Below, one piece after another: positions 1 through 64,000 of a stretch of DNA of 64,000 nucleotides (its first letter is position 1; each line of letters starts with the position of its first letter). The notes beneath the pieces are model-generated. The model was not told where the DNA came from and ran no database searches. It worked only from the letters and a program-made list of their open reading frames with translations. Source of the stretch: Phreatobacter sp. (GTDB lineage Bacteria > Pseudomonadota > Alphaproteobacteria > Rhizobiales > Phreatobacteraceae); the NCBI RefSeq assembly GCF_027532945.1, contig NZ_JAPZTZ010000029.1, forward strand, positions 1 to 64,000. Reading direction: 5' to 3'. The translations under genes were made by a program, and so were the position numbers.

Positions 1-312
1 CAGGGTCCAGACAATGTCCGCGACGCCGTCGCGCGCCTGGTCGAAGAGCTGCGGCGGCGCGCCGCCCAGCTGCATCGACGGGAAGATGTCGATCTTGATG
101 CGGTTGCCGGAGGCCTCCTGCACCTTGCGCGACCAGGGCAGAAGGAAGCGCTGATGGGCGTTGGAGACCGGCGGCAGGAAGTGGTGCAGGCGCAGCGTCA
201 CCTGCGGGGCCTGGCCCCAGGCGACCCGCATCACGGCAGGAGTGGCAACAGCGGCGCCGGCGAGCGTCAGCAGGTTGCGACGCGAAAGAGCATGGCGACG
301 GGGGGACGTCAT
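1..312 (-). CDS. TRAP transporter solute-binding protein, DctP type (N-terminal part)
   Basis: The first 104 codons of a gene that runs off the left edge. The start ATG is preceded by GGAGGAAT. The product opens with a twin-arginine-like leader (SRRNLLTLAG), then an Ala-rich hydrophobic stretch ending near WGQA, then VTLRLHHFLPPVSN and a WSRKVQEASGNRIKIDIFPS segment, the usual opening of periplasmic DctP receptors that deliver organic acids to TRAP permeases. Ligand unknown. DctQ and DctM subunits are not in the window. Divergent from the AraC-type regulator at 674, a plausible controller (inference). Confidence 0.85.
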   Translation of the reverse strand, partial: MTSPRRHALSRRNLLTLAGAAVATPAVMRVAWGQAPQVTLRLHHFLPPVSNAHQRFLLPWSRKVQEASGNRIKIDIFPSMQLGGAPPQLFDQARDGVADIVWTL

Positions 313-673
313 GGGCATTCCTCCTTGTTTCGACATCAGCGAACCGACCGCCGGACGAGAGCATCCGGCAGGGTCGCCTGTTAATTTCTGGGGACCGCCG
401 CAAGGCGATTCCGTGTCGAGCCTTATCGCTTGGCTCGTTCTGGCAGGGTGAAAGTGGGGTGAGGTGAAAGCCGGGGCCGGTCGGTCTCTTCAACTGGCCG
501 TTTAGTTCACCCACTGAATTCGTGGACAGGCTCCCGAAAAGCTAAGCGCCAATCGCCTCGTTGCAGGGGTTGAACAAGCCTGCAACGATCCAATCGTGCG
601 GAGACGCTACCCTATTGCGCCGTCGCCCAGTATGGGCAACCGTGAGAAAAACTTGGACTAATCTGGCGAGTCG
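313..673. other. Divergent intergenic region between the TRAP receptor and araC-type genes
   Basis: 361 bases with no convincing coding sequence on either strand. The minus-strand ribosome site for the TRAP receptor lies at 317-324. The clearest structure is the 10-bp inverted repeat at 558-588. The region probably holds promoters for both divergent genes, but I cannot place -35/-10 boxes with confidence. Confidence 0.6.
558..588. promoter_or_regulatory. 10-bp perfect inverted repeat, candidate operator
   Basis: Arms TCGTTGCAGG (558-567) and CCTGCAACGA (579-588) are exact reverse complements with an 11-base spacer. The repeat lies 85 bases before the start of the AraC-family gene and about 245 bases before the TRAP receptor gene. 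A dimeric regulator site is a reasonable reading; AraC proteins more often use direct repeats, so the binding protein may be something else. Confidence 0.4.
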
Positions 674-1612
674 ATGAAGCGCAGCGGAAGTTCGGTCTAC
701 AGTATTCCGGTTTTCGGGCTCTACGGCCTCGCCGCCGCCAGCGGCGCGGCCGGATATGCCCATATCGAGCCGATCAGCTCCCGGGCACCGGCCAATGACT
801 GGCATATTTCGACGCACCGGCACTCGGAACTGGCCCAATGCATCCTGCTCACTGCCGGCGGGGGTGATCTCTTCATCGAGGGACGCACCATCCGCATGGA
901 GCCGCCGTGGATCGTCTGGCTGCCGGTGGGCGTCGTCCATGGCTTCCGGTTCATCCCCGGGACGGAGGGACTGGTCCTGACCGTGTCCCATGATGTGGTC
1001 GACGCGGCCACGAGTGCCGTCCCGGACAGTGGTCGCCTAGCCTATGTCGCATCCGAGCCGCGTTACACGGCCCTGTCTGCGGCCGGCGAGATCGGCATCG
1101 ATGTCGCCGGAGTCATGACGGCGCTCGAACGCGAGCAGATGTTGCCTCGCACGGGAAGCGACACTGTCATCGTATCGACGATCAGTCTGCTCCTGGTGGC
1201 CATGCTGCGCCTGAAAACGCTCGACACGCTCGACAGTCATCTGGGCGTGGTGCAGGCCTCAGAATTTCGTCGCTTCAGGAAGGTCGTGGAGACGCGGTTC
1301 CGCGAACAGCCCACAGTCGGCGAGATGGCGAGCGAATTGGGCATAACCCCCGATCGTCTTCATTCGATCACGACCAAGGCCGTCGGCAAGGGACCCCTTG
1401 CCATCCAGCACGAGCGCATCATCCTCGAATGCAAGCGGGAACTGATCTACACGCTGAAGCCAGTTTCCCAGATCGCCTTTGATTGTGGCTTCGATGACGT
1501 CGCCTATTTCAGCCGGTTCTTCAGTCGGCACACCGGCACGTCGCCCCGCCAGTTCCGTGACCAGCATTCGACGTACGGGACGAGCCGCCACAGATCGGCT
1601 GCCGACGCCTGA
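674..1612 (+). CDS. AraC-family transcriptional regulator
   Basis: 312 residues. The N-terminal half resembles a cupin-like sensing domain (HISTHRHSELAQC and IVWLPVGVVHGF are typical metal-free or ligand-binding AraC cupin motifs). The last ~100 residues form the paired helix-turn-helix DNA-binding domain, including the signature SQIAFDCGFDDVAYFSRFF and GTSPRQFRDQH. It probably senses a small molecule and controls a nearby gene, possibly the divergent TRAP receptor. No strong ribosome site precedes the ATG, so the start is the least certain part; the family assignment is firm. Confidence 0.88.
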   Translation: MKRSGSSVYSIPVFGLYGLAAASGAAGYAHIEPISSRAPANDWHISTHRHSELAQCILLTAGGGDLFIEGRTIRMEPPWIVWLPVGVVHGFRFIPGTEGLVLTVSHDVVDAATSAVPDSGRLAYVASEPRYTALSAAGEIGIDVAGVMTALEREQMLPRTGSDTVIVSTISLLLVAMLRLKTLDTLDSHLGVVQASEFRRFRKVVETRFREQPTVGEMASELGITPDRLHSITTKAVGKGPLAIQHERIILECKRELIYTLKPVSQIAFDCGFDDVAYFSRFFSRHTGTSPRQFRDQHSTYGTSRHRSAADA

Positions 1613-2004
1613 GTCTCCTTCACCTCGCTCCGCGAAGCGCGGGCCTTGATGCCGGGGTTAAGCCATTTCCCATGCGTGCTGCGGCCGCGACACGCTTAAG
1701 GCGGAGGTCCACACCAATGGCCATCGCGCAGGCCTGGCCTCGCGGTGAACAAGCTCGAAGCTATCTCCCAGCCGCCGGCTGGGGCATCGCAGTGAGAACC
1801 GGACGTTCCGACGTCCGCTAGGGGCTCAATAGCGGACGCCTAGCCGGCTCGATCTCACGCCCCCAATTCGCTGGAGTTTGCTTGAAGCGAGCGGAGGGGT
1901 CGGTCCAGGAGCTGTGAGCCGAAAGTCAGGACGGGAGGCCGTTAGGGCAAGCGTTGGGGTAAGTCGCAAAAAACGCGATTTTTCCCAGCAATATCAGCGG
2001 CACT
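1613..2004. other. Intergenic region between AraC gene and tRNA-Arg
   Basis: 392 bases without a supported gene. It contains the overlapping hairpins at 1801-1837 and, just beyond the 3' end of the tRNA, an A-tract/CGCG/T-tract stretch around 1967-1985 that could end tRNA transcription on the minus strand. Nothing else recognisable. Confidence 0.5.
1801..1837. repeat. Two overlapping inverted repeats (alternative hairpins)
   Basis: GGACGT (1801-1806) pairs with ACGTCC (1811-1816) around a 4-base loop. GTCCGCTA (1813-1820) pairs with TAGCGGAC (1830-1837) around a 9-base loop. The hairpins share bases 1813-1816 and so are mutually exclusive. Could be a REP-like extragenic element or a terminator without a T-tract; no other copy was noticed in the window. 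Confidence 0.4.
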
Positions 2005-2081
2005 TGGCGGTCCCGAAGGGATTCGAACCCCTGACCTTCGGTTTAGGAAACCGCTGCTCTATCCTGCTGAGCTACGGGACC
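2005..2081 (-). tRNA. tRNA-Arg (anticodon CCT)
   Basis: Read on the minus strand, the acceptor stem GGTCCCG pairs with CGGGACC, followed by G and an encoded CCA. The D-arm GCTC/GAGC, an anticodon stem-loop with CCT at the anticodon position, and the T-arm with TTCGAAT are all present. It decodes AGG. 77 bases including CCA. Confidence 0.95.
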
Positions 2082-2135
2082 GGCGCGCTCTCTATCTCAT
2101 GGCCAGTGGCCGGCGGGCAAGCACCGCCCGGCCGT

Positions 2136-3794
2136 TCAGCCGCCGAAGAGCGAGGCCCGCTTCGGCTTCGCACCCACATCCGGGCCCGGATCATCCGGCG
2201 GCCTGCCGATTGGGAACACCGTCTCGGTCGGCACGATACGCGGCTTCGGCGCGGAGACCAGCGTCTGTGCCGGCATCGGCTCGGCCTCGGCAGGCGGCGT
2301 CGCAGTGGTGGGAGCCGGCGCGGCGACGGGTTCGGGGGCTGGCGCAGGCATCGCCTCCGGCGCGGCCGGGATCGCCTCGATGGTCTTTGCCTCGATAGGT
2401 TTTGCTTCGACGGTCTTGGCGTCGGTAACAGGCGCCTCGATCATCACCGCCGGCTGCTCGCTCTCGTGATGGTCCGCGAGGACGTCGTCGACCTGCAGCA
2501 CAGGGCCGCCGATCTCCGCCACCGGCACCTTCCACTCGAAAGAATCGAGGCGTCCGGAGACGAGCGAGGCGGGGAACCAGATGTCCGAGGCCTGGCCGTC
2601 GGCGGTCCAGACGGGATCGCGGGCGGCGCGCAGCGCGCGGGCCATCCATTCGCGGGCGCGTCCATGGTCGCCGCCGTCCTTGGCGGAGAGCTCGGCCATG
2701 AGCAGGCAGGCGCGCTGCGTCGGTCGGTCGGCGACGAGCGGTTCCAGCGCCTTGCGGGCGCGCGCGAACTCGCCGGCGTCGATGGCGGCGCGGGCGACGG
2801 CCATGGTGCCCTCGGGATGCGAGGGCACGAGGCGGGCGAGGTGCTCGACGCGCTTCATCTCGTCGAGGCGGGAATCGCCGCGGCGGGCATGGGCATAGAC
2901 CTCGGCGATGTCGGGATGCGGCATTGCCTTCCAGGAGGCCTCCAGGACGCGCGAGGCCTTGCGGGCATCGCCATCGGCGGCGAGCAGGCGGCCGGCGACG
3001 ACGGCCGCGGGCACCAGGGTCGGGGCGAGGCCATGGGCCTCGAGGGCGAGGGCCCGGGCAGTGGCGGGATCGTGGTCCTCGGCGGCCATGGCCTTGGCGG
3101 TGAGGAGAACGGCGCGCAGGCGCTTGGCCTTGTCGCGGTCGATGGTGCGGGCGGCATATTGGCGCTCGATGCTGGTCAGCGCGCCGTCCCAGTCGCCGGC
3201 CAGCGTCTGGCTCTCCAGAACGGCCTGGCTCGCCCAGGCAGCCGAGGGCGCGTCCTTCACGGCCTCTTCGGCGAGGGCCCGGGCCGCCGTCTGGTCGCCG
3301 CGGCGCTGGGCCTCGACATAGAGGCCGCGCAGGCCGAGGAGCCGCGTCTCCTGGCCCTCCACCATGGCACGGAAGGCCTGTTCGGCGCCGCCGCGATCGC
3401 CCGAGAGCTGCGCCGTCTGGGCCTTCAGGAGCAGGGTTAGCGGCTGGCCGGGGGCGAACTTTGCTGCGTCCTGGGCATGGCGCTCAGCGGCGCGGCGGTC
3501 ACCGGCGCCAACGGCGAGGATGCCGCGCGTCACCGCTTCGCTGCCCTTGCGGGCGCGGCGGCGGCGCATGGCGCGGCGGGCCATGGCTGGGCTGGTGAGC
3601 AGCCACTTGGCGATGCCGATCACCGCCATGGCGACGGCGGCGGCGGCGGCGAGGGCGACGATGCCGGTGAGCACCTCGAACTCGATCTGGCGGCCAAGCC
3701 AGACGATGGAGACGGTGCCGGGCTGGTCGGCGACCCAGGCGGCGCCGAAGGCGAGGAGGCCCAGGAGGACGAGGAAGAGGACGACGCGAACCAT
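2136..3794 (-). CDS. hemY: HemY-domain, TPR-containing inner-membrane protein
   Basis: 552 residues. Two membrane segments lie at about residues 2-22 and 41-65, with the HemY_N pattern between them (VADQPGTVSIVWLGRQIEFE). An Ala-rich, helical tetratricopeptide-like region follows to about residue 400, then an acidic, Ala/Pro-rich tail. The name comes from enterobacterial hemY, which sits with hem genes but whose biochemical role is not settled. Start supported by GAGGAG upstream. It is last in the hemC-hemD-mic60-like-hemY run, 10 bases after its neighbour, which points to one transcript. Confidence 0.85.
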   Translation of the reverse strand: MVRVVLFLVLLGLLAFGAAWVADQPGTVSIVWLGRQIEFEVLTGIVALAAAAAVAMAVIGIAKWLLTSPAMARRAMRRRRARKGSEAVTRGILAVGAGDRRAAERHAQDAAKFAPGQPLTLLLKAQTAQLSGDRGGAEQAFRAMVEGQETRLLGLRGLYVEAQRRGDQTAARALAEEAVKDAPSAAWASQAVLESQTLAGDWDGALTSIERQYAARTIDRDKAKRLRAVLLTAKAMAAEDHDPATARALALEAHGLAPTLVPAAVVAGRLLAADGDARKASRVLEASWKAMPHPDIAEVYAHARRGDSRLDEMKRVEHLARLVPSHPEGTMAVARAAIDAGEFARARKALEPLVADRPTQRACLLMAELSAKDGGDHGRAREWMARALRAARDPVWTADGQASDIWFPASLVSGRLDSFEWKVPVAEIGGPVLQVDDVLADHHESEQPAVMIEAPVTDAKTVEAKPIEAKTIEAIPAAPEAMPAPAPEPVAAPAPTTATPPAEAEPMPAQTLVSAPKPRIVPTETVFPIGRPPDDPGPDVGAKPKRASLFGG

Positions 3795-3804
3795 GATGCT
3801 CTCC

Positions 3805-5298
3805 TCAGCCCCCGCCCATGGCGGTGGCGGCCTCGGCCGACAGGCGGCGCAGCGTGGTGTCCGCGCCGAGCCGCGCCCGCGCCTCGGCGGCGAAGGCGGT
3901 GGCGGAAGTCTTCACCCGTTCCGGCAGCTTGTCGAGGTCGGCGAGTGCCCCTGCGAGGTCGGAACGGCGGAGCTTGGCCTCGATGCGGGCGACGACGGTG
4001 GGCACATCGTCGCCGGCCGCCTCGCCCACGGGGCGGACGCGGACCAGGCTCTGGGCGCTCTGGGTCAGCCGGTCGAGGAGGGAGCCATCCGATGTGGCGG
4101 GTCCAGCGGCCTTGAGCAGGTCAGGCGCCAGCGCGGTGAAGCGCTGGGTGAGGGCGGCGATGGTCGGCAGCCCGCGCTCGGCCTGCGGTTCGAGAGCCGA
4201 GACGGCATCCGCTGGCAGTCCGAGGCTGGCTGCGGCGCGCAGCTCGGCCGCATAGGACTGGCCGCGTTCGACGGCGGCGCGCAGGGCGCCGAGGCTGACG
4301 ACGAGGGCGGCGCGGCGGCCGGAATCGCCGGCCTGGCCGCGGGCGGTTTCGAGCCCGGCGATCTTGGGGGCGAGTTCGGCGAGGGCGCTGCGGGCCGTGC
4401 GGATGTCGCCCTCCAGCGCGGCAATGCGCCGCTCGGCTGCCTCGCGCGCGGCGGTCACCGCAGCGGCGATCCGCCCGTCGATATCGGCGGGGCTGACGGA
4501 GGGTGCGGGCGCCGTCTCGGCCGGGCGGGCTGCAAGCCGTGTCACCTCTGCCTTCAGGCCATCGATCTCGGCGCGCAGCGGCGCCAGATCCACCGGGGCA
4601 GCCGATGAGGTGCTGGCAGGCGCCGTGCCAGCCGTTGCCGATGCGGGTCGCTGCTCCAGTGCGGCGAGCCGGGTCTCGAGGGCCGCACGGGCGGCGTCGA
4701 GGGCCTCGATGCGGCGGGCGAGGGGGGTCAGGTCCGGCGCCGGTGCCGTGGCGGGCGCCGGACGGCTGGCCATCTGCCGCAGCTGGGTTTCGAGATCGCC
4801 GATCCGCGCGTCGCGCGCCGCGCCGTCGCTGGACGCCGTCGGCAGAAGGCCGGTCGAAAGGGCGCCGATGCCGAGCCCGCCGGTCAGCAATGCACCGACC
4901 ACGCCGGCGGCGACGAGACGGCCGAAACCGCCGGAGGCTGGTTCAGGCTCCGCGCGATGCGGTGCGGGAGGTGGCGGCTCGGCCGGGACGGGAGCTGCGG
5001 CCGGGTCGATCCCGGCGGGTTCCTGCGGCGTCACGACGGCGTCGGGCGTTGGGGGCCTGTCGTGGGCCAAAGCCGCGTCATCCGCTTTCGGCTCGGCAGA
5101 TGGGTTTTCGCCCGGGATGGCGGCCACCGGCTCGGCGGCGGGCGCGTCCGGGGCCTGAGACTCACCGGAAGGCGCTTCCGTCGCTGCAGAATCTGCGGCC
5201 GGCGGCGGCGTCACGTCCGCAGCCTCCAGCGTAATGATCGGGGCCTTGCCACGGCGCTTGGGCTTCGGATCGTCGCCCGGGCGATCGTCATGGGCCAT
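3805..5298 (-). CDS. Mitofilin (Mic60)-like inner-membrane protein
   Basis: 497 residues from ATG 5298, chosen because GGAGAC lies just upstream; an in-frame start 24 bases earlier is weaker. The first ~120 residues are Pro/Ala/Glu-rich and probably disordered. One membrane segment follows (LVAAGVVGALLTGGLGIGAL), then a long coiled-coil region, then a conserved C-terminal helical domain (GALADLDKLPERV). This is the COG4223/mitofilin layout; the C-terminal domain is the part related to mitochondrial Mic60. In alphaproteobacteria such genes are known to lie beside heme genes, as here. Role in envelope or membrane shaping is by family. Confidence 0.82.
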   Translation of the reverse strand: MAHDDRPGDDPKPKRRGKAPIITLEAADVTPPPAADSAATEAPSGESQAPDAPAAEPVAAIPGENPSAEPKADDAALAHDRPPTPDAVVTPQEPAGIDPAAAPVPAEPPPPAPHRAEPEPASGGFGRLVAAGVVGALLTGGLGIGALSTGLLPTASSDGAARDARIGDLETQLRQMASRPAPATAPAPDLTPLARRIEALDAARAALETRLAALEQRPASATAGTAPASTSSAAPVDLAPLRAEIDGLKAEVTRLAARPAETAPAPSVSPADIDGRIAAAVTAAREAAERRIAALEGDIRTARSALAELAPKIAGLETARGQAGDSGRRAALVVSLGALRAAVERGQSYAAELRAAASLGLPADAVSALEPQAERGLPTIAALTQRFTALAPDLLKAAGPATSDGSLLDRLTQSAQSLVRVRPVGEAAGDDVPTVVARIEAKLRRSDLAGALADLDKLPERVKTSATAFAAEARARLGADTTLRRLSAEAATAMGGG

Positions 5299-5333
5299 GA
5301 GTTGTCTCCGGCTTGCCCCCACAGGCTTCCGGT

Positions 5334-6074
5334 TTAGCGCGCGGGCGATCCCCCCGGCAACCCGGCCGCGTCAAAGAGCGCAGTCAGGAGGGCCGCCTCG
5401 TCGGGCCGCGCGGCGAGGATAACGCGCGGCGGCGACAAAGGGTTCAGCGCCTCGGCAACGGCCTGCGACAGGCAGGCCTGAAGCGGGGCGCGGGCCGCCG
5501 CGGTCGTGGAGGCCTCGGCCATGGCGAGGGCCGCATAGGTCGCCGCCGCGCGGGGCGAATAGTGCAGCACTGCGTCGATCGGACCCTTCAGGAGCGCGTC
5601 GCGCGCCGCCGCCGGCCACACCGGCACGGCGACCATGCGGTAGAGGGTCGCGGTGTGCACGGCGACGTCGTGCCGGGCGAGCGCTGCGGCGAGATCGCCG
5701 GCCCGGTCCTCGCCACCGGCATGAAGGAAGGTCGCGCCCGTGCCGGCCGTCGCCGCGATGAGCGTTGCCAGATCGTCCACGTCCCCCGCGGCGGAGGTGA
5801 CACGGCGAAAGCCATGGTCCCTGAGAGCTGCCGCCGTTCGGTCCCCTACAGCATAGGCCGGCCGGTCGCGCAGAGCTGCGACAAGGGACGCGGGGAGGAA
5901 TCGCGGCGTGCGCGGGCTGGTGACGACGAGGCCGGCGAGATCGCGCGTGTCGATTTCTGCCGCGACGGCTTCTGCCGTGAAGAGCGGCGCAACGAGGGCC
6001 TCCGCGCCCCGTGCCGCCAGCGCCGCCGCGGTGCGGGCGGCCTCCGGCTCGGCGCGGGTGACGAGCACGCGCAT
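5334..6074 (-). CDS. hemD: Uroporphyrinogen-III synthase
   Basis: 246 residues, usual length. Catalyses ring closure with D-ring inversion of hydroxymethylbilane to uroporphyrinogen III, the step after HemC. N-terminal VLVTRAEPEAARTAAAL and the second-lobe VTSAAGDVDDLATL region fit the bilobed HemD fold, a family with low sequence conservation. Its ATG overlaps the hemC stop by one base (TGATG), indicating translational coupling. Confidence 0.9.
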   Translation of the reverse strand: MRVLVTRAEPEAARTAAALAARGAEALVAPLFTAEAVAAEIDTRDLAGLVVTSPRTPRFLPASLVAALRDRPAYAVGDRTAAALRDHGFRRVTSAAGDVDDLATLIAATAGTGATFLHAGGEDRAGDLAAALARHDVAVHTATLYRMVAVPVWPAAARDALLKGPIDAVLHYSPRAAATYAALAMAEASTTAAARAPLQACLSQAVAEALNPLSPPRVILAARPDEAALLTALFDAAGLPGGSPAR

Positions 6075-7003
6075 CAGGCGTGCCCGAAGAATCCGGGTCC
6101 GCCACGGGCCTTCAGTTCGGCGCCGGCATCGCGGCCGAGCGCTTCGGCCTCGGTCACCGTACCTGCGCGGCTGGCGACATGGCTCTCGCTGCCGTCGGGC
6201 CTGAGAATCTCGCCGGTGAAAGCAATGGCGCCGCCCTCAATGCGGGCAAGCCCGGCGATCGGGGTGCGGCACGAACCATCCAGCACGGCGAGGAAGGCCC
6301 GCTCGGCGGCGAGCGCGATGGCGGTGGCGCGGTGGTCGAGCGGGGCGAGAAGGTCGCGCGTACGGGTGTCGGCGAGGCGCGTCTCGACGCCGATGGCGCC
6401 CTGGCCGACGGCAGGGAGGAAGCGTTCGGCGGCAATCACCTCGGTCACTTCGCCGGAAATCCCGAGCCGGTTCAGGCCGGCCATGGCGAGCATGGTGCCG
6501 GCGACCTCGCCGGCATTCAGCTTGGCCATCCGGGTCTGGACGTTGCCGCGGAAGGTGACGACGTCGAGGTCGGGCCGCTCACGGCGGATCTGCGCCTGGC
6601 GGCGGAGCGATGAGGAGCCCACCACCGCGCCCCTCGGCAGGTCGGCGAGGGTCGGCGAGGCGCGGCCGATGAAGCCGTCACGCACATCCTCGCGCTCGAG
6701 GAAACAGACGAGGCCGAGCCCGTCCGGCAGGACGGTCGGCATGTCCTTGGAGGAATGGACCGCGAGGTCGATGCGGCCGTCCAGCAACTGCTCCTCGATC
6801 TCCTTGGTGAAGAGGCCCTTGCCGCCGGCTTCCGAGAGCGGCCGGTCGAGGATGGCATCGCCGCTGGTCTTGATGATCTCGACGGCGATCTCATCCTCCC
6901 TGACACCATGGGCTGCGGCGAGAAGGCGCCGGACGAGATGCGCCTGGGCGAGGGCGAGAGCCGAGCCGCGGGTGCCGATGCGGAGGAAGGGCGATTGCGC
7001 CAT
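6074..7003 (-). CDS. hemC: Hydroxymethylbilane synthase (porphobilinogen deaminase)
   Basis: 309 residues from ATG 7003 ([20 protein letters not shown]), the canonical HemC N-terminus; the open frame extends further upstream but that part is not conserved. Polymerises four porphobilinogen molecules onto a dipyrromethane cofactor. Visible motifs are [26 protein letters not shown], and the cofactor-attachment Cys in [11 protein letters not shown]. First gene of the minus-strand heme cluster, divergent from tsaD across a 97-base gap that must hold both promoters. Confidence 0.96.
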
Positions 7004-7100
7004 GGGAAGGTCCGGTGATAGGCGGGGCTCACGATCATAGCGACGGATCGGCGGACAGGAAGTCCCGCCGTCCGGCGGGGGAAGGGAGCCCGTGAGGCCC

Positions 7101-8183
7101 ATGCTGGTCCTCGGTATCGAGACCACCTGCGACGAGACGGCTGCGGCAGTGGTCCGGGTCGGGCCAGACGGCCGGGGCACGATCCTGTCCAATGTCGTGC
7201 GCACGCAGATCGAGGACCATGCGCCCTATGGCGGCGTGGTGCCGGAGATCGCCGCGCGCGCGCATGTCGAGGTCGTTGATCGGGTGGTGGCGGAGGCCCT
7301 GCGCCAGGCCGGTACGGCGGCGGGCGATCTCGATGCGGTGGCGGCTGCGGGCGGGCCGGGCCTCGTCGGCGGCGTGCTCGTCGGCCTCACCACCGCCAAG
7401 GCCATGGCGCTGGTGCTCGGCAAGCCGCTGGTGGCGGTCAATCACCTCGAGGCCCATGCGCTGACCGCGCGTCTCACGGATGGCGTCGCCTTTCCCTTCC
7501 TGCTGCTGCTCGTCTCCGGCGGCCACACCCAGCTTCTCGCGGTCAGCGGCGTCGGCGCCTATGCCAAGCTCGGCACGACCATCGACGATGCCATCGGCGA
7601 GGCCTTTGACAAGGTGGCGAAGCTCCTTGGCCTGCCCTATCCCGGCGGGCCTGAGGTGGAGCGTCGCGCGGTGGGCGGTGATGCCAGGCGTTTCGCCTTC
7701 CCAAGGCCGCTGCACGGCCGCCCCGAGCCGGATTTCTCACTGTCGGGCCTCAAGACCGCCGTGCGCATTGCTGCCGATGGTCTGCGCGATCCGTCCGGTG
7801 CCCTCACCGAGACGGACATCGCCGACATCTGCGCCTCCTTCCAGGCGGCGGTGGCGGATATGGTGGCGGATCGCTGCCGCGTCGCCATCCGCCTGTTCCG
7901 CGAGCGCCATGGCGAGCCCACGGCGCTGGTGGTGGCCGGCGGGGTCGGCGCCAACCAGACCCTGCGCGCGGTGCTTCACAAGACCGCGGAGGCGGCGGGC
8001 TTGCCGCTGGTCGTGCCACCACCGAAATTGTGCACGGATAACGGCGCGATGATCGCCTGGGCCGGGGCGGAGCGCCTCGGTCTTGGCCTCACCGATCCGC
8101 TGGACGTGGCGCCGCGGGCGCGCTGGCCGCTGGATGCGGCGGCGGCGACCATCGGCTCCGGCCGGCTCGGGGCCAAGGCATGA
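7101..8183 (+). CDS. tsaD: tRNA N6-adenosine threonylcarbamoyltransferase subunit TsaD
   Basis: 360 residues from ATG 7101 ([18 protein letters not shown], the standard TsaD opening); a GTG nine bases upstream is possible but leaves too little room for the GGGAG ribosome site. Transfers threonylcarbamoyl to A37 of ANN-decoding tRNAs together with TsaB and TsaE. Metal-binding His residues lie in NHLEAHALT, and ASKHA fold motifs include [11 protein letters not shown] and [13 protein letters not shown]. Its stop is followed 16 bases later by gpsA, a common alphaproteobacterial pair. Confidence 0.96.
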
Positions 8184-8199
8184 GGGGGGCGTGAGGCAG

Positions 8200-9198
8200 A
8201 TGGCAGGTGCGGGCGTGGCAAAAGTCGGTGTGCTGGGCGCTGGTGCCTTCGGCACGGCGCTCGCCAATGTGGCGGCGCGGGCGGGCGCGGCCGTTACCCT
8301 CTGGGCCCGCGATGCCGCCCTCGTTGCCGAGGTGAATGGCCGTCGCAGCAATGCAAAGCGGCTTCCCGGCGCCATCCTGCATGAGCGTGTCACGGCCACA
8401 ACCGACCTTGCGGCGGCGGTTGCGGCCGATCTTGTCCTCGTCGTGGTGCCGGCGCAGGCGCTGAGGGCCGTGGCGACGGCCGCCGCGCCGCTGCTGAGGC
8501 CCGGCACCCCACTCGTCATCTGTGCCAAGGGCATCGAGCGCGGAACGGGGCGCTTTCTCTCGGAGGTCATCGCCGAGGTCGCGCCCGCGGCGGTTGCGGC
8601 CGTGCTCTCCGGACCGAGCTTCGCCGCCGATATCGACAAGGCCCTGCCGACGGCGGTGACGGTCGCGGCGGCCGACGATGCGGTGGCGCAGCGCGTCGCG
8701 CGAATCCTCGGCTCGCCGACCTTTCGCCTCTACCACACCACCGATCTGCGCGGCGTCGAGATTGGCGGCGCGACCAAGAACGTGCTCGCCATTGCCGCTG
8801 GCATCGTCGCTGGCCGCAAGCTCGGCGCCAGCGCCACGGCCGCCATTACCGCGCGGGGCTTCGCCGAACTCAGCCGCTTCGGCGCCCATTTCGGCGCCAA
8901 GCCGCAGACACTGATGGGCCTCTCCGGCCTCGGCGACCTGATCTTGTCCTGCTCGAGCCTGCAGTCCCGCAACTTCGCCCTCGGCCACGCGCTCGGCGAG
9001 GGCAAGGGCCTCGACCTGCTCTCGGGCAAGGGAGCGCTTGCCGAAGGCGCGCTGACGGCCGAGATATTGGTTGAAAAGGCGAAGGCAGCCGGCGTCGACA
9101 TGCCGATCGCCGAGGCCGTGGATGCGGTGCTGGGCGGCATGATCGATGTCGACCAGGCCATCGTGCAGCTGATGGCCCGGCCGCAGAAGGCCGAGTGA
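8200..9198 (+). CDS. gpsA: Glycerol-3-phosphate dehydrogenase [NAD(P)+]
   Basis: 332 residues from ATG 8200. Makes sn-glycerol 3-phosphate from dihydroxyacetone phosphate for phospholipid synthesis. N-terminal Rossmann motif [29 protein letters not shown] and [11 protein letters not shown] are family signatures. The catalytic Lys lies in [17 protein letters not shown], and the C-terminal domain contains [13 protein letters not shown]. An open frame extends upstream into tsaD but is not conserved. Confidence 0.96.
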
Positions 9199-9240
9199 CG
9201 AATTTCCCTTTCAACCCCGCGCAGCGCGGAAAGGACGGCG

Positions 9241-9531
9241 ATGACCAATTTCTTCGAGAAACTGGCCCGGGGCGTCGAGGCAGCGACCAAGGCCATGGGC
9301 GCCGATCTCGTGGCCGAGACCCATCCCTTCGACCTCACCCATTCCGTGGTGTTTCCGGTCGCCAAGCTGATGAAGCGGCGCACCGGGGGCGAGCCCATCG
9401 TGGTGATCGAGCTCTCGGACGGCAAGACGACCATGACGCTGGCGGAGTTCGACCGCTTCGTCACCGAGCTCGACGCCTTCCGCAAGCTCATCCCGTCGGT
9501 CTCCACCGGCCCGAAGATCGAGGGCCAGTGA
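9241..9531 (+). CDS. Small conserved protein of unknown function
   Basis: 96 residues, preceded by AAAGGA. Not recognised as a named family. Predicted mixed alpha/beta, no membrane segment; features include MTNFFEKLARGVEAATKA, a positively charged KLMKRR stretch and a hydrophobic VVIEL strand. Its TGA overlaps the next ATG by one base, so it is probably translated together with the EVE-domain protein. Confidence 0.7.
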   Translation: MTNFFEKLARGVEAATKAMGADLVAETHPFDLTHSVVFPVAKLMKRRTGGEPIVVIELSDGKTTMTLAEFDRFVTELDAFRKLIPSVSTGPKIEGQ

Positions 9532-9953
9532 TGGCGCACTGGCTCTACAAGTCCGAGCCCTTCAAGTGGTCCTGGGACCAGCAGGTGAAGGCGGCGGCGA
9601 AGGGGACGCATTGGGACGGCGTGCGCAACCACGCCGCCAAGCTGAACCTGATGCGCATGAAGACCGGCGAGCGCGGCTTCTTCTACCATTCCAACGAGGG
9701 CAAGGAGATCGTCGGCATCGTCGAGGTGATCCGCGAGGCCTATCCGGACCCGACCGCCGAGGCGGGTGAGCCCTGGGTGGTCGTCGATCTCAAGGCCGTG
9801 ACGCCGCTCAAATACCCGGTGAGCCTCGAGGCGGTGAAGCACGAGCCGAGCCTTGCCAATATGGCGCTGCTCAAGCTGTCGCGGCTCTCGGTCCAGCCGG
9901 TGACGGATGAGGAATGGGCCATTGTCTGCCGGATGGGCGGCATCGATCCGTGA
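9531..9953 (+). CDS. EVE domain-containing protein
   Basis: 140 residues from ATG 9531, which overlaps the preceding stop (TGATG). The whole protein is one EVE domain, a PUA-like fold that recognises modified bases in RNA or DNA. Typical motifs are HWLYKSEPFKWSWDQ, WDGVRNHAAKLNLMRMKTGERGF (split here: WDGVRNHAAK and MKTGERGFFYHSN) and a C-terminal VQPVTDEEWAIVCRMGG. The usual length is about 140. Exact ligand in bacteria unknown. Confidence 0.9.
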   Translation: MAHWLYKSEPFKWSWDQQVKAAAKGTHWDGVRNHAAKLNLMRMKTGERGFFYHSNEGKEIVGIVEVIREAYPDPTAEAGEPWVVVDLKAVTPLKYPVSLEAVKHEPSLANMALLKLSRLSVQPVTDEEWAIVCRMGGIDP

Positions 9954-10076
9954 GCCTCACGGGCTTTCGACCGGTCCTGCGCTGAGCGCCGGACCGGCTT
10001 CCCGCCGCGGCGCTTCGCAAGCAGCGCGGTCGGGGTTACAGTTTTTCCCGAAATGCCATTTCGCAAGGACCCTTCG

Positions 10077-11288
10077 ATGGCCGCTCCTTCCGCCCCGCGC
10101 GGGCCGCTCGCCGGCATCCGCATTCTCGACCTGACCTCGGTGATCCTCGGCCCCTACGCCACCATGCTGCTCGGCGACATGGGCGCCGACATCATCAAGG
10201 TGGAGAGCCCGGGCGAGGGCGGCGGCGACATCATGCGCTGGCCGGGCGCCTGGCCGGAACAGGCCGGGCCGGGCATGGGCCCGCTCTTCATGATGTACAA
10301 CAAGAACAAGAAATCCGTGGCCCTCGACCTCAAGCGCCCCGAGGACCAGGAGGCCTGCATCGCGCTGGCCCGCACCTGCGATGTCGTCTGCTCCAACATG
10401 CGGATGGACACGGCCGCCCGCCTGAAGATGGACTATGACAGCCTGAAGGCCCGGCTGCCGAACCTCATCTACATCCACGCCGCCGGCTTCGGCGCCGAGG
10501 GCCCCTATGCCGGCCGGCCGGCCTATGACGACCTGATCCAGGGCGTCTCGGGCGGCGCCGACATCCTGCCCCGGGTCGATGGTAATCCGGCGCCGCGCTA
10601 CCTGCCGACGCTGGCCGCCGACAAGACCGTCGGCCTGTTCATGGTCCAGGCGGTGCTGGCGGCTTTGTTCCACAAGCAGCGGACCGGCGAGGGCCAGTTC
10701 GTCGAGGTGCCGATGTTCGAGTGCTACACGCACTACGTCATGCACGAGAACCTCTACGGCCACGTCTATGACCCGGCGCCGCCCGGCACGGATTTCGGCT
10801 ATGCGCGCATCCACAATCCCGACCGCCGGCCCTACAAGTCGAAGGACGGCTGGATCGGCATCCTGCCCTATACGGACCGTAACTGGACCGACTTCTTCGT
10901 GCTGGCGGGCCGGCCGGAGCTCAATAGCGACCCGAAATTCTCGACCTACCGGGCTCGGATGGTGAACATCAAGGAGCTCTATTCCATGATGGACGCCATG
11001 GTCTCCACCCGCACCAATGACGACTGGGCGAAGGTGCTGACCGAGAAGGCCATCCCCTTCGCGCCGATCAACCGCTTCGGCGACCTGATGGAAGACCCGC
11101 ACCTGAAGGCGGTCGGCTTCTTCCGCAAGCATGCCCACCCCGATGGCTATACCTGGGTGGACATGAAGCACCCCGTGAACTTCGCGGCGAGCCCGGCCTC
11201 GACGCGCCTTGCCCCGCCGAAGCTCGGCCAGGACACGGAAGAGGTGCTGCGCGAGGCCGGAGTCGAGCTGCCGAAGGCGGCGGAGTGA
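10077..11288 (+). CDS. CaiB/BaiF family (class III) CoA-transferase
   Basis: 403 residues from ATG 10077, chosen over ATG 10053 because AAGGAC sits 6 bases before it. Class III CoA-transferases move CoA between carboxylic acids via an enzyme Asp thioester. Conserved elements are LAGIRILDLTSVILGPYATM, GADIIKVESPGEGG, NKKSVALDLK and the GFGAEGPYAGRPAYDDLIQG region holding the catalytic Asp. Substrate not identifiable. Neighbours give no pathway. Confidence 0.9.
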   Translation: MAAPSAPRGPLAGIRILDLTSVILGPYATMLLGDMGADIIKVESPGEGGGDIMRWPGAWPEQAGPGMGPLFMMYNKNKKSVALDLKRPEDQEACIALARTCDVVCSNMRMDTAARLKMDYDSLKARLPNLIYIHAAGFGAEGPYAGRPAYDDLIQGVSGGADILPRVDGNPAPRYLPTLAADKTVGLFMVQAVLAALFHKQRTGEGQFVEVPMFECYTHYVMHENLYGHVYDPAPPGTDFGYARIHNPDRRPYKSKDGWIGILPYTDRNWTDFFVLAGRPELNSDPKFSTYRARMVNIKELYSMMDAMVSTRTNDDWAKVLTEKAIPFAPINRFGDLMEDPHLKAVGFFRKHAHPDGYTWVDMKHPVNFAASPASTRLAPPKLGQDTEEVLREAGVELPKAAE

Positions 11289-11354
11289 GCGAGGCGCTCC
11301 AGCCGGCATCGCCCGGACTGGACGCGCATCACGCAGGCGCTAACTGTTCAGTCC

Positions 11355-11825
11355 ATGCAACGGCTGCTCAAATTCGGCCATTCGATGGGGGCGATCGGCC
11401 TCATGGGGGCGCTTGCCTGCCTCCTGGTGCTCGACCATCTGGCGCCGCCGCCCACGGACCTGAAGAGCTTCGCGCTGATCCGCGGCGCCATGGCCGAGAT
11501 CACCCGCTGGGTGATGCTGCCCTCGCTGATCCTCACCCTGATCCCCGGCCTTCTCGCCATCGGGGTCACCCCGGCCTTCCACAATGCCGGTTGGGTTTGG
11601 GCCAAGGCGGCCTCGGGCATCCTCGTCTTCGCCGGCGGGCTTCACGCCATCGGGCCCTTGCAGGACCTGGGGACGCAGAGCGCCGAGGCCCTGGCCGGCC
11701 GCATCGACGTGGCGACGCTTTCTGCCGGCATCGCGCCGAATGAGGCGATGACCATGTGGATCCTGCTGGCGGTCTCGACCGCCAATGTCGTGCTGGCGAT
11801 CTGGCGCGGGCGGATCCTGCGCTAG
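11355..11825 (+). CDS. Small multi-pass membrane protein
   Basis: 156 residues with about four hydrophobic segments: residues 9-27, 50-72, 82-98 and 135-150. No recognised catalytic motifs; resembles short conserved alphaproteobacterial membrane proteins (DUF2269-like), which I cannot confirm. Its last four bases overlap the end of the convergent serine hydrolase gene. Confidence 0.7.
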   Translation: MQRLLKFGHSMGAIGLMGALACLLVLDHLAPPPTDLKSFALIRGAMAEITRWVMLPSLILTLIPGLLAIGVTPAFHNAGWVWAKAASGILVFAGGLHAIGPLQDLGTQSAEALAGRIDVATLSAGIAPNEAMTMWILLAVSTANVVLAIWRGRILR

Positions 11826-12985
11826 GCGAGCGCGCGATAGACTTCCGCCTCGAATTCCCGGAACAGCCTGATTGCTCTGGGGTCGAAGAAGGGCACGATC
11901 TGGGTGATGAAGACGCCGGCAAGGCCGCTTCGCGGATCGATCCAGTAGAAGGTGTTGGCGAAGCCCGCCCAGGAAAGCGATCCCGCCGGGCGGCCCTCGT
12001 CGGTCGGCTCGCGGTTCTGCTGGAAGCCGAGGGTCCAGCCGGTCGGCCGGCCGCGGAAGAAATCGGCGCTGCGCGGGCCCATGGGCGACATCAGGCCGAG
12101 CGCGGGAACCGTCAGCTGCGGGATCTGGTCGGTCATCAACCCGGTGATGCTGTCAGGCCCCAGCACCTTCGCGCCGCCCAGCGTGCCACCGGAGAGGATC
12201 ATGCGCAGAAAGGCGATGTAGTCGCCTGCCGTCGAATAGAGACCGCCGCCGCCGGAGGCGAATTCCGGCTCCTGCACCACCACCATGTCGCTCGGCACAT
12301 AGGCGCCGTCCTCGGTGACGCCGTGGACGGTGGCGCGCCGCGCCATCTGGGCCTCGCCGAGGCAGAACATCGTGTCGGCCATGCCGAGCGGGCCGGTGAT
12401 GCGCTCGCGGAAGACGGTCTCGAGCGGCTTATCCGTGAGGATCTCGACGATCCGGCCGGCCCAGTCGGTGGAGATGCCGTAGATGAAGGCCTCGCCCGGC
12501 TCGCCGATGAGCGGGGCGTTCAGGGCGGCGAGGCGGCCCGTATTGGTGGCGGGCAGGCCGGTCGCCTTCATGTATTTGCGGATGGCCGAGGAGGCGAAGT
12601 CGTAGGAATAGCCGGCCGTGTGGGTGAGGAGGTGCCGCACCGTCACGGCCTTGGCCGGCGGACGGGTGAGCGGCCGGCCCTCGGCGTCGAAATCATGCAG
12701 CAGCGCGGCCTCGCCGATGGCGGGGGCGTAGGTCGCGGCCGGCGCGTCGAGGTCGACGCGGCCCTCCTCGACAAGCTGCAGCAGGGCGACGGTGGTGAGC
12801 GCCTTGGTCATGGAGGCGATCCAGGCGACGCTGTCCGGCGTCATGGGATCGGCCCCGCCGAGACGCCGGAGGCCGAAGCCGCCCTCGTAGAGAAGCCCGT
12901 CGCGGTTGGCGACGGCGGCGACCACGCCGGGCACCTCGCCGGCATCGGCGGCGCGGGCGAGCAGCGTGTCGAGGGCTCTTGTCAT
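11822..12985 (-). CDS. Beta-lactamase-related serine hydrolase
   Basis: 387 residues from ATG 12985, preceded by AAAGGATG. Class C beta-lactamase/esterase fold: the nucleophile motif is Ser58-Met-Thr-Lys61 (WIASMTKAL), with a Tyr motif in YGISTDWAG and a GGGLYSTAGDYIAF segment typical of the family. No signal peptide is visible, so a cytoplasmic esterase or amidase of the EstB type is more likely than an antibiotic-hydrolysing enzyme (inference). Substrate unknown. Confidence 0.88.
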   Translation of the reverse strand: MTRALDTLLARAADAGEVPGVVAAVANRDGLLYEGGFGLRRLGGADPMTPDSVAWIASMTKALTTVALLQLVEEGRVDLDAPAATYAPAIGEAALLHDFDAEGRPLTRPPAKAVTVRHLLTHTAGYSYDFASSAIRKYMKATGLPATNTGRLAALNAPLIGEPGEAFIYGISTDWAGRIVEILTDKPLETVFRERITGPLGMADTMFCLGEAQMARRATVHGVTEDGAYVPSDMVVVQEPEFASGGGGLYSTAGDYIAFLRMILSGGTLGGAKVLGPDSITGLMTDQIPQLTVPALGLMSPMGPRSADFFRGRPTGWTLGFQQNREPTDEGRPAGSLSWAGFANTFYWIDPRSGLAGVFITQIVPFFDPRAIRLFREFEAEVYRALA

Positions 12986-13239
12986 GCCGACATCCTTTGC
13001 GTCTGGTGCCGCGACCATCCGCGCCGCGCGCCCCGTGCGTCAATTCGTCCGAAGCGCCAAGGCGCGAAGGGGCGGGCGAGCGACCAAAGTGTGAGACGGC
13101 TGCCCTTGAGCGCATAACGGGCGCCGACGTATGGTCGCGCCGGATTTCGCGAGGCTGCCGGCCCTAACAGGCGGCCCGCATCAGGAAACGCCGCCGTCCC
13201 GGCTTCGCCCTGGCGGCCGCCCAAGGAGAGGGGACCCGC

Positions 13240-15181
<1,942 letters not shown>

Positions 15182-15189
<8 letters not shown>

Positions 15190-15964
15190 TGGGATAAGCG
15201 GGGCGCATCGACCGATCGTCCCGCTGTTCTTGCGGCCCCTCACCGGGGTCGTCGCCCTTGCCTGCGCGGTCGCAATGGCAAGGCCGGCGGCGGCCTGCGC
15301 TCCCGAGGGACTCCAGCCCGTTGCCGGCCTCGCTGCCCAGGGGCCGCTTCTTGTCGGCGCCGCCGACGGCCGCCGTTTCCGCCTTGCAGTGCTGGTGGGT
15401 GAGGCGCCCGTGCCCGCCGGTCGCATCATCCGCATCGCGCCGCTCGGGCCCGCCGACCGCCACGATCGGGTGCCGGTGCTGGCCCTTGGCCCCGATGGTC
15501 CTGTGGAGGCGGAGATCCTGCGCCAGGGCCTCGCGCGGCTCTCCCTCGCCCATCGCATTGCCCGCGATTGCTGGGTCCTGCTGGAGCGCGCCGAGGGTGA
15601 GGCTATTGCGGCGCAGCGTGGCATCTGGGCCACGCCGCGGTCACTTCTTGATACAAATGATGACGCAGCGCTCGCCGCCAGCGAGGGGCGATTCATCATT
15701 GCAACCAGCCGTGTTCGCTCCGTCAGGACCGTCAATCGCATCACTTACGTCAATTTCGGGCCCCCCGGCGCGGGGGCGCTGACGGTCACCATCCGCGAGG
15801 CGGACATGGGGGCCTTTCGCGCCGCCGGGCTTGAACCTGCCGCATTCCGCGGGCACATGCTGCGGGTGCGCGGGGTTGTGACGATCCGGCGTGGTCCCTT
15901 CATCGCGGCGGCGGTGCCGGAGGCCTTGACCATCGCGGAGGCGCCCGGCGGAGGCGCAAGGTAG
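15182..15964 (+). CDS. Secreted thermonuclease-fold protein (degenerate)
   Basis: About 260 residues if it starts at GTG 15182, overlapping the acs stop; a TTG near 15228 is also possible. A signal-peptide-like segment ([21 protein letters not shown]) precedes a domain resembling staphylococcal nuclease: a [12 protein letters not shown] strand, [14 protein letters not shown] and AIAAQRGIW match the fold's DRYGR, LVREGLA and ARxxRRGIW elements. The key catalytic Arg/Asp set is not evident, so it may be inactive or structural. A second, OB-like C-terminal half follows. Confidence 0.65.
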
Positions 15965-15974
15965 CGTCGGGACC

Positions 15975-17429
15975 GTGGCTCGGTTCGTGGCAGCAGCATC
16001 CTTGTTCGGTCGGTCGCGCGGATCGGCCGCGATGGCGCTCGCCCTGCTGCTATCCGCCTGCGCCACAGCACCCGACACCACGCCGCTGCCCGAGCCGGTG
16101 CCGACCGAGACGCGCCTGCCGCCGCTCACCTCGCGCGACCATGGCCGGATCCTCGCGGCTTTCGGTGGCGAATACAGCGCACCGGGCATCGATCGGCTGG
16201 CCGATGAGGTGCTCGACCGCCTCGCCGCGGCCTCCGACAAGCCGGACCTGCGCTACCGGCTCACGGTGCTCAATTCGTCGACGGTCAACGCCTTCGCGCT
16301 GCCATCCGGCCACCTCTACATCACTCGCGGCATGCTGGCGCTCATCAACGACATGAGCGAGTTTGCCGCCGTGCTCGGCCACGAGATGGCCCATGTCTCG
16401 GCCCGCCACGCCAATCAGCGCGAGGACCAGGTGCGCACCAGCGAGCTCGTCGCGGTGATGCGGGCGCGGCTCCTCAACGATATGGCCGGCGCCGAGGCAC
16501 GTCGCGAGGCGGCGCGCGTGTCGCTGGCGAACTTCTCCCGCGCCCAGGAGCTCGAGGCCGACACGATCGGCGTCGCGCTGATCGCCAAGGCCGGCTTCGA
16601 CCCCTATGGCGCCTCGCGCTTCCTGCAGACCATGGACCGCAACGCCGAGCTTCGGGGGCAGGCCCAGGCCAATAGCGGTTCGCCGGACTTCCTGTCGTCG
16701 CATCCCTCGACGCCGGAGCGCATTCGCCAGGCGGTGCTGGCGGCGCGCCAGCACCTCGCTCCCGAGGGTCGGCCACGCGATCGCGAACGCTACCTGCGCG
16801 CCATCGACGGCATCACCTTCGGCGAGGATCCGCGCCAGGGCGTGGTGCGCGGCCGCAGCTTCCTGCATCCGCGGCTCGGCTTCACGGTGACGGCCCCGGA
16901 GGGCTTCACGCTCGAGAACAGCCGCCAGGCGGTGACCGGCCTCGGCCCCAACGACATGGCCATCCGCCTCGACGTGGTGCGCGTCCCGGCGAGTCAGGCG
17001 CTCACCGATTATCTGAAATCCGGCTGGATCGACGGACTGTCCACCGAGACGGTCGAGGCGGTCACCATCAATGGCTTCCAGGCGGCAACCGCCGTCGCCC
17101 GCGGCAGCGACTGGTCGTTCCGCATTTTCGTGGTGCGTTTCGGCAGCGAGGTCTATCGCATCATCTATGCGGCGCGGGACCTCAATGCCGAGGTCGACGG
17201 TGGCTTCCGCGCCTCGATGGAGACGTTCCGGCGGCTGACCAGTGCCGAAGCGGCGGTGAAGCCGCTGCGCATCCGCACCCCGCGTGCCGGCGAGGGCGAC
17301 ACGGTCCTGACCTTCGCCCGCAAGATGCAGGTGCCGGACCGGGCCGACGAGCGCTTCCGCGTGCTGAATGGCCTTGCCGACGGCGAGCAGCCGCGCGGCG
17401 GCGAGCTCGTCAAGATCATTGCTGAGTAG
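15975..17429 (+). CDS. M48-family metalloprotease, lipoprotein
   Basis: 484 residues from GTG 15975; ATG 16032 would leave no basic N-region before the lipobox. Leader ends at LLSACATA, a lipoprotein signal. Zinc motif HEMAH within LGHEMAHVSARHANQRE, and the third ligand Glu in ELEADTIGVALIAKAGFDP. A middle Pfam-unassigned domain (EGFTLENSRQAVTGL) is followed by a C-terminal LysM-like segment (FARKMQVPDRADERFRVLNG). Related to BepA/YfgC-type envelope quality-control proteases. Confidence 0.88.
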   Translation: MARFVAAASLFGRSRGSAAMALALLLSACATAPDTTPLPEPVPTETRLPPLTSRDHGRILAAFGGEYSAPGIDRLADEVLDRLAAASDKPDLRYRLTVLNSSTVNAFALPSGHLYITRGMLALINDMSEFAAVLGHEMAHVSARHANQREDQVRTSELVAVMRARLLNDMAGAEARREAARVSLANFSRAQELEADTIGVALIAKAGFDPYGASRFLQTMDRNAELRGQAQANSGSPDFLSSHPSTPERIRQAVLAARQHLAPEGRPRDRERYLRAIDGITFGEDPRQGVVRGRSFLHPRLGFTVTAPEGFTLENSRQAVTGLGPNDMAIRLDVVRVPASQALTDYLKSGWIDGLSTETVEAVTINGFQAATAVARGSDWSFRIFVVRFGSEVYRIIYAARDLNAEVDGGFRASMETFRRLTSAEAAVKPLRIRTPRAGEGDTVLTFARKMQVPDRADERFRVLNGLADGEQPRGGELVKIIAE

Positions 17430-17510
17430 AACTACCATACAAGCCGCTTGCATCGGCGGCGATCCTGGCCTTTGCTCCTCGCCCCGAGGAAACACCGACA
17501 AGGCCATCCC

Positions 17511-18278
17511 ATGACTGCTTCATCCTTCGACCTTACCGGCCGCCGCGCTCTCATCACCGGCTCCGGATCGGGCATCGGCCTTGCCTATGCCGAGGGACTT
17601 GCCGCGGCGGGCGCGGAGATCGTCCTCAACGGCCGTGACAAGGCGAAGCTCTCGGCCGCGGAGGCCGGCCTGCGCGCCAAAGGATACAAGGTGTCCTCGC
17701 GCGCCTTCGACGTGACCGACCCGGATGCGGTGACCGCCGGCGTCGACGCCATCGAGAAGGAGATCGGTCCGATCCAGATCCTCGTGAACAATGCCGGCAT
17801 GACGATCCGCCAGCCGCTGGAGGATTTCCCCGTCGATGCCTGGCGCCGGGTCATGGCGACCAATATCGACAGCGTCTTCTATGTCTCTAAGGCGGTGGCC
17901 AAGCACATGCTGCCGCGCGGCTACGGCAAGATCATCAACACCTGCTCTGTGATGAGCGAGCTCGGCCGGCCCTCCATCGCGCCCTACACCGCCTCCAAGG
18001 GGGCGGTGAAGATGATGACGCGGCAGATGGCGGTGGAATGGGGCCGCCGTGGCATCCGCTCCAACGGCATCGCCCCCGGCTATTTCAAGACGGAACTGAC
18101 CGATGCGCTGGTGAAGGACGAGAAGTTCTCGTCCTGGCTGGAGGCCCGCACCCCGCTGGGGCGCTGGGGCGATGTGTCGGAGCTGAAGGGCGCCTGCGTG
18201 TTCCTGGCGGCGCCGGCCTCCGACTTCGTGACCGGCCACGTGCTCTTCGTCGATGGCGGCCTCACCGCCTCGGTCTGA
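17511..18278 (+). CDS. Short-chain dehydrogenase, gluconate 5-dehydrogenase-like
   Basis: 255 residues from ATG 17511. Classical SDR: NAD(P)-binding TGSGSGIG, NNAG, the catalytic Ser in INTCSVMSE and YxxxK in YTASKGAVK. The TIRQPLEDFP and MATNIDSVFYVSKAV segments resemble gluconate/2-keto-gluconate 5-reductases. The substrate is inferred from similarity only. Confidence 0.88.
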   Translation: MTASSFDLTGRRALITGSGSGIGLAYAEGLAAAGAEIVLNGRDKAKLSAAEAGLRAKGYKVSSRAFDVTDPDAVTAGVDAIEKEIGPIQILVNNAGMTIRQPLEDFPVDAWRRVMATNIDSVFYVSKAVAKHMLPRGYGKIINTCSVMSELGRPSIAPYTASKGAVKMMTRQMAVEWGRRGIRSNGIAPGYFKTELTDALVKDEKFSSWLEARTPLGRWGDVSELKGACVFLAAPASDFVTGHVLFVDGGLTASV

Positions 18279-18281
18279 GCG

Positions 18282-18812
18282 TCAGCGGATCACCATCACC
18301 GCATCGCGGGACAGCCGGGGCAGGATCCTGGCGAAATCCGCGATGCGGATGGCGACGCAGCCCGCTGTCGGCGTGAAGCCATCGCGCGCGCCGTGCCAGA
18401 AGATGGCACTGCCGCGGTGGCGGCGCACCGGGTGGTCGTTCCAGCCGAGCTCGACGATGACGTCGTAGAGATGGTCGGCGCGGGTGAGGCGCTCCTCGGC
18501 CGGGCCCGGCGGGCGACGGATGAGGCGGTTGTAGCGGCGGTCGCCTGAATCGTCGCACCAGGCGTCCTCCGGCCGTATGGCGCGAATTGGCCGGCGGGTC
18601 TGTGGGCGCACCAGCCGGTCGGCGCGGAAGAACACCCGCCTCAGCGGCAGGACGGCGCGCGGCGTCGCCCCGTCGCCCTCACGCTTCACCGTGCGGATGC
18701 CGCTGCGACCGAGGGCGCAGGGGAAGGCGGCGAGGCCCACATGGACCATGCCGCGGCTCCTGCGACCGGGCAGCGCATGGACAAAAATCCGTGTGATTCG
18801 GGGTTTCGCCAT
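18282..18812 (-). CDS. L,D-transpeptidase (YkuD) catalytic-domain protein
   Basis: 176 residues from ATG 18812 (MAKPRITRIFVHALPG). The catalytic motif is clear: HGARDGFTPTAGCVAIR, with the nucleophilic Cys in AGCV. YkuD enzymes form or edit 3-3 peptidoglycan crosslinks or attach proteins to peptidoglycan. No clear signal peptide or PG-binding domain is visible, and the protein is very Arg-rich, so export route and exact role are uncertain. Tail to tail with the SDR gene (3-base gap). Confidence 0.82.
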   Translation of the reverse strand: MAKPRITRIFVHALPGRRSRGMVHVGLAAFPCALGRSGIRTVKREGDGATPRAVLPLRRVFFRADRLVRPQTRRPIRAIRPEDAWCDDSGDRRYNRLIRRPPGPAEERLTRADHLYDVIVELGWNDHPVRRHRGSAIFWHGARDGFTPTAGCVAIRIADFARILPRLSRDAVMVIR

Positions 18813-18949
18813 GAAAATGTCATCCATATCTCTACGACGCGTTAGGAACCGATGTGTAACGCCGTCGGCCACCATACCGTAGTGCCTTCCACGTCCCTTC
18901 CCCGGCCGCCTCCCCCACCGGTGCCGCCTCTCCCCCATCAGGTGATTTG

Positions 18950-19636
18950 ATGAGCCAAGTCCGCAAGATCCTGCTTTGCGACGACGACGTCGACATGCGC
19001 GATGCCCTCGCCGAGCAGCTGGCCCTGCACGAGGAATTCGCCACCGAGGCTGTCGATTCCGCCGCCAAGGCCATCCAGGCGGTGAAGGGCGACCATTACG
19101 ACCTCCTCATCATGGATGTCGGCCTTCCCGACATGGACGGTCGCGAGGCGGTGAAGCTGATGCGCAAGGGCGGGTTCAAGAGCCCGATCCTGATGCTGAC
19201 CGGCCACGACACCGATTCGGACACGATCCTCGGCCTCGAGGCCGGTGCCAACGACTATGTCGTGAAGCCCTTCCGCTTCGCGGTGCTGCTCGCCCGCGTG
19301 CGCGCCCAGCTGCGCCAGCACGAGGCGAGCGAGGACGCGGTCTTCCAGATCGGCGCCTATTCCTTCCGGCCCTCGTCGAAGCTGCTGGTCACCGAGAAGA
19401 ACAGCAAGATCCGCCTCACCGAGAAGGAGACGGCGATCCTGCGCTACCTCTATCGCCAGGGCGTCAAGCCCGTGTCGCGCGAGGTGCTGCTCTCTGAGGT
19501 CTGGGGCTACAATTCCGGCGTGACCACGCATACGCTGGAGACGCACATCTACCGGCTCCGGCAGAAGATCGAGAAGGATCCGAGCAATGCCACCCTTCTC
19601 GTGACCGAGGGCGGGGGCTACAAGCTGGTCCCCTAG
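18950..19636 (+). CDS. OmpR-family response regulator, CenR-like
   Basis: 228 residues from ATG 18950. N-terminal receiver with acidic DDD at 11-13 and phospho-acceptor Asp56 in LLIMDVGLPDMDG; KPF motif in NDYVVKPFRF. C-terminal winged helix containing RLTEKETAILRYLYRQG and THTLETHIYRLRQKIEKD. The C-terminal pattern resembles CenR, an envelope regulator widespread in alphaproteobacteria, but that name is from memory and not proven here. No kinase is directly adjacent. A hairpin with a T-rich tail follows at 19674-19706. Confidence 0.9.
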   Translation: MSQVRKILLCDDDVDMRDALAEQLALHEEFATEAVDSAAKAIQAVKGDHYDLLIMDVGLPDMDGREAVKLMRKGGFKSPILMLTGHDTDSDTILGLEAGANDYVVKPFRFAVLLARVRAQLRQHEASEDAVFQIGAYSFRPSSKLLVTEKNSKIRLTEKETAILRYLYRQGVKPVSREVLLSEVWGYNSGVTTHTLETHIYRLRQKIEKDPSNATLLVTEGGGYKLVP

Positions 19637-19673
19637 GATCGTTACCGCTTTCCAAAGGAATGCAGGTAGATTC

Positions 19674-19706
19674 ATCCGACCCGCCCTGCCGCCGGCAGGG
19701 ACGGAT
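19674..19706 (+). terminator. Probable intrinsic terminator after the CenR-like gene
   Basis: ATCCG (19674-19678) pairs with CGGAT (19702-19706), and inside it CCCTGCC (19684-19690) pairs with GGCAGGG (19694-19700) around a 3-base loop. CTTTGTCCTGTT follows. The T-tract is imperfect. Confidence 0.5.
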
Positions 19707-19744
19707 CTTTGTCCTGTTGTCCCGGTCCTGCCGAAACGGAGCCC

Positions 19745-20194
19745 ATGGCGCTCGACGACGACATCGCCTTGTTGGCCCGGGTTCCCTTGTTCGCCAGCCT
19801 TGGCGATGAGCCCGTCCGCCTGCTCGCCTTCTCGGCGGAGACGCGCTTCCTGCGCGCTGGCGACGCGCTGTTCAAGGAAGGTCAGGCCGCTGATAGCGGC
19901 TATGTCATCGCCGCGGGGCGGGTGGGGCTGGAGAGCGAGGGAGATATCGGCGAGTTCATCGCCGGTCCCGGCAGCCTCATCGGCGAGATCGCGCTCATCA
20001 TCGAAACCCTGCGGCCGGCGACAGCCACCGCCCGCGACCCGGCGACGGTGCTGCGCATCCCGCGATCGCTGTTCCGGCGTGTCCTGACCGAGTTCCCCGA
20101 CGCCGCCCAGCGCATCCACCAGGATTTCCGCGACAAGATGCGGGCAACGACCGCGGACCTGCAGCGGGTCGGACGGCTCTTCGAGCGCGGTTGA
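19745..20194 (+). CDS. Single-domain cyclic nucleotide-binding protein
   Basis: 149 residues made of one Crp/cNMP-binding beta-barrel: VPLFASLGDEPVRLLAF, GDALFKEGQAADSGYVI, and the phosphate-binding-cassette region FIAGPGSLIGEIALI followed by RPATATARDPATVL. There is no DNA-binding helix-turn-helix. The Arg of the cassette that contacts cyclic phosphate is weakly matched. It lies between the CenR-like regulator and the first hybrid kinase, so it may act in the same signalling pathway (inference). Confidence 0.83.
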   Translation: MALDDDIALLARVPLFASLGDEPVRLLAFSAETRFLRAGDALFKEGQAADSGYVIAAGRVGLESEGDIGEFIAGPGSLIGEIALIIETLRPATATARDPATVLRIPRSLFRRVLTEFPDAAQRIHQDFRDKMRATTADLQRVGRLFERG

Positions 20195-20287
20195 GGCCGC
20201 GGCGCATGCCTGCTTGACGCGCCGGCAGGTCGGCACCACTCTGCCGCCTCGCAGCGTCCCTGACGCCTGATCCGCAGCGGAGACGGC

Positions 20288-22582
20288 ATGTCCCAGTCCG
20301 CCCAGCCCGCGACGCGCCCCGACAATGGCGGTCAGGACCTCTCCCGGCGCTTCGCCGGCCTGCTGGTGCTGTGCGGGTTGCCGCTCCTTCTCCTTGTCGC
20401 CGGAGTCGCCTGGTCGACCTATGGCCGGGCCGAGCTCACCGCCCAAGCACGCGAACATGTGGTCGAGCATCTCCTGCTGTTCGTCGGGGTGGTGACGACC
20501 TTCGTCATCCTCGCCCTGCTGGTCTGGCGACAATTCGTCGAGCCGGCGGTGACGCTCGCCCGTGCGGTCGCCGAGGCGGGGCAGGGAGGCGCTGTCGTTC
20601 TGCCCGAGGTGCCCGCCCCCTGGCTCGGCCTGAGGCGGCAGCTCGAACTGTCCATTGCCGAGCAGCAGGCGAAGATCCATCAGCTGCGCGCCATGATCGA
20701 CGGCATCCCGCTCAGAACCGTCTATGTCGATCCGGACCTGATCTACCGCGACGCCAACCGGGAATTCCTCGAATTCGTCGGCAAGCCGCGGGAGGGGGTG
20801 GTGGGCCACAGCGTCGCCGAGATCCTCGGCTCCAAGGTGGTCGAGCAGTACCAGATCCTCGGTGAGCGCGTCCGGCGCGGCGAGACCATGCGCTGGGAAG
20901 GCTGGATCCCCTTCGTCACCCGCGGCCAGCGCTACCTGCAGGTCTCGCTCATGCCCTATGCGGCGGTGGGCGACACCCGCATCGGCTATCTCACCTTCAC
21001 CCGCGACCTCACCGAGCTGAAGCTCGGCGAGCAGGAGTTGGCGCGGAACATGGAGGCGCTTGCCCGCAGCGAATCCATGAACAAGGCGGTGGTCATTTCC
21101 GCGCTCGACGCCATCATCGTGGCCGACGAGAACTGGCAGGTGGTCGAGTTCAACCCGGCTGCCGAGGCGCTGTTCGGCTATTCCCGCGATGAGGCGCTCG
21201 GCTCCTATTCCTTTGACCTCGTCGTGCCCGACACCCTGCGGTCGGTGCATATCGAGACAATGGAGCGCTACAAGGCGAAGAGCGACGCGGGGAGCCTTGC
21301 CCGCCGCTTCGAGACCGTGTCCAAGCGCCGCGACGGCAGCACCTTCCCGGTCGAATATTCCGTCAACACGGTCAGGACGGGTGCCCACCGCCTGTTCATG
21401 GCCCATGTGCGCGACCTTACCGAGGCCAAGCGGATGGAGGCCGAGGCGCAGGCGAGCCGCGAGCGCCTCCATCAGGTCGAGAAACTCTCGGCCATGGGAT
21501 CGCTGCTCGCCGGAGTCGCCCACGAGCTCAACAATCCGCTCGCCATCGTCATCGCCCAGTCCTCGCTGCTGGTGGAGAAGGCGACCGCCGATGACGTGAA
21601 GCGCCGCGGCGAGCGCATCCATGCCGCGGCCGAGCGCTGCGGCCGCATCGTCAAGAGCTTCCTGGCCATGGCACGGCAGAAGCCGCCGCAGCGTGAGCCG
21701 GTCGCCATCAGCGAGGTGGTGACGGCAGCGCTGGAGATGGTGAGCTACGGGGTCCGCAGCTCGGGAATCGAGGTCGAGACCACGCTGGAGCCGGACCTTC
21801 CCGTGATCACCGGTGACCGCGATCTGCTCACGCAGGTCATCGCCAACCTGCTCATCAACGCCCAGCAGGCGCTGATGGACCGCCCCTCTCCGCGGCGGGT
21901 GGCCATTGGCGCGCGGCGGGACGGTGAGGCCATCGCCATCCGCGTGACGGATAATGGCCCGGGCATCCCCGAGGAGATCATGCGGCGGGTCTTCGAGCCC
22001 TATTTTACCACCAAGCCGGCGGGTGTCGGCACGGGCATCGGCCTGTCCATCTGCCGCAATGTGGTGGAGGCCCATGGCGGCAGCGTCAGCCTGTCGAACC
22101 GGCCGGAGGGCGGTGCGCAATTCGATATCCGCCTGCCGGTTGCGACCAGCGAGGCGCAGGCGGTTACGCCACGGACCCCGGCGGGAACCGCCGGCGGCCT
22201 TGCGGTGCTCATCGTCGATGACGAGGCGGATGTGGCGCGCTCGCTTGCCGAGATCGTCGAGGGGCTTGGCCACCATGCGACGACCATGGAGCGCCCCGCC
22301 GATGCCCTCGAGAGCATCGGTCGGGACCGAATCGACATCGTCTTCGCTGACCTGAGGATGCCCGGGCTCGACGGCGTCGATTTCCGCGACCGCATCCACC
22401 TGCGGGATCCCGAGCTGGCGCGCCGCACGATCATCGTGACGGGCGACACGGTGGCGGGGCCCGACCGTCTGGCACGGGCGGAGGGCGCGGAGGTCGTGGT
22501 GCTGGAGAAGCCCTTCACTTTCGACGACGTCCGCACCGTGCTCGCCCAGGTGATGGCGAGCGCCGTGCCGACCCGTCACTGA
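20288..22582 (+). CDS. Membrane PAS hybrid histidine kinase with C-terminal receiver
   Basis: 764 residues. Two membrane segments (about 22-45 and 59-81), PAS domain 1 (about 135-250), PAS domain 2 (about 268-385, AIIVADENWQVVEFNPAAEA), HisKA with His412 in AGVAHELNNPLA, HATPase with DNGPGIPEE and GVGTGIGLSICRNVVEAHGG, then a receiver with Asp688 in IVFADLRMPGLDG. The catalytic core is closely related to that of the kinase at 24809. Ends 2 bases from the convergent globin gene. Signal unknown; PAS domains and the nearby globin hint at redox or oxygen (inference). Confidence 0.93.
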   Translation: MSQSAQPATRPDNGGQDLSRRFAGLLVLCGLPLLLLVAGVAWSTYGRAELTAQAREHVVEHLLLFVGVVTTFVILALLVWRQFVEPAVTLARAVAEAGQGGAVVLPEVPAPWLGLRRQLELSIAEQQAKIHQLRAMIDGIPLRTVYVDPDLIYRDANREFLEFVGKPREGVVGHSVAEILGSKVVEQYQILGERVRRGETMRWEGWIPFVTRGQRYLQVSLMPYAAVGDTRIGYLTFTRDLTELKLGEQELARNMEALARSESMNKAVVISALDAIIVADENWQVVEFNPAAEALFGYSRDEALGSYSFDLVVPDTLRSVHIETMERYKAKSDAGSLARRFETVSKRRDGSTFPVEYSVNTVRTGAHRLFMAHVRDLTEAKRMEAEAQASRERLHQVEKLSAMGSLLAGVAHELNNPLAIVIAQSSLLVEKATADDVKRRGERIHAAAERCGRIVKSFLAMARQKPPQREPVAISEVVTAALEMVSYGVRSSGIEVETTLEPDLPVITGDRDLLTQVIANLLINAQQALMDRPSPRRVAIGARRDGEAIAIRVTDNGPGIPEEIMRRVFEPYFTTKPAGVGTGIGLSICRNVVEAHGGSVSLSNRPEGGAQFDIRLPVATSEAQAVTPRTPAGTAGGLAVLIVDDEADVARSLAEIVEGLGHHATTMERPADALESIGRDRIDIVFADLRMPGLDGVDFRDRIHLRDPELARRTIIVTGDTVAGPDRLARAEGAEVVVLEKPFTFDDVRTVLAQVMASAVPTRH

Positions 22583-22584
22583 CC

Positions 22585-23010
22585 TCAGCCGACGGTCACG
22601 GCCTTGCGGCTTGCCGCCTCGATCATCGCATCGGCGAGGATTCCATAGGCGAGGGCCCAGGCGGCCTGTGCGGAGTCGTCGAAGGCCGGGCCGAGCGTGT
22701 CGGCGAGGGTGGTAAGCAAGGCGAGGCCGACCGTGTCGTAATGGGCGGCGGTGGCGCCGTAGTCGCCATGGCGTTCGCCGAGGGCGCGCACATCGCCGAT
22801 GACAGCCTCGAGGTCGTGGAGCGACAGCACGACGTGGCTGAGGGCCTGGACCAGCTTGCCGCGCTGGGCGGCAAGATCAGCGGGGAAGAGCGGCCGGAGC
22901 GCCGGATCGAGATCGAAAAGCTTGCTGTAGAACCGCGCCGCGAAGGCATCGGCCTGGCGGCCGACCTGGCCGAACTGGGAGCGGATGAGGGTAATCTGGG
23001 CGGGCGTCAT
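22585..23010 (-). CDS. Single-domain bacterial globin
   Basis: 141 residues, the length of Vitreoscilla-type haemoglobins. Begins MTPAQITLIRSQFGQV; CD-corner region FDLDPALRPLFPADLAAQRGKLVQAL has Gln at the distal-pocket position; the proximal His is in ERHGDYGATAAHYDTVG. It could bind O2 or NO. No reductase domain is fused. Convergent with the first hybrid kinase and upstream, in the other direction, of two response regulators and a second kinase. Confidence 0.9.
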   Translation of the reverse strand: MTPAQITLIRSQFGQVGRQADAFAARFYSKLFDLDPALRPLFPADLAAQRGKLVQALSHVVLSLHDLEAVIGDVRALGERHGDYGATAAHYDTVGLALLTTLADTLGPAFDDSAQAAWALAYGILADAMIEAASRKAVTVG

Positions 23011-23257
23011 GGCGGGACTCTCAGGTTGTTCGAGGCCTCACCCTGGCCCACGTCCCCTTCGCCCCGATGTCGCGTTGCAGCATGGCCGTTTCGCAGGTTT
23101 CAGGCGTCTGGCGGAAAGCGTTGAAACATCAGGTCATGCGCGGCGACATCGGCCTGTGTCGCGACGAGGCGAGGGTCAGGTTCAACACCGCTCCGCTCGC
23201 ATCCCGGTTCCGATGACCCGCCCGCCTCTCACGATCGCCACCAGACTGTCGCCCGGC

Positions 23258-23971
23258 TCAGCTTGCGGCCTCGTCCCCGGCCGCCGCCTCTGTGGTGTGG
23301 CTCGGCATGTCGAAGACGTAGCCATGGCCGCGCACCGTGCGGATCGCCTCGGTGTCGAGCTTGCGCCTGAGGCGCGCGATGCGCGAATCGACGGCGCGGT
23401 CGAAGGCCTCCTCGTCCTCCGCCGGGGCCTGTTCCATGATCTCTTCGCGGGTCAGCACCTTGCCCGGATTGTCGGCGAAGATGCGGATCAGCGCGACCTC
23501 GCCGGCCGAGAGCCGGTCGGTGGAGCCGTCCACCTTGAGGATGCGCGCGGCGACGAGATCGACCGAAGCCTTCTCGAAGACCACGAGATTGCGCCGCCGG
23601 CCAAGGCGGCGCTGCAGGATGTTGGCGACGCGGGCGGCGAGCTCACGCAGCTCCACCGGCTTCTGCACGTAGTCGTCGGCGCCGAGTTCGAGGCCGAGCA
23701 CGCGATCGACCGGGTCCGGATTGCCGGTCAGGACCAGCACGGCGACGTCGCTGGCAAGGTCGGTGCGGATGAGGATGTCGATGCCGTTCTCGCCGGGCAG
23801 GCCGATGTCGAGAATGATGAGATCGGGCTTGGTGCGGGTGAGATGGGGCTCCAGCTCCCAGGCCGCGCCGAGGCAATCGACATCATAGCCGAGATCGGTC
23901 AGGTATTCCTGCACCGCTTCTGCCCAGTCGGGCTCGTCGTCGAGGACCGCGATCCGGCCGCGCCGCGCCAT
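23258..23971 (-). CDS. OmpR-family response regulator
   Basis: 237 residues from ATG 23971, preceded by GGTGAAG. Receiver with DDE at 11-13 and Asp55 in LIILDIGLPGENG, Thr in VLVLTGN and Lys in DDYVQKPVEL. Winged-helix C-terminal domain with SAGEVALIRIFADNPGKVLTREE (split: SAGEVALIRIF, KVLTREEIME) and VDSRIARLRRKLD. Divergent from the regulator at 24082; the 110-base gap holds a palindrome. Likely partner is one of the two orphan-like hybrid kinases. Confidence 0.92.
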   Translation of the reverse strand: MARRGRIAVLDDEPDWAEAVQEYLTDLGYDVDCLGAAWELEPHLTRTKPDLIILDIGLPGENGIDILIRTDLASDVAVLVLTGNPDPVDRVLGLELGADDYVQKPVELRELAARVANILQRRLGRRRNLVVFEKASVDLVAARILKVDGSTDRLSAGEVALIRIFADNPGKVLTREEIMEQAPAEDEEAFDRAVDSRIARLRRKLDTEAIRTVRGHGYVFDMPSHTTEAAAGDEAAS

Positions 23972-24013
23972 GGCTTCACCTTCCACACCAACCTGCCGCG
24001 GGAGCTTCCCTGT

Positions 24014-24041
24014 CGGCAAGTTCATTCTAGAATGCGGCAAG
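24014..24041. promoter_or_regulatory. 12-bp palindrome flanked by CGGCAAG repeats between divergent regulators
   Basis: CATTCTAGAATG at 24023-24034 is a perfect palindrome. CGGCAAG occurs on both sides (24014-24020 and 24035-24041), 21 bases apart, and an inverted CTTGCC lies at 24055-24060. Placed between the divergent response regulator genes, this is a candidate binding site for one or both of them. Confidence 0.45.
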
Positions 24042-24081
24042 ACACGCTGTCACGCTTGCCCGGAATCGGGGGATATTCCGC

Positions 24082-24804
24082 ATGAAAGCCACGGTGGCCA
24101 TCGTCGACGACGAGGAGCACCTGCGGGAGGCCGTGGGTGAATATCTGGAGCTTCAGGGCTTCGAGGTGTTCACCTACCGCAACGCGCAGGCCTTCCGGGA
24201 AGAGAGCGTCGGCAAGGTGATCGACGTTGCCATTCTCGATGTCGCCATGCCCGGCGAGGACGGCCTGTCGCTCGCCCGCTTCATCCGCAAGACCGGCGGG
24301 ACGGGCATCATCATGGCCACCGCCGCCGGCCGGCCGATCGACCGGATCGTCGGGCTGGAGATCGGCGCCGACGATTATCTGGTGAAGCCCTACGAGCTGC
24401 GCGAGCTACTCGCCCGCATCAAGAGCGTGTTGCGGCGGGTGAAGGCAGCACCAGCCACCGCCGCGACCCCCGCGCCGGCTGCCCCGGAGGGGCGCAGCCT
24501 GCGGTTCGGGGCGCTGACCCTCGACCTCGACGCGCGCCGGTTGACCGATGCCGGCCGCGGCCCGATCGAACTGACGGCCATGGAATTCGACCTTCTCCAG
24601 GCCCTGGCGACGCGGCCGAACCGCGTGCTCTCCCGCGGCCAGCTGCAGGAATTCGCCCATGGCCGCACGGTCGATGAGAGCGACCGCTCCATCGACATCC
24701 GCGTGACCCGCCTGCGCAAGAAGATCGAGCCTGATCCGGAGCACCCGCGCTTCATCAAGACCGTGCGGGGCGAAGGCTATGTCTTCGTGCCCAGCGGGGC
24801 CTGA
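24082..24804 (+). CDS. OmpR-family response regulator
   Basis: 240 residues. Receiver with DDEE at 10-13 and Asp53 in VAILDVAMPGEDG; the usual switch Thr region reads IIMATAAGRP and the Lys is in DDYLVKPYELREL. A Pro/Ala-rich linker (residues ~117-130) joins a winged helix with LTAMEFDLLQALATRPNRVL and RSIDIRVTRLRKKIE. Four bases separate its stop from the next ATG, so it is co-transcribed with the hybrid kinase at 24809, the likely cognate sensor. Confidence 0.93.
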   Translation: MKATVAIVDDEEHLREAVGEYLELQGFEVFTYRNAQAFREESVGKVIDVAILDVAMPGEDGLSLARFIRKTGGTGIIMATAAGRPIDRIVGLEIGADDYLVKPYELRELLARIKSVLRRVKAAPATAATPAPAAPEGRSLRFGALTLDLDARRLTDAGRGPIELTAMEFDLLQALATRPNRVLSRGQLQEFAHGRTVDESDRSIDIRVTRLRKKIEPDPEHPRFIKTVRGEGYVFVPSGA

Positions 24805-24808
24805 GGGC

Positions 24809-26785
24809 ATGGCCGAACCGCCCAGCCATTCTTCCCCATCCGGTTTCCCCGGCATGGCGGCGCTCCTCACGGACGCCGCCGTCGCACATGATGGGCGACT
24901 CGACGGATCCATCCTCGGTCGGCTTTTTGACGCCATGCCGATCCGCGTCACCGCCGCCGATGCGGAGGGCCGGTTCGTCTATGCGAACCGCGTGGCGCTC
25001 GACATGTTCGGTCTCCGGCTCGAGGATATTGTCGGCCGGACGGTCCGCGACATCCTCGGTGAGGAGATGCATCGCCGGACGGCGCCGCTCCTGCCCGAAC
25101 TCGGCAAGGGCTCGCCGATCCAATGGACGGATTGGGTGACCTACGGCACTGGCGCGCGCCGCTATGTCGAGCAGCTCTACTCACCCTGTTTCGGTGCCGA
25201 CGGCGTCCTTCTCGGTTTCATCGCCTTCATCCGCGACCTCACCGACCTGCGCGAGCGCGAGGAGGCGCTGGAGGCCCGGCTCGCAGCGCTGAACGTCGCC
25301 GAGACCATCAACACCGCCATCATCAAGACCTCCATCGACCCGATCATGGTGGTGGACGAGGCCGGCATGCTGGTGGATCTCAACCCCGCGGCCATGGCGA
25401 CGTTCGGCTATTCGCGGGCGCAGGCCGTGGGCAAGCCCATCGGCGAACTCATCGTCCCGCCGGCGCTCAGGGCCGCCCATGCCAGCGGCATGGCGCGCTA
25501 TACGGCGACCGGCATCAGTCGCGTCCTCGATCGTCGCCTCACCATGGAGGCGCAGCGCGCGGACGGCTCGCTCATCCCGATCGAGTTGACCATTTCCGAG
25601 ATCAAGCTGCCGGAGCGGCGTGTTTTCACCGCCCATCTGCGCGACCTCACCGAGGCGCGCGAGGCGGAGCGGCAGCTCGAACGCCAGCGCGAGCGCCTGC
25701 ACCAGGCGGAGAAGCTCTCCGCCATGGGTTCGCTCCTCGCCGGCGTCGCCCATGAGCTGAACAACCCGCTCGCCATCCTCGTCGCCCAGTCGACCCTGCT
25801 GATGGAGACGGCGAACGATCCCGGCCAGAAACGCCGCGCGGAACGCATTCACGCCGCCGCCGACCGGGCGGGCCGAATCGTCAAGAGCTTCCTCGCCATG
25901 GCGCGGCAGCGTCCAGAGACGCGCGAGCGGGCGCAGATCAACGACCTTGTGCGCTCCACCGGTGAAATGCTCGCCTATGGCCTGCGCAGTCATGACGTGA
26001 CGCTGGAGCTCGACCTCGACCCCGACCTGCCGGATATCACCGCCGACCGCGACTTCATCGGCCAGGTCATCGCCAATCTCATCGTCAACGCCCAGCACGC
26101 GCTGATCGACCTCGACCCGCCGCGCCGTGTCTCGATCCTCACCCGCCGCAAGAACGGCCATGTGCGTCTGGTGGTCAGCGATAACGGCCCTGGCGTGCCC
26201 GATGCGATCGCGGGGCGCATCTTCGAGCCCTATTTCACCACCAAGCCGGCCGGTGTCGGCACCGGGATCGGCCTGTCCATCTGCAAGTCCATCGTCGAAT
26301 CGCATGGCGGCATGATCACGCTCGGCCGCAGCGAGGCGGGCGGCGCCGCCTTCACGGTGCTGCTGCCGATCTCGGAGGGCGCCGCGACCACGGCCGAGGA
26401 GGCAGCGCCGGAAGAGGCGACCGGGCTCGCCGTCCTCGTGGTCGACGACGAGGCTGATGTCCGCGCTGGCCTCGCCGAGATGCTGGAGCTGTTCGGCCAT
26501 CGCGTGCTGCCGGCCCAGACCGCGCGCGAGGCGCTGGAGGAGGGCGCGGTCATGGAGGCCGACCTGGTCTTCGTCGATCTGCGGATGCCGGGCATCGACG
26601 GACTTCGCTTCCGCGACCGGGCCATCGCCCTCAATCCGCGGCTCGCCGACCGCATCGTCATCATGACCGGTGACGCGGTGGAGGGGCCCGGCGCCATCCA
26701 GCGTCACGCGGGCGAGGCAGTGGTGACCATGGAGAAGCCGTTCACGCTCGCCGACGTGCGGCGAATCCTCGCCGCCTTCGCCTAG
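24809..26785 (+). CDS. Soluble PAS hybrid histidine kinase with C-terminal receiver
   Basis: 658 residues from ATG 24809. No membrane segment. PAS domain 1 (about 35-150), PAS domain 2 (about 170-285, PIMVVDEAGMLVDLNPAAMA), HisKA with His315 in AGVAHELNNPLA, HATPase with SDNGPGVPDA and GVGTGIGLSICKSIVESHGG, receiver with Asp590 in LVFVDLRMPGIDG. Very similar to the membrane kinase at 20288 from the second PAS onward, suggesting duplication. Follows its response regulator by 4 bases. The last codons carry the first GANTC site of the downstream array. Confidence 0.93.
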   Translation: MAEPPSHSSPSGFPGMAALLTDAAVAHDGRLDGSILGRLFDAMPIRVTAADAEGRFVYANRVALDMFGLRLEDIVGRTVRDILGEEMHRRTAPLLPELGKGSPIQWTDWVTYGTGARRYVEQLYSPCFGADGVLLGFIAFIRDLTDLREREEALEARLAALNVAETINTAIIKTSIDPIMVVDEAGMLVDLNPAAMATFGYSRAQAVGKPIGELIVPPALRAAHASGMARYTATGISRVLDRRLTMEAQRADGSLIPIELTISEIKLPERRVFTAHLRDLTEAREAERQLERQRERLHQAEKLSAMGSLLAGVAHELNNPLAILVAQSTLLMETANDPGQKRRAERIHAAADRAGRIVKSFLAMARQRPETRERAQINDLVRSTGEMLAYGLRSHDVTLELDLDPDLPDITADRDFIGQVIANLIVNAQHALIDLDPPRRVSILTRRKNGHVRLVVSDNGPGVPDAIAGRIFEPYFTTKPAGVGTGIGLSICKSIVESHGGMITLGRSEAGGAAFTVLLPISEGAATTAEEAAPEEATGLAVLVVDDEADVRAGLAEMLELFGHRVLPAQTAREALEEGAVMEADLVFVDLRMPGIDGLRFRDRAIALNPRLADRIVIMTGDAVEGPGAIQRHAGEAVVTMEKPFTLADVRRILAAFA

Positions 26786-27044
26786 AGTCCTGCCGCACCG
26801 CCTGCGAATCCCGGCCCGGGGCTTTCGAGTCTTGATGTCTGCCGTGGGGCAAGAAGAGCCGCTCTCCCGAGTCGTCGTTAAGACATCGTCAACCATGATG
26901 ACTCGCGGCGCGATGAAAAAGACTCACGGCCCCGCCCGATCGACTCGCCTTGTGCCTGGAATGACTCTGGCACACCACATGTCGTCGTGAACGAATCGGG
27001 ATTCGACGCGAGTCAGCGATTCGGACCCGATTCGTTCCAGACTC
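26763..27044. repeat. Helically phased array of 15 GANTC sites
   Basis: GANTC begins at 26763, 26785, 26806, 26827, 26869, 26900, 26921, 26942, 26963, 26993, 27000, 27010, 27018, 27029 and 27040. Spacings are 22, 21, 21, 42, 31, 21, 21, 21, 30, then 7, 10, 8, 11, 11. The first ten sites lie on one helical face within about one base. Bases between sites are not conserved. GANTC is the CcrM adenine-methylation site in alphaproteobacteria. At this base composition roughly one site per 300 bases is expected. Only the first site is inside the kinase gene; the rest fill the gap up to the helicase. Confidence 0.9.
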
Positions 27045-27124
27045 GTTCCCGATGTGAACGAGGCCGTCCGGGTCCATCGAAATGTCACGCCTTTCGCGTG
27101 CCGGCATGATACAGACGGCCCTGA
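26786..27124. other. Gene-free gap carrying the GANTC array
   Basis: 339 bases with no supported gene. Besides the GANTC array it contains a 12-bp inverted repeat (GAACGAATCGGG at 26989-27000, CCCGATTCGTTC at 27026-27037), a shorter dyad CGAATC/GATTCG at 26992-27005, and TGTGCC/GGCACA (26951-26956, 26969-26974) around one array site. The 80 bases after 27044 have no GANTC and should hold the helicase leader. Confidence 0.7.
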
Positions 27125-30430
<3,306 letters not shown>

Positions 30431-30449
30431 CGGCAAGAACGGGGCGCGA

Positions 30450-30833
30450 TTGAGCGAGACGGACCGGCTGAGGATCGACAAGTGGCTGTGGTTCGCCCGG
30501 GTCGTGAAGACCCGCAGCGCCGCGGCCGCCTTGTGCGAGGACGGCTCGGTGAGGCTCAACGGCGCGCGCGTCGACCAGGCGCACAAGCCGGTGAGGGTCG
30601 GCGATGTGCTCACCGTTGCCCTGCACGGCCGGGTCAAGGTGCTGAAGGTGCTCGACCTCGCCGAGCGCCGCGGGCCCTATAGCGAGGCCCAGCACATCTA
30701 CGAGGACCTCTCGCCCGAGCCGCCGCGCTTCGATCCGCCCTCGCCGGTCGCCGGGCGCGAGCCGGGCAGCGGCCGCCCGACCAAGGCGGAGCGGCGCGAC
30801 CTCGATCGCCTGCGCTGGGGCGACGAGGACTGA
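30450..30833 (+). CDS. S4-domain RNA-binding protein (Hsp15-like)
   Basis: 127 residues from TTG 30450. The S4 domain covers most of it: RIDKWLWFARVVKTRSAAAALC and VRLNGARVDQAHKPVRVGDVL (each split at the loop). The C-terminal part is basic (GSGRPTKAERRDLDRLRWG). Similar to Hsp15, which binds the free 50S subunit carrying a stalled peptidyl-tRNA. Lies 19 bases after the helicase, so the pair may form an RNA/ribosome maintenance operon (inference). Confidence 0.9.
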   Translation: MSETDRLRIDKWLWFARVVKTRSAAAALCEDGSVRLNGARVDQAHKPVRVGDVLTVALHGRVKVLKVLDLAERRGPYSEAQHIYEDLSPEPPRFDPPSPVAGREPGSGRPTKAERRDLDRLRWGDED

Positions 30834-30838
30834 TGCGT

Positions 30839-30890
30839 CGGTGATTCCGCTTGCCAGACCGCGGCGTTCGGAATAACGAACAAAGCGATT
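30839..30890 (+). promoter_or_regulatory. SAM-II-like riboswitch upstream of metX (candidate)
   Basis: P1: CGGT (30839-30842) pairs with ACCG (30858-30861). The loop contains CGCTT (30848-30852), which pairs with AAGCG (30883-30887), giving an H-type pseudoknot. A GTTCG/CGAAC hairpin sits in the connecting strand. GGTGATT, CTTGC and ACAAAGCG occur in the order of the alphaproteobacterial SAM-II (metA) motif, which senses S-adenosylmethionine. It lies 37 bases before metX. The extra hairpin and short P1 make this a candidate rather than certain. Confidence 0.55.
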
Positions 30891-30927
30891 GTCCTGCGAA
30901 ACGCCTTCCTCCGGACCGTTCTCTTCC

Positions 30928-32103
30928 ATGGCCCGCGCCCGCCGCATCCCTGACGATCTTGCCCGCCAGCAGGCCGACCAGCCGGCCGGAGACGTCGCGC
31001 ATTTCGGCACCGACGAACCGCTGGTGCTGGATGCCGGCATCAGTCTCGCGCCGTTCCAGATCGCCTATCGCACCTACGGCACCCTCAATGCCGAGCGCTC
31101 CAACGCCATCCTGGTCTGCCATGCCCTGACGGGCGACCAGCATGTGGCGAGCGAGAACCCGGTCACCGGCAAGCCCGGCTGGTGGGACATCATGATCGGT
31201 CCGGGCAAGCCGATCGACACGGACCGCTATTTCGTCATCTGCACCAATGTGCTCGGCGGCTGCATGGGCACGACCGGGCCCGCCTCGACCGATCCCTCGA
31301 CCGGCCAGCCCTATGGCCTGTCGCTGCCGCTCATCACCATCCCCGACATGGTGCGGGCCCAGGCCATGCTGGTGAAGCGGCTGGGCATCGACACGCTGTT
31401 CAGCGTCGTCGGCGGCTCCATGGGCGGCATGCAGGTGCTGCAATGGGCGGCGCAGTATCGCGATGCCGTGTTTTCGGCCATGCCGATCGCCACCGCCGCG
31501 CGTCATTCGGCGCAGAACATCGCCTTCCACGAGGTCGGCCGGCAGGCGATCATGGCCGACCCGGAATGGCGCGGCGGACGCTACCTCGCCGAAGGCACGC
31601 GGCCCTCGGCCGGCCTCGCGGTGGCGCGCATGGCCGCCCACATCACCTATCTCTCGGACGCTGCCCTGCATCGCAAGTTCGGCCGCCGCTTCCAGGACCG
31701 CGATGCGCCGACCTTCTCCTTCGATGCGGATTTCCAGGTCGAGAGCTATCTGCGCTACCAGGGCGAGGCCTTCGTCGAGCGCTTCGACGCCAATTCCTAT
31801 CTCTATGTGACGCGCGCGATGGACTATTTCGACATCGCCGCGGACCATGGCGGCTCGCTCGCCCGCGCCTTCGCCGGCACCCGGACGCGCTTCTGCGTCG
31901 TCTCCTTCACCTCCGACTGGCTGTTCCCGACCGCGGATTCGCGCCAGGTGGTGCATGCGCTGAATGCGGCAGGCGCCTCGGTTTCCTTCGCCGAGATCAC
32001 CTCGGACAAGGGCCATGACGCCTTCCTGCTCGACGAGCCGGAACTCTTCGCCATCACCCGCGGCTTCCTCGAATCCGCCGCCCGCGCCAGGGGGATCGCG
32101 TGA
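30928..32103 (+). CDS. metX: Homoserine O-acetyltransferase
   Basis: 391 residues from ATG 30928. Alpha/beta-hydrolase acyltransferase that activates homoserine for methionine synthesis. Catalytic Ser in [16 protein letters not shown]; Asp in TSDWLFPT; His in [25 protein letters not shown] and [14 protein letters not shown] are family signatures. The stop overlaps the metW start by 2 bases. A SAM-II-like leader upstream would give feedback control by SAM. Some MetX-like enzymes use succinyl-CoA; this cannot be settled here. Confidence 0.95.
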
Positions 32104-32741
32104 GCGCCGATCGCACTATGACCGCCGTGCCCGGGCCGATCCGGGCGGATTACCTCGTCGTCTCGCGGCTCATCCAGCCGGGTTCGCGCGTCCTCGACGT
32201 CGGTTGTGGCGATGGCGGGCTGCTGAAGCTGCTGCGTGACGAGAAGGGCGTCGACGGCCGCGGCATCGAACTGTCGCGTGAGGGCGTCAACCGCTGCGTC
32301 GCCGAGGGTCTCGCCGTCATCCAGGGCGATGCCGACACGGACCTCGCCTTCTATCCGGACAATGCCTTCGACGTGGTGATCCTGTCGCAGACGATCCAGG
32401 CGACACGGGCGCCGCGCGTCGTGCTGGAGCACATGCTGCGCATCGGCCGCCAGGCCATCGTTTCCTTCCCGAATTTCGGCCACTGGCGCCTGCGCTACCA
32501 GCTCGTGACCCGCGGGCGGATGCCGACGTCCGAGAACCTGCCGTACCACTGGTACGACACGCCCAATATCCATTTCTGCACCATCCGCGATTTCGTCGAC
32601 CTCGTGCGCGAGATCGATGCGGTGATCGACCATTCCACCGCGCTCGACGCCGCCGGCCGGGAGGTACGCGTGGACGCGCCCTGGTGGTTCTGGAACCTGT
32701 TCGGCGAGCAGGCGGTGTTCAAGCTCTCGCGCGCCCGCTGA
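32100..32741 (+). CDS. metW: Methionine biosynthesis protein MetW
   Basis: 213 residues from GTG 32100, overlapping the metX stop (GTGA). Methyltransferase-like fold with SAM-binding motif [12 protein letters not shown], then the MetW-specific [21 protein letters not shown] (split: [19 protein letters not shown]), [19 protein letters not shown]. MetW is needed with MetX for efficient homoserine acylation in several proteobacteria. Operon partner of metX. Confidence 0.95.
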
Positions 32742-32773
32742 CGGTCGCGGATTTCAGGACGAAAGGACTTTTC

Positions 32774-33145
32774 ATGTCCCTTATTGCCAAACTCCTCGTC
32801 GCGCTTGTGGCGGCCATCCACGTCTTCATCCTGGTGGTGGAGATGTTTATGTGGAACACGCCCTTCGGCCATCGCGCCTTCAACCTGACGCCGGACTTCG
32901 CGGCGCAGTCGGTGGTGCTGGCGGCCAACCAGGGCCTCTATAACGGCTTCCTTGCCGCCGGCCTGATCTGGAGCCTCATCGCGCCGAAGCACCTCGCCTT
33001 CGCGCTCAAGGTGTTCTTCCTCGGCTGCGTGTTCGTCGCCGGGCTCTATGGCGCGGCGACGGCCAAGACCTCGATCCTCTTCATCCAGGCCCTGCCCGCC
33101 GCCCTCGCGCTCGGCGCGGTGTTCATCAGCCGCGAGCGCGCCTGA
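32774..33145 (+). CDS. DUF1304 membrane protein
   Basis: 123 residues, ATG 32774 preceded by AAAGGA. Four hydrophobic segments span almost the whole protein. DUF1304 features are AAIHVFILVVEMFMWNTPFG near the N-terminus and NQGLYNGFLAAGLIW in the middle. Function of the family is unknown. 32 bases after metW, so it may share its transcript. Confidence 0.85.
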   Translation: MSLIAKLLVALVAAIHVFILVVEMFMWNTPFGHRAFNLTPDFAAQSVVLAANQGLYNGFLAAGLIWSLIAPKHLAFALKVFFLGCVFVAGLYGAATAKTSILFIQALPAALALGAVFISRERA

Positions 33146-33154
33146 TCCGCAGGC

Positions 33155-34126
33155 TCACTGCGGCTCGATGCGGGCCTCGCGGACGATGCGCTGGTAGCGC
33201 TCGCGCTCGGTGCGGGCGAAGGCGGTGAAGACGTCGGGGGCGTTGGGCGCGGCGACGGCGCCGATCTCCTTGAGCTTCGCCACGACGTCAGGCCGCGAGA
33301 AGATCTCCCTCACGTCGGCGGCGACCTGATCGACGATCGCCCGCGGAACGCCGGCCGGCGCGAAGAGCCCGTGCCAGGTGCCGATGTCGAAATCCGGGAA
33401 GGTCTCGGCAATGGCCGGCACGTCCGGGGCCGTCGGGCTGCGCTCCTTCGAGGTCACCGCGATGGCGCGCACCGTGCCGCCCTGGGACTGCGGCCAGGCG
33501 AAGGTGATGTTGTCGAAGGCCAGGTGAATGTGGCCGCCCACCAGCGCATTCATGATCTCGTTGGACGAGCGGAAGGGAATGTGGGTCATCGGCGCGCCGA
33601 TGAGGTTGGAGATGATCTCGGCGGGGATGTGGTTCGAGGCGCCGATGCCGGAGGAGCCGTAGTTCAGCTTGCCGGGATTGGCCTTGGCATAGGCGACGAA
33701 CTCCGCGAACGTCCGCGCCGGGATGCTGTTCGACACGACCAGCATGTTCGGCAGGGTGGCGAAGAGGCTGACCGGCTGGAAGTCGCGGTCGGCATCATAG
33801 GTCAGCTGCTTGTAGACGTAAGGCGCGATGGCGTGGGTGCTCGCCGTGCCGACGAAGAGCGTATAGCCGTCCTTCGGGGCGCGCGCCGCGGCGCCCGCAC
33901 CGACCGTGCCGCCGGCGCCCGCACGGTTCTCGACGACAAAGGCGGTCCCGTATTTCTGCTGCATCGCCTGGGTGAAGATGCGGGCGAAGAGGTCGGTCGT
34001 GCCGCCGGCCGTGAAAGGCACGATCACCGTCACCTGGCGCTGCGGCCAGGTGGGCGGGGTCTGGGCGGCAGCGGGCGCGAGGCCAAGGGCGATGGCGCCG
34101 GCGAGAGCCAGAAGCAGCTTCTTCAT
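33155..34126 (-). CDS. Bug-family (TctC) solute-binding protein
   Basis: 323 residues from ATG 34126, preceded by AGGAGGAC. Sec signal peptide (LLLALAGAIALGLAPAAAQ), then WPQRQVTVIVPFTAGGTTD, the hallmark Bug opening whose PF-AGG-TD loop binds carboxylates, and GSSGIGASNHIPAEI. Delivers carboxylic acids to tripartite tricarboxylate transporters or acts as a stand-alone sensor. No TctA or TctB gene is nearby, as is usual for expanded Bug families. Confidence 0.92.
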   Translation of the reverse strand: MKKLLLALAGAIALGLAPAAAQTPPTWPQRQVTVIVPFTAGGTTDLFARIFTQAMQQKYGTAFVVENRAGAGGTVGAGAAARAPKDGYTLFVGTASTHAIAPYVYKQLTYDADRDFQPVSLFATLPNMLVVSNSIPARTFAEFVAYAKANPGKLNYGSSGIGASNHIPAEIISNLIGAPMTHIPFRSSNEIMNALVGGHIHLAFDNITFAWPQSQGGTVRAIAVTSKERSPTAPDVPAIAETFPDFDIGTWHGLFAPAGVPRAIVDQVAADVREIFSRPDVVAKLKEIGAVAAPNAPDVFTAFARTERERYQRIVREARIEPQ

Positions 34127-34253
34127 GGGTGTCCTCCTGGCATCGTTGAACCCGCGGGAGCGGGCGTGCCTTGGAGGCGAGTTTGGACCGGGGCGAAGCT
34201 GCGGGACAACCGCGAATTTGCAGCACCCCCCTGCGCCACCGGAGGGAAGGGCC

Positions 34254-36938
34254 TCAGGCCGAGACGAGCCTGGGTTTGTGCACGAGGATGCGGCGGATCT
34301 CGGAGCGGCAGGAGCCGCAATTGGTGCCGGCGCGGGTGGCCTTGCCCACGGCATCGACATCGCCCGCGCCCGCGGTGATCGCCTCCTTCACCGCATTGAG
34401 CCCGATAGAGAAACAAGCGCAGACGGTGGGGCCGGGGTCGGGCAGGCCGTCGGGCGAACGGCCGGCGAGCAGCGCCTTGCGAGTGGTGGCGTCCAGCGTC
34501 TCGCGAGCAAAGAGCCCTGCCACCACCGGATAGGCGGCACGGGCACCGGGGCCGAGGAAGCAGACCGCATCCAGCTGGTCGCCGCGGAAGGCGGCGGCGC
34601 GGTAGAGGCCGCGGGCGGGATCGCTGACCTCTGTGACGGTGACGCCGTCGCCGGCGAGGCGGCGGATGAAGTCCCGACCGTCGAGTGCGTCAGGTGAGGC
34701 GAAGAGCAGGGCCTCGCCGTTTTCGACCGTCACCCGGGTCCACAGGAGGCCGGCATCGGCGGCAGGCCTCGACCGTGCCAGCACGAAGCCTTCGGTCGTG
34801 ACGGCGACGGATGCCAGCGCCGCCGGTGTCGCCTTCAGCTCTGGCTGTCCCGAGAAGGGGTCGGTCGCGGCCTGGACGAGCGCGCCGACGCGGGCCGCGG
34901 CGCTGGTCTCGCCGGTCCAGTGGATCGGCGCGAAGATCTCGCCGCGGCGCTGGCCCGGATCGGTGGCCAGGCGCAGCACCGCCTCGCCATGGGCGGTGGC
35001 GATCCGCACCATGGCACCGTCGGCGAGGCCTGTCGCTGCGGCATCCTCCGGGTGGATGGCGAGCGTTGGTTCGGGCGCGTGGCGGCCGAGCGTCTGCGCC
35101 TTGCCGGTGCGCGTCATCGTGTGCCACTGGTCGCGGGTGCGGCCGGTGTTGAGAAGGAAGGGACGCTCGGCGTCCGCCGGCTCTGTCAGGGCCGGCGGGG
35201 CAACCGCCACCAGCCGCGCGCGGCCGTCCGCCGTGTAGAAGCCGCCGGCGGCGAAGAAGCGCTTCAGGCCGCGGTCGGTATGGTTGCGGACGGGCCACTG
35301 GACGGGGGCGAGGTCCTCGTACTGGGCGTCGCTCAGGCAGGCGAGGCCGCCGATGTCGAAGTCGCGGCTGCCGCGGTTCTCGAAGCTCGACAGCGCCGCA
35401 TGTTCACGGAAGACCGCGGCGACATTCGGCCAGGCGAAGCCTTCGGCGAAACCGAGGCGCTTGGCTACCTCGGCGATGATCCACCAGTCGGGCCTCGCCT
35501 CGCCAGGCAGGGGCAGGAAGGGGCGCTGGCGCGAGATGCGGCGCTCGGAATTGGTGACGGTGCCGTCCTTCTCGCCCCAGGCGGCGGCGGGCAGCAGGAT
35601 ATGCGCGCCGGACTGGATCGTGTCGTTGGACAGGACGTTGTCGGAGACCACGAGCAGGTCCAGCCCGCCGAGCGCGGCGCGGACAGCATCGGCGCGCGGC
35701 ATGGAGGCAGCGGGGTTGGTGCCCATGACCCATAGGGCGCGGATGGCGCCGGCGGCGACCGCGTCGAACATCTGCACCGCCTTCAGCCCCTCGCGCTCGG
35801 CCATGCGCGGCGCGCCCCAGAAGCGGCGGACGCGGTCCACCTCGCTCGCGGAGAAGCCCATATGGGCGGCGAGCATGTTGGCGAGGCCGCCGACCTCGCG
35901 GCCGCCCATGGCGTTGGGCTGACCGGTCAGCGAGAAGGGGCCCATGCCCTGCCGGCCGATGCGGCCGGTGGCGAGGTGGCAGTTGAGGATGGCCGAGACC
36001 TTGTCCGTCCCCTGCGCCGACTGGTTCACGCCCTGGCTGTAGAGCGTCACGGTGCGTGTGGTCTCGGTGAACCAGGCAAAGAAGGTCGCGACATCCTCAA
36101 GGCCCAAACCGGTGGCGGCGGCCGTGGCGGCGAGGGACGGGGTGATCTCGCGCGCGCGGGCGAGGGCCTCGTCGAAGCCCGTCGTGTGGGCAGCGAGATA
36201 GGCGGTGTCGCAGGCGCCGGCATTCGCAAGATGGACGAGGAGGCCCGCAAACAGGGCGGTGTCGGTCCCCGGCCGGATCTGCAGCATGAGGTCGGCATCG
36301 GCTGCGGTGGCAGTGCGGCGGGGATCGATCACGACGATGCGCGCGCCGCGCTCGCGCTGGGCGGCGACCATGCGCTGCCACAGGACCGGGTGGCACCAGG
36401 CGGCATTCGATCCGACGAGGATCAGCAGGTCGGCCTCGTCGAGGTCCTCATAGGCCCCCGGTACGGTGTCGGCGCCGAAGGCGCGGCGGTGGCCGGCGAC
36501 CGAGGAGGCCATGCAGAGCCGTGAATTGGTGTCGACATTGGCCGTGCCGACAAAGCCCTTCATCAGCTTGTTGGCGGCGTAATAATCCTCGGTGAGCAGC
36601 TGGCCGGAGAGATAGAAGGCGGTGGCGTCCGGTCCCGCTGTATCGATCGCACGGCGAAAGCCCTCCGCCACGGCGTCGAGGGCGGTTTCCCACGACACGC
36701 GCGCGAGGGTGCCGGAGCGCGAGCGCATCATTGGATGGAGTAGGCGGCCTTCGAGCGAGAGCGTCTCCCCCAGGGTCGAGCCCTTGACGCAGAGCTTGCC
36801 GCGGTTGGCGGGGTGGGAGGGATCGCCGGCGATGGTCACGCTGCCGTCGGTGCCGGCGCCGGCGATGACGCCGCAGCCGACCCCGCAATAGGGGCAGGTG
36901 GTGGCAACCGGCTTCGGCAGGGGCTCGTGGACGGTCAT
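34254..36938 (-). CDS. nasA: Assimilatory nitrate reductase catalytic subunit
   Basis: 894 residues. Reduces nitrate to nitrite in the cytoplasm using bis-MGD molybdenum and iron-sulfur centres. N-terminal [4Fe-4S] ligands in TCPYCGVGCGV and KLCVKGSTLG. Molybdopterin domains run through LVGSNAAWCHPV, YSQGVNQSAQGTDK and LTGQPNAMGGREVGGLA. A C-terminal BFD-like [2Fe-2S] domain (about 835-890) has Cys in VCACFSIGLN and GTNCGSCRSEI, an electron-entry module of NasC/NasA-type enzymes. No signal peptide. Last gene of the nrtA-nrtB-nrtD-flavoprotein-nasA run; one base follows the flavoprotein stop. Confidence 0.95.
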   Translation of the reverse strand: MTVHEPLPKPVATTCPYCGVGCGVIAGAGTDGSVTIAGDPSHPANRGKLCVKGSTLGETLSLEGRLLHPMMRSRSGTLARVSWETALDAVAEGFRRAIDTAGPDATAFYLSGQLLTEDYYAANKLMKGFVGTANVDTNSRLCMASSVAGHRRAFGADTVPGAYEDLDEADLLILVGSNAAWCHPVLWQRMVAAQRERGARIVVIDPRRTATAADADLMLQIRPGTDTALFAGLLVHLANAGACDTAYLAAHTTGFDEALARAREITPSLAATAAATGLGLEDVATFFAWFTETTRTVTLYSQGVNQSAQGTDKVSAILNCHLATGRIGRQGMGPFSLTGQPNAMGGREVGGLANMLAAHMGFSASEVDRVRRFWGAPRMAEREGLKAVQMFDAVAAGAIRALWVMGTNPAASMPRADAVRAALGGLDLLVVSDNVLSNDTIQSGAHILLPAAAWGEKDGTVTNSERRISRQRPFLPLPGEARPDWWIIAEVAKRLGFAEGFAWPNVAAVFREHAALSSFENRGSRDFDIGGLACLSDAQYEDLAPVQWPVRNHTDRGLKRFFAAGGFYTADGRARLVAVAPPALTEPADAERPFLLNTGRTRDQWHTMTRTGKAQTLGRHAPEPTLAIHPEDAAATGLADGAMVRIATAHGEAVLRLATDPGQRRGEIFAPIHWTGETSAAARVGALVQAATDPFSGQPELKATPAALASVAVTTEGFVLARSRPAADAGLLWTRVTVENGEALLFASPDALDGRDFIRRLAGDGVTVTEVSDPARGLYRAAAFRGDQLDAVCFLGPGARAAYPVVAGLFARETLDATTRKALLAGRSPDGLPDPGPTVCACFSIGLNAVKEAITAGAGDVDAVGKATRAGTNCGSCRSEIRRILVHKPRLVSA

Positions 36939-36939
36939 G

Positions 36940-38148
36940 TCAGGCGGCCTCGGCCAGGGCGGGGCCGAAGATCACCGCATCGCGCAGGCGGTCGAGCGGC
37001 CGGCCGGAGCGGATGAGGTCGAGATACCAGGGCGCGTCGGCGGTTTCGCCGAAGAGGATGGCGCCGGCGAGCGCCCCGTCGCGCAGCACCAGCTTGCGAT
37101 AGGTGCCAAGGCCGGGGTCGCGCCAGATCACGACCTCGTCGCCCTCACGCCCGAGGAAGTCGCCGGCCGAGAAGACCGGCACGCCGGAGACCTTGAGGTT
37201 GGTGGCGAGCACGGTGCCCTCATAGGCCGCGGGCCGTCCGGCGAGGTGGCGCGCCAGCGTCGCCGCCTGCTGGTAGGCCGGCTCGACCAGGCCGTAGCAG
37301 GTGCCCCGGTGCTCGGCACATTCGCCGATCGCATGGATGTCGGCATCGGAGGTGGTGAGACGGTCGTCGACGACGACGCCGCGGCCGTTGTCGAGGCCCG
37401 CCTCCCGCGCCAGCAGGGCATTGGGGCGGATGCCGACGGCCGAGACGACGATATCGCAGGCCAGCACCCGCCCATCGGTGAGGCGCAGGGCCTCGACGCA
37501 GCCATCGCCCTCCACCGCCGCGGTGTCGGCACCGAGCAGCACGGTGATGCCGCGGGTCTCCAGCGCCGCCTTGAGCAGGGCTGCGGCTTCCGCATCGAGC
37601 TGACGCTCCATCAGGCGATCCATCAGATGGACCAGGGTCACCTGCGTGCCGGTGGCGGCGAGGCCCCAGGCCGCCTCGATGCCGAGGAGGCCGCCGCCGA
37701 TCACTACGGCGCGTGTTGCCGGACCGGCCGCCGCCAGCATGGCGCCGACATCCTGATGGTCGCGGAAGGCGACGACGCCGGGAAGGTCCATGCCGGGCTT
37801 GGACAGGCGGATCGGATCCGAGCCGGTGGCGAGGACGAGCTTCGCATAGGGCAGCCGGGCGCCATCCTCCAGCACCGCCTCCTTGCGGTCGCGGTCGATG
37901 GCGACAGCGCGCCGGCCATAGACGAGGGTGACGCCCTGCGCCTCCCACCATGAGCGTGGCTTCAGCTCGGTCTCGGCGCCGGTCATCTCGCCGGCGAGCA
38001 CGGAGGAGAGCAGCACGCGATTATAGGCAAGGTGCGGCTCGGCCCCCACCACCAGCACCGCGTAGCGCCCGAGCGCGTGGCGACCCAGCTCCTCGACGAG
38101 GCGCGCCGCGGCCATGCCGTTGCCGATGATGACGAGCGGCTCGGACAT
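36940..38148 (-). CDS. FAD-dependent NAD(P)H oxidoreductase of nitrate assimilation
   Basis: 402 residues. Two Rossmann folds: FAD site IIGNGMAAARLVEELG near the N-terminus and NAD(P) site VVIGGGLLGIEAAWGLA around residue 145; AYNRVLLSSVLAGE and LACDIVVSAVGIRPNALLA are typical of the flavin domain of nitrite reductase NirB. It lacks the NirB sirohaem domain, so it most likely feeds electrons from NAD(P)H to NasA, like Flp of Bradyrhizobium. One base before nasA, 10 bases after nrtD. Confidence 0.88.
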   Translation of the reverse strand: MSEPLVIIGNGMAAARLVEELGRHALGRYAVLVVGAEPHLAYNRVLLSSVLAGEMTGAETELKPRSWWEAQGVTLVYGRRAVAIDRDRKEAVLEDGARLPYAKLVLATGSDPIRLSKPGMDLPGVVAFRDHQDVGAMLAAAGPATRAVVIGGGLLGIEAAWGLAATGTQVTLVHLMDRLMERQLDAEAAALLKAALETRGITVLLGADTAAVEGDGCVEALRLTDGRVLACDIVVSAVGIRPNALLAREAGLDNGRGVVVDDRLTTSDADIHAIGECAEHRGTCYGLVEPAYQQAATLARHLAGRPAAYEGTVLATNLKVSGVPVFSAGDFLGREGDEVVIWRDPGLGTYRKLVLRDGALAGAILFGETADAPWYLDLIRSGRPLDRLRDAVIFGPALAEAA

Positions 38149-38158
38149 GGCGCGCCCG

Positions 38159-38959
<801 letters not shown>

Positions 38960-38969
38960 CGGTCGATCC

Positions 38970-39878
38970 TCAATTGGCAGCCGTGCCGCGGGTGACGATG
39001 GTCGCGAGCCCCGCAATCAGCCGGTCGAGGATGAAGCCGACGGAGCCGATATAGACGAGCGCGATGATGATGTCGGAGAGCTTGGAGGAGTTCCACGCGT
39101 CCCAGATGAAGAAGCCGATGCCGACGCCGCCGGTGAGCATCTCCGCCGCGACGATGGCGAGCCAGGCGAGGCCGACGCCGATCCTGAGGCCGGTGAAGAT
39201 GTAGGGGGCCGCCGAGGGCAGCATGATCTTCCAGAAGAACTCGATCTGGTTGAGGCGCAGCACCGCCGCGACGTTGCGATAGTCCTGCGGGATGTTGCGA
39301 ATGCCGACCGAGGTGTTGATGAGGATCGGCCAGATCGCGGTGATGAAGATCACGAAGATCGCGCTGGGATTGGCATCGCGGAAGGCGGCGAGCGAGATCG
39401 GCAGCCAGGCGAGCGGCGGCACGGTGCGCAGCACCTGGAAGATCGGGTCGAGGCCGCGCATGGCCCAGGTCGACTGTCCCACGATGGTGCCGACCGCGAT
39501 GCCGACCAGGGCGGCGAGGCCATAGCCGATGGCGACCCGCTGCAGCGAGGTCAGCACGCGCCAGCCCAGCCCGATGTCCTGGCTGCCGTTGACGAAGAAC
39601 GGGTCGAGGATGAGATCGCTGGCGTCGCGCCAGACCTGGCTCGGCGAGGGCAGCGTGGCACCCGGCTTGGCGCAGAGGATCTCCCAGACGAGGAGGATCA
39701 CCGCCAGGGTCAGGAGCGGCGGGATCACCGCGGTGGCGACCGCCACGGCGCGGGTCTTCAGCCAGTCGAGGCCGGCGCTCTTGGGTTTCAACGTCAGGGC
39801 GATGACCTCGGCTTTCGGGGCCGGCGCGGGAGCGACCGGTTCTGCGGTGTCGACGGCTCTCAATGCGGGTCGGGACAT
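38970..39878 (-). CDS. nrtB: Nitrate ABC transporter permease
   Basis: 302 residues with about six membrane segments after a Pro/Ala-rich cytoplasmic N-terminus. WEILCAKPGATLPSPSQVW, IFQVLRTVPPLAWLPISLAAF (EAA-loop region) and PSAAPYIFTGLRIGVGLAWL identify the NrtB/SsuC permease group. 91 bases downstream of nrtA, in the same orientation. Confidence 0.93.
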   Translation of the reverse strand: MSRPALRAVDTAEPVAPAPAPKAEVIALTLKPKSAGLDWLKTRAVAVATAVIPPLLTLAVILLVWEILCAKPGATLPSPSQVWRDASDLILDPFFVNGSQDIGLGWRVLTSLQRVAIGYGLAALVGIAVGTIVGQSTWAMRGLDPIFQVLRTVPPLAWLPISLAAFRDANPSAIFVIFITAIWPILINTSVGIRNIPQDYRNVAAVLRLNQIEFFWKIMLPSAAPYIFTGLRIGVGLAWLAIVAAEMLTGGVGIGFFIWDAWNSSKLSDIIIALVYIGSVGFILDRLIAGLATIVTRGTAAN

Positions 39879-39969
39879 CGGCTCTCTCGCGGGGCGGGGA
39901 AGGGACGGCCGCCCGGGCGGGCGGCCGTGCAGTCGGCATCGGATGCGGCAGGTCAGGTCCTGCGGGGCA

Positions 39970-41307
39970 TCAGACCTGGGCGCGCTTGATCTTGAGGCCG
40001 CGCAGATAGGCCTGGGGATCGGCCGGATCGAACTTCACGCCGTCGAAGAAGGTCTCGACGCCGCGCGAGTCGGAGGTCGGCACGCCCGACACGCCGAGGG
40101 TCTTGGCCGCCTGCAGCCAGAGGTCCGAACGATTGGTCCTGTCGACCAGCGCCTTGATGTCGGTCGTCGGCTCGAACTTGCCCCAGCGGATGTTCTCGGT
40201 GACGAACCAGGTGTCGAGGCTCTTCCACGGGTAGGAGGCAGCGCCGCCCTCACCCCAGAACTTCATGCGCAGCGGCGAGTCGGACACGGTGCGGCCGTGG
40301 CCGTAGTTGATGTTGCCCTTGAGGCGGCCGTTGATGTCGTTGACGGGGACGTTGAACCACTGGCGGCGGCTGACGATCTGGGCCAGCTCCTCCTTGTTCT
40401 CCATCTTGTCGCACCACTGCTGCGCCTCCATCACCGCCATGAGGATGGCCTGGGTGGCGCGGGGATTGGCGTCGACCCAGTCGGCGCGCATGCCGAGGAT
40501 CTTCTCGGGATGCTTGAACCAGAACTCGCCGGTGGTGATGGCGGTGTAGCCGATGGCCTGGTTGACGAGCTGCTCGTTCCACGGCTCGCCGACGCAGAAG
40601 CAGTCCATGTTGCCGACCTTCATGTTCGCCACCATCTGCGGCGGCGGCACGGTGATCACCTTGATGTCGGTGTCGGGGTCGATGCCGCCGGCGGCGAGCC
40701 AGTAGCGGATCCACAGGTCGTGGGTGCCGCCCGGGAAGGTCATCGCGGCGGTCAGCTCCTTGCCCTGCGCCTTCTTGCGCTCGAAGGCGGCCTTCAGAGG
40801 CGAGGAATCCTTCTGGATGTTCAGGTCCTTGTACTCGTTGGAGACCGAGATGGCCTGGCCGTCCTCGTTGAGGTTGAGGAGCGTGTACATCGGCAGCGGC
40901 TGGCCGTTCTGCATCACCTTGCCGGTGGAGTAGAGATGCGTCTTTGGCCGCAGGATGTGACCGCCGTCGATGCCGTTGGCCCTGGTGCCGAGGGCCATGT
41001 TGTCGCGCGTCGCGCCCCACGAGGCCTGGCGGGCAATGTCCATGTCGGGCACGCCGTGCTTGGCGTAGAAGCCCTTCTCCCTGGCGATGATGAGCGGCGC
41101 TGCGTCAGTCAGCGCGATGTAGCCGAGCTTGGTGCCCTTCACCTCGGGACCTGCCCCTTGCGCGAAGGCGCCTGACGGCAGTGCGGCCTTGGCGGCGGCG
41201 AGCAGCGCGGCGGTCGCGGCAGTGTCGCGCAGGAAGCTGCGGCGCGTCAGCCGGCGCGCGGCGGCGAGAGGAGCATCCGCGGTCGTGTCCCTGGAAGTCT
41301 TGCTCAT
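39970..41307 (-). CDS. nrtA: Nitrate ABC transporter substrate-binding protein
   Basis: 445 residues from ATG 41307. Twin-arginine leader RRLTRRSFLRDTAATAA, then the NrtA/CmpA receptor: LGYIALTDAAPLIIAREKGFY, ASWGATRDNMALG, NGIDGGHILRPKTHLYSTG (nitrate site region) and WRYWLAAGG-like RYWLAAGGIDPDTDI. Periplasmic nitrate receptor for NrtBD. First gene after the regulatory leader at 41407-41560 and so the direct target of NasT antitermination. Confidence 0.94.
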   Translation of the reverse strand: MSKTSRDTTADAPLAAARRLTRRSFLRDTAATAALLAAAKAALPSGAFAQGAGPEVKGTKLGYIALTDAAPLIIAREKGFYAKHGVPDMDIARQASWGATRDNMALGTRANGIDGGHILRPKTHLYSTGKVMQNGQPLPMYTLLNLNEDGQAISVSNEYKDLNIQKDSSPLKAAFERKKAQGKELTAAMTFPGGTHDLWIRYWLAAGGIDPDTDIKVITVPPPQMVANMKVGNMDCFCVGEPWNEQLVNQAIGYTAITTGEFWFKHPEKILGMRADWVDANPRATQAILMAVMEAQQWCDKMENKEELAQIVSRRQWFNVPVNDINGRLKGNINYGHGRTVSDSPLRMKFWGEGGAASYPWKSLDTWFVTENIRWGKFEPTTDIKALVDRTNRSDLWLQAAKTLGVSGVPTSDSRGVETFFDGVKFDPADPQAYLRGLKIKRAQV

Positions 41308-41406
41308 GCGTCGGATCCCGGTTCGGCGCCTCGCGGCGCGGGTGGAGGTCTGGGCCGGTCGCATCGGGCGCCCGGCGGGCTGCACGGTCCCGGCTCGGCC
41401 GGGAAT

Positions 41407-41481
41407 AAAAAAACCGCCAACAAAGGTCCGGGTGCGGCCTGCCCTGGCTGTGCGGGCTGCTCGTCGGACATTTGTCAGCGG
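41407..41481 (-). terminator. Leader terminator upstream of nrtA, antitermination type
   Basis: On the minus strand CCGCTGACAAA (41481-41471) pairs along all 11 positions with TTTGTTGGCGG (41424-41414), using two G-T pairs. GTCCG (41469-41465) and CGGAC (41430-41426) extend the stem after one mismatch. Seven T residues follow at 41413-41407. The 5' strand reuses the loop end and 3' arm of ANTAR hairpin P2, so the two structures exclude each other. Confidence 0.85.
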
Positions 41482-41508
41482 CGTTGCTGAGCGGCCCAGC
41501 GTCGGGCC
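41475..41508 (-). promoter_or_regulatory. ANTAR two-hairpin RNA target of NasT
   Basis: Hairpin P1 is GGCCC-GACGCT-GGGCC (41508-41493); hairpin P2 is TCAGC-AACGCC-GCTGA (41490-41475); two bases separate them. Both have 5-bp stems and six-base loops with G at loop position 4. P2 also has the A at position 1 expected for ANTAR targets, while P1 has G there. ANTAR proteins bind such paired hairpins to block termination; NasT is encoded just upstream. Confidence 0.85.
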
Positions 41509-41544
41509 TCGCGACACCTCACGGCATCGCTTCAGAGATGAGTA

Positions 41545-41560
41545 TTCAAGGCTTGTGCCA
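41545..41560 (-). promoter_or_regulatory. Sigma-54-like promoter for the nitrate operon
   Basis: Minus-strand TGGCAC-AAGCC-TTGAA matches the -24/-12 consensus TGGCAC-N5-TTGC except for the final C of the -12 element. The predicted transcription start near 41534 would place ANTAR hairpin P1 about 25 bases into the RNA. Sigma-54/NtrC control is common for nitrate assimilation. Confidence 0.55.
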
Positions 41561-41696
41561 AGTGCCTCGGGCACGGCCGGCGGCCGCTTTCACTGGCTTT
41601 CCGCAGGGATCGCGGTGGTCGAGGCCCTGGGCATCAGACCGAATCGACGCCATTTGTCTGGCGTGCTGCCACAGGATTGTGCAGCGCACATACGCG

Positions 41697-42854
41697 TCAG
41701 GCGCGCAGCTTCGGCAGGCCCCGGTCATCGAAACGGGCGAGATAGCCAGCGAGGTCGGCGGGGTCGAAGGCCGGTTCGAGGATGCTGCCGATGGGATCGG
41801 CATCGGCCGGCGGCAGCGGGCCCGGCATGGCGGCGTCATAGATGTCGGTGCGGATGAGCGCCGCGATGCGGGCCGGGATGCCCGGATCGAAGCGCGTCTG
41901 GCCCCAGCGCACCATCTGGGCATAGAGCCAAGCGTAGCGGCCGGCATCGGGACGCACCGTGCCCGGCACGTCGTAGCGGATGAAGTCCGGAACCGAGCGC
42001 GAGGGCCCGCCGGGGGCGAAGACCAACCGCCCCTCGATGGTCCTGAGCACCAGTGGCGCCGAGACGCCGAGGTAATGCGGCGCGGAGAGGATCGCCGCCA
42101 GTTCGAGCGCATTGGCTGGATCGGCGCACCAGGCGGCGCCCTTCGCCGTCGCGGCTACGATGGCGCGCAGCGTATCGGGATCGCCGCCGGCCAGTATGTC
42201 GCCGATGACCAGCGTCTTCTCGGGGATGCGGGCAAAGAGGGCGGAGCTCGGGGTGAGGATGTGACCGGCGCCGCGATCCACCGCCACGGAGTTCCAGGGC
42301 GATCCCACGCAGAAGCCGTCGATCAGGCCCTTCTCCAGCGACCCCGCCATGAGCGGCGGCGGGATGACGACGAGCTGCACGTCGCGATCAGGATCGATGC
42401 CACCAGCGGCGAGATAGGCGCGCAAGATGTAATTGTGGGTGGAATAGGGGAAGGTCGAGGCGAAGACCGGCGGGTTGAGGCCTGCCTCCACCCGCCGGCG
42501 GATGGCGGCTGCGAAGAGCGGCAGTGCCGCAACTGGGTCATCCGGAAGGTCGCCAAGCTCCCGCACGAAGGCGGCGGAGAGGGTGATGGCGTTGCCATTG
42601 AGGGCGAGCGTCGCCGGAGCGATGAGCGGCACCGTGACATGGCCGATGCCGAGCGCGCTGGCGATGGCCAGCGGGGTCAGCATGTGGGCGGCGTCGAACA
42701 GGCCGATGGAGAGCTTGTCGCGGATATTGGCCCAGGAAACCTCGCGGACGAGGTCGAAGGCGAGGCCCTCTTCCTCGGCGAAGCCGCGCTCGTGGGCCGC
42801 GATCAGCGGTGCCGCGTCGGTGAGGGGGATGAAGCCGATGGTGATCCGTTTCAT
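41697..42854 (-). CDS. nasS: Nitrate-sensing regulator NasS
   Basis: 385 residues. Related to NrtA/CmpA (ITIGFIPLTDAAPLIAAHERGF, SWANIRDKLSIGLFDAAHMLTP, FCVGSPWNSVAV) but with no export signal, so cytoplasmic. NasS binds NasT without nitrate and releases it when nitrate or nitrite binds. Start ATG overlaps the nasT stop by ATGA. Position directly upstream of the nrtA leader fits the NasST pair. Confidence 0.92.
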   Translation of the reverse strand: MKRITIGFIPLTDAAPLIAAHERGFAEEEGLAFDLVREVSWANIRDKLSIGLFDAAHMLTPLAIASALGIGHVTVPLIAPATLALNGNAITLSAAFVRELGDLPDDPVAALPLFAAAIRRRVEAGLNPPVFASTFPYSTHNYILRAYLAAGGIDPDRDVQLVVIPPPLMAGSLEKGLIDGFCVGSPWNSVAVDRGAGHILTPSSALFARIPEKTLVIGDILAGGDPDTLRAIVAATAKGAAWCADPANALELAAILSAPHYLGVSAPLVLRTIEGRLVFAPGGPSRSVPDFIRYDVPGTVRPDAGRYAWLYAQMVRWGQTRFDPGIPARIAALIRTDIYDAAMPGPLPPADADPIGSILEPAFDPADLAGYLARFDDRGLPKLRA

Positions 42855-43453
42855 CCCAGCATCTCCAGACCGGTGACCACCGCCTGCGCGATCTCTCCCA
42901 GCTTCTTCTTCTCGTTCATGGCGCGCTTGCGCAGCAGGGCATAGGCCTCCTCCTCGGAGATGCCCTTGTGTTTCATCAGCAGACCCTTGGCGCGCTCGAC
43001 CACCTTGCGCTCCTCAAGGGCCGATTTCGCCTGGTCGAGTTCGTTCTGCAGCCGCGCAAAGGCGTGGAAGCGGGCGACGCACATGTCGAGGATCGCCTTG
43101 ACCCGCTCCTTCTTCAGGCCGTCCACCACATAGGCGGAGACGCCGGCCTCGATGGCCTTGTTGATCATGCCGGTGTCGGACTGGTCGACGAACATGGCGA
43201 CCGGCCGCTTCACCAGCCGCGACACCTGGAAGAGCTGTTCCAGCACGTCGCGAGAGGGGTTCTCGAGGTCGATGACCACGACGTCCGGATCGGTGGCGTA
43301 GAGCCGGGCGAGCAGATTGGTCATCTCGCCGATATGGACGATGCGGGAATAGCCGGCGTCGCGCAGGCCCTCCTCGATGATCGCCGCGCGGGAGCGGCTT
43401 TCGTCGACGATGGCGATGGTCAGGCTCAGATCGTTGGGGATCGGGTCCGGCAT
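42851..43453 (-). CDS. nasT: ANTAR-domain antiterminator NasT
   Basis: 200 residues. Pseudo-receiver domain (TIAIVDESRSRAAII, VVVIDLENPSRDVLEQL) then a coiled linker and ANTAR domain at about 130-190 (RKVVERAKGLLMKHKGISEEEAYALLRK split: VVERAKGLLMKHKG, SEEEAYALLRKRAM). Binds paired hairpins in the nrtA leader (41475-41508) to prevent termination when NasS releases it. Co-transcribed and overlapping with nasS. Confidence 0.94.
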   Translation of the reverse strand: MPDPIPNDLSLTIAIVDESRSRAAIIEEGLRDAGYSRIVHIGEMTNLLARLYATDPDVVVIDLENPSRDVLEQLFQVSRLVKRPVAMFVDQSDTGMINKAIEAGVSAYVVDGLKKERVKAILDMCVARFHAFARLQNELDQAKSALEERKVVERAKGLLMKHKGISEEEAYALLRKRAMNEKKKLGEIAQAVVTGLEMLG

Positions 43454-43511
43454 GATGTGGGTCGAGGGTGCACTGCACTCGCCCCGGCTGCAAGCCCGCG
43501 GAGGCTTGCCG

Positions 43512-44264
43512 TCAATAGACGGCGCGGCCTCCGGAAATGTCGAAGACGGCGCCGGTGGAGAAGGCGCAATCCTCCGAGGACAGCCAGGCGATCATGGCCG
43601 CGGCCTCGTCGACCTGGAGAAAGCGGCTCATCGGGATCTTCGACAGCATGAAGTCGATATGCTCCTGCTTCATCTGGTCGAAGATCTCGGTACGGGCCGC
43701 CGCCGGCGTGATGCAGTTCACCAGGATGCCGGAGGTCGCGAGTTCCTTGCCGAGCGACTTGGTGAGGCCGATCAGGCCCGCCTTCGACGCCGAATAGTGG
43801 GAGGCGTTGGGGTTGCCGTCCTTGCCGGCGATGGAGGCGATGTTGACGATGCGGCCATAGCCCTTGGCCAGCATGACCGGCACGATGGCCCGGCAGGTCA
43901 GGAACGGCCCGACAAGGTTGACGTCGACGACCCGGCGCCAGACCTCCGGCGAGAGCTCCCAGGTCTTGCCGTTGCCGCCGGTGATGCCGGCATTGTTGAC
44001 GAGGATGTCGATGCCGCCATGGGCTGCGACGGTTGCCTCGGTCGCCGCCTGCACCGATGCCTCGTCGGTGAGCTCCACGACATGGGTGCTGACCTTGGCG
44101 CCGGCGGCCAGCGTCGCCGCCGCCTCCTTCAGCCGGGCGGCGTCGATATCCCAGAGTGCCACGGCGGCACCGGAGTCGAGCATGCGGCGGGCGGCGGCAT
44201 AGCCGATGCCACGGGCGCCGCCGGTGATGACAGCGGTGCGGCCGGTGAGATCAATGCGGTTCAT
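43512..44264 (-). CDS. Short-chain dehydrogenase/reductase, FabG-like
   Basis: 250 residues. TGGARGIG cofactor motif, NNAG, Ser in VNIASIAGKDG and YxxxK in YSASKAGLIG. Ends SGGRAVY rather than the common DGG motif. Similar to 3-oxoacyl-ACP reductase and sugar-acid dehydrogenase groups; substrate not determined. 58 bases upstream of nasT in the same orientation, probably a separate unit. Confidence 0.87.
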   Translation of the reverse strand: MNRIDLTGRTAVITGGARGIGYAAARRMLDSGAAVALWDIDAARLKEAAATLAAGAKVSTHVVELTDEASVQAATEATVAAHGGIDILVNNAGITGGNGKTWELSPEVWRRVVDVNLVGPFLTCRAIVPVMLAKGYGRIVNIASIAGKDGNPNASHYSASKAGLIGLTKSLGKELATSGILVNCITPAAARTEIFDQMKQEHIDFMLSKIPMSRFLQVDEAAAMIAWLSSEDCAFSTGAVFDISGGRAVY

Positions 44265-44303
44265 GGGGTCGTTTCCTCAGGGCTGTTTTTGTCGTTGGGG
44301 TCG

Positions 44304-45077
44304 TCAGCGCGTCGCGACGATGAAGAGGCGGGGGAAGGCGAGCAGCACCTTGCCCTCCGCGTCGACGGGATAGTGCGGTGCGATCCGCGTGCGATAGGCG
44401 GAGAGATAGGCCTCGCGCTCCTCCGGCTGGAGGGCGGCGAGGAAGGGACGGAGCCCTGAGCCCTTGAACCACTCGACGATGCCGTCGAGCCCGTCGAGCG
44501 GGTGGTGGTAGACCGTGCGCCAGACGTCGACACGGGCAGCGTGGGGCTTCAGCAGCCGGTAGTACCAGGCGGCGCTGCCGAGCGCGGTGCGCGTGCCCGC
44601 CGCGGCTGCGAGCCGGCCGGCCCAGGGCCCGTCGGCGGCGGCGTCACGCATGCCCACATGGCTCGGCTCGTCGAGATTGTCCGGCATCTGCAGCGCGAGG
44701 CTTCCGCCCTCGGGCAGGAGGCCGAGGAGCCGCGGCAGGATCGTCTCGTGGCCAGGGACCCACTGGAAGACGGCGTTGGAATAAAGGATGTCGACGGGCG
44801 CTGTCGGCTCCGGCCGCCAGGTCGTGAGGTCGGCGACCTCGAAACGGATACCGCTCAGGCGGGCGCGGGCATTGGTGATCATGTCGGGGGAAGAATTGAG
44901 GCCGATGATCTCGGCTTGCGGAAAGGCCTCCAGCAGCAGTTCGGTGGTGTTGCCGGGCCCGCAGCCGAGGTCGACGACCCGCCGCGGCTGGCGCGTCGGC
45001 ACAGCGGCCAGCAGGTCACGGGCGGGCCGCGTTCGTTCGTTCTCGAACTTCACATATTGCTTGGCCGACCAGTCCAT
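44304..45077 (-). CDS. tam: Trans-aconitate 2-methyltransferase
   Basis: 257 residues from ATG 45077, with GGGAGG upstream. SAM-binding VVDLGCGPGNTTELL and the Tam-type motifs YVKFENERTRPARDLL, NSSPDMI, ILYSNAVFQWVPGH, LALQMPDNLDEPSH and WRTVYHHPL. Methylates trans-aconitate, an inhibitor that forms spontaneously from cis-aconitate. Confidence 0.92.
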   Translation of the reverse strand: MDWSAKQYVKFENERTRPARDLLAAVPTRQPRRVVDLGCGPGNTTELLLEAFPQAEIIGLNSSPDMITNARARLSGIRFEVADLTTWRPEPTAPVDILYSNAVFQWVPGHETILPRLLGLLPEGGSLALQMPDNLDEPSHVGMRDAAADGPWAGRLAAAAGTRTALGSAAWYYRLLKPHAARVDVWRTVYHHPLDGLDGIVEWFKGSGLRPFLAALQPEEREAYLSAYRTRIAPHYPVDAEGKVLLAFPRLFIVATR

Positions 45078-45150
45078 GCACGCCTCCCGCGCGGTGCAGT
45101 CGATCACCGGTCGGGGCGCGTCGCAAGGCCGCGCGGGGTGGCCCCCTTCG

Positions 45151-46260
45151 TCACAGGCGCATGCCCGGAATGGCAAGGGGGTTGTCGGTGAGCGCCGTCC
45201 GGTCGGCCTGGTCGGGCCGCGCGATGCCGAGGAAGGCGTCGTGCAGCGCGCGGATCACCGCCGGATCCATGTCCTTGAGGATGAAGACGATGCGGGTGCG
45301 CGCGTCGCCGTCCGGCCAGGAATCGAGCACGGTGGTGGGGTGGAAGAGGTGCTGCGCGCCATGCACCACCACTGGCCGTTCCGGGAATTCGGCGATCTTC
45401 ACCACGCCCTTCACCCGCAGGAGATGCGGCCCGTGGGCGCCGCGCAAGAGCTCGAGGAACATGTCGAAGGCGGCTGAGCCCATCGCCTGGTCGGTGGTGA
45501 GGACGAAGGCGCGGATGCCGTCGTCATGGCCGTGGGGCGCGGAATCGGCGCCGGTCAGCGCCTCCTCGTTGAGCCAGCGTGCGACGTCGGGGATCTTGGT
45601 GACGGGGTCGTGGAGGCCGGCGGCGAGGATGGCCTCGGTGGTCGCCTCGCCCTTGGCCGCATCGAGGCGGCGGGCGGCCGGGCTCAGCGCCGCGAGGCGC
45701 TCGAGTAGCGCGAGATAGGCGGGGCGGCGCGTCTCGTCGACCAGGTCGGTCTTGGTGATGACGATGCGGTCGGCCACGGCCGCCTGCCGCACCGCTTCCG
45801 GGTGGGCGTCGAGGGTCGCAAGGCCGTTCACCGCATCCACCACCGTGACAACGGCGTCGATCTTGTAGCGCAGCGCCAGATAGGGATGGGCCATCAGCGT
45901 GTGCAGGACGGGGATCGGGTCGGCGAGGCCGGTGGTCTCGATGACGACGCGGGCGAAAGGCTCGACGCGCCCATTGTCCACGGCGCGCAGGAGATCCTCG
46001 AGCGCAGCGACCAGATCGCCGCGCACGGTGCAGCAGACGCAGCCCGAGGACAGCATGACGATGCCCTCTTCCACCGTTCGGACCAGCAGGTGGTCGAGGC
46101 CGATCTCGCCGAACTCGTTGATGAGCACGGCGGTGTCGGCGAGGGCCGGATCGGCGAGCAGGCGGTTCAGGAGCGTCGTCTTGCCGGCGCCGAGGAAGCC
46201 GGTGAGCACGGTCACCGGCACGGGCGGTCGCGGGCGGCGGGGAGCGGGGTCAGCGGCCAT
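45151..46260 (-). CDS. COG0523 (CobW/ZigA-like) G3E GTPase
   Basis: 369 residues. Walker A GFLGAGKTT at 21-29, metal-binding CxCC in SSGCVCCTVRGD, G3 ETTGLADP, G4 TKTD, and a C-terminal CobW_C domain with RVKGVVKIAEFPERPVVVHG and DAFLGIAR. Such proteins are metallochaperones for zinc, cobalt or other metals; no metal operon or Zur box was seen nearby, so specificity is open. Its 5' end overlaps the EamA gene by 11 bases. Confidence 0.9.
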   Translation of the reverse strand: MAADPAPRRPRPPVPVTVLTGFLGAGKTTLLNRLLADPALADTAVLINEFGEIGLDHLLVRTVEEGIVMLSSGCVCCTVRGDLVAALEDLLRAVDNGRVEPFARVVIETTGLADPIPVLHTLMAHPYLALRYKIDAVVTVVDAVNGLATLDAHPEAVRQAAVADRIVITKTDLVDETRRPAYLALLERLAALSPAARRLDAAKGEATTEAILAAGLHDPVTKIPDVARWLNEEALTGADSAPHGHDDGIRAFVLTTDQAMGSAAFDMFLELLRGAHGPHLLRVKGVVKIAEFPERPVVVHGAQHLFHPTTVLDSWPDGDARTRIVFILKDMDPAVIRALHDAFLGIARPDQADRTALTDNPLAIPGMRL

Positions 46261-47161
46261 CGGAGGCGGGCACCGGCGGGGTTTGCGGCTCGCGCCTCAG
46301 TTCCGCCAGCGAGGAGGCGACGAGGGCGGCGAGCACGAGGAGGCTGCCGATCATCTGGGCATAGGAGAGCGTTTCGCCAAGGACGAGGCCGGCAAAGAGG
46401 ATGGCGACCACCGGTTCGAGGCAGAAGATCAGGCCGATCATCGCCGCCGGCGCGCGGCGTGCCGCCACCATCTGCAGGGCGAAGCCGGCGAGATAGCCGA
46501 CCACCGTCAAGGCGCTCGGCAGCCAGGCGTTGGCGATCGCGCCCCAGCCGATGCCCCCGAGGAGGAGGGCAGCGGCCCCCGAGATCGGCATGATGACGAT
46601 GTGCGACCAGAACATCATCGCCTGGGGGCCGACATGCCGGCCGGACCGCGAGGCCATGAAGAACTGCCAGGCGGCGAGCGTGCTGGCGAGCGCCGCGAGC
46701 AGGATGCCACGCGGGTCGATGTCGCCGAGCTTCGGGCCGATGGCGATGGCAAGGCCGGCAAAGGCCAGCGCGAAGACGAAGAAGCGGTGGAGGGTGAAGC
46801 GCCCGCCTTCGACGAAGGGGCTGGCGAGAAGGATGAGCAAGGGGAAGGTGTAGAAGATGATCGCCGCGACGCCGATCGGCACGAAGGAGACGGCGAAGAA
46901 ATAGGCGAGGCCGACGCCGGCCGAGGCGATGCCGAGGCCGAGGATCGATGGCCGCCCGGCTGCCGGCAAGCGGAGCGCCGCCCGGCTCAGGGCCGCGACC
47001 ACCGCCACCGCGCCGAGCATCAGGAAGACGCGCAGGAAGACGAGGTCGGCGGCCGAGACGCCCTGCTGGGTCGCCATGCGCGCATAGACGATGTTGATGC
47101 CATAGGCCGTCGCCGAGGCGAGGGCCGCCGCAATGCCGATGCCGACGGAGCTGCGGATCAC
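46250..47161 (-). CDS. EamA-family (DMT) transporter
   Basis: 303 residues from GTG 47161, which overlaps the stop of the upstream carboxypeptidase gene. Ten hydrophobic segments in two EamA repeats; the second begins near DIDPRGILLAALASTLAAW. Likely exports amino acids or other metabolites; substrate unknown. Confidence 0.88.
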   Translation of the reverse strand: MIRSSVGIGIAAALASATAYGINIVYARMATQQGVSAADLVFLRVFLMLGAVAVVAALSRAALRLPAAGRPSILGLGIASAGVGLAYFFAVSFVPIGVAAIIFYTFPLLILLASPFVEGGRFTLHRFFVFALAFAGLAIAIGPKLGDIDPRGILLAALASTLAAWQFFMASRSGRHVGPQAMMFWSHIVIMPISGAAALLLGGIGWGAIANAWLPSALTVVGYLAGFALQMVAARRAPAAMIGLIFCLEPVVAILFAGLVLGETLSYAQMIGSLLVLAALVASSLAELRREPQTPPVPASDGR

Positions 47162-48651
47162 GGCTGGGCGGCGGGCCGCTGCGGACGCTGGGCCGGGCGG
47201 GGAGTCTGGCGGTTGGCGTTGGCGGCGCGGTTCTGGCGCGTGGCCGGAGCGGCGCGCTGCGCGGGACGCGGCGGAGCGGTGGCGGGGCGCTCGGGCGGCA
47301 GCGCGCCGTTGAGCATCATCGGTGCTCCTGTCGGCGCAATGGCGCCATGGCGGACCGGTATCGCGGCCGCAGGGGCAGCGCCGCCGCGGATGGCTCCCGC
47401 TGCGGGCGCGATGGCTGCGGCGGGGGGCGTGGGGGCCACTGTGACATTGGCCGGGGCGGCAGCGGGCAGCGTCACCGCCCGGTTGCCGGCCGAGGCAAGG
47501 GCTGGACCGGCAGGGGGCGTTGCCGGCGCGCGGCTGCCGATGAAGACCGGCACCGGGTCCGTGCTCGGGCGGTAGGGGCCGAGCAGCGACACGACGGCCC
47601 CTGGCATGGCAGCGAGCGCCGTCGGACGCGTGCCGGGACGGGCGGTGCGGCTCTGCTGCTGCGCCATCATCTGCGCATAGGAGAGATTGCCTGGGTCGGC
47701 GGTGTGGGCCGCGGCGACCGGCTCGGCGTCGAGCTCCTCGCCCGCTTCGATATAGACGGGGCCGCGCGGACCACGGCGGCGGCAGGTCTGGTCGCGGATA
47801 TCAGGCGGACCGGAGGAGAGGTCATTGGCGATGCCATCGAGGCCAATTCCCGAACCGCCGGAGACGAAATGGCGCTCGAACAGGCCGGCCGCCGTCTCCG
47901 CCCGGCCGCGGGCCGAGGTGGCGCCCAGCACGACGACGATGAGCTGGCGGCCGCCGCGCGTGGCCGTCGCGACGACGTTGAAGCCGGAGGCGCAGGTGAA
48001 GCCGGTCTTGAACCCGTCGGCGCCCTGGTAGCGGCCGATCAGGTGGTTCGGGTTGCGCATGACGCGGTTGCCGTAGCGGATCGCCGGAATGCGCCAGAGC
48101 TGCGCCTGTTCGGGGAATTCCCGCATCATGGCGCGGGCGAGCAGGGCCATGTCACGGGCGGTGGTCTGCTGGCCGGCGCCGGGTAGGCCGTTCGGGTTGA
48201 TGAAGCGGGTGCCGCTCATGCCGAGCCGCTGGGCTTCGGCATTCATCATGCCGGCGAAGGCCTCGACCGAGCCGCCGACGCCCTCGGCGATGGTCACCGA
48301 CACATCGTTGGCCGACTTGACCATGATCATCTTCAGGGCGTTGTCGAGGGTCACCACCGTGCCCGGCCGGAAGCCCATCTTGGACGGTGCGGAGCGGAAG
48401 GCGCGCTGCGAGACGACGAGGCCGGTATCCAGCGACAGGCGACCGGCGCGCACCTGACGGAGCGCCACATAGGTGGTCATCATCTTGGTGAGCGAGGCCG
48501 GCAGCCAGGGGGTACCGCCGCGATCGGATTGCAGGACCTGGCCCGAGGCCACGTCGACGACAATGGTCGGCCCGACCTGCTGGGCCGCGGCCGGGGCGAG
48601 ACCGGCGATGAGGGCGAGCGCGCCGGCGAGGACAGGAATTCTGATCCGCAA
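47158..48651 (-). CDS. D-alanyl-D-alanine carboxypeptidase (PBP5/DacF type)
   Basis: About 497 residues, start placed at TTG 48651 so that a basic N-region (LRIRI) leads a Sec signal (VLAGALALIAGLAPAAAQ); no ATG lies in a better position. Penicillin-binding motifs are all present: SLTK in PASLTKMMTTY, SAN in VKSANDVSV and KTG in DGFKTGFTCAS. Trims the terminal D-Ala of peptidoglycan stems. The last ~150 residues are Pro/Ala-rich and probably disordered, longer than in typical PBP5, and lack a clear amphipathic anchor. Confidence 0.88.
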   Translation of the reverse strand: MRIRIPVLAGALALIAGLAPAAAQQVGPTIVVDVASGQVLQSDRGGTPWLPASLTKMMTTYVALRQVRAGRLSLDTGLVVSQRAFRSAPSKMGFRPGTVVTLDNALKMIMVKSANDVSVTIAEGVGGSVEAFAGMMNAEAQRLGMSGTRFINPNGLPGAGQQTTARDMALLARAMMREFPEQAQLWRIPAIRYGNRVMRNPNHLIGRYQGADGFKTGFTCASGFNVVATATRGGRQLIVVVLGATSARGRAETAAGLFERHFVSGGSGIGLDGIANDLSSGPPDIRDQTCRRRGPRGPVYIEAGEELDAEPVAAAHTADPGNLSYAQMMAQQQSRTARPGTRPTALAAMPGAVVSLLGPYRPSTDPVPVFIGSRAPATPPAGPALASAGNRAVTLPAAAPANVTVAPTPPAAAIAPAAGAIRGGAAPAAAIPVRHGAIAPTGAPMMLNGALPPERPATAPPRPAQRAAPATRQNRAANANRQTPRPAQRPQRPAAQP

Positions 48652-48913
48652 TGGCTTGGGCCTTCTGGCACGGGCGGCGCAACCGACCCTGTTTATCCGC
48701 TTCTTGCGGCTTTCGCCAAGGGAGAAGCGGGGGTCAGATCGGGGTCTCTGTGAAACGGGACGAAGGCGGCCAAAGCGTGACGGCGGGCCGGCCTCGCAAC
48801 CGCGTCGCGCCTGCCATGCGCCGGACGGAGGATGGCGCGGGTTCGGCCCGGTCCTTATTGTGTAACGACACGTCGTCCCCTTCCGCTCCGCTCCCCTCAC
48901 GAGGATCGCCGCC

Positions 48914-50080
48914 ATGACCGCCTGCATCGTCGGCTGGGCCCACACGCCCTTCGGAAAGCTCGAGACCGAGACCGTCGAGAGCCTCATCATCCGCGTCGCC
49001 AACGAGGCCATGGACAATGCCGGGATCAGCCCGGATGAGGTCGACGAGATCCTGCTCGGCCATTTCAACGCCGGCTTCTCGCCGCAGGACTTCACCGCCT
49101 CGCTGGTGCTGCAGGCCGATCCGCGGCTGCGCTTCAAGCCGGCGACGCGCGTCGAGAATGCCTGCGCCACCGGGTCGGCCGCCGTTCACCAGGCGGTGCG
49201 CGCGGTGAAGGCAGGCGATGCCCGGGTCGTACTCGTCGTCGGCGTGGAACAGATGACCAAGACGCCGGGCCCGGAAATCGGCAAGAACCTCTTGCGCGCC
49301 TCCTACCTGCCGGAGGATGGCGACACGCCCGCGGGCTTTGCCGGCGTCTTCGGCAAGATCGCCCATAACTACTTCCAGCGTTGGGGCGACCAGTCCGATG
49401 CGCTCGCCATGATCGCGGCGAAGAACCACAAGAACGGCGTCGAAAACCCCTATGCGCAGATGCGCAAGGATTTCGGCTACGAGTTCTGCCGCACCGAGAG
49501 CGAGAAGAACCCCTTCGTCGCGGGCCCTCTGAAGCGGACGGACTGCTCGCTCGTCTCCGACGGCGCGGCGGCCCTGGTCATCACCGACACCGCGACGGCG
49601 CTCAGGATGAAGAAGGCGGTCGCCTTCCGCGGCCATGCCCATGTGCAAGACTTCCTGCCCATGTCGAAGCGCGACATCCTGAAGTTCGAGGGCTGCAGCC
49701 AGGCCTGGGGCAAGGCACTGGCCGAGGCCGGCATCGGCCTCACCGACCTCTCCTTCGTCGAGACTCACGACTGCTTCACCGTGGCCGAACTCATCGAATA
49801 TGAGGCGATGGGCCTCGTGCCGGAGGGGCAGGGCGCCCGCGCCATCCTCGAGGGATGGACGCAGAAGGATGGCAAGCTGCCGGTGAACCCCTCAGGCGGC
49901 CTGAAGGCGAAGGGCCATCCGATCGGCGCCACCGGCGTGTCGATGCATGTGCTATCGGCCATGCAGCTGATGGGCGAGGCCGGCGGCATCCAGGTGAAGG
50001 ATGCGAAGCTCGCCGGCATCTTCAACATGGGCGGCGCCGCGGTGGCGAACTACGTCAGCGTGCTCGAGCGCCTGCGCTGA
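48914..50080 (+). CDS. Thiolase-family acetyl-CoA acyltransferase
   Basis: 388 residues, GAGGAT before the ATG. Active-site Cys in RVENACATGSAAVHQAV; His in VETHDCFTVAELIEYEAMGL; C-terminal NPSGGLKAKGHPIGATGVS, where the second Cys of biosynthetic thiolases is not in the usual CxG motif. This pattern is that of the SCP2/thiolase-like branch often linked to steroid or fatty-acid degradation. Substrate not known. Confidence 0.9.
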   Translation: MTACIVGWAHTPFGKLETETVESLIIRVANEAMDNAGISPDEVDEILLGHFNAGFSPQDFTASLVLQADPRLRFKPATRVENACATGSAAVHQAVRAVKAGDARVVLVVGVEQMTKTPGPEIGKNLLRASYLPEDGDTPAGFAGVFGKIAHNYFQRWGDQSDALAMIAAKNHKNGVENPYAQMRKDFGYEFCRTESEKNPFVAGPLKRTDCSLVSDGAAALVITDTATALRMKKAVAFRGHAHVQDFLPMSKRDILKFEGCSQAWGKALAEAGIGLTDLSFVETHDCFTVAELIEYEAMGLVPEGQGARAILEGWTQKDGKLPVNPSGGLKAKGHPIGATGVSMHVLSAMQLMGEAGGIQVKDAKLAGIFNMGGAAVANYVSVLERLR

Positions 50081-50088
50081 GGGCGCTC
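50066..50088 (+). terminator. Weak hairpin at the end of the thiolase gene
   Basis: GAGCGCC (50066-50072) pairs with GGCGCTC (50082-50088) across the stop codon, followed by TTCGGGCC. There is no T-tract, so termination is uncertain. Confidence 0.3.
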
Positions 50089-50202
50089 TTCGGGCCGATG
50101 AGCGGCGGCGGACTTGCCGCCATTGAAGACGGCGCGCCATAGTCATCCCAAGAGCTCCGGGCGGCGGTCCCCGCCGCACCGGGCCGATCCGGGAGGACGA
50201 CC

Positions 50203-51276
50203 ATGGTCATGACGCGCGTCGCGCGGCTCATCGCCGCCGCCATTCTGTTGCCGCTGCTCGCACTGACCGCCGTGGCGGCGGACTATCCCGAGCCGAAGCG
50301 CGGCACCTTTGTCGCCCGCGACTTCCGCTTCCACACCGGTGAGATGCTGCCGGAGGTGAAGCTCAGCTACCTCACCATCGGCAATCCGTCCGGCGAGCCG
50401 GTCCTCGTACTCCACGGCACGGCGGGTTCGGCGGCCAGCATGGTCAATCCGGGCTTTGCCGGCGAGCTCTTCGGGCCGGGCCAGCCGCTGGATGCGACGA
50501 AGTATTTCATCATCATCCCCGACGCGATCGGTGCGGGGCAGTCGTCGAAGCCCTCCGACGGGATGCGGGCCGCCTTCCCGCGCTACAATTACGACGACAT
50601 GGTCGCCGGCCATCACCGGCTGCTGACCGAGGGCCTCGGCATCCGCCGGGTGCGGCTGATCATCGGCAATTCCATGGGCGGCATGCATGCCTGGGTCTGG
50701 GGCGTCACCCATCCCGACTTCATGGACGCGCTGGTGCCCATGGCCTCGCAGCCGACCGAGATGTCGAGCCGCAACTGGATGATGCGGCGGCTGATCATCG
50801 ACTCGGTGCGCAACGATCCCGACTGGAACAACGGCAATTATACGTCTCAGCCGAGGGCGCTGCGCGTCGCCAATGTCTTCTATGGCATCGCCACCAATGG
50901 CGGTACGCTCGCCTACCAGGAGATGGCGCCGACCCGCGAGGCCGCCGACAAGCTGCTCGACGGGCGCCTCTCTGCGCCGTTCACGGCAGATGCCAACGAC
51001 TTCATGTACCAGTGGGATTCCTCGCGCGACTACAATCCGGCGCCGCGGCTCGACCGCATCCGCGTCCGTGTGCTTGCCATCAACTCCGCCGATGACGAGC
51101 GCAATCCGCCGGAGACGGGGATCATGGACCGCGAGCTGAAGCGCATTGCGCATGCGCGGCTGCTGCTCATCCCGGCGAGCGCCGCGACGCGCGGCCATGG
51201 CACGACCGGCATGGCGCGGTTCTGGAAGACGGAACTCGGCGCGTTCCTGGCGACGGTGCCCCGCCGGGGGTCGTGA
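50203..51276 (+). CDS. Exported alpha/beta hydrolase, MetX-like fold
   Basis: 357 residues, GGGAGG upstream. N-terminal signal peptide (LIAAAILLPLLALTAVAA). Nucleophile elbow IIGNSMGGMHAWVWG, plus TAGSAASMVNPGFAGELFG and VLAINSADDERNPPETG near the acid residue; candidate catalytic His in TRGHGTTG. The fold is related to homoserine acetyltransferases, but export argues for a hydrolase. Substrate unknown. Confidence 0.85.
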   Translation: MVMTRVARLIAAAILLPLLALTAVAADYPEPKRGTFVARDFRFHTGEMLPEVKLSYLTIGNPSGEPVLVLHGTAGSAASMVNPGFAGELFGPGQPLDATKYFIIIPDAIGAGQSSKPSDGMRAAFPRYNYDDMVAGHHRLLTEGLGIRRVRLIIGNSMGGMHAWVWGVTHPDFMDALVPMASQPTEMSSRNWMMRRLIIDSVRNDPDWNNGNYTSQPRALRVANVFYGIATNGGTLAYQEMAPTREAADKLLDGRLSAPFTADANDFMYQWDSSRDYNPAPRLDRIRVRVLAINSADDERNPPETGIMDRELKRIAHARLLLIPASAATRGHGTTGMARFWKTELGAFLATVPRRGS

Positions 51277-51280
51277 GGCT

Positions 51281-52363
51281 TTAGCCGAACTCGCTCGCGC
51301 TGGGCACCGCCGGCACGCCCGGCCCCGATACCGCTCTCGCCGCCAGGACGGCGCGGATCACCGCCGCCGCCATGACCTGCGCGGCGATGGCGCCGAGCGC
51401 CATCATGTTGCCGGTGACGCCGCTCTTGCCCGTCGCGACGCAGAACAGCGTGTCGCCGTCCCACATCGTGTGGATGGGGTCGATGGTGCGGGCGAGGCCG
51501 TCATGGGCCTGCTGGGCGATCTTCTGCGCCTGGGCCTTGGTCAGCTGCGCATCGGTCGCGACGATGCCGATGGTGGTCGCCATCCCCGGCTGGAGAGCGG
51601 GCGGAAGCTCGCCGCGCAGGATCGCCTGGGTGAGGCCGAGGCGGCGGCGGCCATCCTCGGTGCGGGTGCCGGCGATCACCTCGCCGGAGCGCGGGTCGAT
51701 GACGTCGCCGACCGCATTGACCGCCACCAGCGCGCCGACCGTCACCTTGCCGACCTTCACTGATGCCGTGCCGATGCCGCCCTTCATGGCGCGGGCGAGG
51801 CCATAGGCCTTGCCGACGGTCGCCCCTGCTCCGGCGCCGACCGAGCCCTCGGCGGGTGCCTCGGTGGTTGCGGCGGCGCAAGCCCTGTAGCCGGCCTCCG
51901 CGTCCGGGCGGATGCGGTGGTCGCCCATGCCGAGGTCGAAGAGGATGGCGGCCGGCACGATGGGCACACGCGCCGGTCCTGCCGGAAAGCCGATGCCCTT
52001 CTCCTCGAGAAAGCGCACTGCGCCGGTCGCGGCCTCGAGGCCGAAGGCGCTTCCCCCCGCCAGCATGATGGCGTGGACGCGGTCAACGAGGTTGGTGGGG
52101 TTGAGGAGGTCGGTCTCGCGCGTACCGGGGGCGGCGCCGCGCACATCGACGCCGGCCGTCGCCCCCTCCTCGGTGATCAGGACCGTGCATCCGGTGGGGC
52201 GGCGCGGATCGGTGAAGTGCCCGACCTTCACGCCGGCGACGTCGGTGATGGCGCCGCCGAGCGGCGGGGGTCTTCCGCCCTGGGCCTGGGCCGAGGCGGG
52301 CGTTGTCAGGGCCGAGAGCGCTCCCAGGCCGAAAAGAGCTGCGGTTGCGTCGCGCCGGTCCAT
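51281..52363 (-). CDS. P1-family (DmpA/S58) peptidase, exported
   Basis: 360 residues. Begins with a leader (RRDATAALFGLGALSALTTPASA), followed by GGAITDVAGVKVGHFTDPRRPTG (split: ITDVAGVKVGHFTD), the standard S58 opening. The autocleavage/nucleophile Ser lies in APAEGSVGAGAGATVGKA. This family covers L-aminopeptidases with D-esterase activity and beta-peptidases. Tail to tail with the alpha/beta hydrolase (4-base gap). Confidence 0.9.
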   Translation of the reverse strand: MDRRDATAALFGLGALSALTTPASAQAQGGRPPPLGGAITDVAGVKVGHFTDPRRPTGCTVLITEEGATAGVDVRGAAPGTRETDLLNPTNLVDRVHAIMLAGGSAFGLEAATGAVRFLEEKGIGFPAGPARVPIVPAAILFDLGMGDHRIRPDAEAGYRACAAATTEAPAEGSVGAGAGATVGKAYGLARAMKGGIGTASVKVGKVTVGALVAVNAVGDVIDPRSGEVIAGTRTEDGRRRLGLTQAILRGELPPALQPGMATTIGIVATDAQLTKAQAQKIAQQAHDGLARTIDPIHTMWDGDTLFCVATGKSGVTGNMMALGAIAAQVMAAAVIRAVLAARAVSGPGVPAVPSASEFG

Positions 52364-52428
52364 GATCGCCTCCGTGGTGCGTATCGACGGAGGCTAGACC
52401 GGTCACCGGAGGAGGTGAAGACGTGTTG

Positions 52429-52968
52429 TCACGCCCCCTTGGGCCGGAAGGCCACGCAATGGGCCGGGTTCGTCTCCAGGCGCGGACCCTCGATCAGGTC
52501 GATGCAATAGGGGATGGCGGGCATTACCGCGTCGAGGCACTCGCGGATGGAGGAGGGCTTTCCGGGCAGGTTGACGATGAGCGAGCGGCCACGGATGCCG
52601 GCGGTCTGTCGCGACAGGATGGCGGTCGGCACGACCTTGAGGCTGACCTGCCGCATCAGCTCGCCGAAGCCCGGCATCATCTTCTGGCAGACTGCTTCCG
52701 TCGCTTCGGGCGTCACGTCGCGGATCGCCGGGCCGGTGCCGCCAGTGGTGAGGATCAGCGGACAGTGTTCCTGGTCGGCCAGCTCGATCAGCGCCGCCTC
52801 GATCACCGCCTGCTCGTCGGGGATGACGCGCGGCACGGCGTGCCAGGGGCTCGCGAGGAGGTCGGTGAGGGCGGCGACGATGCCGGGGCCGCCCTTGTCC
52901 TCATAGAGGCCGCGGCTAGCGCGATCGGAGACGGTGACGACCCCGATGGGGATGGAGGTGCTGGTCAT
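52429..52968 (-). CDS. mogA: Molybdopterin adenylyltransferase
   Basis: 179 residues, usual length. Adenylates molybdopterin before Mo insertion. Contains GVVTVSDRASRGLYEDKGGP, LILTTGGTGPAIRDVTPEAT with the MoCF-domain GGTG loop and Asp, and SLIVNLPGKPSSIRECL. Its product would serve the molybdenum enzyme NasA in the same window, though it is not in that operon. Confidence 0.93.
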   Translation of the reverse strand: MTSTSIPIGVVTVSDRASRGLYEDKGGPGIVAALTDLLASPWHAVPRVIPDEQAVIEAALIELADQEHCPLILTTGGTGPAIRDVTPEATEAVCQKMMPGFGELMRQVSLKVVPTAILSRQTAGIRGRSLIVNLPGKPSSIRECLDAVMPAIPYCIDLIEGPRLETNPAHCVAFRPKGA

Positions 52969-52999
52969 GCATCCTCCCTAGCGCCGGCGCCCGGCATTC

Positions 53000-53575
53000 T
53001 CAATGCGGCGCGGCGGCCTCGTGATCCTCCCGGGTGAGGATCATGTCCACATGGGGCACATCGGCGCCACGGGCGGCGCTGGCCTTCACGCTCTCGCCAG
53101 TGCGGCGGAAGCCGAGCTTCTCCTGCACCCTGAGTGAGGCCGGATTGTCGGCAAAGGCGCCGGCCTCCAGCCGCTGGATCTCCGGGTCGCGGAAGGCGAG
53201 GGCGATCATTGCCCTGACAGCCTCGGTGGCGAAACCCTTGCCCCAGAAGGGCTTGCCGAACCACCAGCCGATGGTCGCCGTGTCATCCTGCCGGGAAAAG
53301 CTGACGAAGCCGACGAGGGCGTGCGGCTCCTTGGCCCGCGCCACGGCGAGAGCGAGCGAATCGCCTGTGAGGTTCGAGGCCAGCACGTCGCCGATGAAGG
53401 CGGAGGCATGGGCCTCGGTGTAGGGATGCGGCACGACCGCCAGCATCCGGGCGACATCCTTGTCGCCGGCGAGGCGAGCGAGGCGCGGCACGTCGTCGAA
53501 CGTCGGCTGGCGCAGCACCAGCCGCCGCGTCGTCAGCGGCACATGGGGCAGGAAGGGTCCCGTCATGGGGTTCAC
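53000..53575 (-). CDS. GNAT acetyltransferase (RimJ/RimL-like)
   Basis: 191 residues. TTRRLVLRQPTFDDVPRLARL opens the domain; IGWWFGKPFWGKGFATEAVR carries the acetyl-CoA loop; LEAGAFADNPASLRVQEKLGF is the C-terminal RimJ/L signature. Acceptor not known. Neighbours another GNAT gene with the same orientation. Confidence 0.88.
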   Translation of the reverse strand: MNPMTGPFLPHVPLTTRRLVLRQPTFDDVPRLARLAGDKDVARMLAVVPHPYTEAHASAFIGDVLASNLTGDSLALAVARAKEPHALVGFVSFSRQDDTATIGWWFGKPFWGKGFATEAVRAMIALAFRDPEIQRLEAGAFADNPASLRVQEKLGFRRTGESVKASAARGADVPHVDMILTREDHEAAAPH

Positions 53576-53621
53576 CTGCGAACCCCGCCGGCTGTGCCGG
53601 CGGGGGGCTGCGGGACGAGGC

Positions 53622-54269
53622 TCACGCCGGGCAGCACGCGATGACCTTCGGCGCCGAGCGCCTCAGGATCGGGTCGCGCCAGGCCTTCAGGCTCGCCCAG
53701 AGCGTGCGCTCCAGGCGGAACTTGTCGACCGGCACCGAACTCGCCAGCAGGCGCGAGCGGGTGAGGCCTGCGCCGACCCACTGGAAGCCGCAGCGCTCGA
53801 TGACCCGCCGCGACGCCGGATTGACGACGCGGGCGCGGGCGGCAACCGCCTCGGCGGCGCGATCCGTGAACAGGTGGTCGACGACGGCCCGGGCGGCCTC
53901 CGTCGCATAGCCGCGGCCCCAATGGGCGGTGCCGAGCCAGTAACCGATTTCGGGATCGCCTGTGTCGGGCATCACGAAGCCCGTCGCACCGATGGGCGCG
54001 CCGTTGGCCTTGAGGGTGATGAGAAGGGGATGGTCCTGGGAGGTCCAGGCGTTGGCGATCCAGTTTTCCGCGTCTTTCGCCGCATAGGGGTGCGGGAGAT
54101 TGGCCGTCATCTCGGCAATCCGTCGGTCATTGGCCAGCGCCACGACCGCCGGGACGTCCTCGAAACGCGGCACACGGAGAACGAGCCGCTCCGTCTCGAG
54201 GACGGGCATACAGCTCTCGCGCAGATCGCCGCCGAGGCGGCCTTCCAGTTCGGTTTCCAGGGCAGTCAT
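53622..54269 (-). CDS. GNAT acetyltransferase (RimJ/RimL-like)
   Basis: 215 residues from ATG 54269, AAGGAA upstream; an internal Met (CMPVLETERLVLR) is an alternative start closer to the domain. Same family layout as its neighbour: LETERLVLRVPRFEDVPAVVAL, IGYWLGTAHWGRGYATEAAR and ARVVNPASRRVIERCGFQ. The two adjacent genes are probably diverged duplicates, both acting on unknown substrates. Confidence 0.87.
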   Translation of the reverse strand: MTALETELEGRLGGDLRESCMPVLETERLVLRVPRFEDVPAVVALANDRRIAEMTANLPHPYAAKDAENWIANAWTSQDHPLLITLKANGAPIGATGFVMPDTGDPEIGYWLGTAHWGRGYATEAARAVVDHLFTDRAAEAVAARARVVNPASRRVIERCGFQWVGAGLTRSRLLASSVPVDKFRLERTLWASLKAWRDPILRRSAPKVIACCPA

Positions 54270-54329
54270 GGCAGGTTCCTTCCCTTGCCTGTCAGCGGGC
54301 CTGGAACCATTTCCAGGACCGAAGAAGAA

Positions 54330-54359
54330 GGGGCGCCCGGCTGTCTCGCCTGGCGCCCC
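54330..54359 (-). terminator. Terminator downstream of rpmA
   Basis: GGGGCGCC and GGCGCCCC (54330-54337, 54352-54359) form a perfect 8-bp stem with a 14-base loop. On the minus strand it is followed by TTCTTCTTC. It lies between rpmA and the acetyltransferase gene and separates the two units. Confidence 0.65.
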
Positions 54360-54429
54360 TCGATCTTCGATCCGCGATCATGGGGCAGCCTGGCGAACTC
54401 GCCGGCGGCCCCGATGTCGGTGCCGCCTG

Positions 54430-54699
54430 TTACTCGGCGGCGGCAATCATCGGAACAACCGACACGTAGGTACGGTCATTCGCTTTCGTTCGGAACTCTA
54501 CGCGGCCGTCGACGGTCGCGAAGAGCGTGTGATCCTTGCCAAGCCCGACATTGGTGCCGGGATGGAACTTCGTCCCGCGCTGACGCACGAGGATGTTGCC
54601 CGAAACGACCTGCTGGCCGCCGAACCGCTTCACACCGAGACGCTGGGCGTTCGAGTCGCGACCGTTACGCGACGAGCCGCCTGCCTTTTTGTGAGCCAT
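54430..54699 (-). CDS. rpmA: Ribosomal protein bL27
   Basis: 89 residues. Begins [20 protein letters not shown] with the flexible N-terminal arm that reaches the peptidyl transferase centre, then [20 protein letters not shown]. No N-terminal extension needing Prp cleavage is present. 76 bases after rplU, the conserved L21-L27 order. Confidence 0.97.
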
Positions 54700-54775
54700 G
54701 ATGAGCTCCCGATTCCGTTGGTCTTATAAGACGTGTTGTGCAGAGAGATGGCAAGAGCGTGGCGATGAGCCGCGC

Positions 54776-55447
54776 TTACTTGTCTTCCCCGGATTCCAGC
54801 TCGGCCTTGTCGACCTTGGCGCGCGGCGGCTTGCCCGCCAGCAGCTCCTTGGCCTGCTCGACCCATTCCTCGCGCGTGGCGCGGCCACGGAGCGCGAGCT
54901 CCTTGTCCTTCGCCTCGATGTCGGCCTCGCTCCAGGAGGCGATCTGCTCCCAGGAGGTGATGCCGGCGGCGCGCAGCTTCTTCTCGATCGTCGGGCCGAT
55001 GCCGGCGATCAGCGACAGGTTGGACGAGTCCATCTTGCCGGTCGGGGCGGCGGCCGCCTGGGCGACCTCGGCCTTGGCGGCCTTGCCCTCGGCCTTGTCG
55101 GCCTTCGGAGCAGCGGCCTTCGACGGCTTGGCGCCGCCGGTGAGGATCTCGGCGATGCGCACGATGGTCAGGTCCTGGCGGTGACCCTTCTTGCGCTTCG
55201 AATTCTGGCGGCGGCGCTTGCGGAACGAGATGGTCTTCGGGCCGCGGGCCTGCTTCACGACCTCGGCGGCCACGGAGGCGCCGGCCACGAAGGGGGAGCC
55301 GATGGTGATGCCGGCGTCGCCGCCGACCACGAGCACCTCGGGGAACACCACCGTCTCGCCGGCCGCGGCCTCGAGCTTCTCGATGGTGATCGTGTCGGCG
55401 GCGGCAACCTTGTATTGCTTGCCGCCAGTCTTGATGACTGCGTACAT
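54776..55447 (-). CDS. rplU: Ribosomal protein bL21 with C-terminal extension
   Basis: 223 residues, about twice the size of E. coli L21. Residues 1-~102 are the L21 domain ([44 protein letters not shown]). An Ala/Lys-rich linker follows, then a helix-hairpin-helix-like module at about 150-200 ([28 protein letters not shown]). Similar extensions occur in Hyphomicrobiales. Role of the extra domain unknown. Confidence 0.95.
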
Positions 55448-55879
55448 GTTTTCGGTCCTTGTCGACGATGCCTGGCGGGTCCGGAGGCGTGAGCCTCAAG
55501 CCTTGGCCGGCCGTCTTCTTGTTTGGTCTTGCCGCCGGCGGACCGGCGGTTGTCGGTGATTGTCCCGAACCGCCATCGGAACCCAAAGGTCCGCGACATG
55601 CGGGAGCGGGACGCGGCTCAATGATGGAAAAGGCGGCGCGAGTCAAGGCAAACCCACGACGCGCCGCCATTTTTCGCGGGTTGGGGGCCTCACGCCTCCC
55701 GTCGGCGCTACCCGGGCAAAACGCGCACATCGCGCGGACCTTCGAGCGCGGTCGCGCACCTCCCCAGCGCGAAATTCCACGCCTGCGCCCACGCCGCGCT
55801 TGAATGCGCCCGCTCGTTCCGCTATGTGCCGCTTCGCTTCAACTCGGGCGTTGCGCTTGCCGCATCGCCTTGCGACCGC
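55448..55879. other. Gap between rplU and tRNA-Ser
   Basis: 432 bases with no supported gene. It carries the rplU leader and a candidate promoter (minus strand, 55646-55618). The tRNA-Ser promoter should lie in the right part but was not placed. Confidence 0.5.
55618..55646 (-). promoter_or_regulatory. Candidate promoter for rplU-rpmA
   Basis: Minus strand: TTGACT (55646-55641), 17-base spacer, CATTGA (55623-55618). The -35 is a good match, the -10 only fair. It would give a leader of about 165 bases before rplU. Confidence 0.4.
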
Positions 55880-55969
55880 GGAGAGGTGGCTGAGTGGTTG
55901 AAAGCACCGCACTCGAAATGCGGCATACGGGCAACCGTATCGGGGGTTCGAATCCCTCCCTCTCCGCCA
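55880..55969 (+). tRNA. tRNA-Ser (anticodon CGA)
   Basis: 90 bases including CCA. Acceptor stem GGAGAGG pairs with CCTCTCC; anticodon stem CCGCA/TGCGG encloses CTCGAAA with anticodon CGA; a long variable arm (ATACGGGCAACCGTAT) is diagnostic of Ser; T-arm has TTCGAAT. Its 3' end is followed directly by decayed mobile-element sequence, making it the likely integration target for the island to the right. Confidence 0.96.
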
Positions 55970-56011
55970 ATCCCATCTGAAATCGCTGGTAAAATTTCGC
56001 TGTTGGGTGGC

Positions 56012-56338
56012 TTACCCTAACGGCTGCCCTAACGCGCCGCCGTCATGGATCTTTCCGAAACTCGGCTTGGCTCGCGTGGGCCGATCAGCGTGACGTCGAA
56101 CTTCTGTGAGACGTTTGCCACGCAAGATCGAGCGGTGGGCTGCGGCGTCTTTACACCGGGAATCTCCGTCCGCTTCTGGGCCGAGGCTGTGTGAAAACCT
56201 GCGCTGTGATGTCATTCGACAGCTGGTTCGGAGGTGCCAGATTGAACCGCCCCGCGTTCGCTTCTCGATCAGGAACGGCGCAAAGGACGCCCATTCCGCA
56301 TCGTTTATCAGCCCGCGAACCACCGCTGGCCTCCGCAA
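56012..56338 (-). pseudogene. Probable IS5-type transposase remnant
   Basis: The minus-strand open frame starts VVRGLINDAEWASFAPFLIE, which resembles the N-terminus of IS5-group transposases (LTDAEW...L-P-like). The rest of the frame has no transposase similarity I can see and the DDE core is missing, so at most a short fragment survives. No inverted repeats were identified. Confidence 0.4.
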
Positions 56339-56398
56339 AGAGCAGCGTTGAATCAGACATCAGGCGATTTGGGCGTTCCGTTTGTCCACACGACCTAG

Positions 56399-56667
56399 TT
56401 GTCCCCTAGCCGGACCCGGCTCGGGGAGCCGATGACAACCCGCCATTATGCGCGGCCGTTCGTCGAGTGGCTGGATCTTGCCGGGCTCGACCTTACGCTC
56501 TTCGGCACGCACAGACTGCGACGCACGATGGTCGCCTTGATCTACAAGAGGACCGGCAATCTGTGGGCCTGCCTGCTTTTGCGTGGACATGCCAAGCGGG
56601 AGACGACGACACGCTACCTGTGAGTGGAGCTCGACACGTTGTAGCTATCCAGAAAAGTCGATCTGTG
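56399..56667 (+). pseudogene. Tyrosine recombinase (integrase) C-terminal remnant
   Basis: The frame encodes SRTRLGEPMTTRHYARPFVE, then FGTHRLRRTMVALIYKRTGN with the catalytic His-x-x-Arg, LLLRGH with the second His, and TTRYL with the catalytic Tyr. After Leu an in-frame stop interrupts the normal continuation (VELDTL, another stop, LSRKVDL). The N-terminal half is missing. It is a broken integrase lying about 430 bases from tRNA-Ser, the usual place for an island integrase. Confidence 0.85.
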
Positions 56668-56935
56668 ACGGCCTGGCGGTGCTTCACTGCTGAATCTGCA
56701 GCCAAATCCGTCAAACTGGGCAGGAAATTGACCCTGTTCACGCTTGCGCAGTTGCTTCGGCATTGTCATTTTTGGAGCGCGGGTCGAAATTGCCGATGCT
56801 AGCCCATCCCTGACAACTCCATCTGGCGCGATGGAGCAGCGCCTTGAATGGTCCCGAGTGCCGTCTCCAGGCCTCGGAGCCTCCAACCATGGCGCCTCCT
56901 TGACAGGGCGCCTCTGCACCGAGGATCGAGCACCG
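56668..56935. other. Gap before the polysaccharide cluster
   Basis: 268 bases, no recognised gene. The frame of the next gene is open upstream, but the residues encoded there are not ABC-like. Probably holds the promoter of the cluster. Confidence 0.4.
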
Positions 56936-58396
56936 ATGCGGACGGAAATCGACACGCTCGTCGCGGGCACGGCGCCGTGGAGCCTCCGCGCCATAGGGCT
57001 GTCGAAGAGCTACAAGGTCTACCGGCAACCATCGGACCTTTTGAGCGAGATCATAACCGGAAGGCCCAGCCACGATCTAAAGCATGCGCTGCAAGATGTA
57101 AGCTTCACGATTGCGCCCGGCGAGGTGGTTGGCGTAATCGGGCCAAACGGGGCGGGTAAAAGCACATTGCTCAAAATAGTAGCCGGCACACTGGCGCCTA
57201 CCGCCGGCATACTGGACATTCGAGGCAAAATCTCGGCCATTCTTGAACTCGGCACCGGCTTCCACCCCGAATACACAGGTCACGACAACATCTATCTCGG
57301 TGGGTTGTGCATGGGTATGTCACGCGAGCAGATCGACCAGAAACATGACTGGATCGTGAAATTCGCTGAACTCGGGCCTGCGATCCATCAGCCGTTCAAG
57401 ACGTATTCGAGCGGCATGCAAGCGCGCTTAACCTTCGCCACGGCGATCAGCGTCGAGCCAGAGATCCTCATTATCGACGAGGCTCTGGCGGCGGGCGATG
57501 CCTACTTCGTCGCGAAATGCGGTCACCGTATCCGCCAGCTCTGCGAGAGCGGCGCAACCGTTCTGTTCGTCAGCCACTCGACGTACCAGATTGCCGCTCT
57601 GTGCCAACGGGCCATCTGGATCGAGGACGGGCGCGTGCGCGAGATCGGAAGCGCGGTGGACGTGTGCCGCCATTACGACTACGCGGTGCACGAGCGCATC
57701 TCGGGCGGCGAGGGCAGTATGGTCGCTGTGCAGGCGACGGCGACCGGCAGCGCCTTCGACGCTCCCGCCGAGCAGGGGAACGCGCCTGCCATCGCGATAC
57801 CTGACGTCTCAACCGACGAGGATCCGATGCGCGAGGATCCGTCTTTCGCGACAGCGCGCAGGCTGGAGGGCGAGCTTGAGGTTATCGGCCTCGAGACCGT
57901 CCATGCCGAAATCTATCGCCGAGGCCCTTCGCGCATCACCTCGGTTCGGCTGCTCGACGCGGAAGGCCGAGCATTCTCCCGACTGAGGACATGGGACGAG
58001 GCACAGCTCGTGGTCGCGTATGAGTATCAACAACCGGCGACCGCGGAGGAACCGACGCTCGGCTTGTCGATAGCCATCAATAGACGCCATGACCTGCTCT
58101 CGGTCGCTATGTTCTCCATGGTCAATCCGGTCACCGATGAAGGCCTGGTTGGCTATGAGGAGGTCGAATGGCGCCGTCGCGCGTTTGGGCGCGGCGTCCT
58201 CGTGGCGAGATTTCCGCATATCGAGCTTCTGGAGGGAGAGTACCTGCTCTCACTCGGGATCCAGCACAACGTGCCCAGCACCAGCGACTTCCACGAATAC
58301 CATCACATGCGTTACGTGCTCCGCGTTGGACGCAACGGTTACCCGAGCGGGTCGATTTTTCACCCTCTTGTCGAATGGCGCCACTTTCCGCGCTGA
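56936..58396 (+). CDS. Polysaccharide ABC exporter ATPase (Wzt-type)
   Basis: 486 residues from ATG 56936, GAGGAT upstream. The ABC domain (about 15-250) has GPNGAGKSTLLKIVAG, TYSSGMQARLTFATAI and EILIIDEALAAGDAYF, which is the O-antigen/teichoic-acid exporter group. After a linker, residues ~320-480 form a Wzt_C-like beta-sandwich (SVRLLDAEGRAFSRLRTWDE, split at AEGR), which in E. coli Wzt binds the glycan end. The permease Wzm is not adjacent, although the two are normally paired. Confidence 0.9.
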   Translation: MRTEIDTLVAGTAPWSLRAIGLSKSYKVYRQPSDLLSEIITGRPSHDLKHALQDVSFTIAPGEVVGVIGPNGAGKSTLLKIVAGTLAPTAGILDIRGKISAILELGTGFHPEYTGHDNIYLGGLCMGMSREQIDQKHDWIVKFAELGPAIHQPFKTYSSGMQARLTFATAISVEPEILIIDEALAAGDAYFVAKCGHRIRQLCESGATVLFVSHSTYQIAALCQRAIWIEDGRVREIGSAVDVCRHYDYAVHERISGGEGSMVAVQATATGSAFDAPAEQGNAPAIAIPDVSTDEDPMREDPSFATARRLEGELEVIGLETVHAEIYRRGPSRITSVRLLDAEGRAFSRLRTWDEAQLVVAYEYQQPATAEEPTLGLSIAINRRHDLLSVAMFSMVNPVTDEGLVGYEEVEWRRRAFGRGVLVARFPHIELLEGEYLLSLGIQHNVPSTSDFHEYHHMRYVLRVGRNGYPSGSIFHPLVEWRHFPR

Positions 58397-58406
58397 GATT
58401 GATGCC

Positions 58407-59756
58407 ATGGTGGCGAACGTTATGGTCGGATTGCCCAGCGATACTCCGAGTCGTTCCGACCGAGGGGACCCGACCGATGAGGCCGCCGCCCGCCCCGAGC
58501 CGGTGCTGGGCGCGCCCGAGGCAAGCACGCACGAGAACTGCCAGGTGTTGATGTCCGATCCATCTCCGGAACTGGGCCCTCCGCCCTTCGAGACGACCGA
58601 TAGGGACCGCTATTGGATCGAGCAGCTCAATCATTTGCAGGCCAACATGATGACAGTGATGGAGGCCAGCAACGCCAACCTTGTCGGCCTGATCGAAACG
58701 AACGCCAAGGAGATGCTGACGCTCATCTCCAAGTTAGATGTCGACACGCGCAACCAATCGTCGCTCATCGACCTCCAAATCCAAACGCTGCAAAAAAATG
58801 TAGAGGCGGCCAACGCGGTCGCGCGGCAATCCATCGCTGAGGGAACATCGGCACGCTCCGAGGCGCAGCTCATGGGCGCGTCTATGCTGGAACTGATTGG
58901 TCAGAACTTCCACAACCTGAGCCAGGTCATGGGCGAACGACTCAGGGACTTATCCCAAGAGTTCGATGTCCGTGAGCAGCGCATCCTTGAGACGTTGATG
59001 ACCCAACGGCTCCATGCGCCACCGCGCCACTCACCGGACGCGGGAGCAACGCCAAATCCGCAGCCGCGTCAGCCGATCCCGCTGGAGAATGCCTTCGCGC
59101 TGCTGCGGGAGCTCGCGCCACTCAATTTCGATGCCTACAGGTCCTGCTTGGCCGAGGGGACGCGCAGCTACGAGGGCCTGCCATCGGAAAGCTGCAGCAC
59201 CGAACGACATCCTCAAGGGCGTCAGTTCGCCGGTTTCCTTCGGCCCTATCTCGCGGGCCACGTACTGGATATTGGGTGCGGACCGCAGACAGTGCCCAGC
59301 TACCTCGCTCATTGGCCCACGAACCAGATCGCAGGCGTCGACCCCATCTCATCAGCCGAAGATCACCCATTTCTGTTCGTACCGGGCGTTGGCGAGTTTC
59401 TGCCCTTCGATGACGGGAGCTTCCAGACGGTTGTATCGGGCACAACGCTCGACCACTATTACTTGCTCGATGTCGGGCTCCGGGAAGCGTTCCGTGTGCT
59501 GGCACCCGGAGGCTACTTCGTCGCCTGGATCACCGAGTTCGAGGGCGCGCCCCCCTATGATCCGTACTTGCGCGAGATGGAGCCTTACGACTCCGAGCAT
59601 ATGTACCATATCGACCGCCGCTGGTTCCTCCCATTGATGCAGCAGACGGGCTTTGAGGTCGCCGAGGTGATCGCCTTCCACCAGCCGTTCCGATACCTGT
59701 TCATGAGCTTCCAAAAGCCGCCGGGTGTCCGGCACAGTCAAGCCGCTTGCGAATGA
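58407..59756 (+). CDS. SAM-dependent methyltransferase with N-terminal coiled coil
   Basis: 449 residues from ATG 58407, 10 bases after the ATPase. Residues ~1-65 are Pro/Asp-rich; ~70-200 form a long heptad-rich coiled coil (EQLNHLQANMMTVMEASN, MGERLRDLSQEFDVREQR). The C-terminal class I methyltransferase domain begins near 275 with HVLDIGCGPQTVPSYL, FLPFDDGSFQTVVSG and FRVLAPGGYFVAW. The arrangement recalls chain-terminating methyltransferases such as WbdD, which use a coiled coil as a length ruler; this parallel is inference. Confidence 0.85.
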   Translation: MVANVMVGLPSDTPSRSDRGDPTDEAAARPEPVLGAPEASTHENCQVLMSDPSPELGPPPFETTDRDRYWIEQLNHLQANMMTVMEASNANLVGLIETNAKEMLTLISKLDVDTRNQSSLIDLQIQTLQKNVEAANAVARQSIAEGTSARSEAQLMGASMLELIGQNFHNLSQVMGERLRDLSQEFDVREQRILETLMTQRLHAPPRHSPDAGATPNPQPRQPIPLENAFALLRELAPLNFDAYRSCLAEGTRSYEGLPSESCSTERHPQGRQFAGFLRPYLAGHVLDIGCGPQTVPSYLAHWPTNQIAGVDPISSAEDHPFLFVPGVGEFLPFDDGSFQTVVSGTTLDHYYLLDVGLREAFRVLAPGGYFVAWITEFEGAPPYDPYLREMEPYDSEHMYHIDRRWFLPLMQQTGFEVAEVIAFHQPFRYLFMSFQKPPGVRHSQAACE

Positions 59757-61261
59757 TCCCGGAGGCTGACCTGGGGTCCGCAGATGCCGCATCATCTGAC
59801 TGGCCTGAACGGTTCCGTTCGCACATGGGCCGACCGCCGCGGGTGCTTCATGTCGGGAACATCGGCAATTATGCTTGGGTCAATGCAAAACTGATGCGCG
59901 CACGCGGCGTGGACTGCGTCATACTCGACCCCGACTTCTACCATGTCGCGTCGGCCCCCGAATGGCTTGAAGCCGAGATATCTGGCGATCCGGGCGACCT
60001 GTTCTACCCAGATTGGCGGGCGGCGGGCGCGCGCGGATTCAGCCGGCCGGAATGGTTCATCAACGGACCGGGGCCGTTCGTCCTGCGAGAGCTGGCCGCC
60101 AGGGAGGCAGGGCGAAAGGTTGCGAGGGCCCGCTATGCCGTGCTGTCCGCGCTCTACAGGCGAGGCCTTGCGTCAGCCAAAGGTAGGCGCTCTCGCTTTC
60201 GTGCCCTGATGGAGTCCGATGGGCAGGCCCTCCGTCTGGCGAAGGCGATGGCGAGGCGGTTGGCGCTGGGCGGCGCCGCGTCGCGGATGGCGCCCGCGAT
60301 CCACAGTGAGGCCTTCCCGAGCGAGCCGGAGATGCTGCCCTCTAGTGTCCCTCGCGAGATCATTGGCAAGGCTTTGGCAGGCTTCGACGTGGTGCTGGGC
60401 TACGCGCTCGGCGCTCGATTCGCCCATGGCGTCAACCATCCGCGCTATGCGTCGCTCGAACTTGGGACCTTGCGGGGGCTCCCCTTCGAGGACACGCCGC
60501 TCGGTGTTCTGGCAGCGGGGCTATACCGCCAATCGCCGGGCGTGTTTGTCACCAATGTCGACTGCCTCGCCGCCGCGGCACGCCTTGGTATCCCCGAGGA
60601 GCGGATCACTGCCATACCGCACCCCTTCGAGCTGTCGGCGGCATTGGCGGCGGCGACGGCACATCCGGTGGCCACCGAAGGACGACCTCTGCTTCTGTGC
60701 CCCGCCCGGCACCACTGGACCAAGGGCAACGCCAGTTGGCGGAAAGGCAATGACGTGCTGATCCGCGGAGCCGCACTAGCTGCCGAGCGAGGCGCGGACT
60801 TCCGGCTCGTTTTTGTCGAATGGGGAGAGGATGTAAATGCGAGCCGCGAGTTGATCGCCGAGCTCGGGCTCTCTGGACGGACGCGCTGGGTACCGACATT
60901 GCCGCGACGAAGGCTGTGGGCTCTCATGCTGGAAGCGACCTGCGTACTCGACCAGTTCGACGCCTCGGCTTTTGGAGGGCTTGCTCTCGAAGGCATGGCG
61001 CTCGGCAGACGTGTCGTGACACGCCTCGATCAGGCTCCGCCAGCAGCCTTCTTCTCCATGACGCCACCTCTGCTGGCGGCGGCCACACCCGAGGAACTGG
61101 CCGCCCGAATCCTTCAGATCTTGAGGGACCCAGGTGACGCCGAGGGCATCGGGCGTCGCGGCATGGAATGGATGGAGCGTGAGCACGGCGAGGACCGTCA
61201 GCTCGCGCTCCAGTTCGCGGCCTTCGAGCGTCTGCTGGCGGCCTCCGGTGCGTCCTCATGA
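59753..61261 (+). CDS. Glycosyltransferase, GT4-like (GT-B fold)
   Basis: 502 residues from ATG 59753, overlapping the previous stop (ATGA). Opens RVLHVGNIGNYAWVNAKLMR, an N-terminal GT-B pattern; the C-terminal domain has LLLCPARHHWTKGNASWRKG (split: LLLCPARHHW) and the donor-site region LDQFDASAFGGLALEGMALG. An inserted basic segment (150-230) is unusual. Sugar specificity unknown. Part of a tightly overlapped run with its neighbours. Confidence 0.85.
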   Translation: MIPEADLGSADAASSDWPERFRSHMGRPPRVLHVGNIGNYAWVNAKLMRARGVDCVILDPDFYHVASAPEWLEAEISGDPGDLFYPDWRAAGARGFSRPEWFINGPGPFVLRELAAREAGRKVARARYAVLSALYRRGLASAKGRRSRFRALMESDGQALRLAKAMARRLALGGAASRMAPAIHSEAFPSEPEMLPSSVPREIIGKALAGFDVVLGYALGARFAHGVNHPRYASLELGTLRGLPFEDTPLGVLAAGLYRQSPGVFVTNVDCLAAAARLGIPEERITAIPHPFELSAALAAATAHPVATEGRPLLLCPARHHWTKGNASWRKGNDVLIRGAALAAERGADFRLVFVEWGEDVNASRELIAELGLSGRTRWVPTLPRRRLWALMLEATCVLDQFDASAFGGLALEGMALGRRVVTRLDQAPPAAFFSMTPPLLAAATPEELAARILQILRDPGDAEGIGRRGMEWMEREHGEDRQLALQFAAFERLLAASGASS

Positions 61262-62436
61262 CGGCCTTGCCAAACCCGATTGTCGATGGATCCCGGCTGC
61301 GCATCCTGCATCTGCCTGTGGACCTCGGCGGCCATCCTGCTGCCCTGGCAAGGGCGCAGCGCGCGCTTGGTCATGATGCAGTCGCTGCAAACCTTGCTTG
61401 GTCGCCTTTCGGCTTCCATGGGGACATCAACCATGCCGTCGAGCCGGGGAAACCTTGCCGCCTCGTGCGTCGCGAGCTCGGCCGCGTGGCTCTTCTGGCG
61501 CGTGCGTTCCGGGCCGACGTGATCCACGCGCACTTTGGCCAGACACTCTTCTCCCTCCGCCCCTTCCCCATCACCGATCCGTCGCGGCACGGCCTCGTCG
61601 AACGAGCAACAGTCGCGGCGGCACGGGCGCTGTGGATGGGGGACCTGGCGCTCTGGCGCCGGATGGGGAAAGCCCTTGCCATGACCTTCTACGGCGACGA
61701 CGTCCGCCTCGTGAGCGGCGCGGTGGAGCGCAATCCCTGGAGCCATCTTGGCCTTCCCGAAATAGCGCGGGCCTACGAGGAGCGTGACCCGTGGAAAAGG
61801 TTGCTCGGGGACAAGTTGGGCCGGGCCGGAGTCACGCTTTTCGCCGTCAATCCGGACCTTCTCGATACCTTGCCCGCCGGTGCAGAATTCCTTCCCTACG
61901 CCCATGTCGACCTTGGCCGTGAAGCGCTGGACGCCCTCGCATCCACTTTGCGAACCGAGCGCGAGCTGCGACTCCTGCACTTACCGAGCGACCGGGCAGT
62001 TAAGGGCACGGAAATCATCGTCTCGATCGTGGACCGCTTGCGGGCGGAGGGAGTCGCCTGCCGTCTGACCGTGGTCGAGAACCTCAAGCGCGATGAGGTG
62101 CCTGCCCTTTTCGCCCGGCATGACGCGCTGATCGATCAGTTGCGCGTTGGTTGGTATGGCGGAGTCGCGGTCGAGGCGATGGCCGCTTGCCGGCCCGCCC
62201 TCGCTCACATCGCGCCGCGCGACCTGCAGCACATACCGCACCAGATGGCGGCCGATCTTCCGGTAATCGCGGTGACAGCCGACACTCTTGCCGCCAAAAT
62301 CCGTGAGCTCGCTGCGCTCGATTCCGCCGCGTTCCGCTCTCTGGGCCTGCGCTCACGAGCCTTCGCGCAGCACTGGCACGCGCCGGAAGCCGCGGCTCGG
62401 CGTACCATCGCAGCCTATCGGTCGCAGCTCGGATAG
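61258..62436 (+). CDS. Glycosyltransferase, GT-B fold
   Basis: 392 residues, ATG overlapping the preceding stop (ATGA). Motifs are LRILHLPVDLGGHPAALARA, DVIHAHFGQTLFS, MTFYGDDVRLVS, LRLLHLPSDRAVKGTEIIVS and the donor-site DQLRVGWYGGVAVEAMAACRP. Similar domain plan to the previous glycosyltransferase but clearly distinct. Donor and acceptor unknown; likely acts on the polysaccharide exported by the Wzt-type system. Confidence 0.85.
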   Translation: MTALPNPIVDGSRLRILHLPVDLGGHPAALARAQRALGHDAVAANLAWSPFGFHGDINHAVEPGKPCRLVRRELGRVALLARAFRADVIHAHFGQTLFSLRPFPITDPSRHGLVERATVAAARALWMGDLALWRRMGKALAMTFYGDDVRLVSGAVERNPWSHLGLPEIARAYEERDPWKRLLGDKLGRAGVTLFAVNPDLLDTLPAGAEFLPYAHVDLGREALDALASTLRTERELRLLHLPSDRAVKGTEIIVSIVDRLRAEGVACRLTVVENLKRDEVPALFARHDALIDQLRVGWYGGVAVEAMAACRPALAHIAPRDLQHIPHQMAADLPVIAVTADTLAAKIRELAALDSAAFRSLGLRSRAFAQHWHAPEAAARRTIAAYRSQLG

Positions 62437-62461
62437 CACCTCGTATTTGATGAGACGGGCG

Positions 62462-62480
62462 CTGGCGCGAAGCGCGCCAG
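62462..62480 (+). terminator. Strong GC hairpin after the glycosyltransferase genes
   Basis: CTGGCGCG (62462-62469) pairs with CGCGCCAG (62473-62480) around AAG. No T-tract follows, so it may be a stabilising or Rho-linked 3' structure. The 240 bases to the next gene contain nothing else recognisable. Confidence 0.35.
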
Positions 62481-62721
62481 GGTCGGCCGTCAGACCAGAA
62501 TGCGGGGTTGAACAGCAGTTGCTGGCGGCCGTGCGGTCCGCAACGTCGGACACCAATGCACCACCGGATGTACCGATGAAGGATGCGCATCACGCCGGCC
62601 ATGGCCGCAATAGCCAGTCTTTGATCACTCATCTACGGACCGGGCATCGTGGTTCCCTTCGCGCAAACTTGCTAATGAAGGACTCACGAACTGCTCAAAA
62701 AGCCGGAGAGACGGATCCAGC

Positions 62722-63690
62722 ATGTTGGAAGGCAAAAAGATCTTCATTACCGGGGGGGCGGGCTTCATTGGCTCTAATTTGGCCAAGCTGCTGCTGGGGG
62801 CGAATGAGGTCGCCACCTATGACAACTACGTCCGCAACGCGGCCGACTCTATCCTCGGCGAAGATGTAAAGAAGCTGAAGATCTACACGGGTAACGTCAT
62901 GGACGGTGAAGCTATTCACAAGGCGGTCACCGAATTCCAGCCGACGCATATCGTTCACTGTGCAGCGGTGGCTGGCATCGACACGGTACGTCAAAAGCCG
63001 GTTTCGACACTTGAGATCAACACGCTCGGCACCATCAACTTACTACGGGCAGCTCATAGTGTCGGCGATAACGTCGAGCGGGTCGTCACCTTCTCGACAT
63101 CCGAGATTTTCGGCTCGCATGCATACGGATCAAGTGAAACCTCCTCGGCCGTTATCGGCGCCGTCGGCGAGGCGCGTTGGACCTATGCCGTCTCGAAGCT
63201 CGCAACCGAACACCTCTCGCTCGCTTACTGGACACAGCACCGGCTGCCGACGGCTGTGGTACGGCCGTTCAACGTCTACGGCCCGGGCCAGGTTGGCGAG
63301 GGCGCACTCTCGACTTTCATAAAGAGGGCAATCCGCAACCAGGATCTCGTCATCCATGGCTCGGGCACGCAGATTCGCGCCTGGTGCTATGTCGACGACA
63401 TGATAGCCGGCATCATGGCCTGCCTTGAACACCCCAACGCGGTGGGCAAGGCTTTCAACATCGGCAATCAGCGCGCTGTGACGACGATTTATGGCCTCGC
63501 CAACACAGTGATCCGCCTCCTCGGCGCGACGTCGAAGATCACTTTCCAATGGAAGGACTATGCCGACATCGAACTGCGGGTGCCGGACGCCAACTGGGCG
63601 AAGTCACAGATCGATTTCGAGGCCAAGGTGGATCTCGAAGAGGGCATCCCGCTGACAGCGGATTTTTATCGAAGCCAAGCGAAGGCCTGA
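62722..63690 (+). CDS. NAD-dependent nucleotide-sugar epimerase/dehydratase
   Basis: 322 residues. Extended SDR: FITGGAGFIGSNLAKLL cofactor site, HCAAVAGIDTV, catalytic Ser/Thr region FSTSEIFGSHAYG and YxxxK in YAVSKLATEHL; VRPFNVYGPGQ and GSGTQIRAWCYVDDM bind the sugar nucleotide. UDP-glucose 4-epimerase or dTDP/GDP-sugar type, not decidable by eye. Provides an activated sugar for the glycosyltransferases upstream (inference). 285 bases separate it from them. Confidence 0.88.
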   Translation: MLEGKKIFITGGAGFIGSNLAKLLLGANEVATYDNYVRNAADSILGEDVKKLKIYTGNVMDGEAIHKAVTEFQPTHIVHCAAVAGIDTVRQKPVSTLEINTLGTINLLRAAHSVGDNVERVVTFSTSEIFGSHAYGSSETSSAVIGAVGEARWTYAVSKLATEHLSLAYWTQHRLPTAVVRPFNVYGPGQVGEGALSTFIKRAIRNQDLVIHGSGTQIRAWCYVDDMIAGIMACLEHPNAVGKAFNIGNQRAVTTIYGLANTVIRLLGATSKITFQWKDYADIELRVPDANWAKSQIDFEAKVDLEEGIPLTADFYRSQAKA

Positions 63691-63944
63691 CGTCGTTGCA
63701 AGGTCAAAGCCTGCCCATGCGGGACTTACGCAACGTGGCAACCCAGCGCCCTTGATCGCGCCGAGCCAGATCCGAACCCGCGTCGCATGATCGGGCATTA
63801 ATGAGTGAGTGCGAAGACTACAAGAATGATCTCGGACCGTTGGAACTGTCCTTGAGTTCCGTCTTCACCAACGTTATGGCCGGAAGGAACAGCTAGGGCG
63901 GGGCGGTGGCGTCCGGCAATTGCGAACACGGCGCAAGCGCAAAG

Positions 63945-64000
63945 ATGTCCGACGAAGTCACCCGGCGGCGGATCGGCAAGACGCCTGTGAGCGTCTTGGC
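63945..64000 (+). CDS. Possible aldo/keto reductase, first codons only
   Basis: From ATG 63945 the frame reads MSDEVTRRRIGKTPVSVL up to the window edge. RRRIGKTPVSVL resembles the opening of aldo/keto reductases of the D-threo-aldose dehydrogenase group. Only 18 codons are visible, so this is tentative. The 250 bases before it contain no recognised gene. Confidence 0.4.
   Translation, partial: MSDEVTRRRIGKTPVSVL

Follow-up and report, generated by a model that had tools for sequence, protein, structure and literature searches.

The window analysed here is a stretch of 64,000 nucleotides from Phreatobacter sp. (contig NZ_JAPZTZ010000029.1, positions 1 to 64,000), in which a dense group of GANTC sites separates the gene for a histidine kinase from that for a SUV3-like helicase. 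The locus is made of two things, a phased array of GANTC sites and a conserved core element, which are out of phase with each other. Its features, in order of position, are:

24779 to 26785, + strand: PAS hybrid histidine kinase, upstream (open reading frame and domain match)
26763 to 26767, no strand: GANTC in phase with the array, in the terminal part of the upstream kinase gene; missing from the aligned position of L003, the closest relative
26785 to 26967, no strand: the phased array itself, with eight GANTC spaced by multiples of about 10.5 bp, each kept in 6 to 11 of the 11 genus genomes
26878 to 26893, + strand: half-site pair TTAA-N7-TCAAC inside the array, which we take to be CtrA-like (alignment by eye; partly conserved in the genus)
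26940 to 26987, + strand: tandem NrdR-like boxes, 32 bp apart (26940 to 26955 weak, 26972 to 26987 better), like the pair of the genome's own ribonucleotide reductase gene (L302); weak score of 17
26987 to 27052, + strand: conserved core element, type A, 66 bp, with GANTC at 26993, 27000, 27010, 27018, 27029 and 27040; present in 87 of the 109 helicase-upstream regions
26989 to 27003, - strand: left arm of the core, GAAC-N7-GATT, which resembles a LexA box in inverted and degenerate form (sequence and core alignment)
27034 to 27048, + strand: right arm of the core, exact GTTC-N7-GTTC, an alphaproteobacterial LexA-type box (pattern match; class consensus in the available part of PMC3323433)
27079 to 27113, + strand: conserved block directly before the helicase start, a possible promoter with no match to the sigma-70 consensus (alignment)
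27125 to 30430, + strand: SUV3-like helicase gene, whose translation ends in a long C-terminal tail of low complexity (open reading frame and domain match)
30450 to 30833, + strand: S4-domain RNA-binding protein, the next gene on the same strand as the helicase (open reading frame and domain match)

The first conserved GANTC (26785) begins on the last base of the kinase stop codon. A similar PAS hybrid histidine kinase is encoded at 20288 to 22582, and between it and the one at 24779 to 26785 lie a globin gene and two response regulators whose DNA-binding domain is C-terminal, an arrangement resembling a duplicated signalling cluster. The name MgpS for the helicase was not confirmed by look-up.

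All 15 GANTC sites that the first-pass annotation had claimed between 26763 and 27044 were found at exactly the positions it gave. The motif is otherwise rare in the window, where a first-order Markov model predicts about 310 sites and 95 (about 0.42 per 282 bp) were observed; in 60 windows simulated under that model the densest 282-bp stretch held nine sites, as against 15 at the array. In the available part of PMC3973325, GANTC is described as under-represented in the genomes of CcrM-bearing orders and over-represented between genes. About 11% of the own genome (470 kb, comprising the contig of the window, nearly all of contig 21 and most of contig 17) had a density of 1.00 GANTC per kb and held no second 282-bp stretch with at least five sites. 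In 1.2 Mb (about 27%) of the complete sister genome G008, a sample that includes the hemE region, the copy of the array carried 14 GANTC per 282 bp, the runner-up seven and three more stretches five each. No comparable cluster was thus present at unrelated loci in the sampled sequence of either genome. The second densest stretch of the G008 sample (L238:14542, at about 574.5 kb), with its seven sites in 282 bp, lies, as judged by eye, where an ORF for a sensor kinase begins, beside an aminopeptidase-like ORF.

Ten of the sites had been described as helically phased, and these gave a Fourier power of 8.84 of 10 at 10.5 bp that none of 20,000 random placements equalled, a P value which is post hoc because the reader had chosen those ten; conservation is the better test. 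For all 15 sites the power at 10.5 bp was only 3.64 (P about 0.013), because the last sites sit out of phase. The array as first delimited was accordingly cut back at both ends: the sites at 26785, 26806, 26827, 26869, 26900, 26921, 26942 and 26963 stand, that at 26763, being inside the kinase gene and missing in the closest relative, is probably incidental, and the dense group from about 26987 belongs to the separate conserved element and is not the tail of the array.

Within the genus, the set comprised 12 genomes including this one, and the helicase locus was present in 11 of them, the twelfth genome being 85% complete. The array is kept in all 11, in shorter form in some, with 9 to 15 GANTC in the 600 bp upstream of the helicase; the phased part comprises 4 to 11 sites and reaches 61 to 98% of the maximum power. 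Outside the core, the mean pairwise identity was 0.78 in the GA..TC columns (32 columns) versus 0.45 in the other columns (180 columns), with a Mann-Whitney P of 3e-10 for which columns within one site are not independent. The central base varies across the genus genomes with GANTC retained at 26806, 26827, 26921 and 26942 in the array and at 27000 in the core. The earlier statement that the bases between the sites are not conserved therefore applies to the array and fails for the core. Conservation of the GA..TC columns despite changes of the central base argues that selection acts on the methylatable site itself and on how the sites are spaced, rather than on the sequence around them.

The distribution of the core was followed in 109 helicase-upstream regions of up to 700 bp, of which 11 came from the genus, 19 from other members of the order and 79 from named genomes, one more locus being too short. 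Of these regions 87, nearly all from Hyphomicrobiales, contained the core without gaps, with scores of 17.7 to 91.7 bits from a matrix trained on the same set, against a best score of -11.3 among 545 shuffled regions. Across the 44 aligned cores (consensus gtGAAC.aA.c..gA.tc.....gAGTCagCGATTCGg.c.cGaTTcGTTC..gactcGTTCc.) the GATTC at 27018 is invariant, and by BLAST the core is single copy in the own genome. In the other 22 regions, including those of Methylobacterium, Methylorubrum, Aureimonas, Jiella, Fulvimarina and Pseudovibrio, the helicase is kept and the core is missing. Regions with the core held 8.54 GANTC per 600 bp versus 0.77 in those without it, so that the core and GANTC richness go together; the values expected from adjacent downstream DNA were 0.78 and 0.70, respectively, and outside the 66 bp the core regions still had 8.0 GANTC per kb. 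Across the order this link is nearly all-or-none. Beyond the genus the richness is retained with a different exact layout (for instance gaps of 10, 11, 6 and 5 in Bradyrhizobium), and the distance from the core to the start of the helicase match varies from about 110 to 530 bp.

Searches with two models extended this picture. The sequence-only model R1, built from the 44 cores, gave matches at E <=0.1 in 33 of the 41 genomes searched; some of these were weak, and that in G010 was away from the helicase. Among 14 genomes picked for a coreless helicase, it found convincing copies elsewhere in G053, matches at E 0.005-0.1 in three and none in ten, and both of two core-bearing control genomes were matched. 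The second model R2, made from both types of copy described below, matched in 32 of 38 mostly complete genomes at E <=0.01, and at its new loci, taken one per genome, the helicase motif GPTNTGKT lay on the expected side in 26 of 27. In the wider class, R1 matched 18 of 193 genomes, 15 of which are labelled outside the order (e.g. G366, G442, G322 and G283), which suggests that the core element may predate the order.

The element directly precedes a helicase-S4-ferredoxin-carD series in a Sinorhizobium meliloti record and likewise in Rhizobium sp. NLR16a, where it and helicase-S4-fdxA-carD are together on a 489-kb plasmid. The nearest recognised upstream ORF, picked by codon signature and assigned to a family in nine of ten cases, changes from locus to locus (DUF3108, carboxylase, SDR, aquaporin and acyl-CoA dehydrogenase) and includes divergent genes; the element therefore belongs to the helicase side. 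A mobile-element or phage origin was rejected, as no match to phage was obtained for a 501-bp stretch of Rhizobium that holds three copies. This stretch matched six records of a plasmid collection, five of 3.5-4.6 Mb and the 489-kb plasmid with the whole operon, and the core of the window had no match in that collection.

A conserved intergenic block upstream of a gene, with inverted-repeat arms in the single sequence, could also be a small RNA gene or a structured leader whose GANTC content would be due to chance. We consider this highly improbable and rejected it, as RNAalifold on 44 sequences gave three pairs, none of them changed on both sides, at an energy near zero, and neither the stretch 26000-28000 of the window nor eight loci gave an Rfam match at the gathering score.

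The element is often repeated. A scan of 94 helicase-upstream regions, lengthened to 1500 bp, and of 19 loci retrieved because of their matches and read on both strands, yielded 151 copies, 76 of type A, defined by an exact GTTC-N7-GTTC at the right end, and 75 of type B, which takes in all other copies. Any copy was present in 76 of the 94 helicase-upstream regions and two or more tandem copies in 33 of these 76, with 50 of the 55 spacings at 100-300 bp. Apart from these, nine genus genomes have a second locus with one to four type B copies, in tandem in the own genome (two, G000:C17:43357-43691, L163), in G007 (four, L164) and in G008 (three, L165). When 13 loci were viewed by codon signature, five lay between convergent ORFs (L163, L164, L166, L170 and L176) and one more (L173) probably did so by eye, the remaining inspected loci being co-directional or unclear. 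Four of them (L163, L164, L166 and L170) have on their left an ORF of about 805-830 aa, which in the two scanned cases (L163 and L164) is transketolase-like, and therefore look like one orthologous locus; on the other flank are RNase T2 in L163 and acyl-CoA dehydrogenase in L164. Three genus genomes also have a copy ahead of leuA, the gene for 2-isopropylmalate synthase (L177 at G000:C21:227188-227252, L179 and L180). In a Xanthobacter (G053), where the helicase upstream region is without a convincing core, copies were seen at several other loci (L173-L176), one of them with three about 100 bp apart. As promoters, the type B copies are contradicted at the convergent-gene loci.

These copies bear on the suggestion that the array is a chromosome-maintenance or origin-linked site. 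It could be a nucleoprotein site that stands alone and serves the maintenance of the chromosome or the timing of replication, such as a titration or centromere-like array, whose adjacency to the helicase would be historical. Such a site would suit the tandem copies, the arrays between convergent genes in the genus and the single copy between the MCP and RuvX genes of a Xanthobacter. As marker of oriC we used hemE, which we take to be its neighbour, with distances computed from match coordinates and wrapped distances from rounded genome sizes. An origin or origin-proximal site looked promising in the genus, where the locus is 37-52 kb from hemE in the same-contig cases (G007, G009, G003, G008 and G006), and 13 of 36 genomes across the order have it within 150 kb, with a median of 320 kb; over these 36 genomes, however, the distance is as small as 20 kb in G037 and as large as about 3 Mb in G077, and across the order the candidate failed. 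This variable distance and the plasmid of Rhizobium sp. NLR16a that carries core and operon together make a site tied to the origin unlikely, and the helicase adjoins 26 of the 27 new loci. The suggestion is thus weakened, above all in its link to the origin, and is kept alive by the convergent-gene copies, and we hold the stand-alone site as a whole to be unlikely.

The arms of the core point to another regulator. The LexA motif of alphaproteobacteria is GTTC-N7-GTTC (PMC3323433), and that of Caulobacter is likewise (PMC12700426), as given in the available parts of these sources. The exact motif stands at the right end of 76 of the 151 copies, which is the definition of type A. The recA upstream region of the own genome holds GAACGAAAAAAGAAC, and the corresponding regions contain GAAC-N7-GAAC in the own genome and G008 by pattern and GAAC-N7-GTAC in two rhizobia by eye. 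The element could then be mainly a LexA (SOS) operator, the GANTC sites being incidental to repeats of GATTCGTTC-like sequence, which we regard as very unlikely: exact GAAC-N7-GAAC occurs in just 1 of the 75 type B copies, the invariant part of the core is GATTC and not the LexA box, and GANTC is retained in the phased tract beyond the core. As sole explanation LexA was rejected for the poor fit of the left arm and of the type B copies, and because of that degenerate arm and the single exact type B copy the LexA reading is a lead only.

The two 16-bp boxes immediately 5' of the core agree in spacing with those in front of the ribonucleotide reductase gene of this genome, ACACCACATTTAGGGT and CCACTATATCTTGACG at a distance of 31 bp, to which NrdR would presumably bind, and resemble them in sequence at a weak score. 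Beside the 87 cores, NrdR-like pairs scored 18.1 on average versus 14.5 in one shuffle each (own pair 17), and the best pairs upstream of seven reductase genes scored 19-26 over 1500 bp, so that they are not directly comparable with the core-side pairs. A literature search returned no report of NrdR with a helicase among its matches.

The organism encodes a predicted CcrM-type methyltransferase, with PF01555 (N6_N4_Mtase) at E 4e-66 and a RAMA domain; the NCBIfam CcrM model matches along its whole length at 628 bits, under the model cut-off of 830. Of the refuting conditions named in the first-pass annotation (unrelated clusters, loss of the array in relatives, no CcrM), none was borne out within the sequence sampled. 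GcrA (PF07750) was not found in the own draft (35 contigs, 97% complete) and is present in both of two complete sister genomes, where 8 and 7 GANTC lie within 400 bp upstream of the domain match (L296 and L297). The GcrA context YGAKTCG occurs at 5 of the 15 array sites versus 18 of the 80 elsewhere in the window, an enrichment that is not clear, and a scan of the region upstream of the helicase gave no sigma-70 consensus promoter.

That the core and the helicase stay together while the upstream neighbour changes makes a cis-regulatory role for the helicase operon the best fit, and this part of the proposed cell-cycle promoter is supported. We consider it moderately probable that the locus controls the SUV3-like helicase-S4 operon in cis as a compound regulatory region, in which the 66-bp protein-binding core and the helically phased GANTC tract would act together and make expression of the operon dependent on methylation state. 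On the observed footing of the sites with their number, phasing and selection, the tie of core to helicase and the gene for a CcrM-type enzyme, the proposed steps are that CcrM methylates the array sites, that the helicase and S4 genes form one operon, and that its transcription responds to full methylation as opposed to the hemimethylation just after passage of the replication fork. The reader along one face of the helix may be GcrA or a competitor shielding the sites from CcrM. The NrdR-like and LexA-like boxes suggest nucleotide supply and DNA damage as further inputs, which is the weakest step. Counted against operon control are the lack of GcrA in the draft, of clear YGAKTCG enrichment and of a sigma-70 consensus, the variable core-helicase distance and the 22 of 109 coreless helicases. 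It is also weakened because some of the weaker copies sit between convergent genes, a position in which control of a promoter would be meaningless; these copies, not easily promoters, are the main fact that the helicase-operon explanation leaves uncovered. A wider proposal is that a protein may recognise the core, nucleate at it, spread over one helix face of phased methyl-GANTC and tell hemimethylated from fully methylated DNA, with the helicase copy as main switch and the satellites as docking sites, in a so far undescribed system of Hyphomicrobiales. This we offer tentatively, as somewhat unlikely.

The GATC arrays bound by SeqA and the RctB iterons of Vibrio resemble the array in that sites of methylation recur along a single helix face, and they differ in methyltransferase and motif; besides, a tie of the array to the origin is not supported. 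Closer likenesses lie among CcrM/GcrA promoters. In the available part of PMC11514494, six GANTC are reported in 250 bp upstream of gcrA in Agrobacterium tumefaciens, and the GANTC-rich promoters described there hold few sites, three or six. The gcrA and repABC promoters of that bacterium share with our locus several GANTC in a short region upstream of a replication-related gene, and the 7-8 GANTC per 400 bp upstream of gcrA in the sister genomes echo its gcrA promoter (PMC11514494). They differ from the present region, which has 15 sites in 282 bp, a 10.5-bp phase, conserved spacing, an order-wide 66-bp core and a SUV3-like helicase gene. Methyl-dependent sigma-70 promoters with the GcrA context YGAKTCG are described for Caulobacter and Brevundimonas (PMC7987155, available part), and the CGATTCG of the core fits this context; GcrA ChIP peaks of Brucella are 4.4-4.7 times richer in GANTC (PMC6813329, available part). 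Unlike these GcrA sites, as far as the same parts describe them, only 5 of our 15 fit YGAKTCG, and neither GcrA in the draft nor a promoter consensus was found. MucR and CtrA can shield GANTC from methylation and leave promoters hypomethylated (PMC5172544, available part). With its CtrA-like site the array is similar, as a DNA-binding protein over GANTC could keep its sites hypomethylated; no dense phased array is reported in that part of the source.

The first-pass annotation knew of no described element of this form. No description of the array or the core was present among the matches listed in the open literature, outside which most subscription papers lie, nor in the literature on GcrA and LexA motifs within the same bounds, and because of this limited coverage such absence is weak evidence of novelty. 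The statement holds to that extent and has to be qualified for GANTC-rich promoters as a class, which are known (six sites in 250 bp at Agrobacterium gcrA; PMC11514494, available part).

The element looks like an undescribed switch that reads the state of DNA replication. Selection keeps the number, spacing and helical phase of GANTC while the intervening and even the central bases drift. CcrM methylation times gene expression in alphaproteobacteria, and the question of whether the cell counts or aligns methyl marks becomes directly testable in a laboratory rhizobium. The order-wide core beside an RNA-helicase gene points to an unrecognised regulatory input common to many nitrogen-fixing and environmental bacteria.
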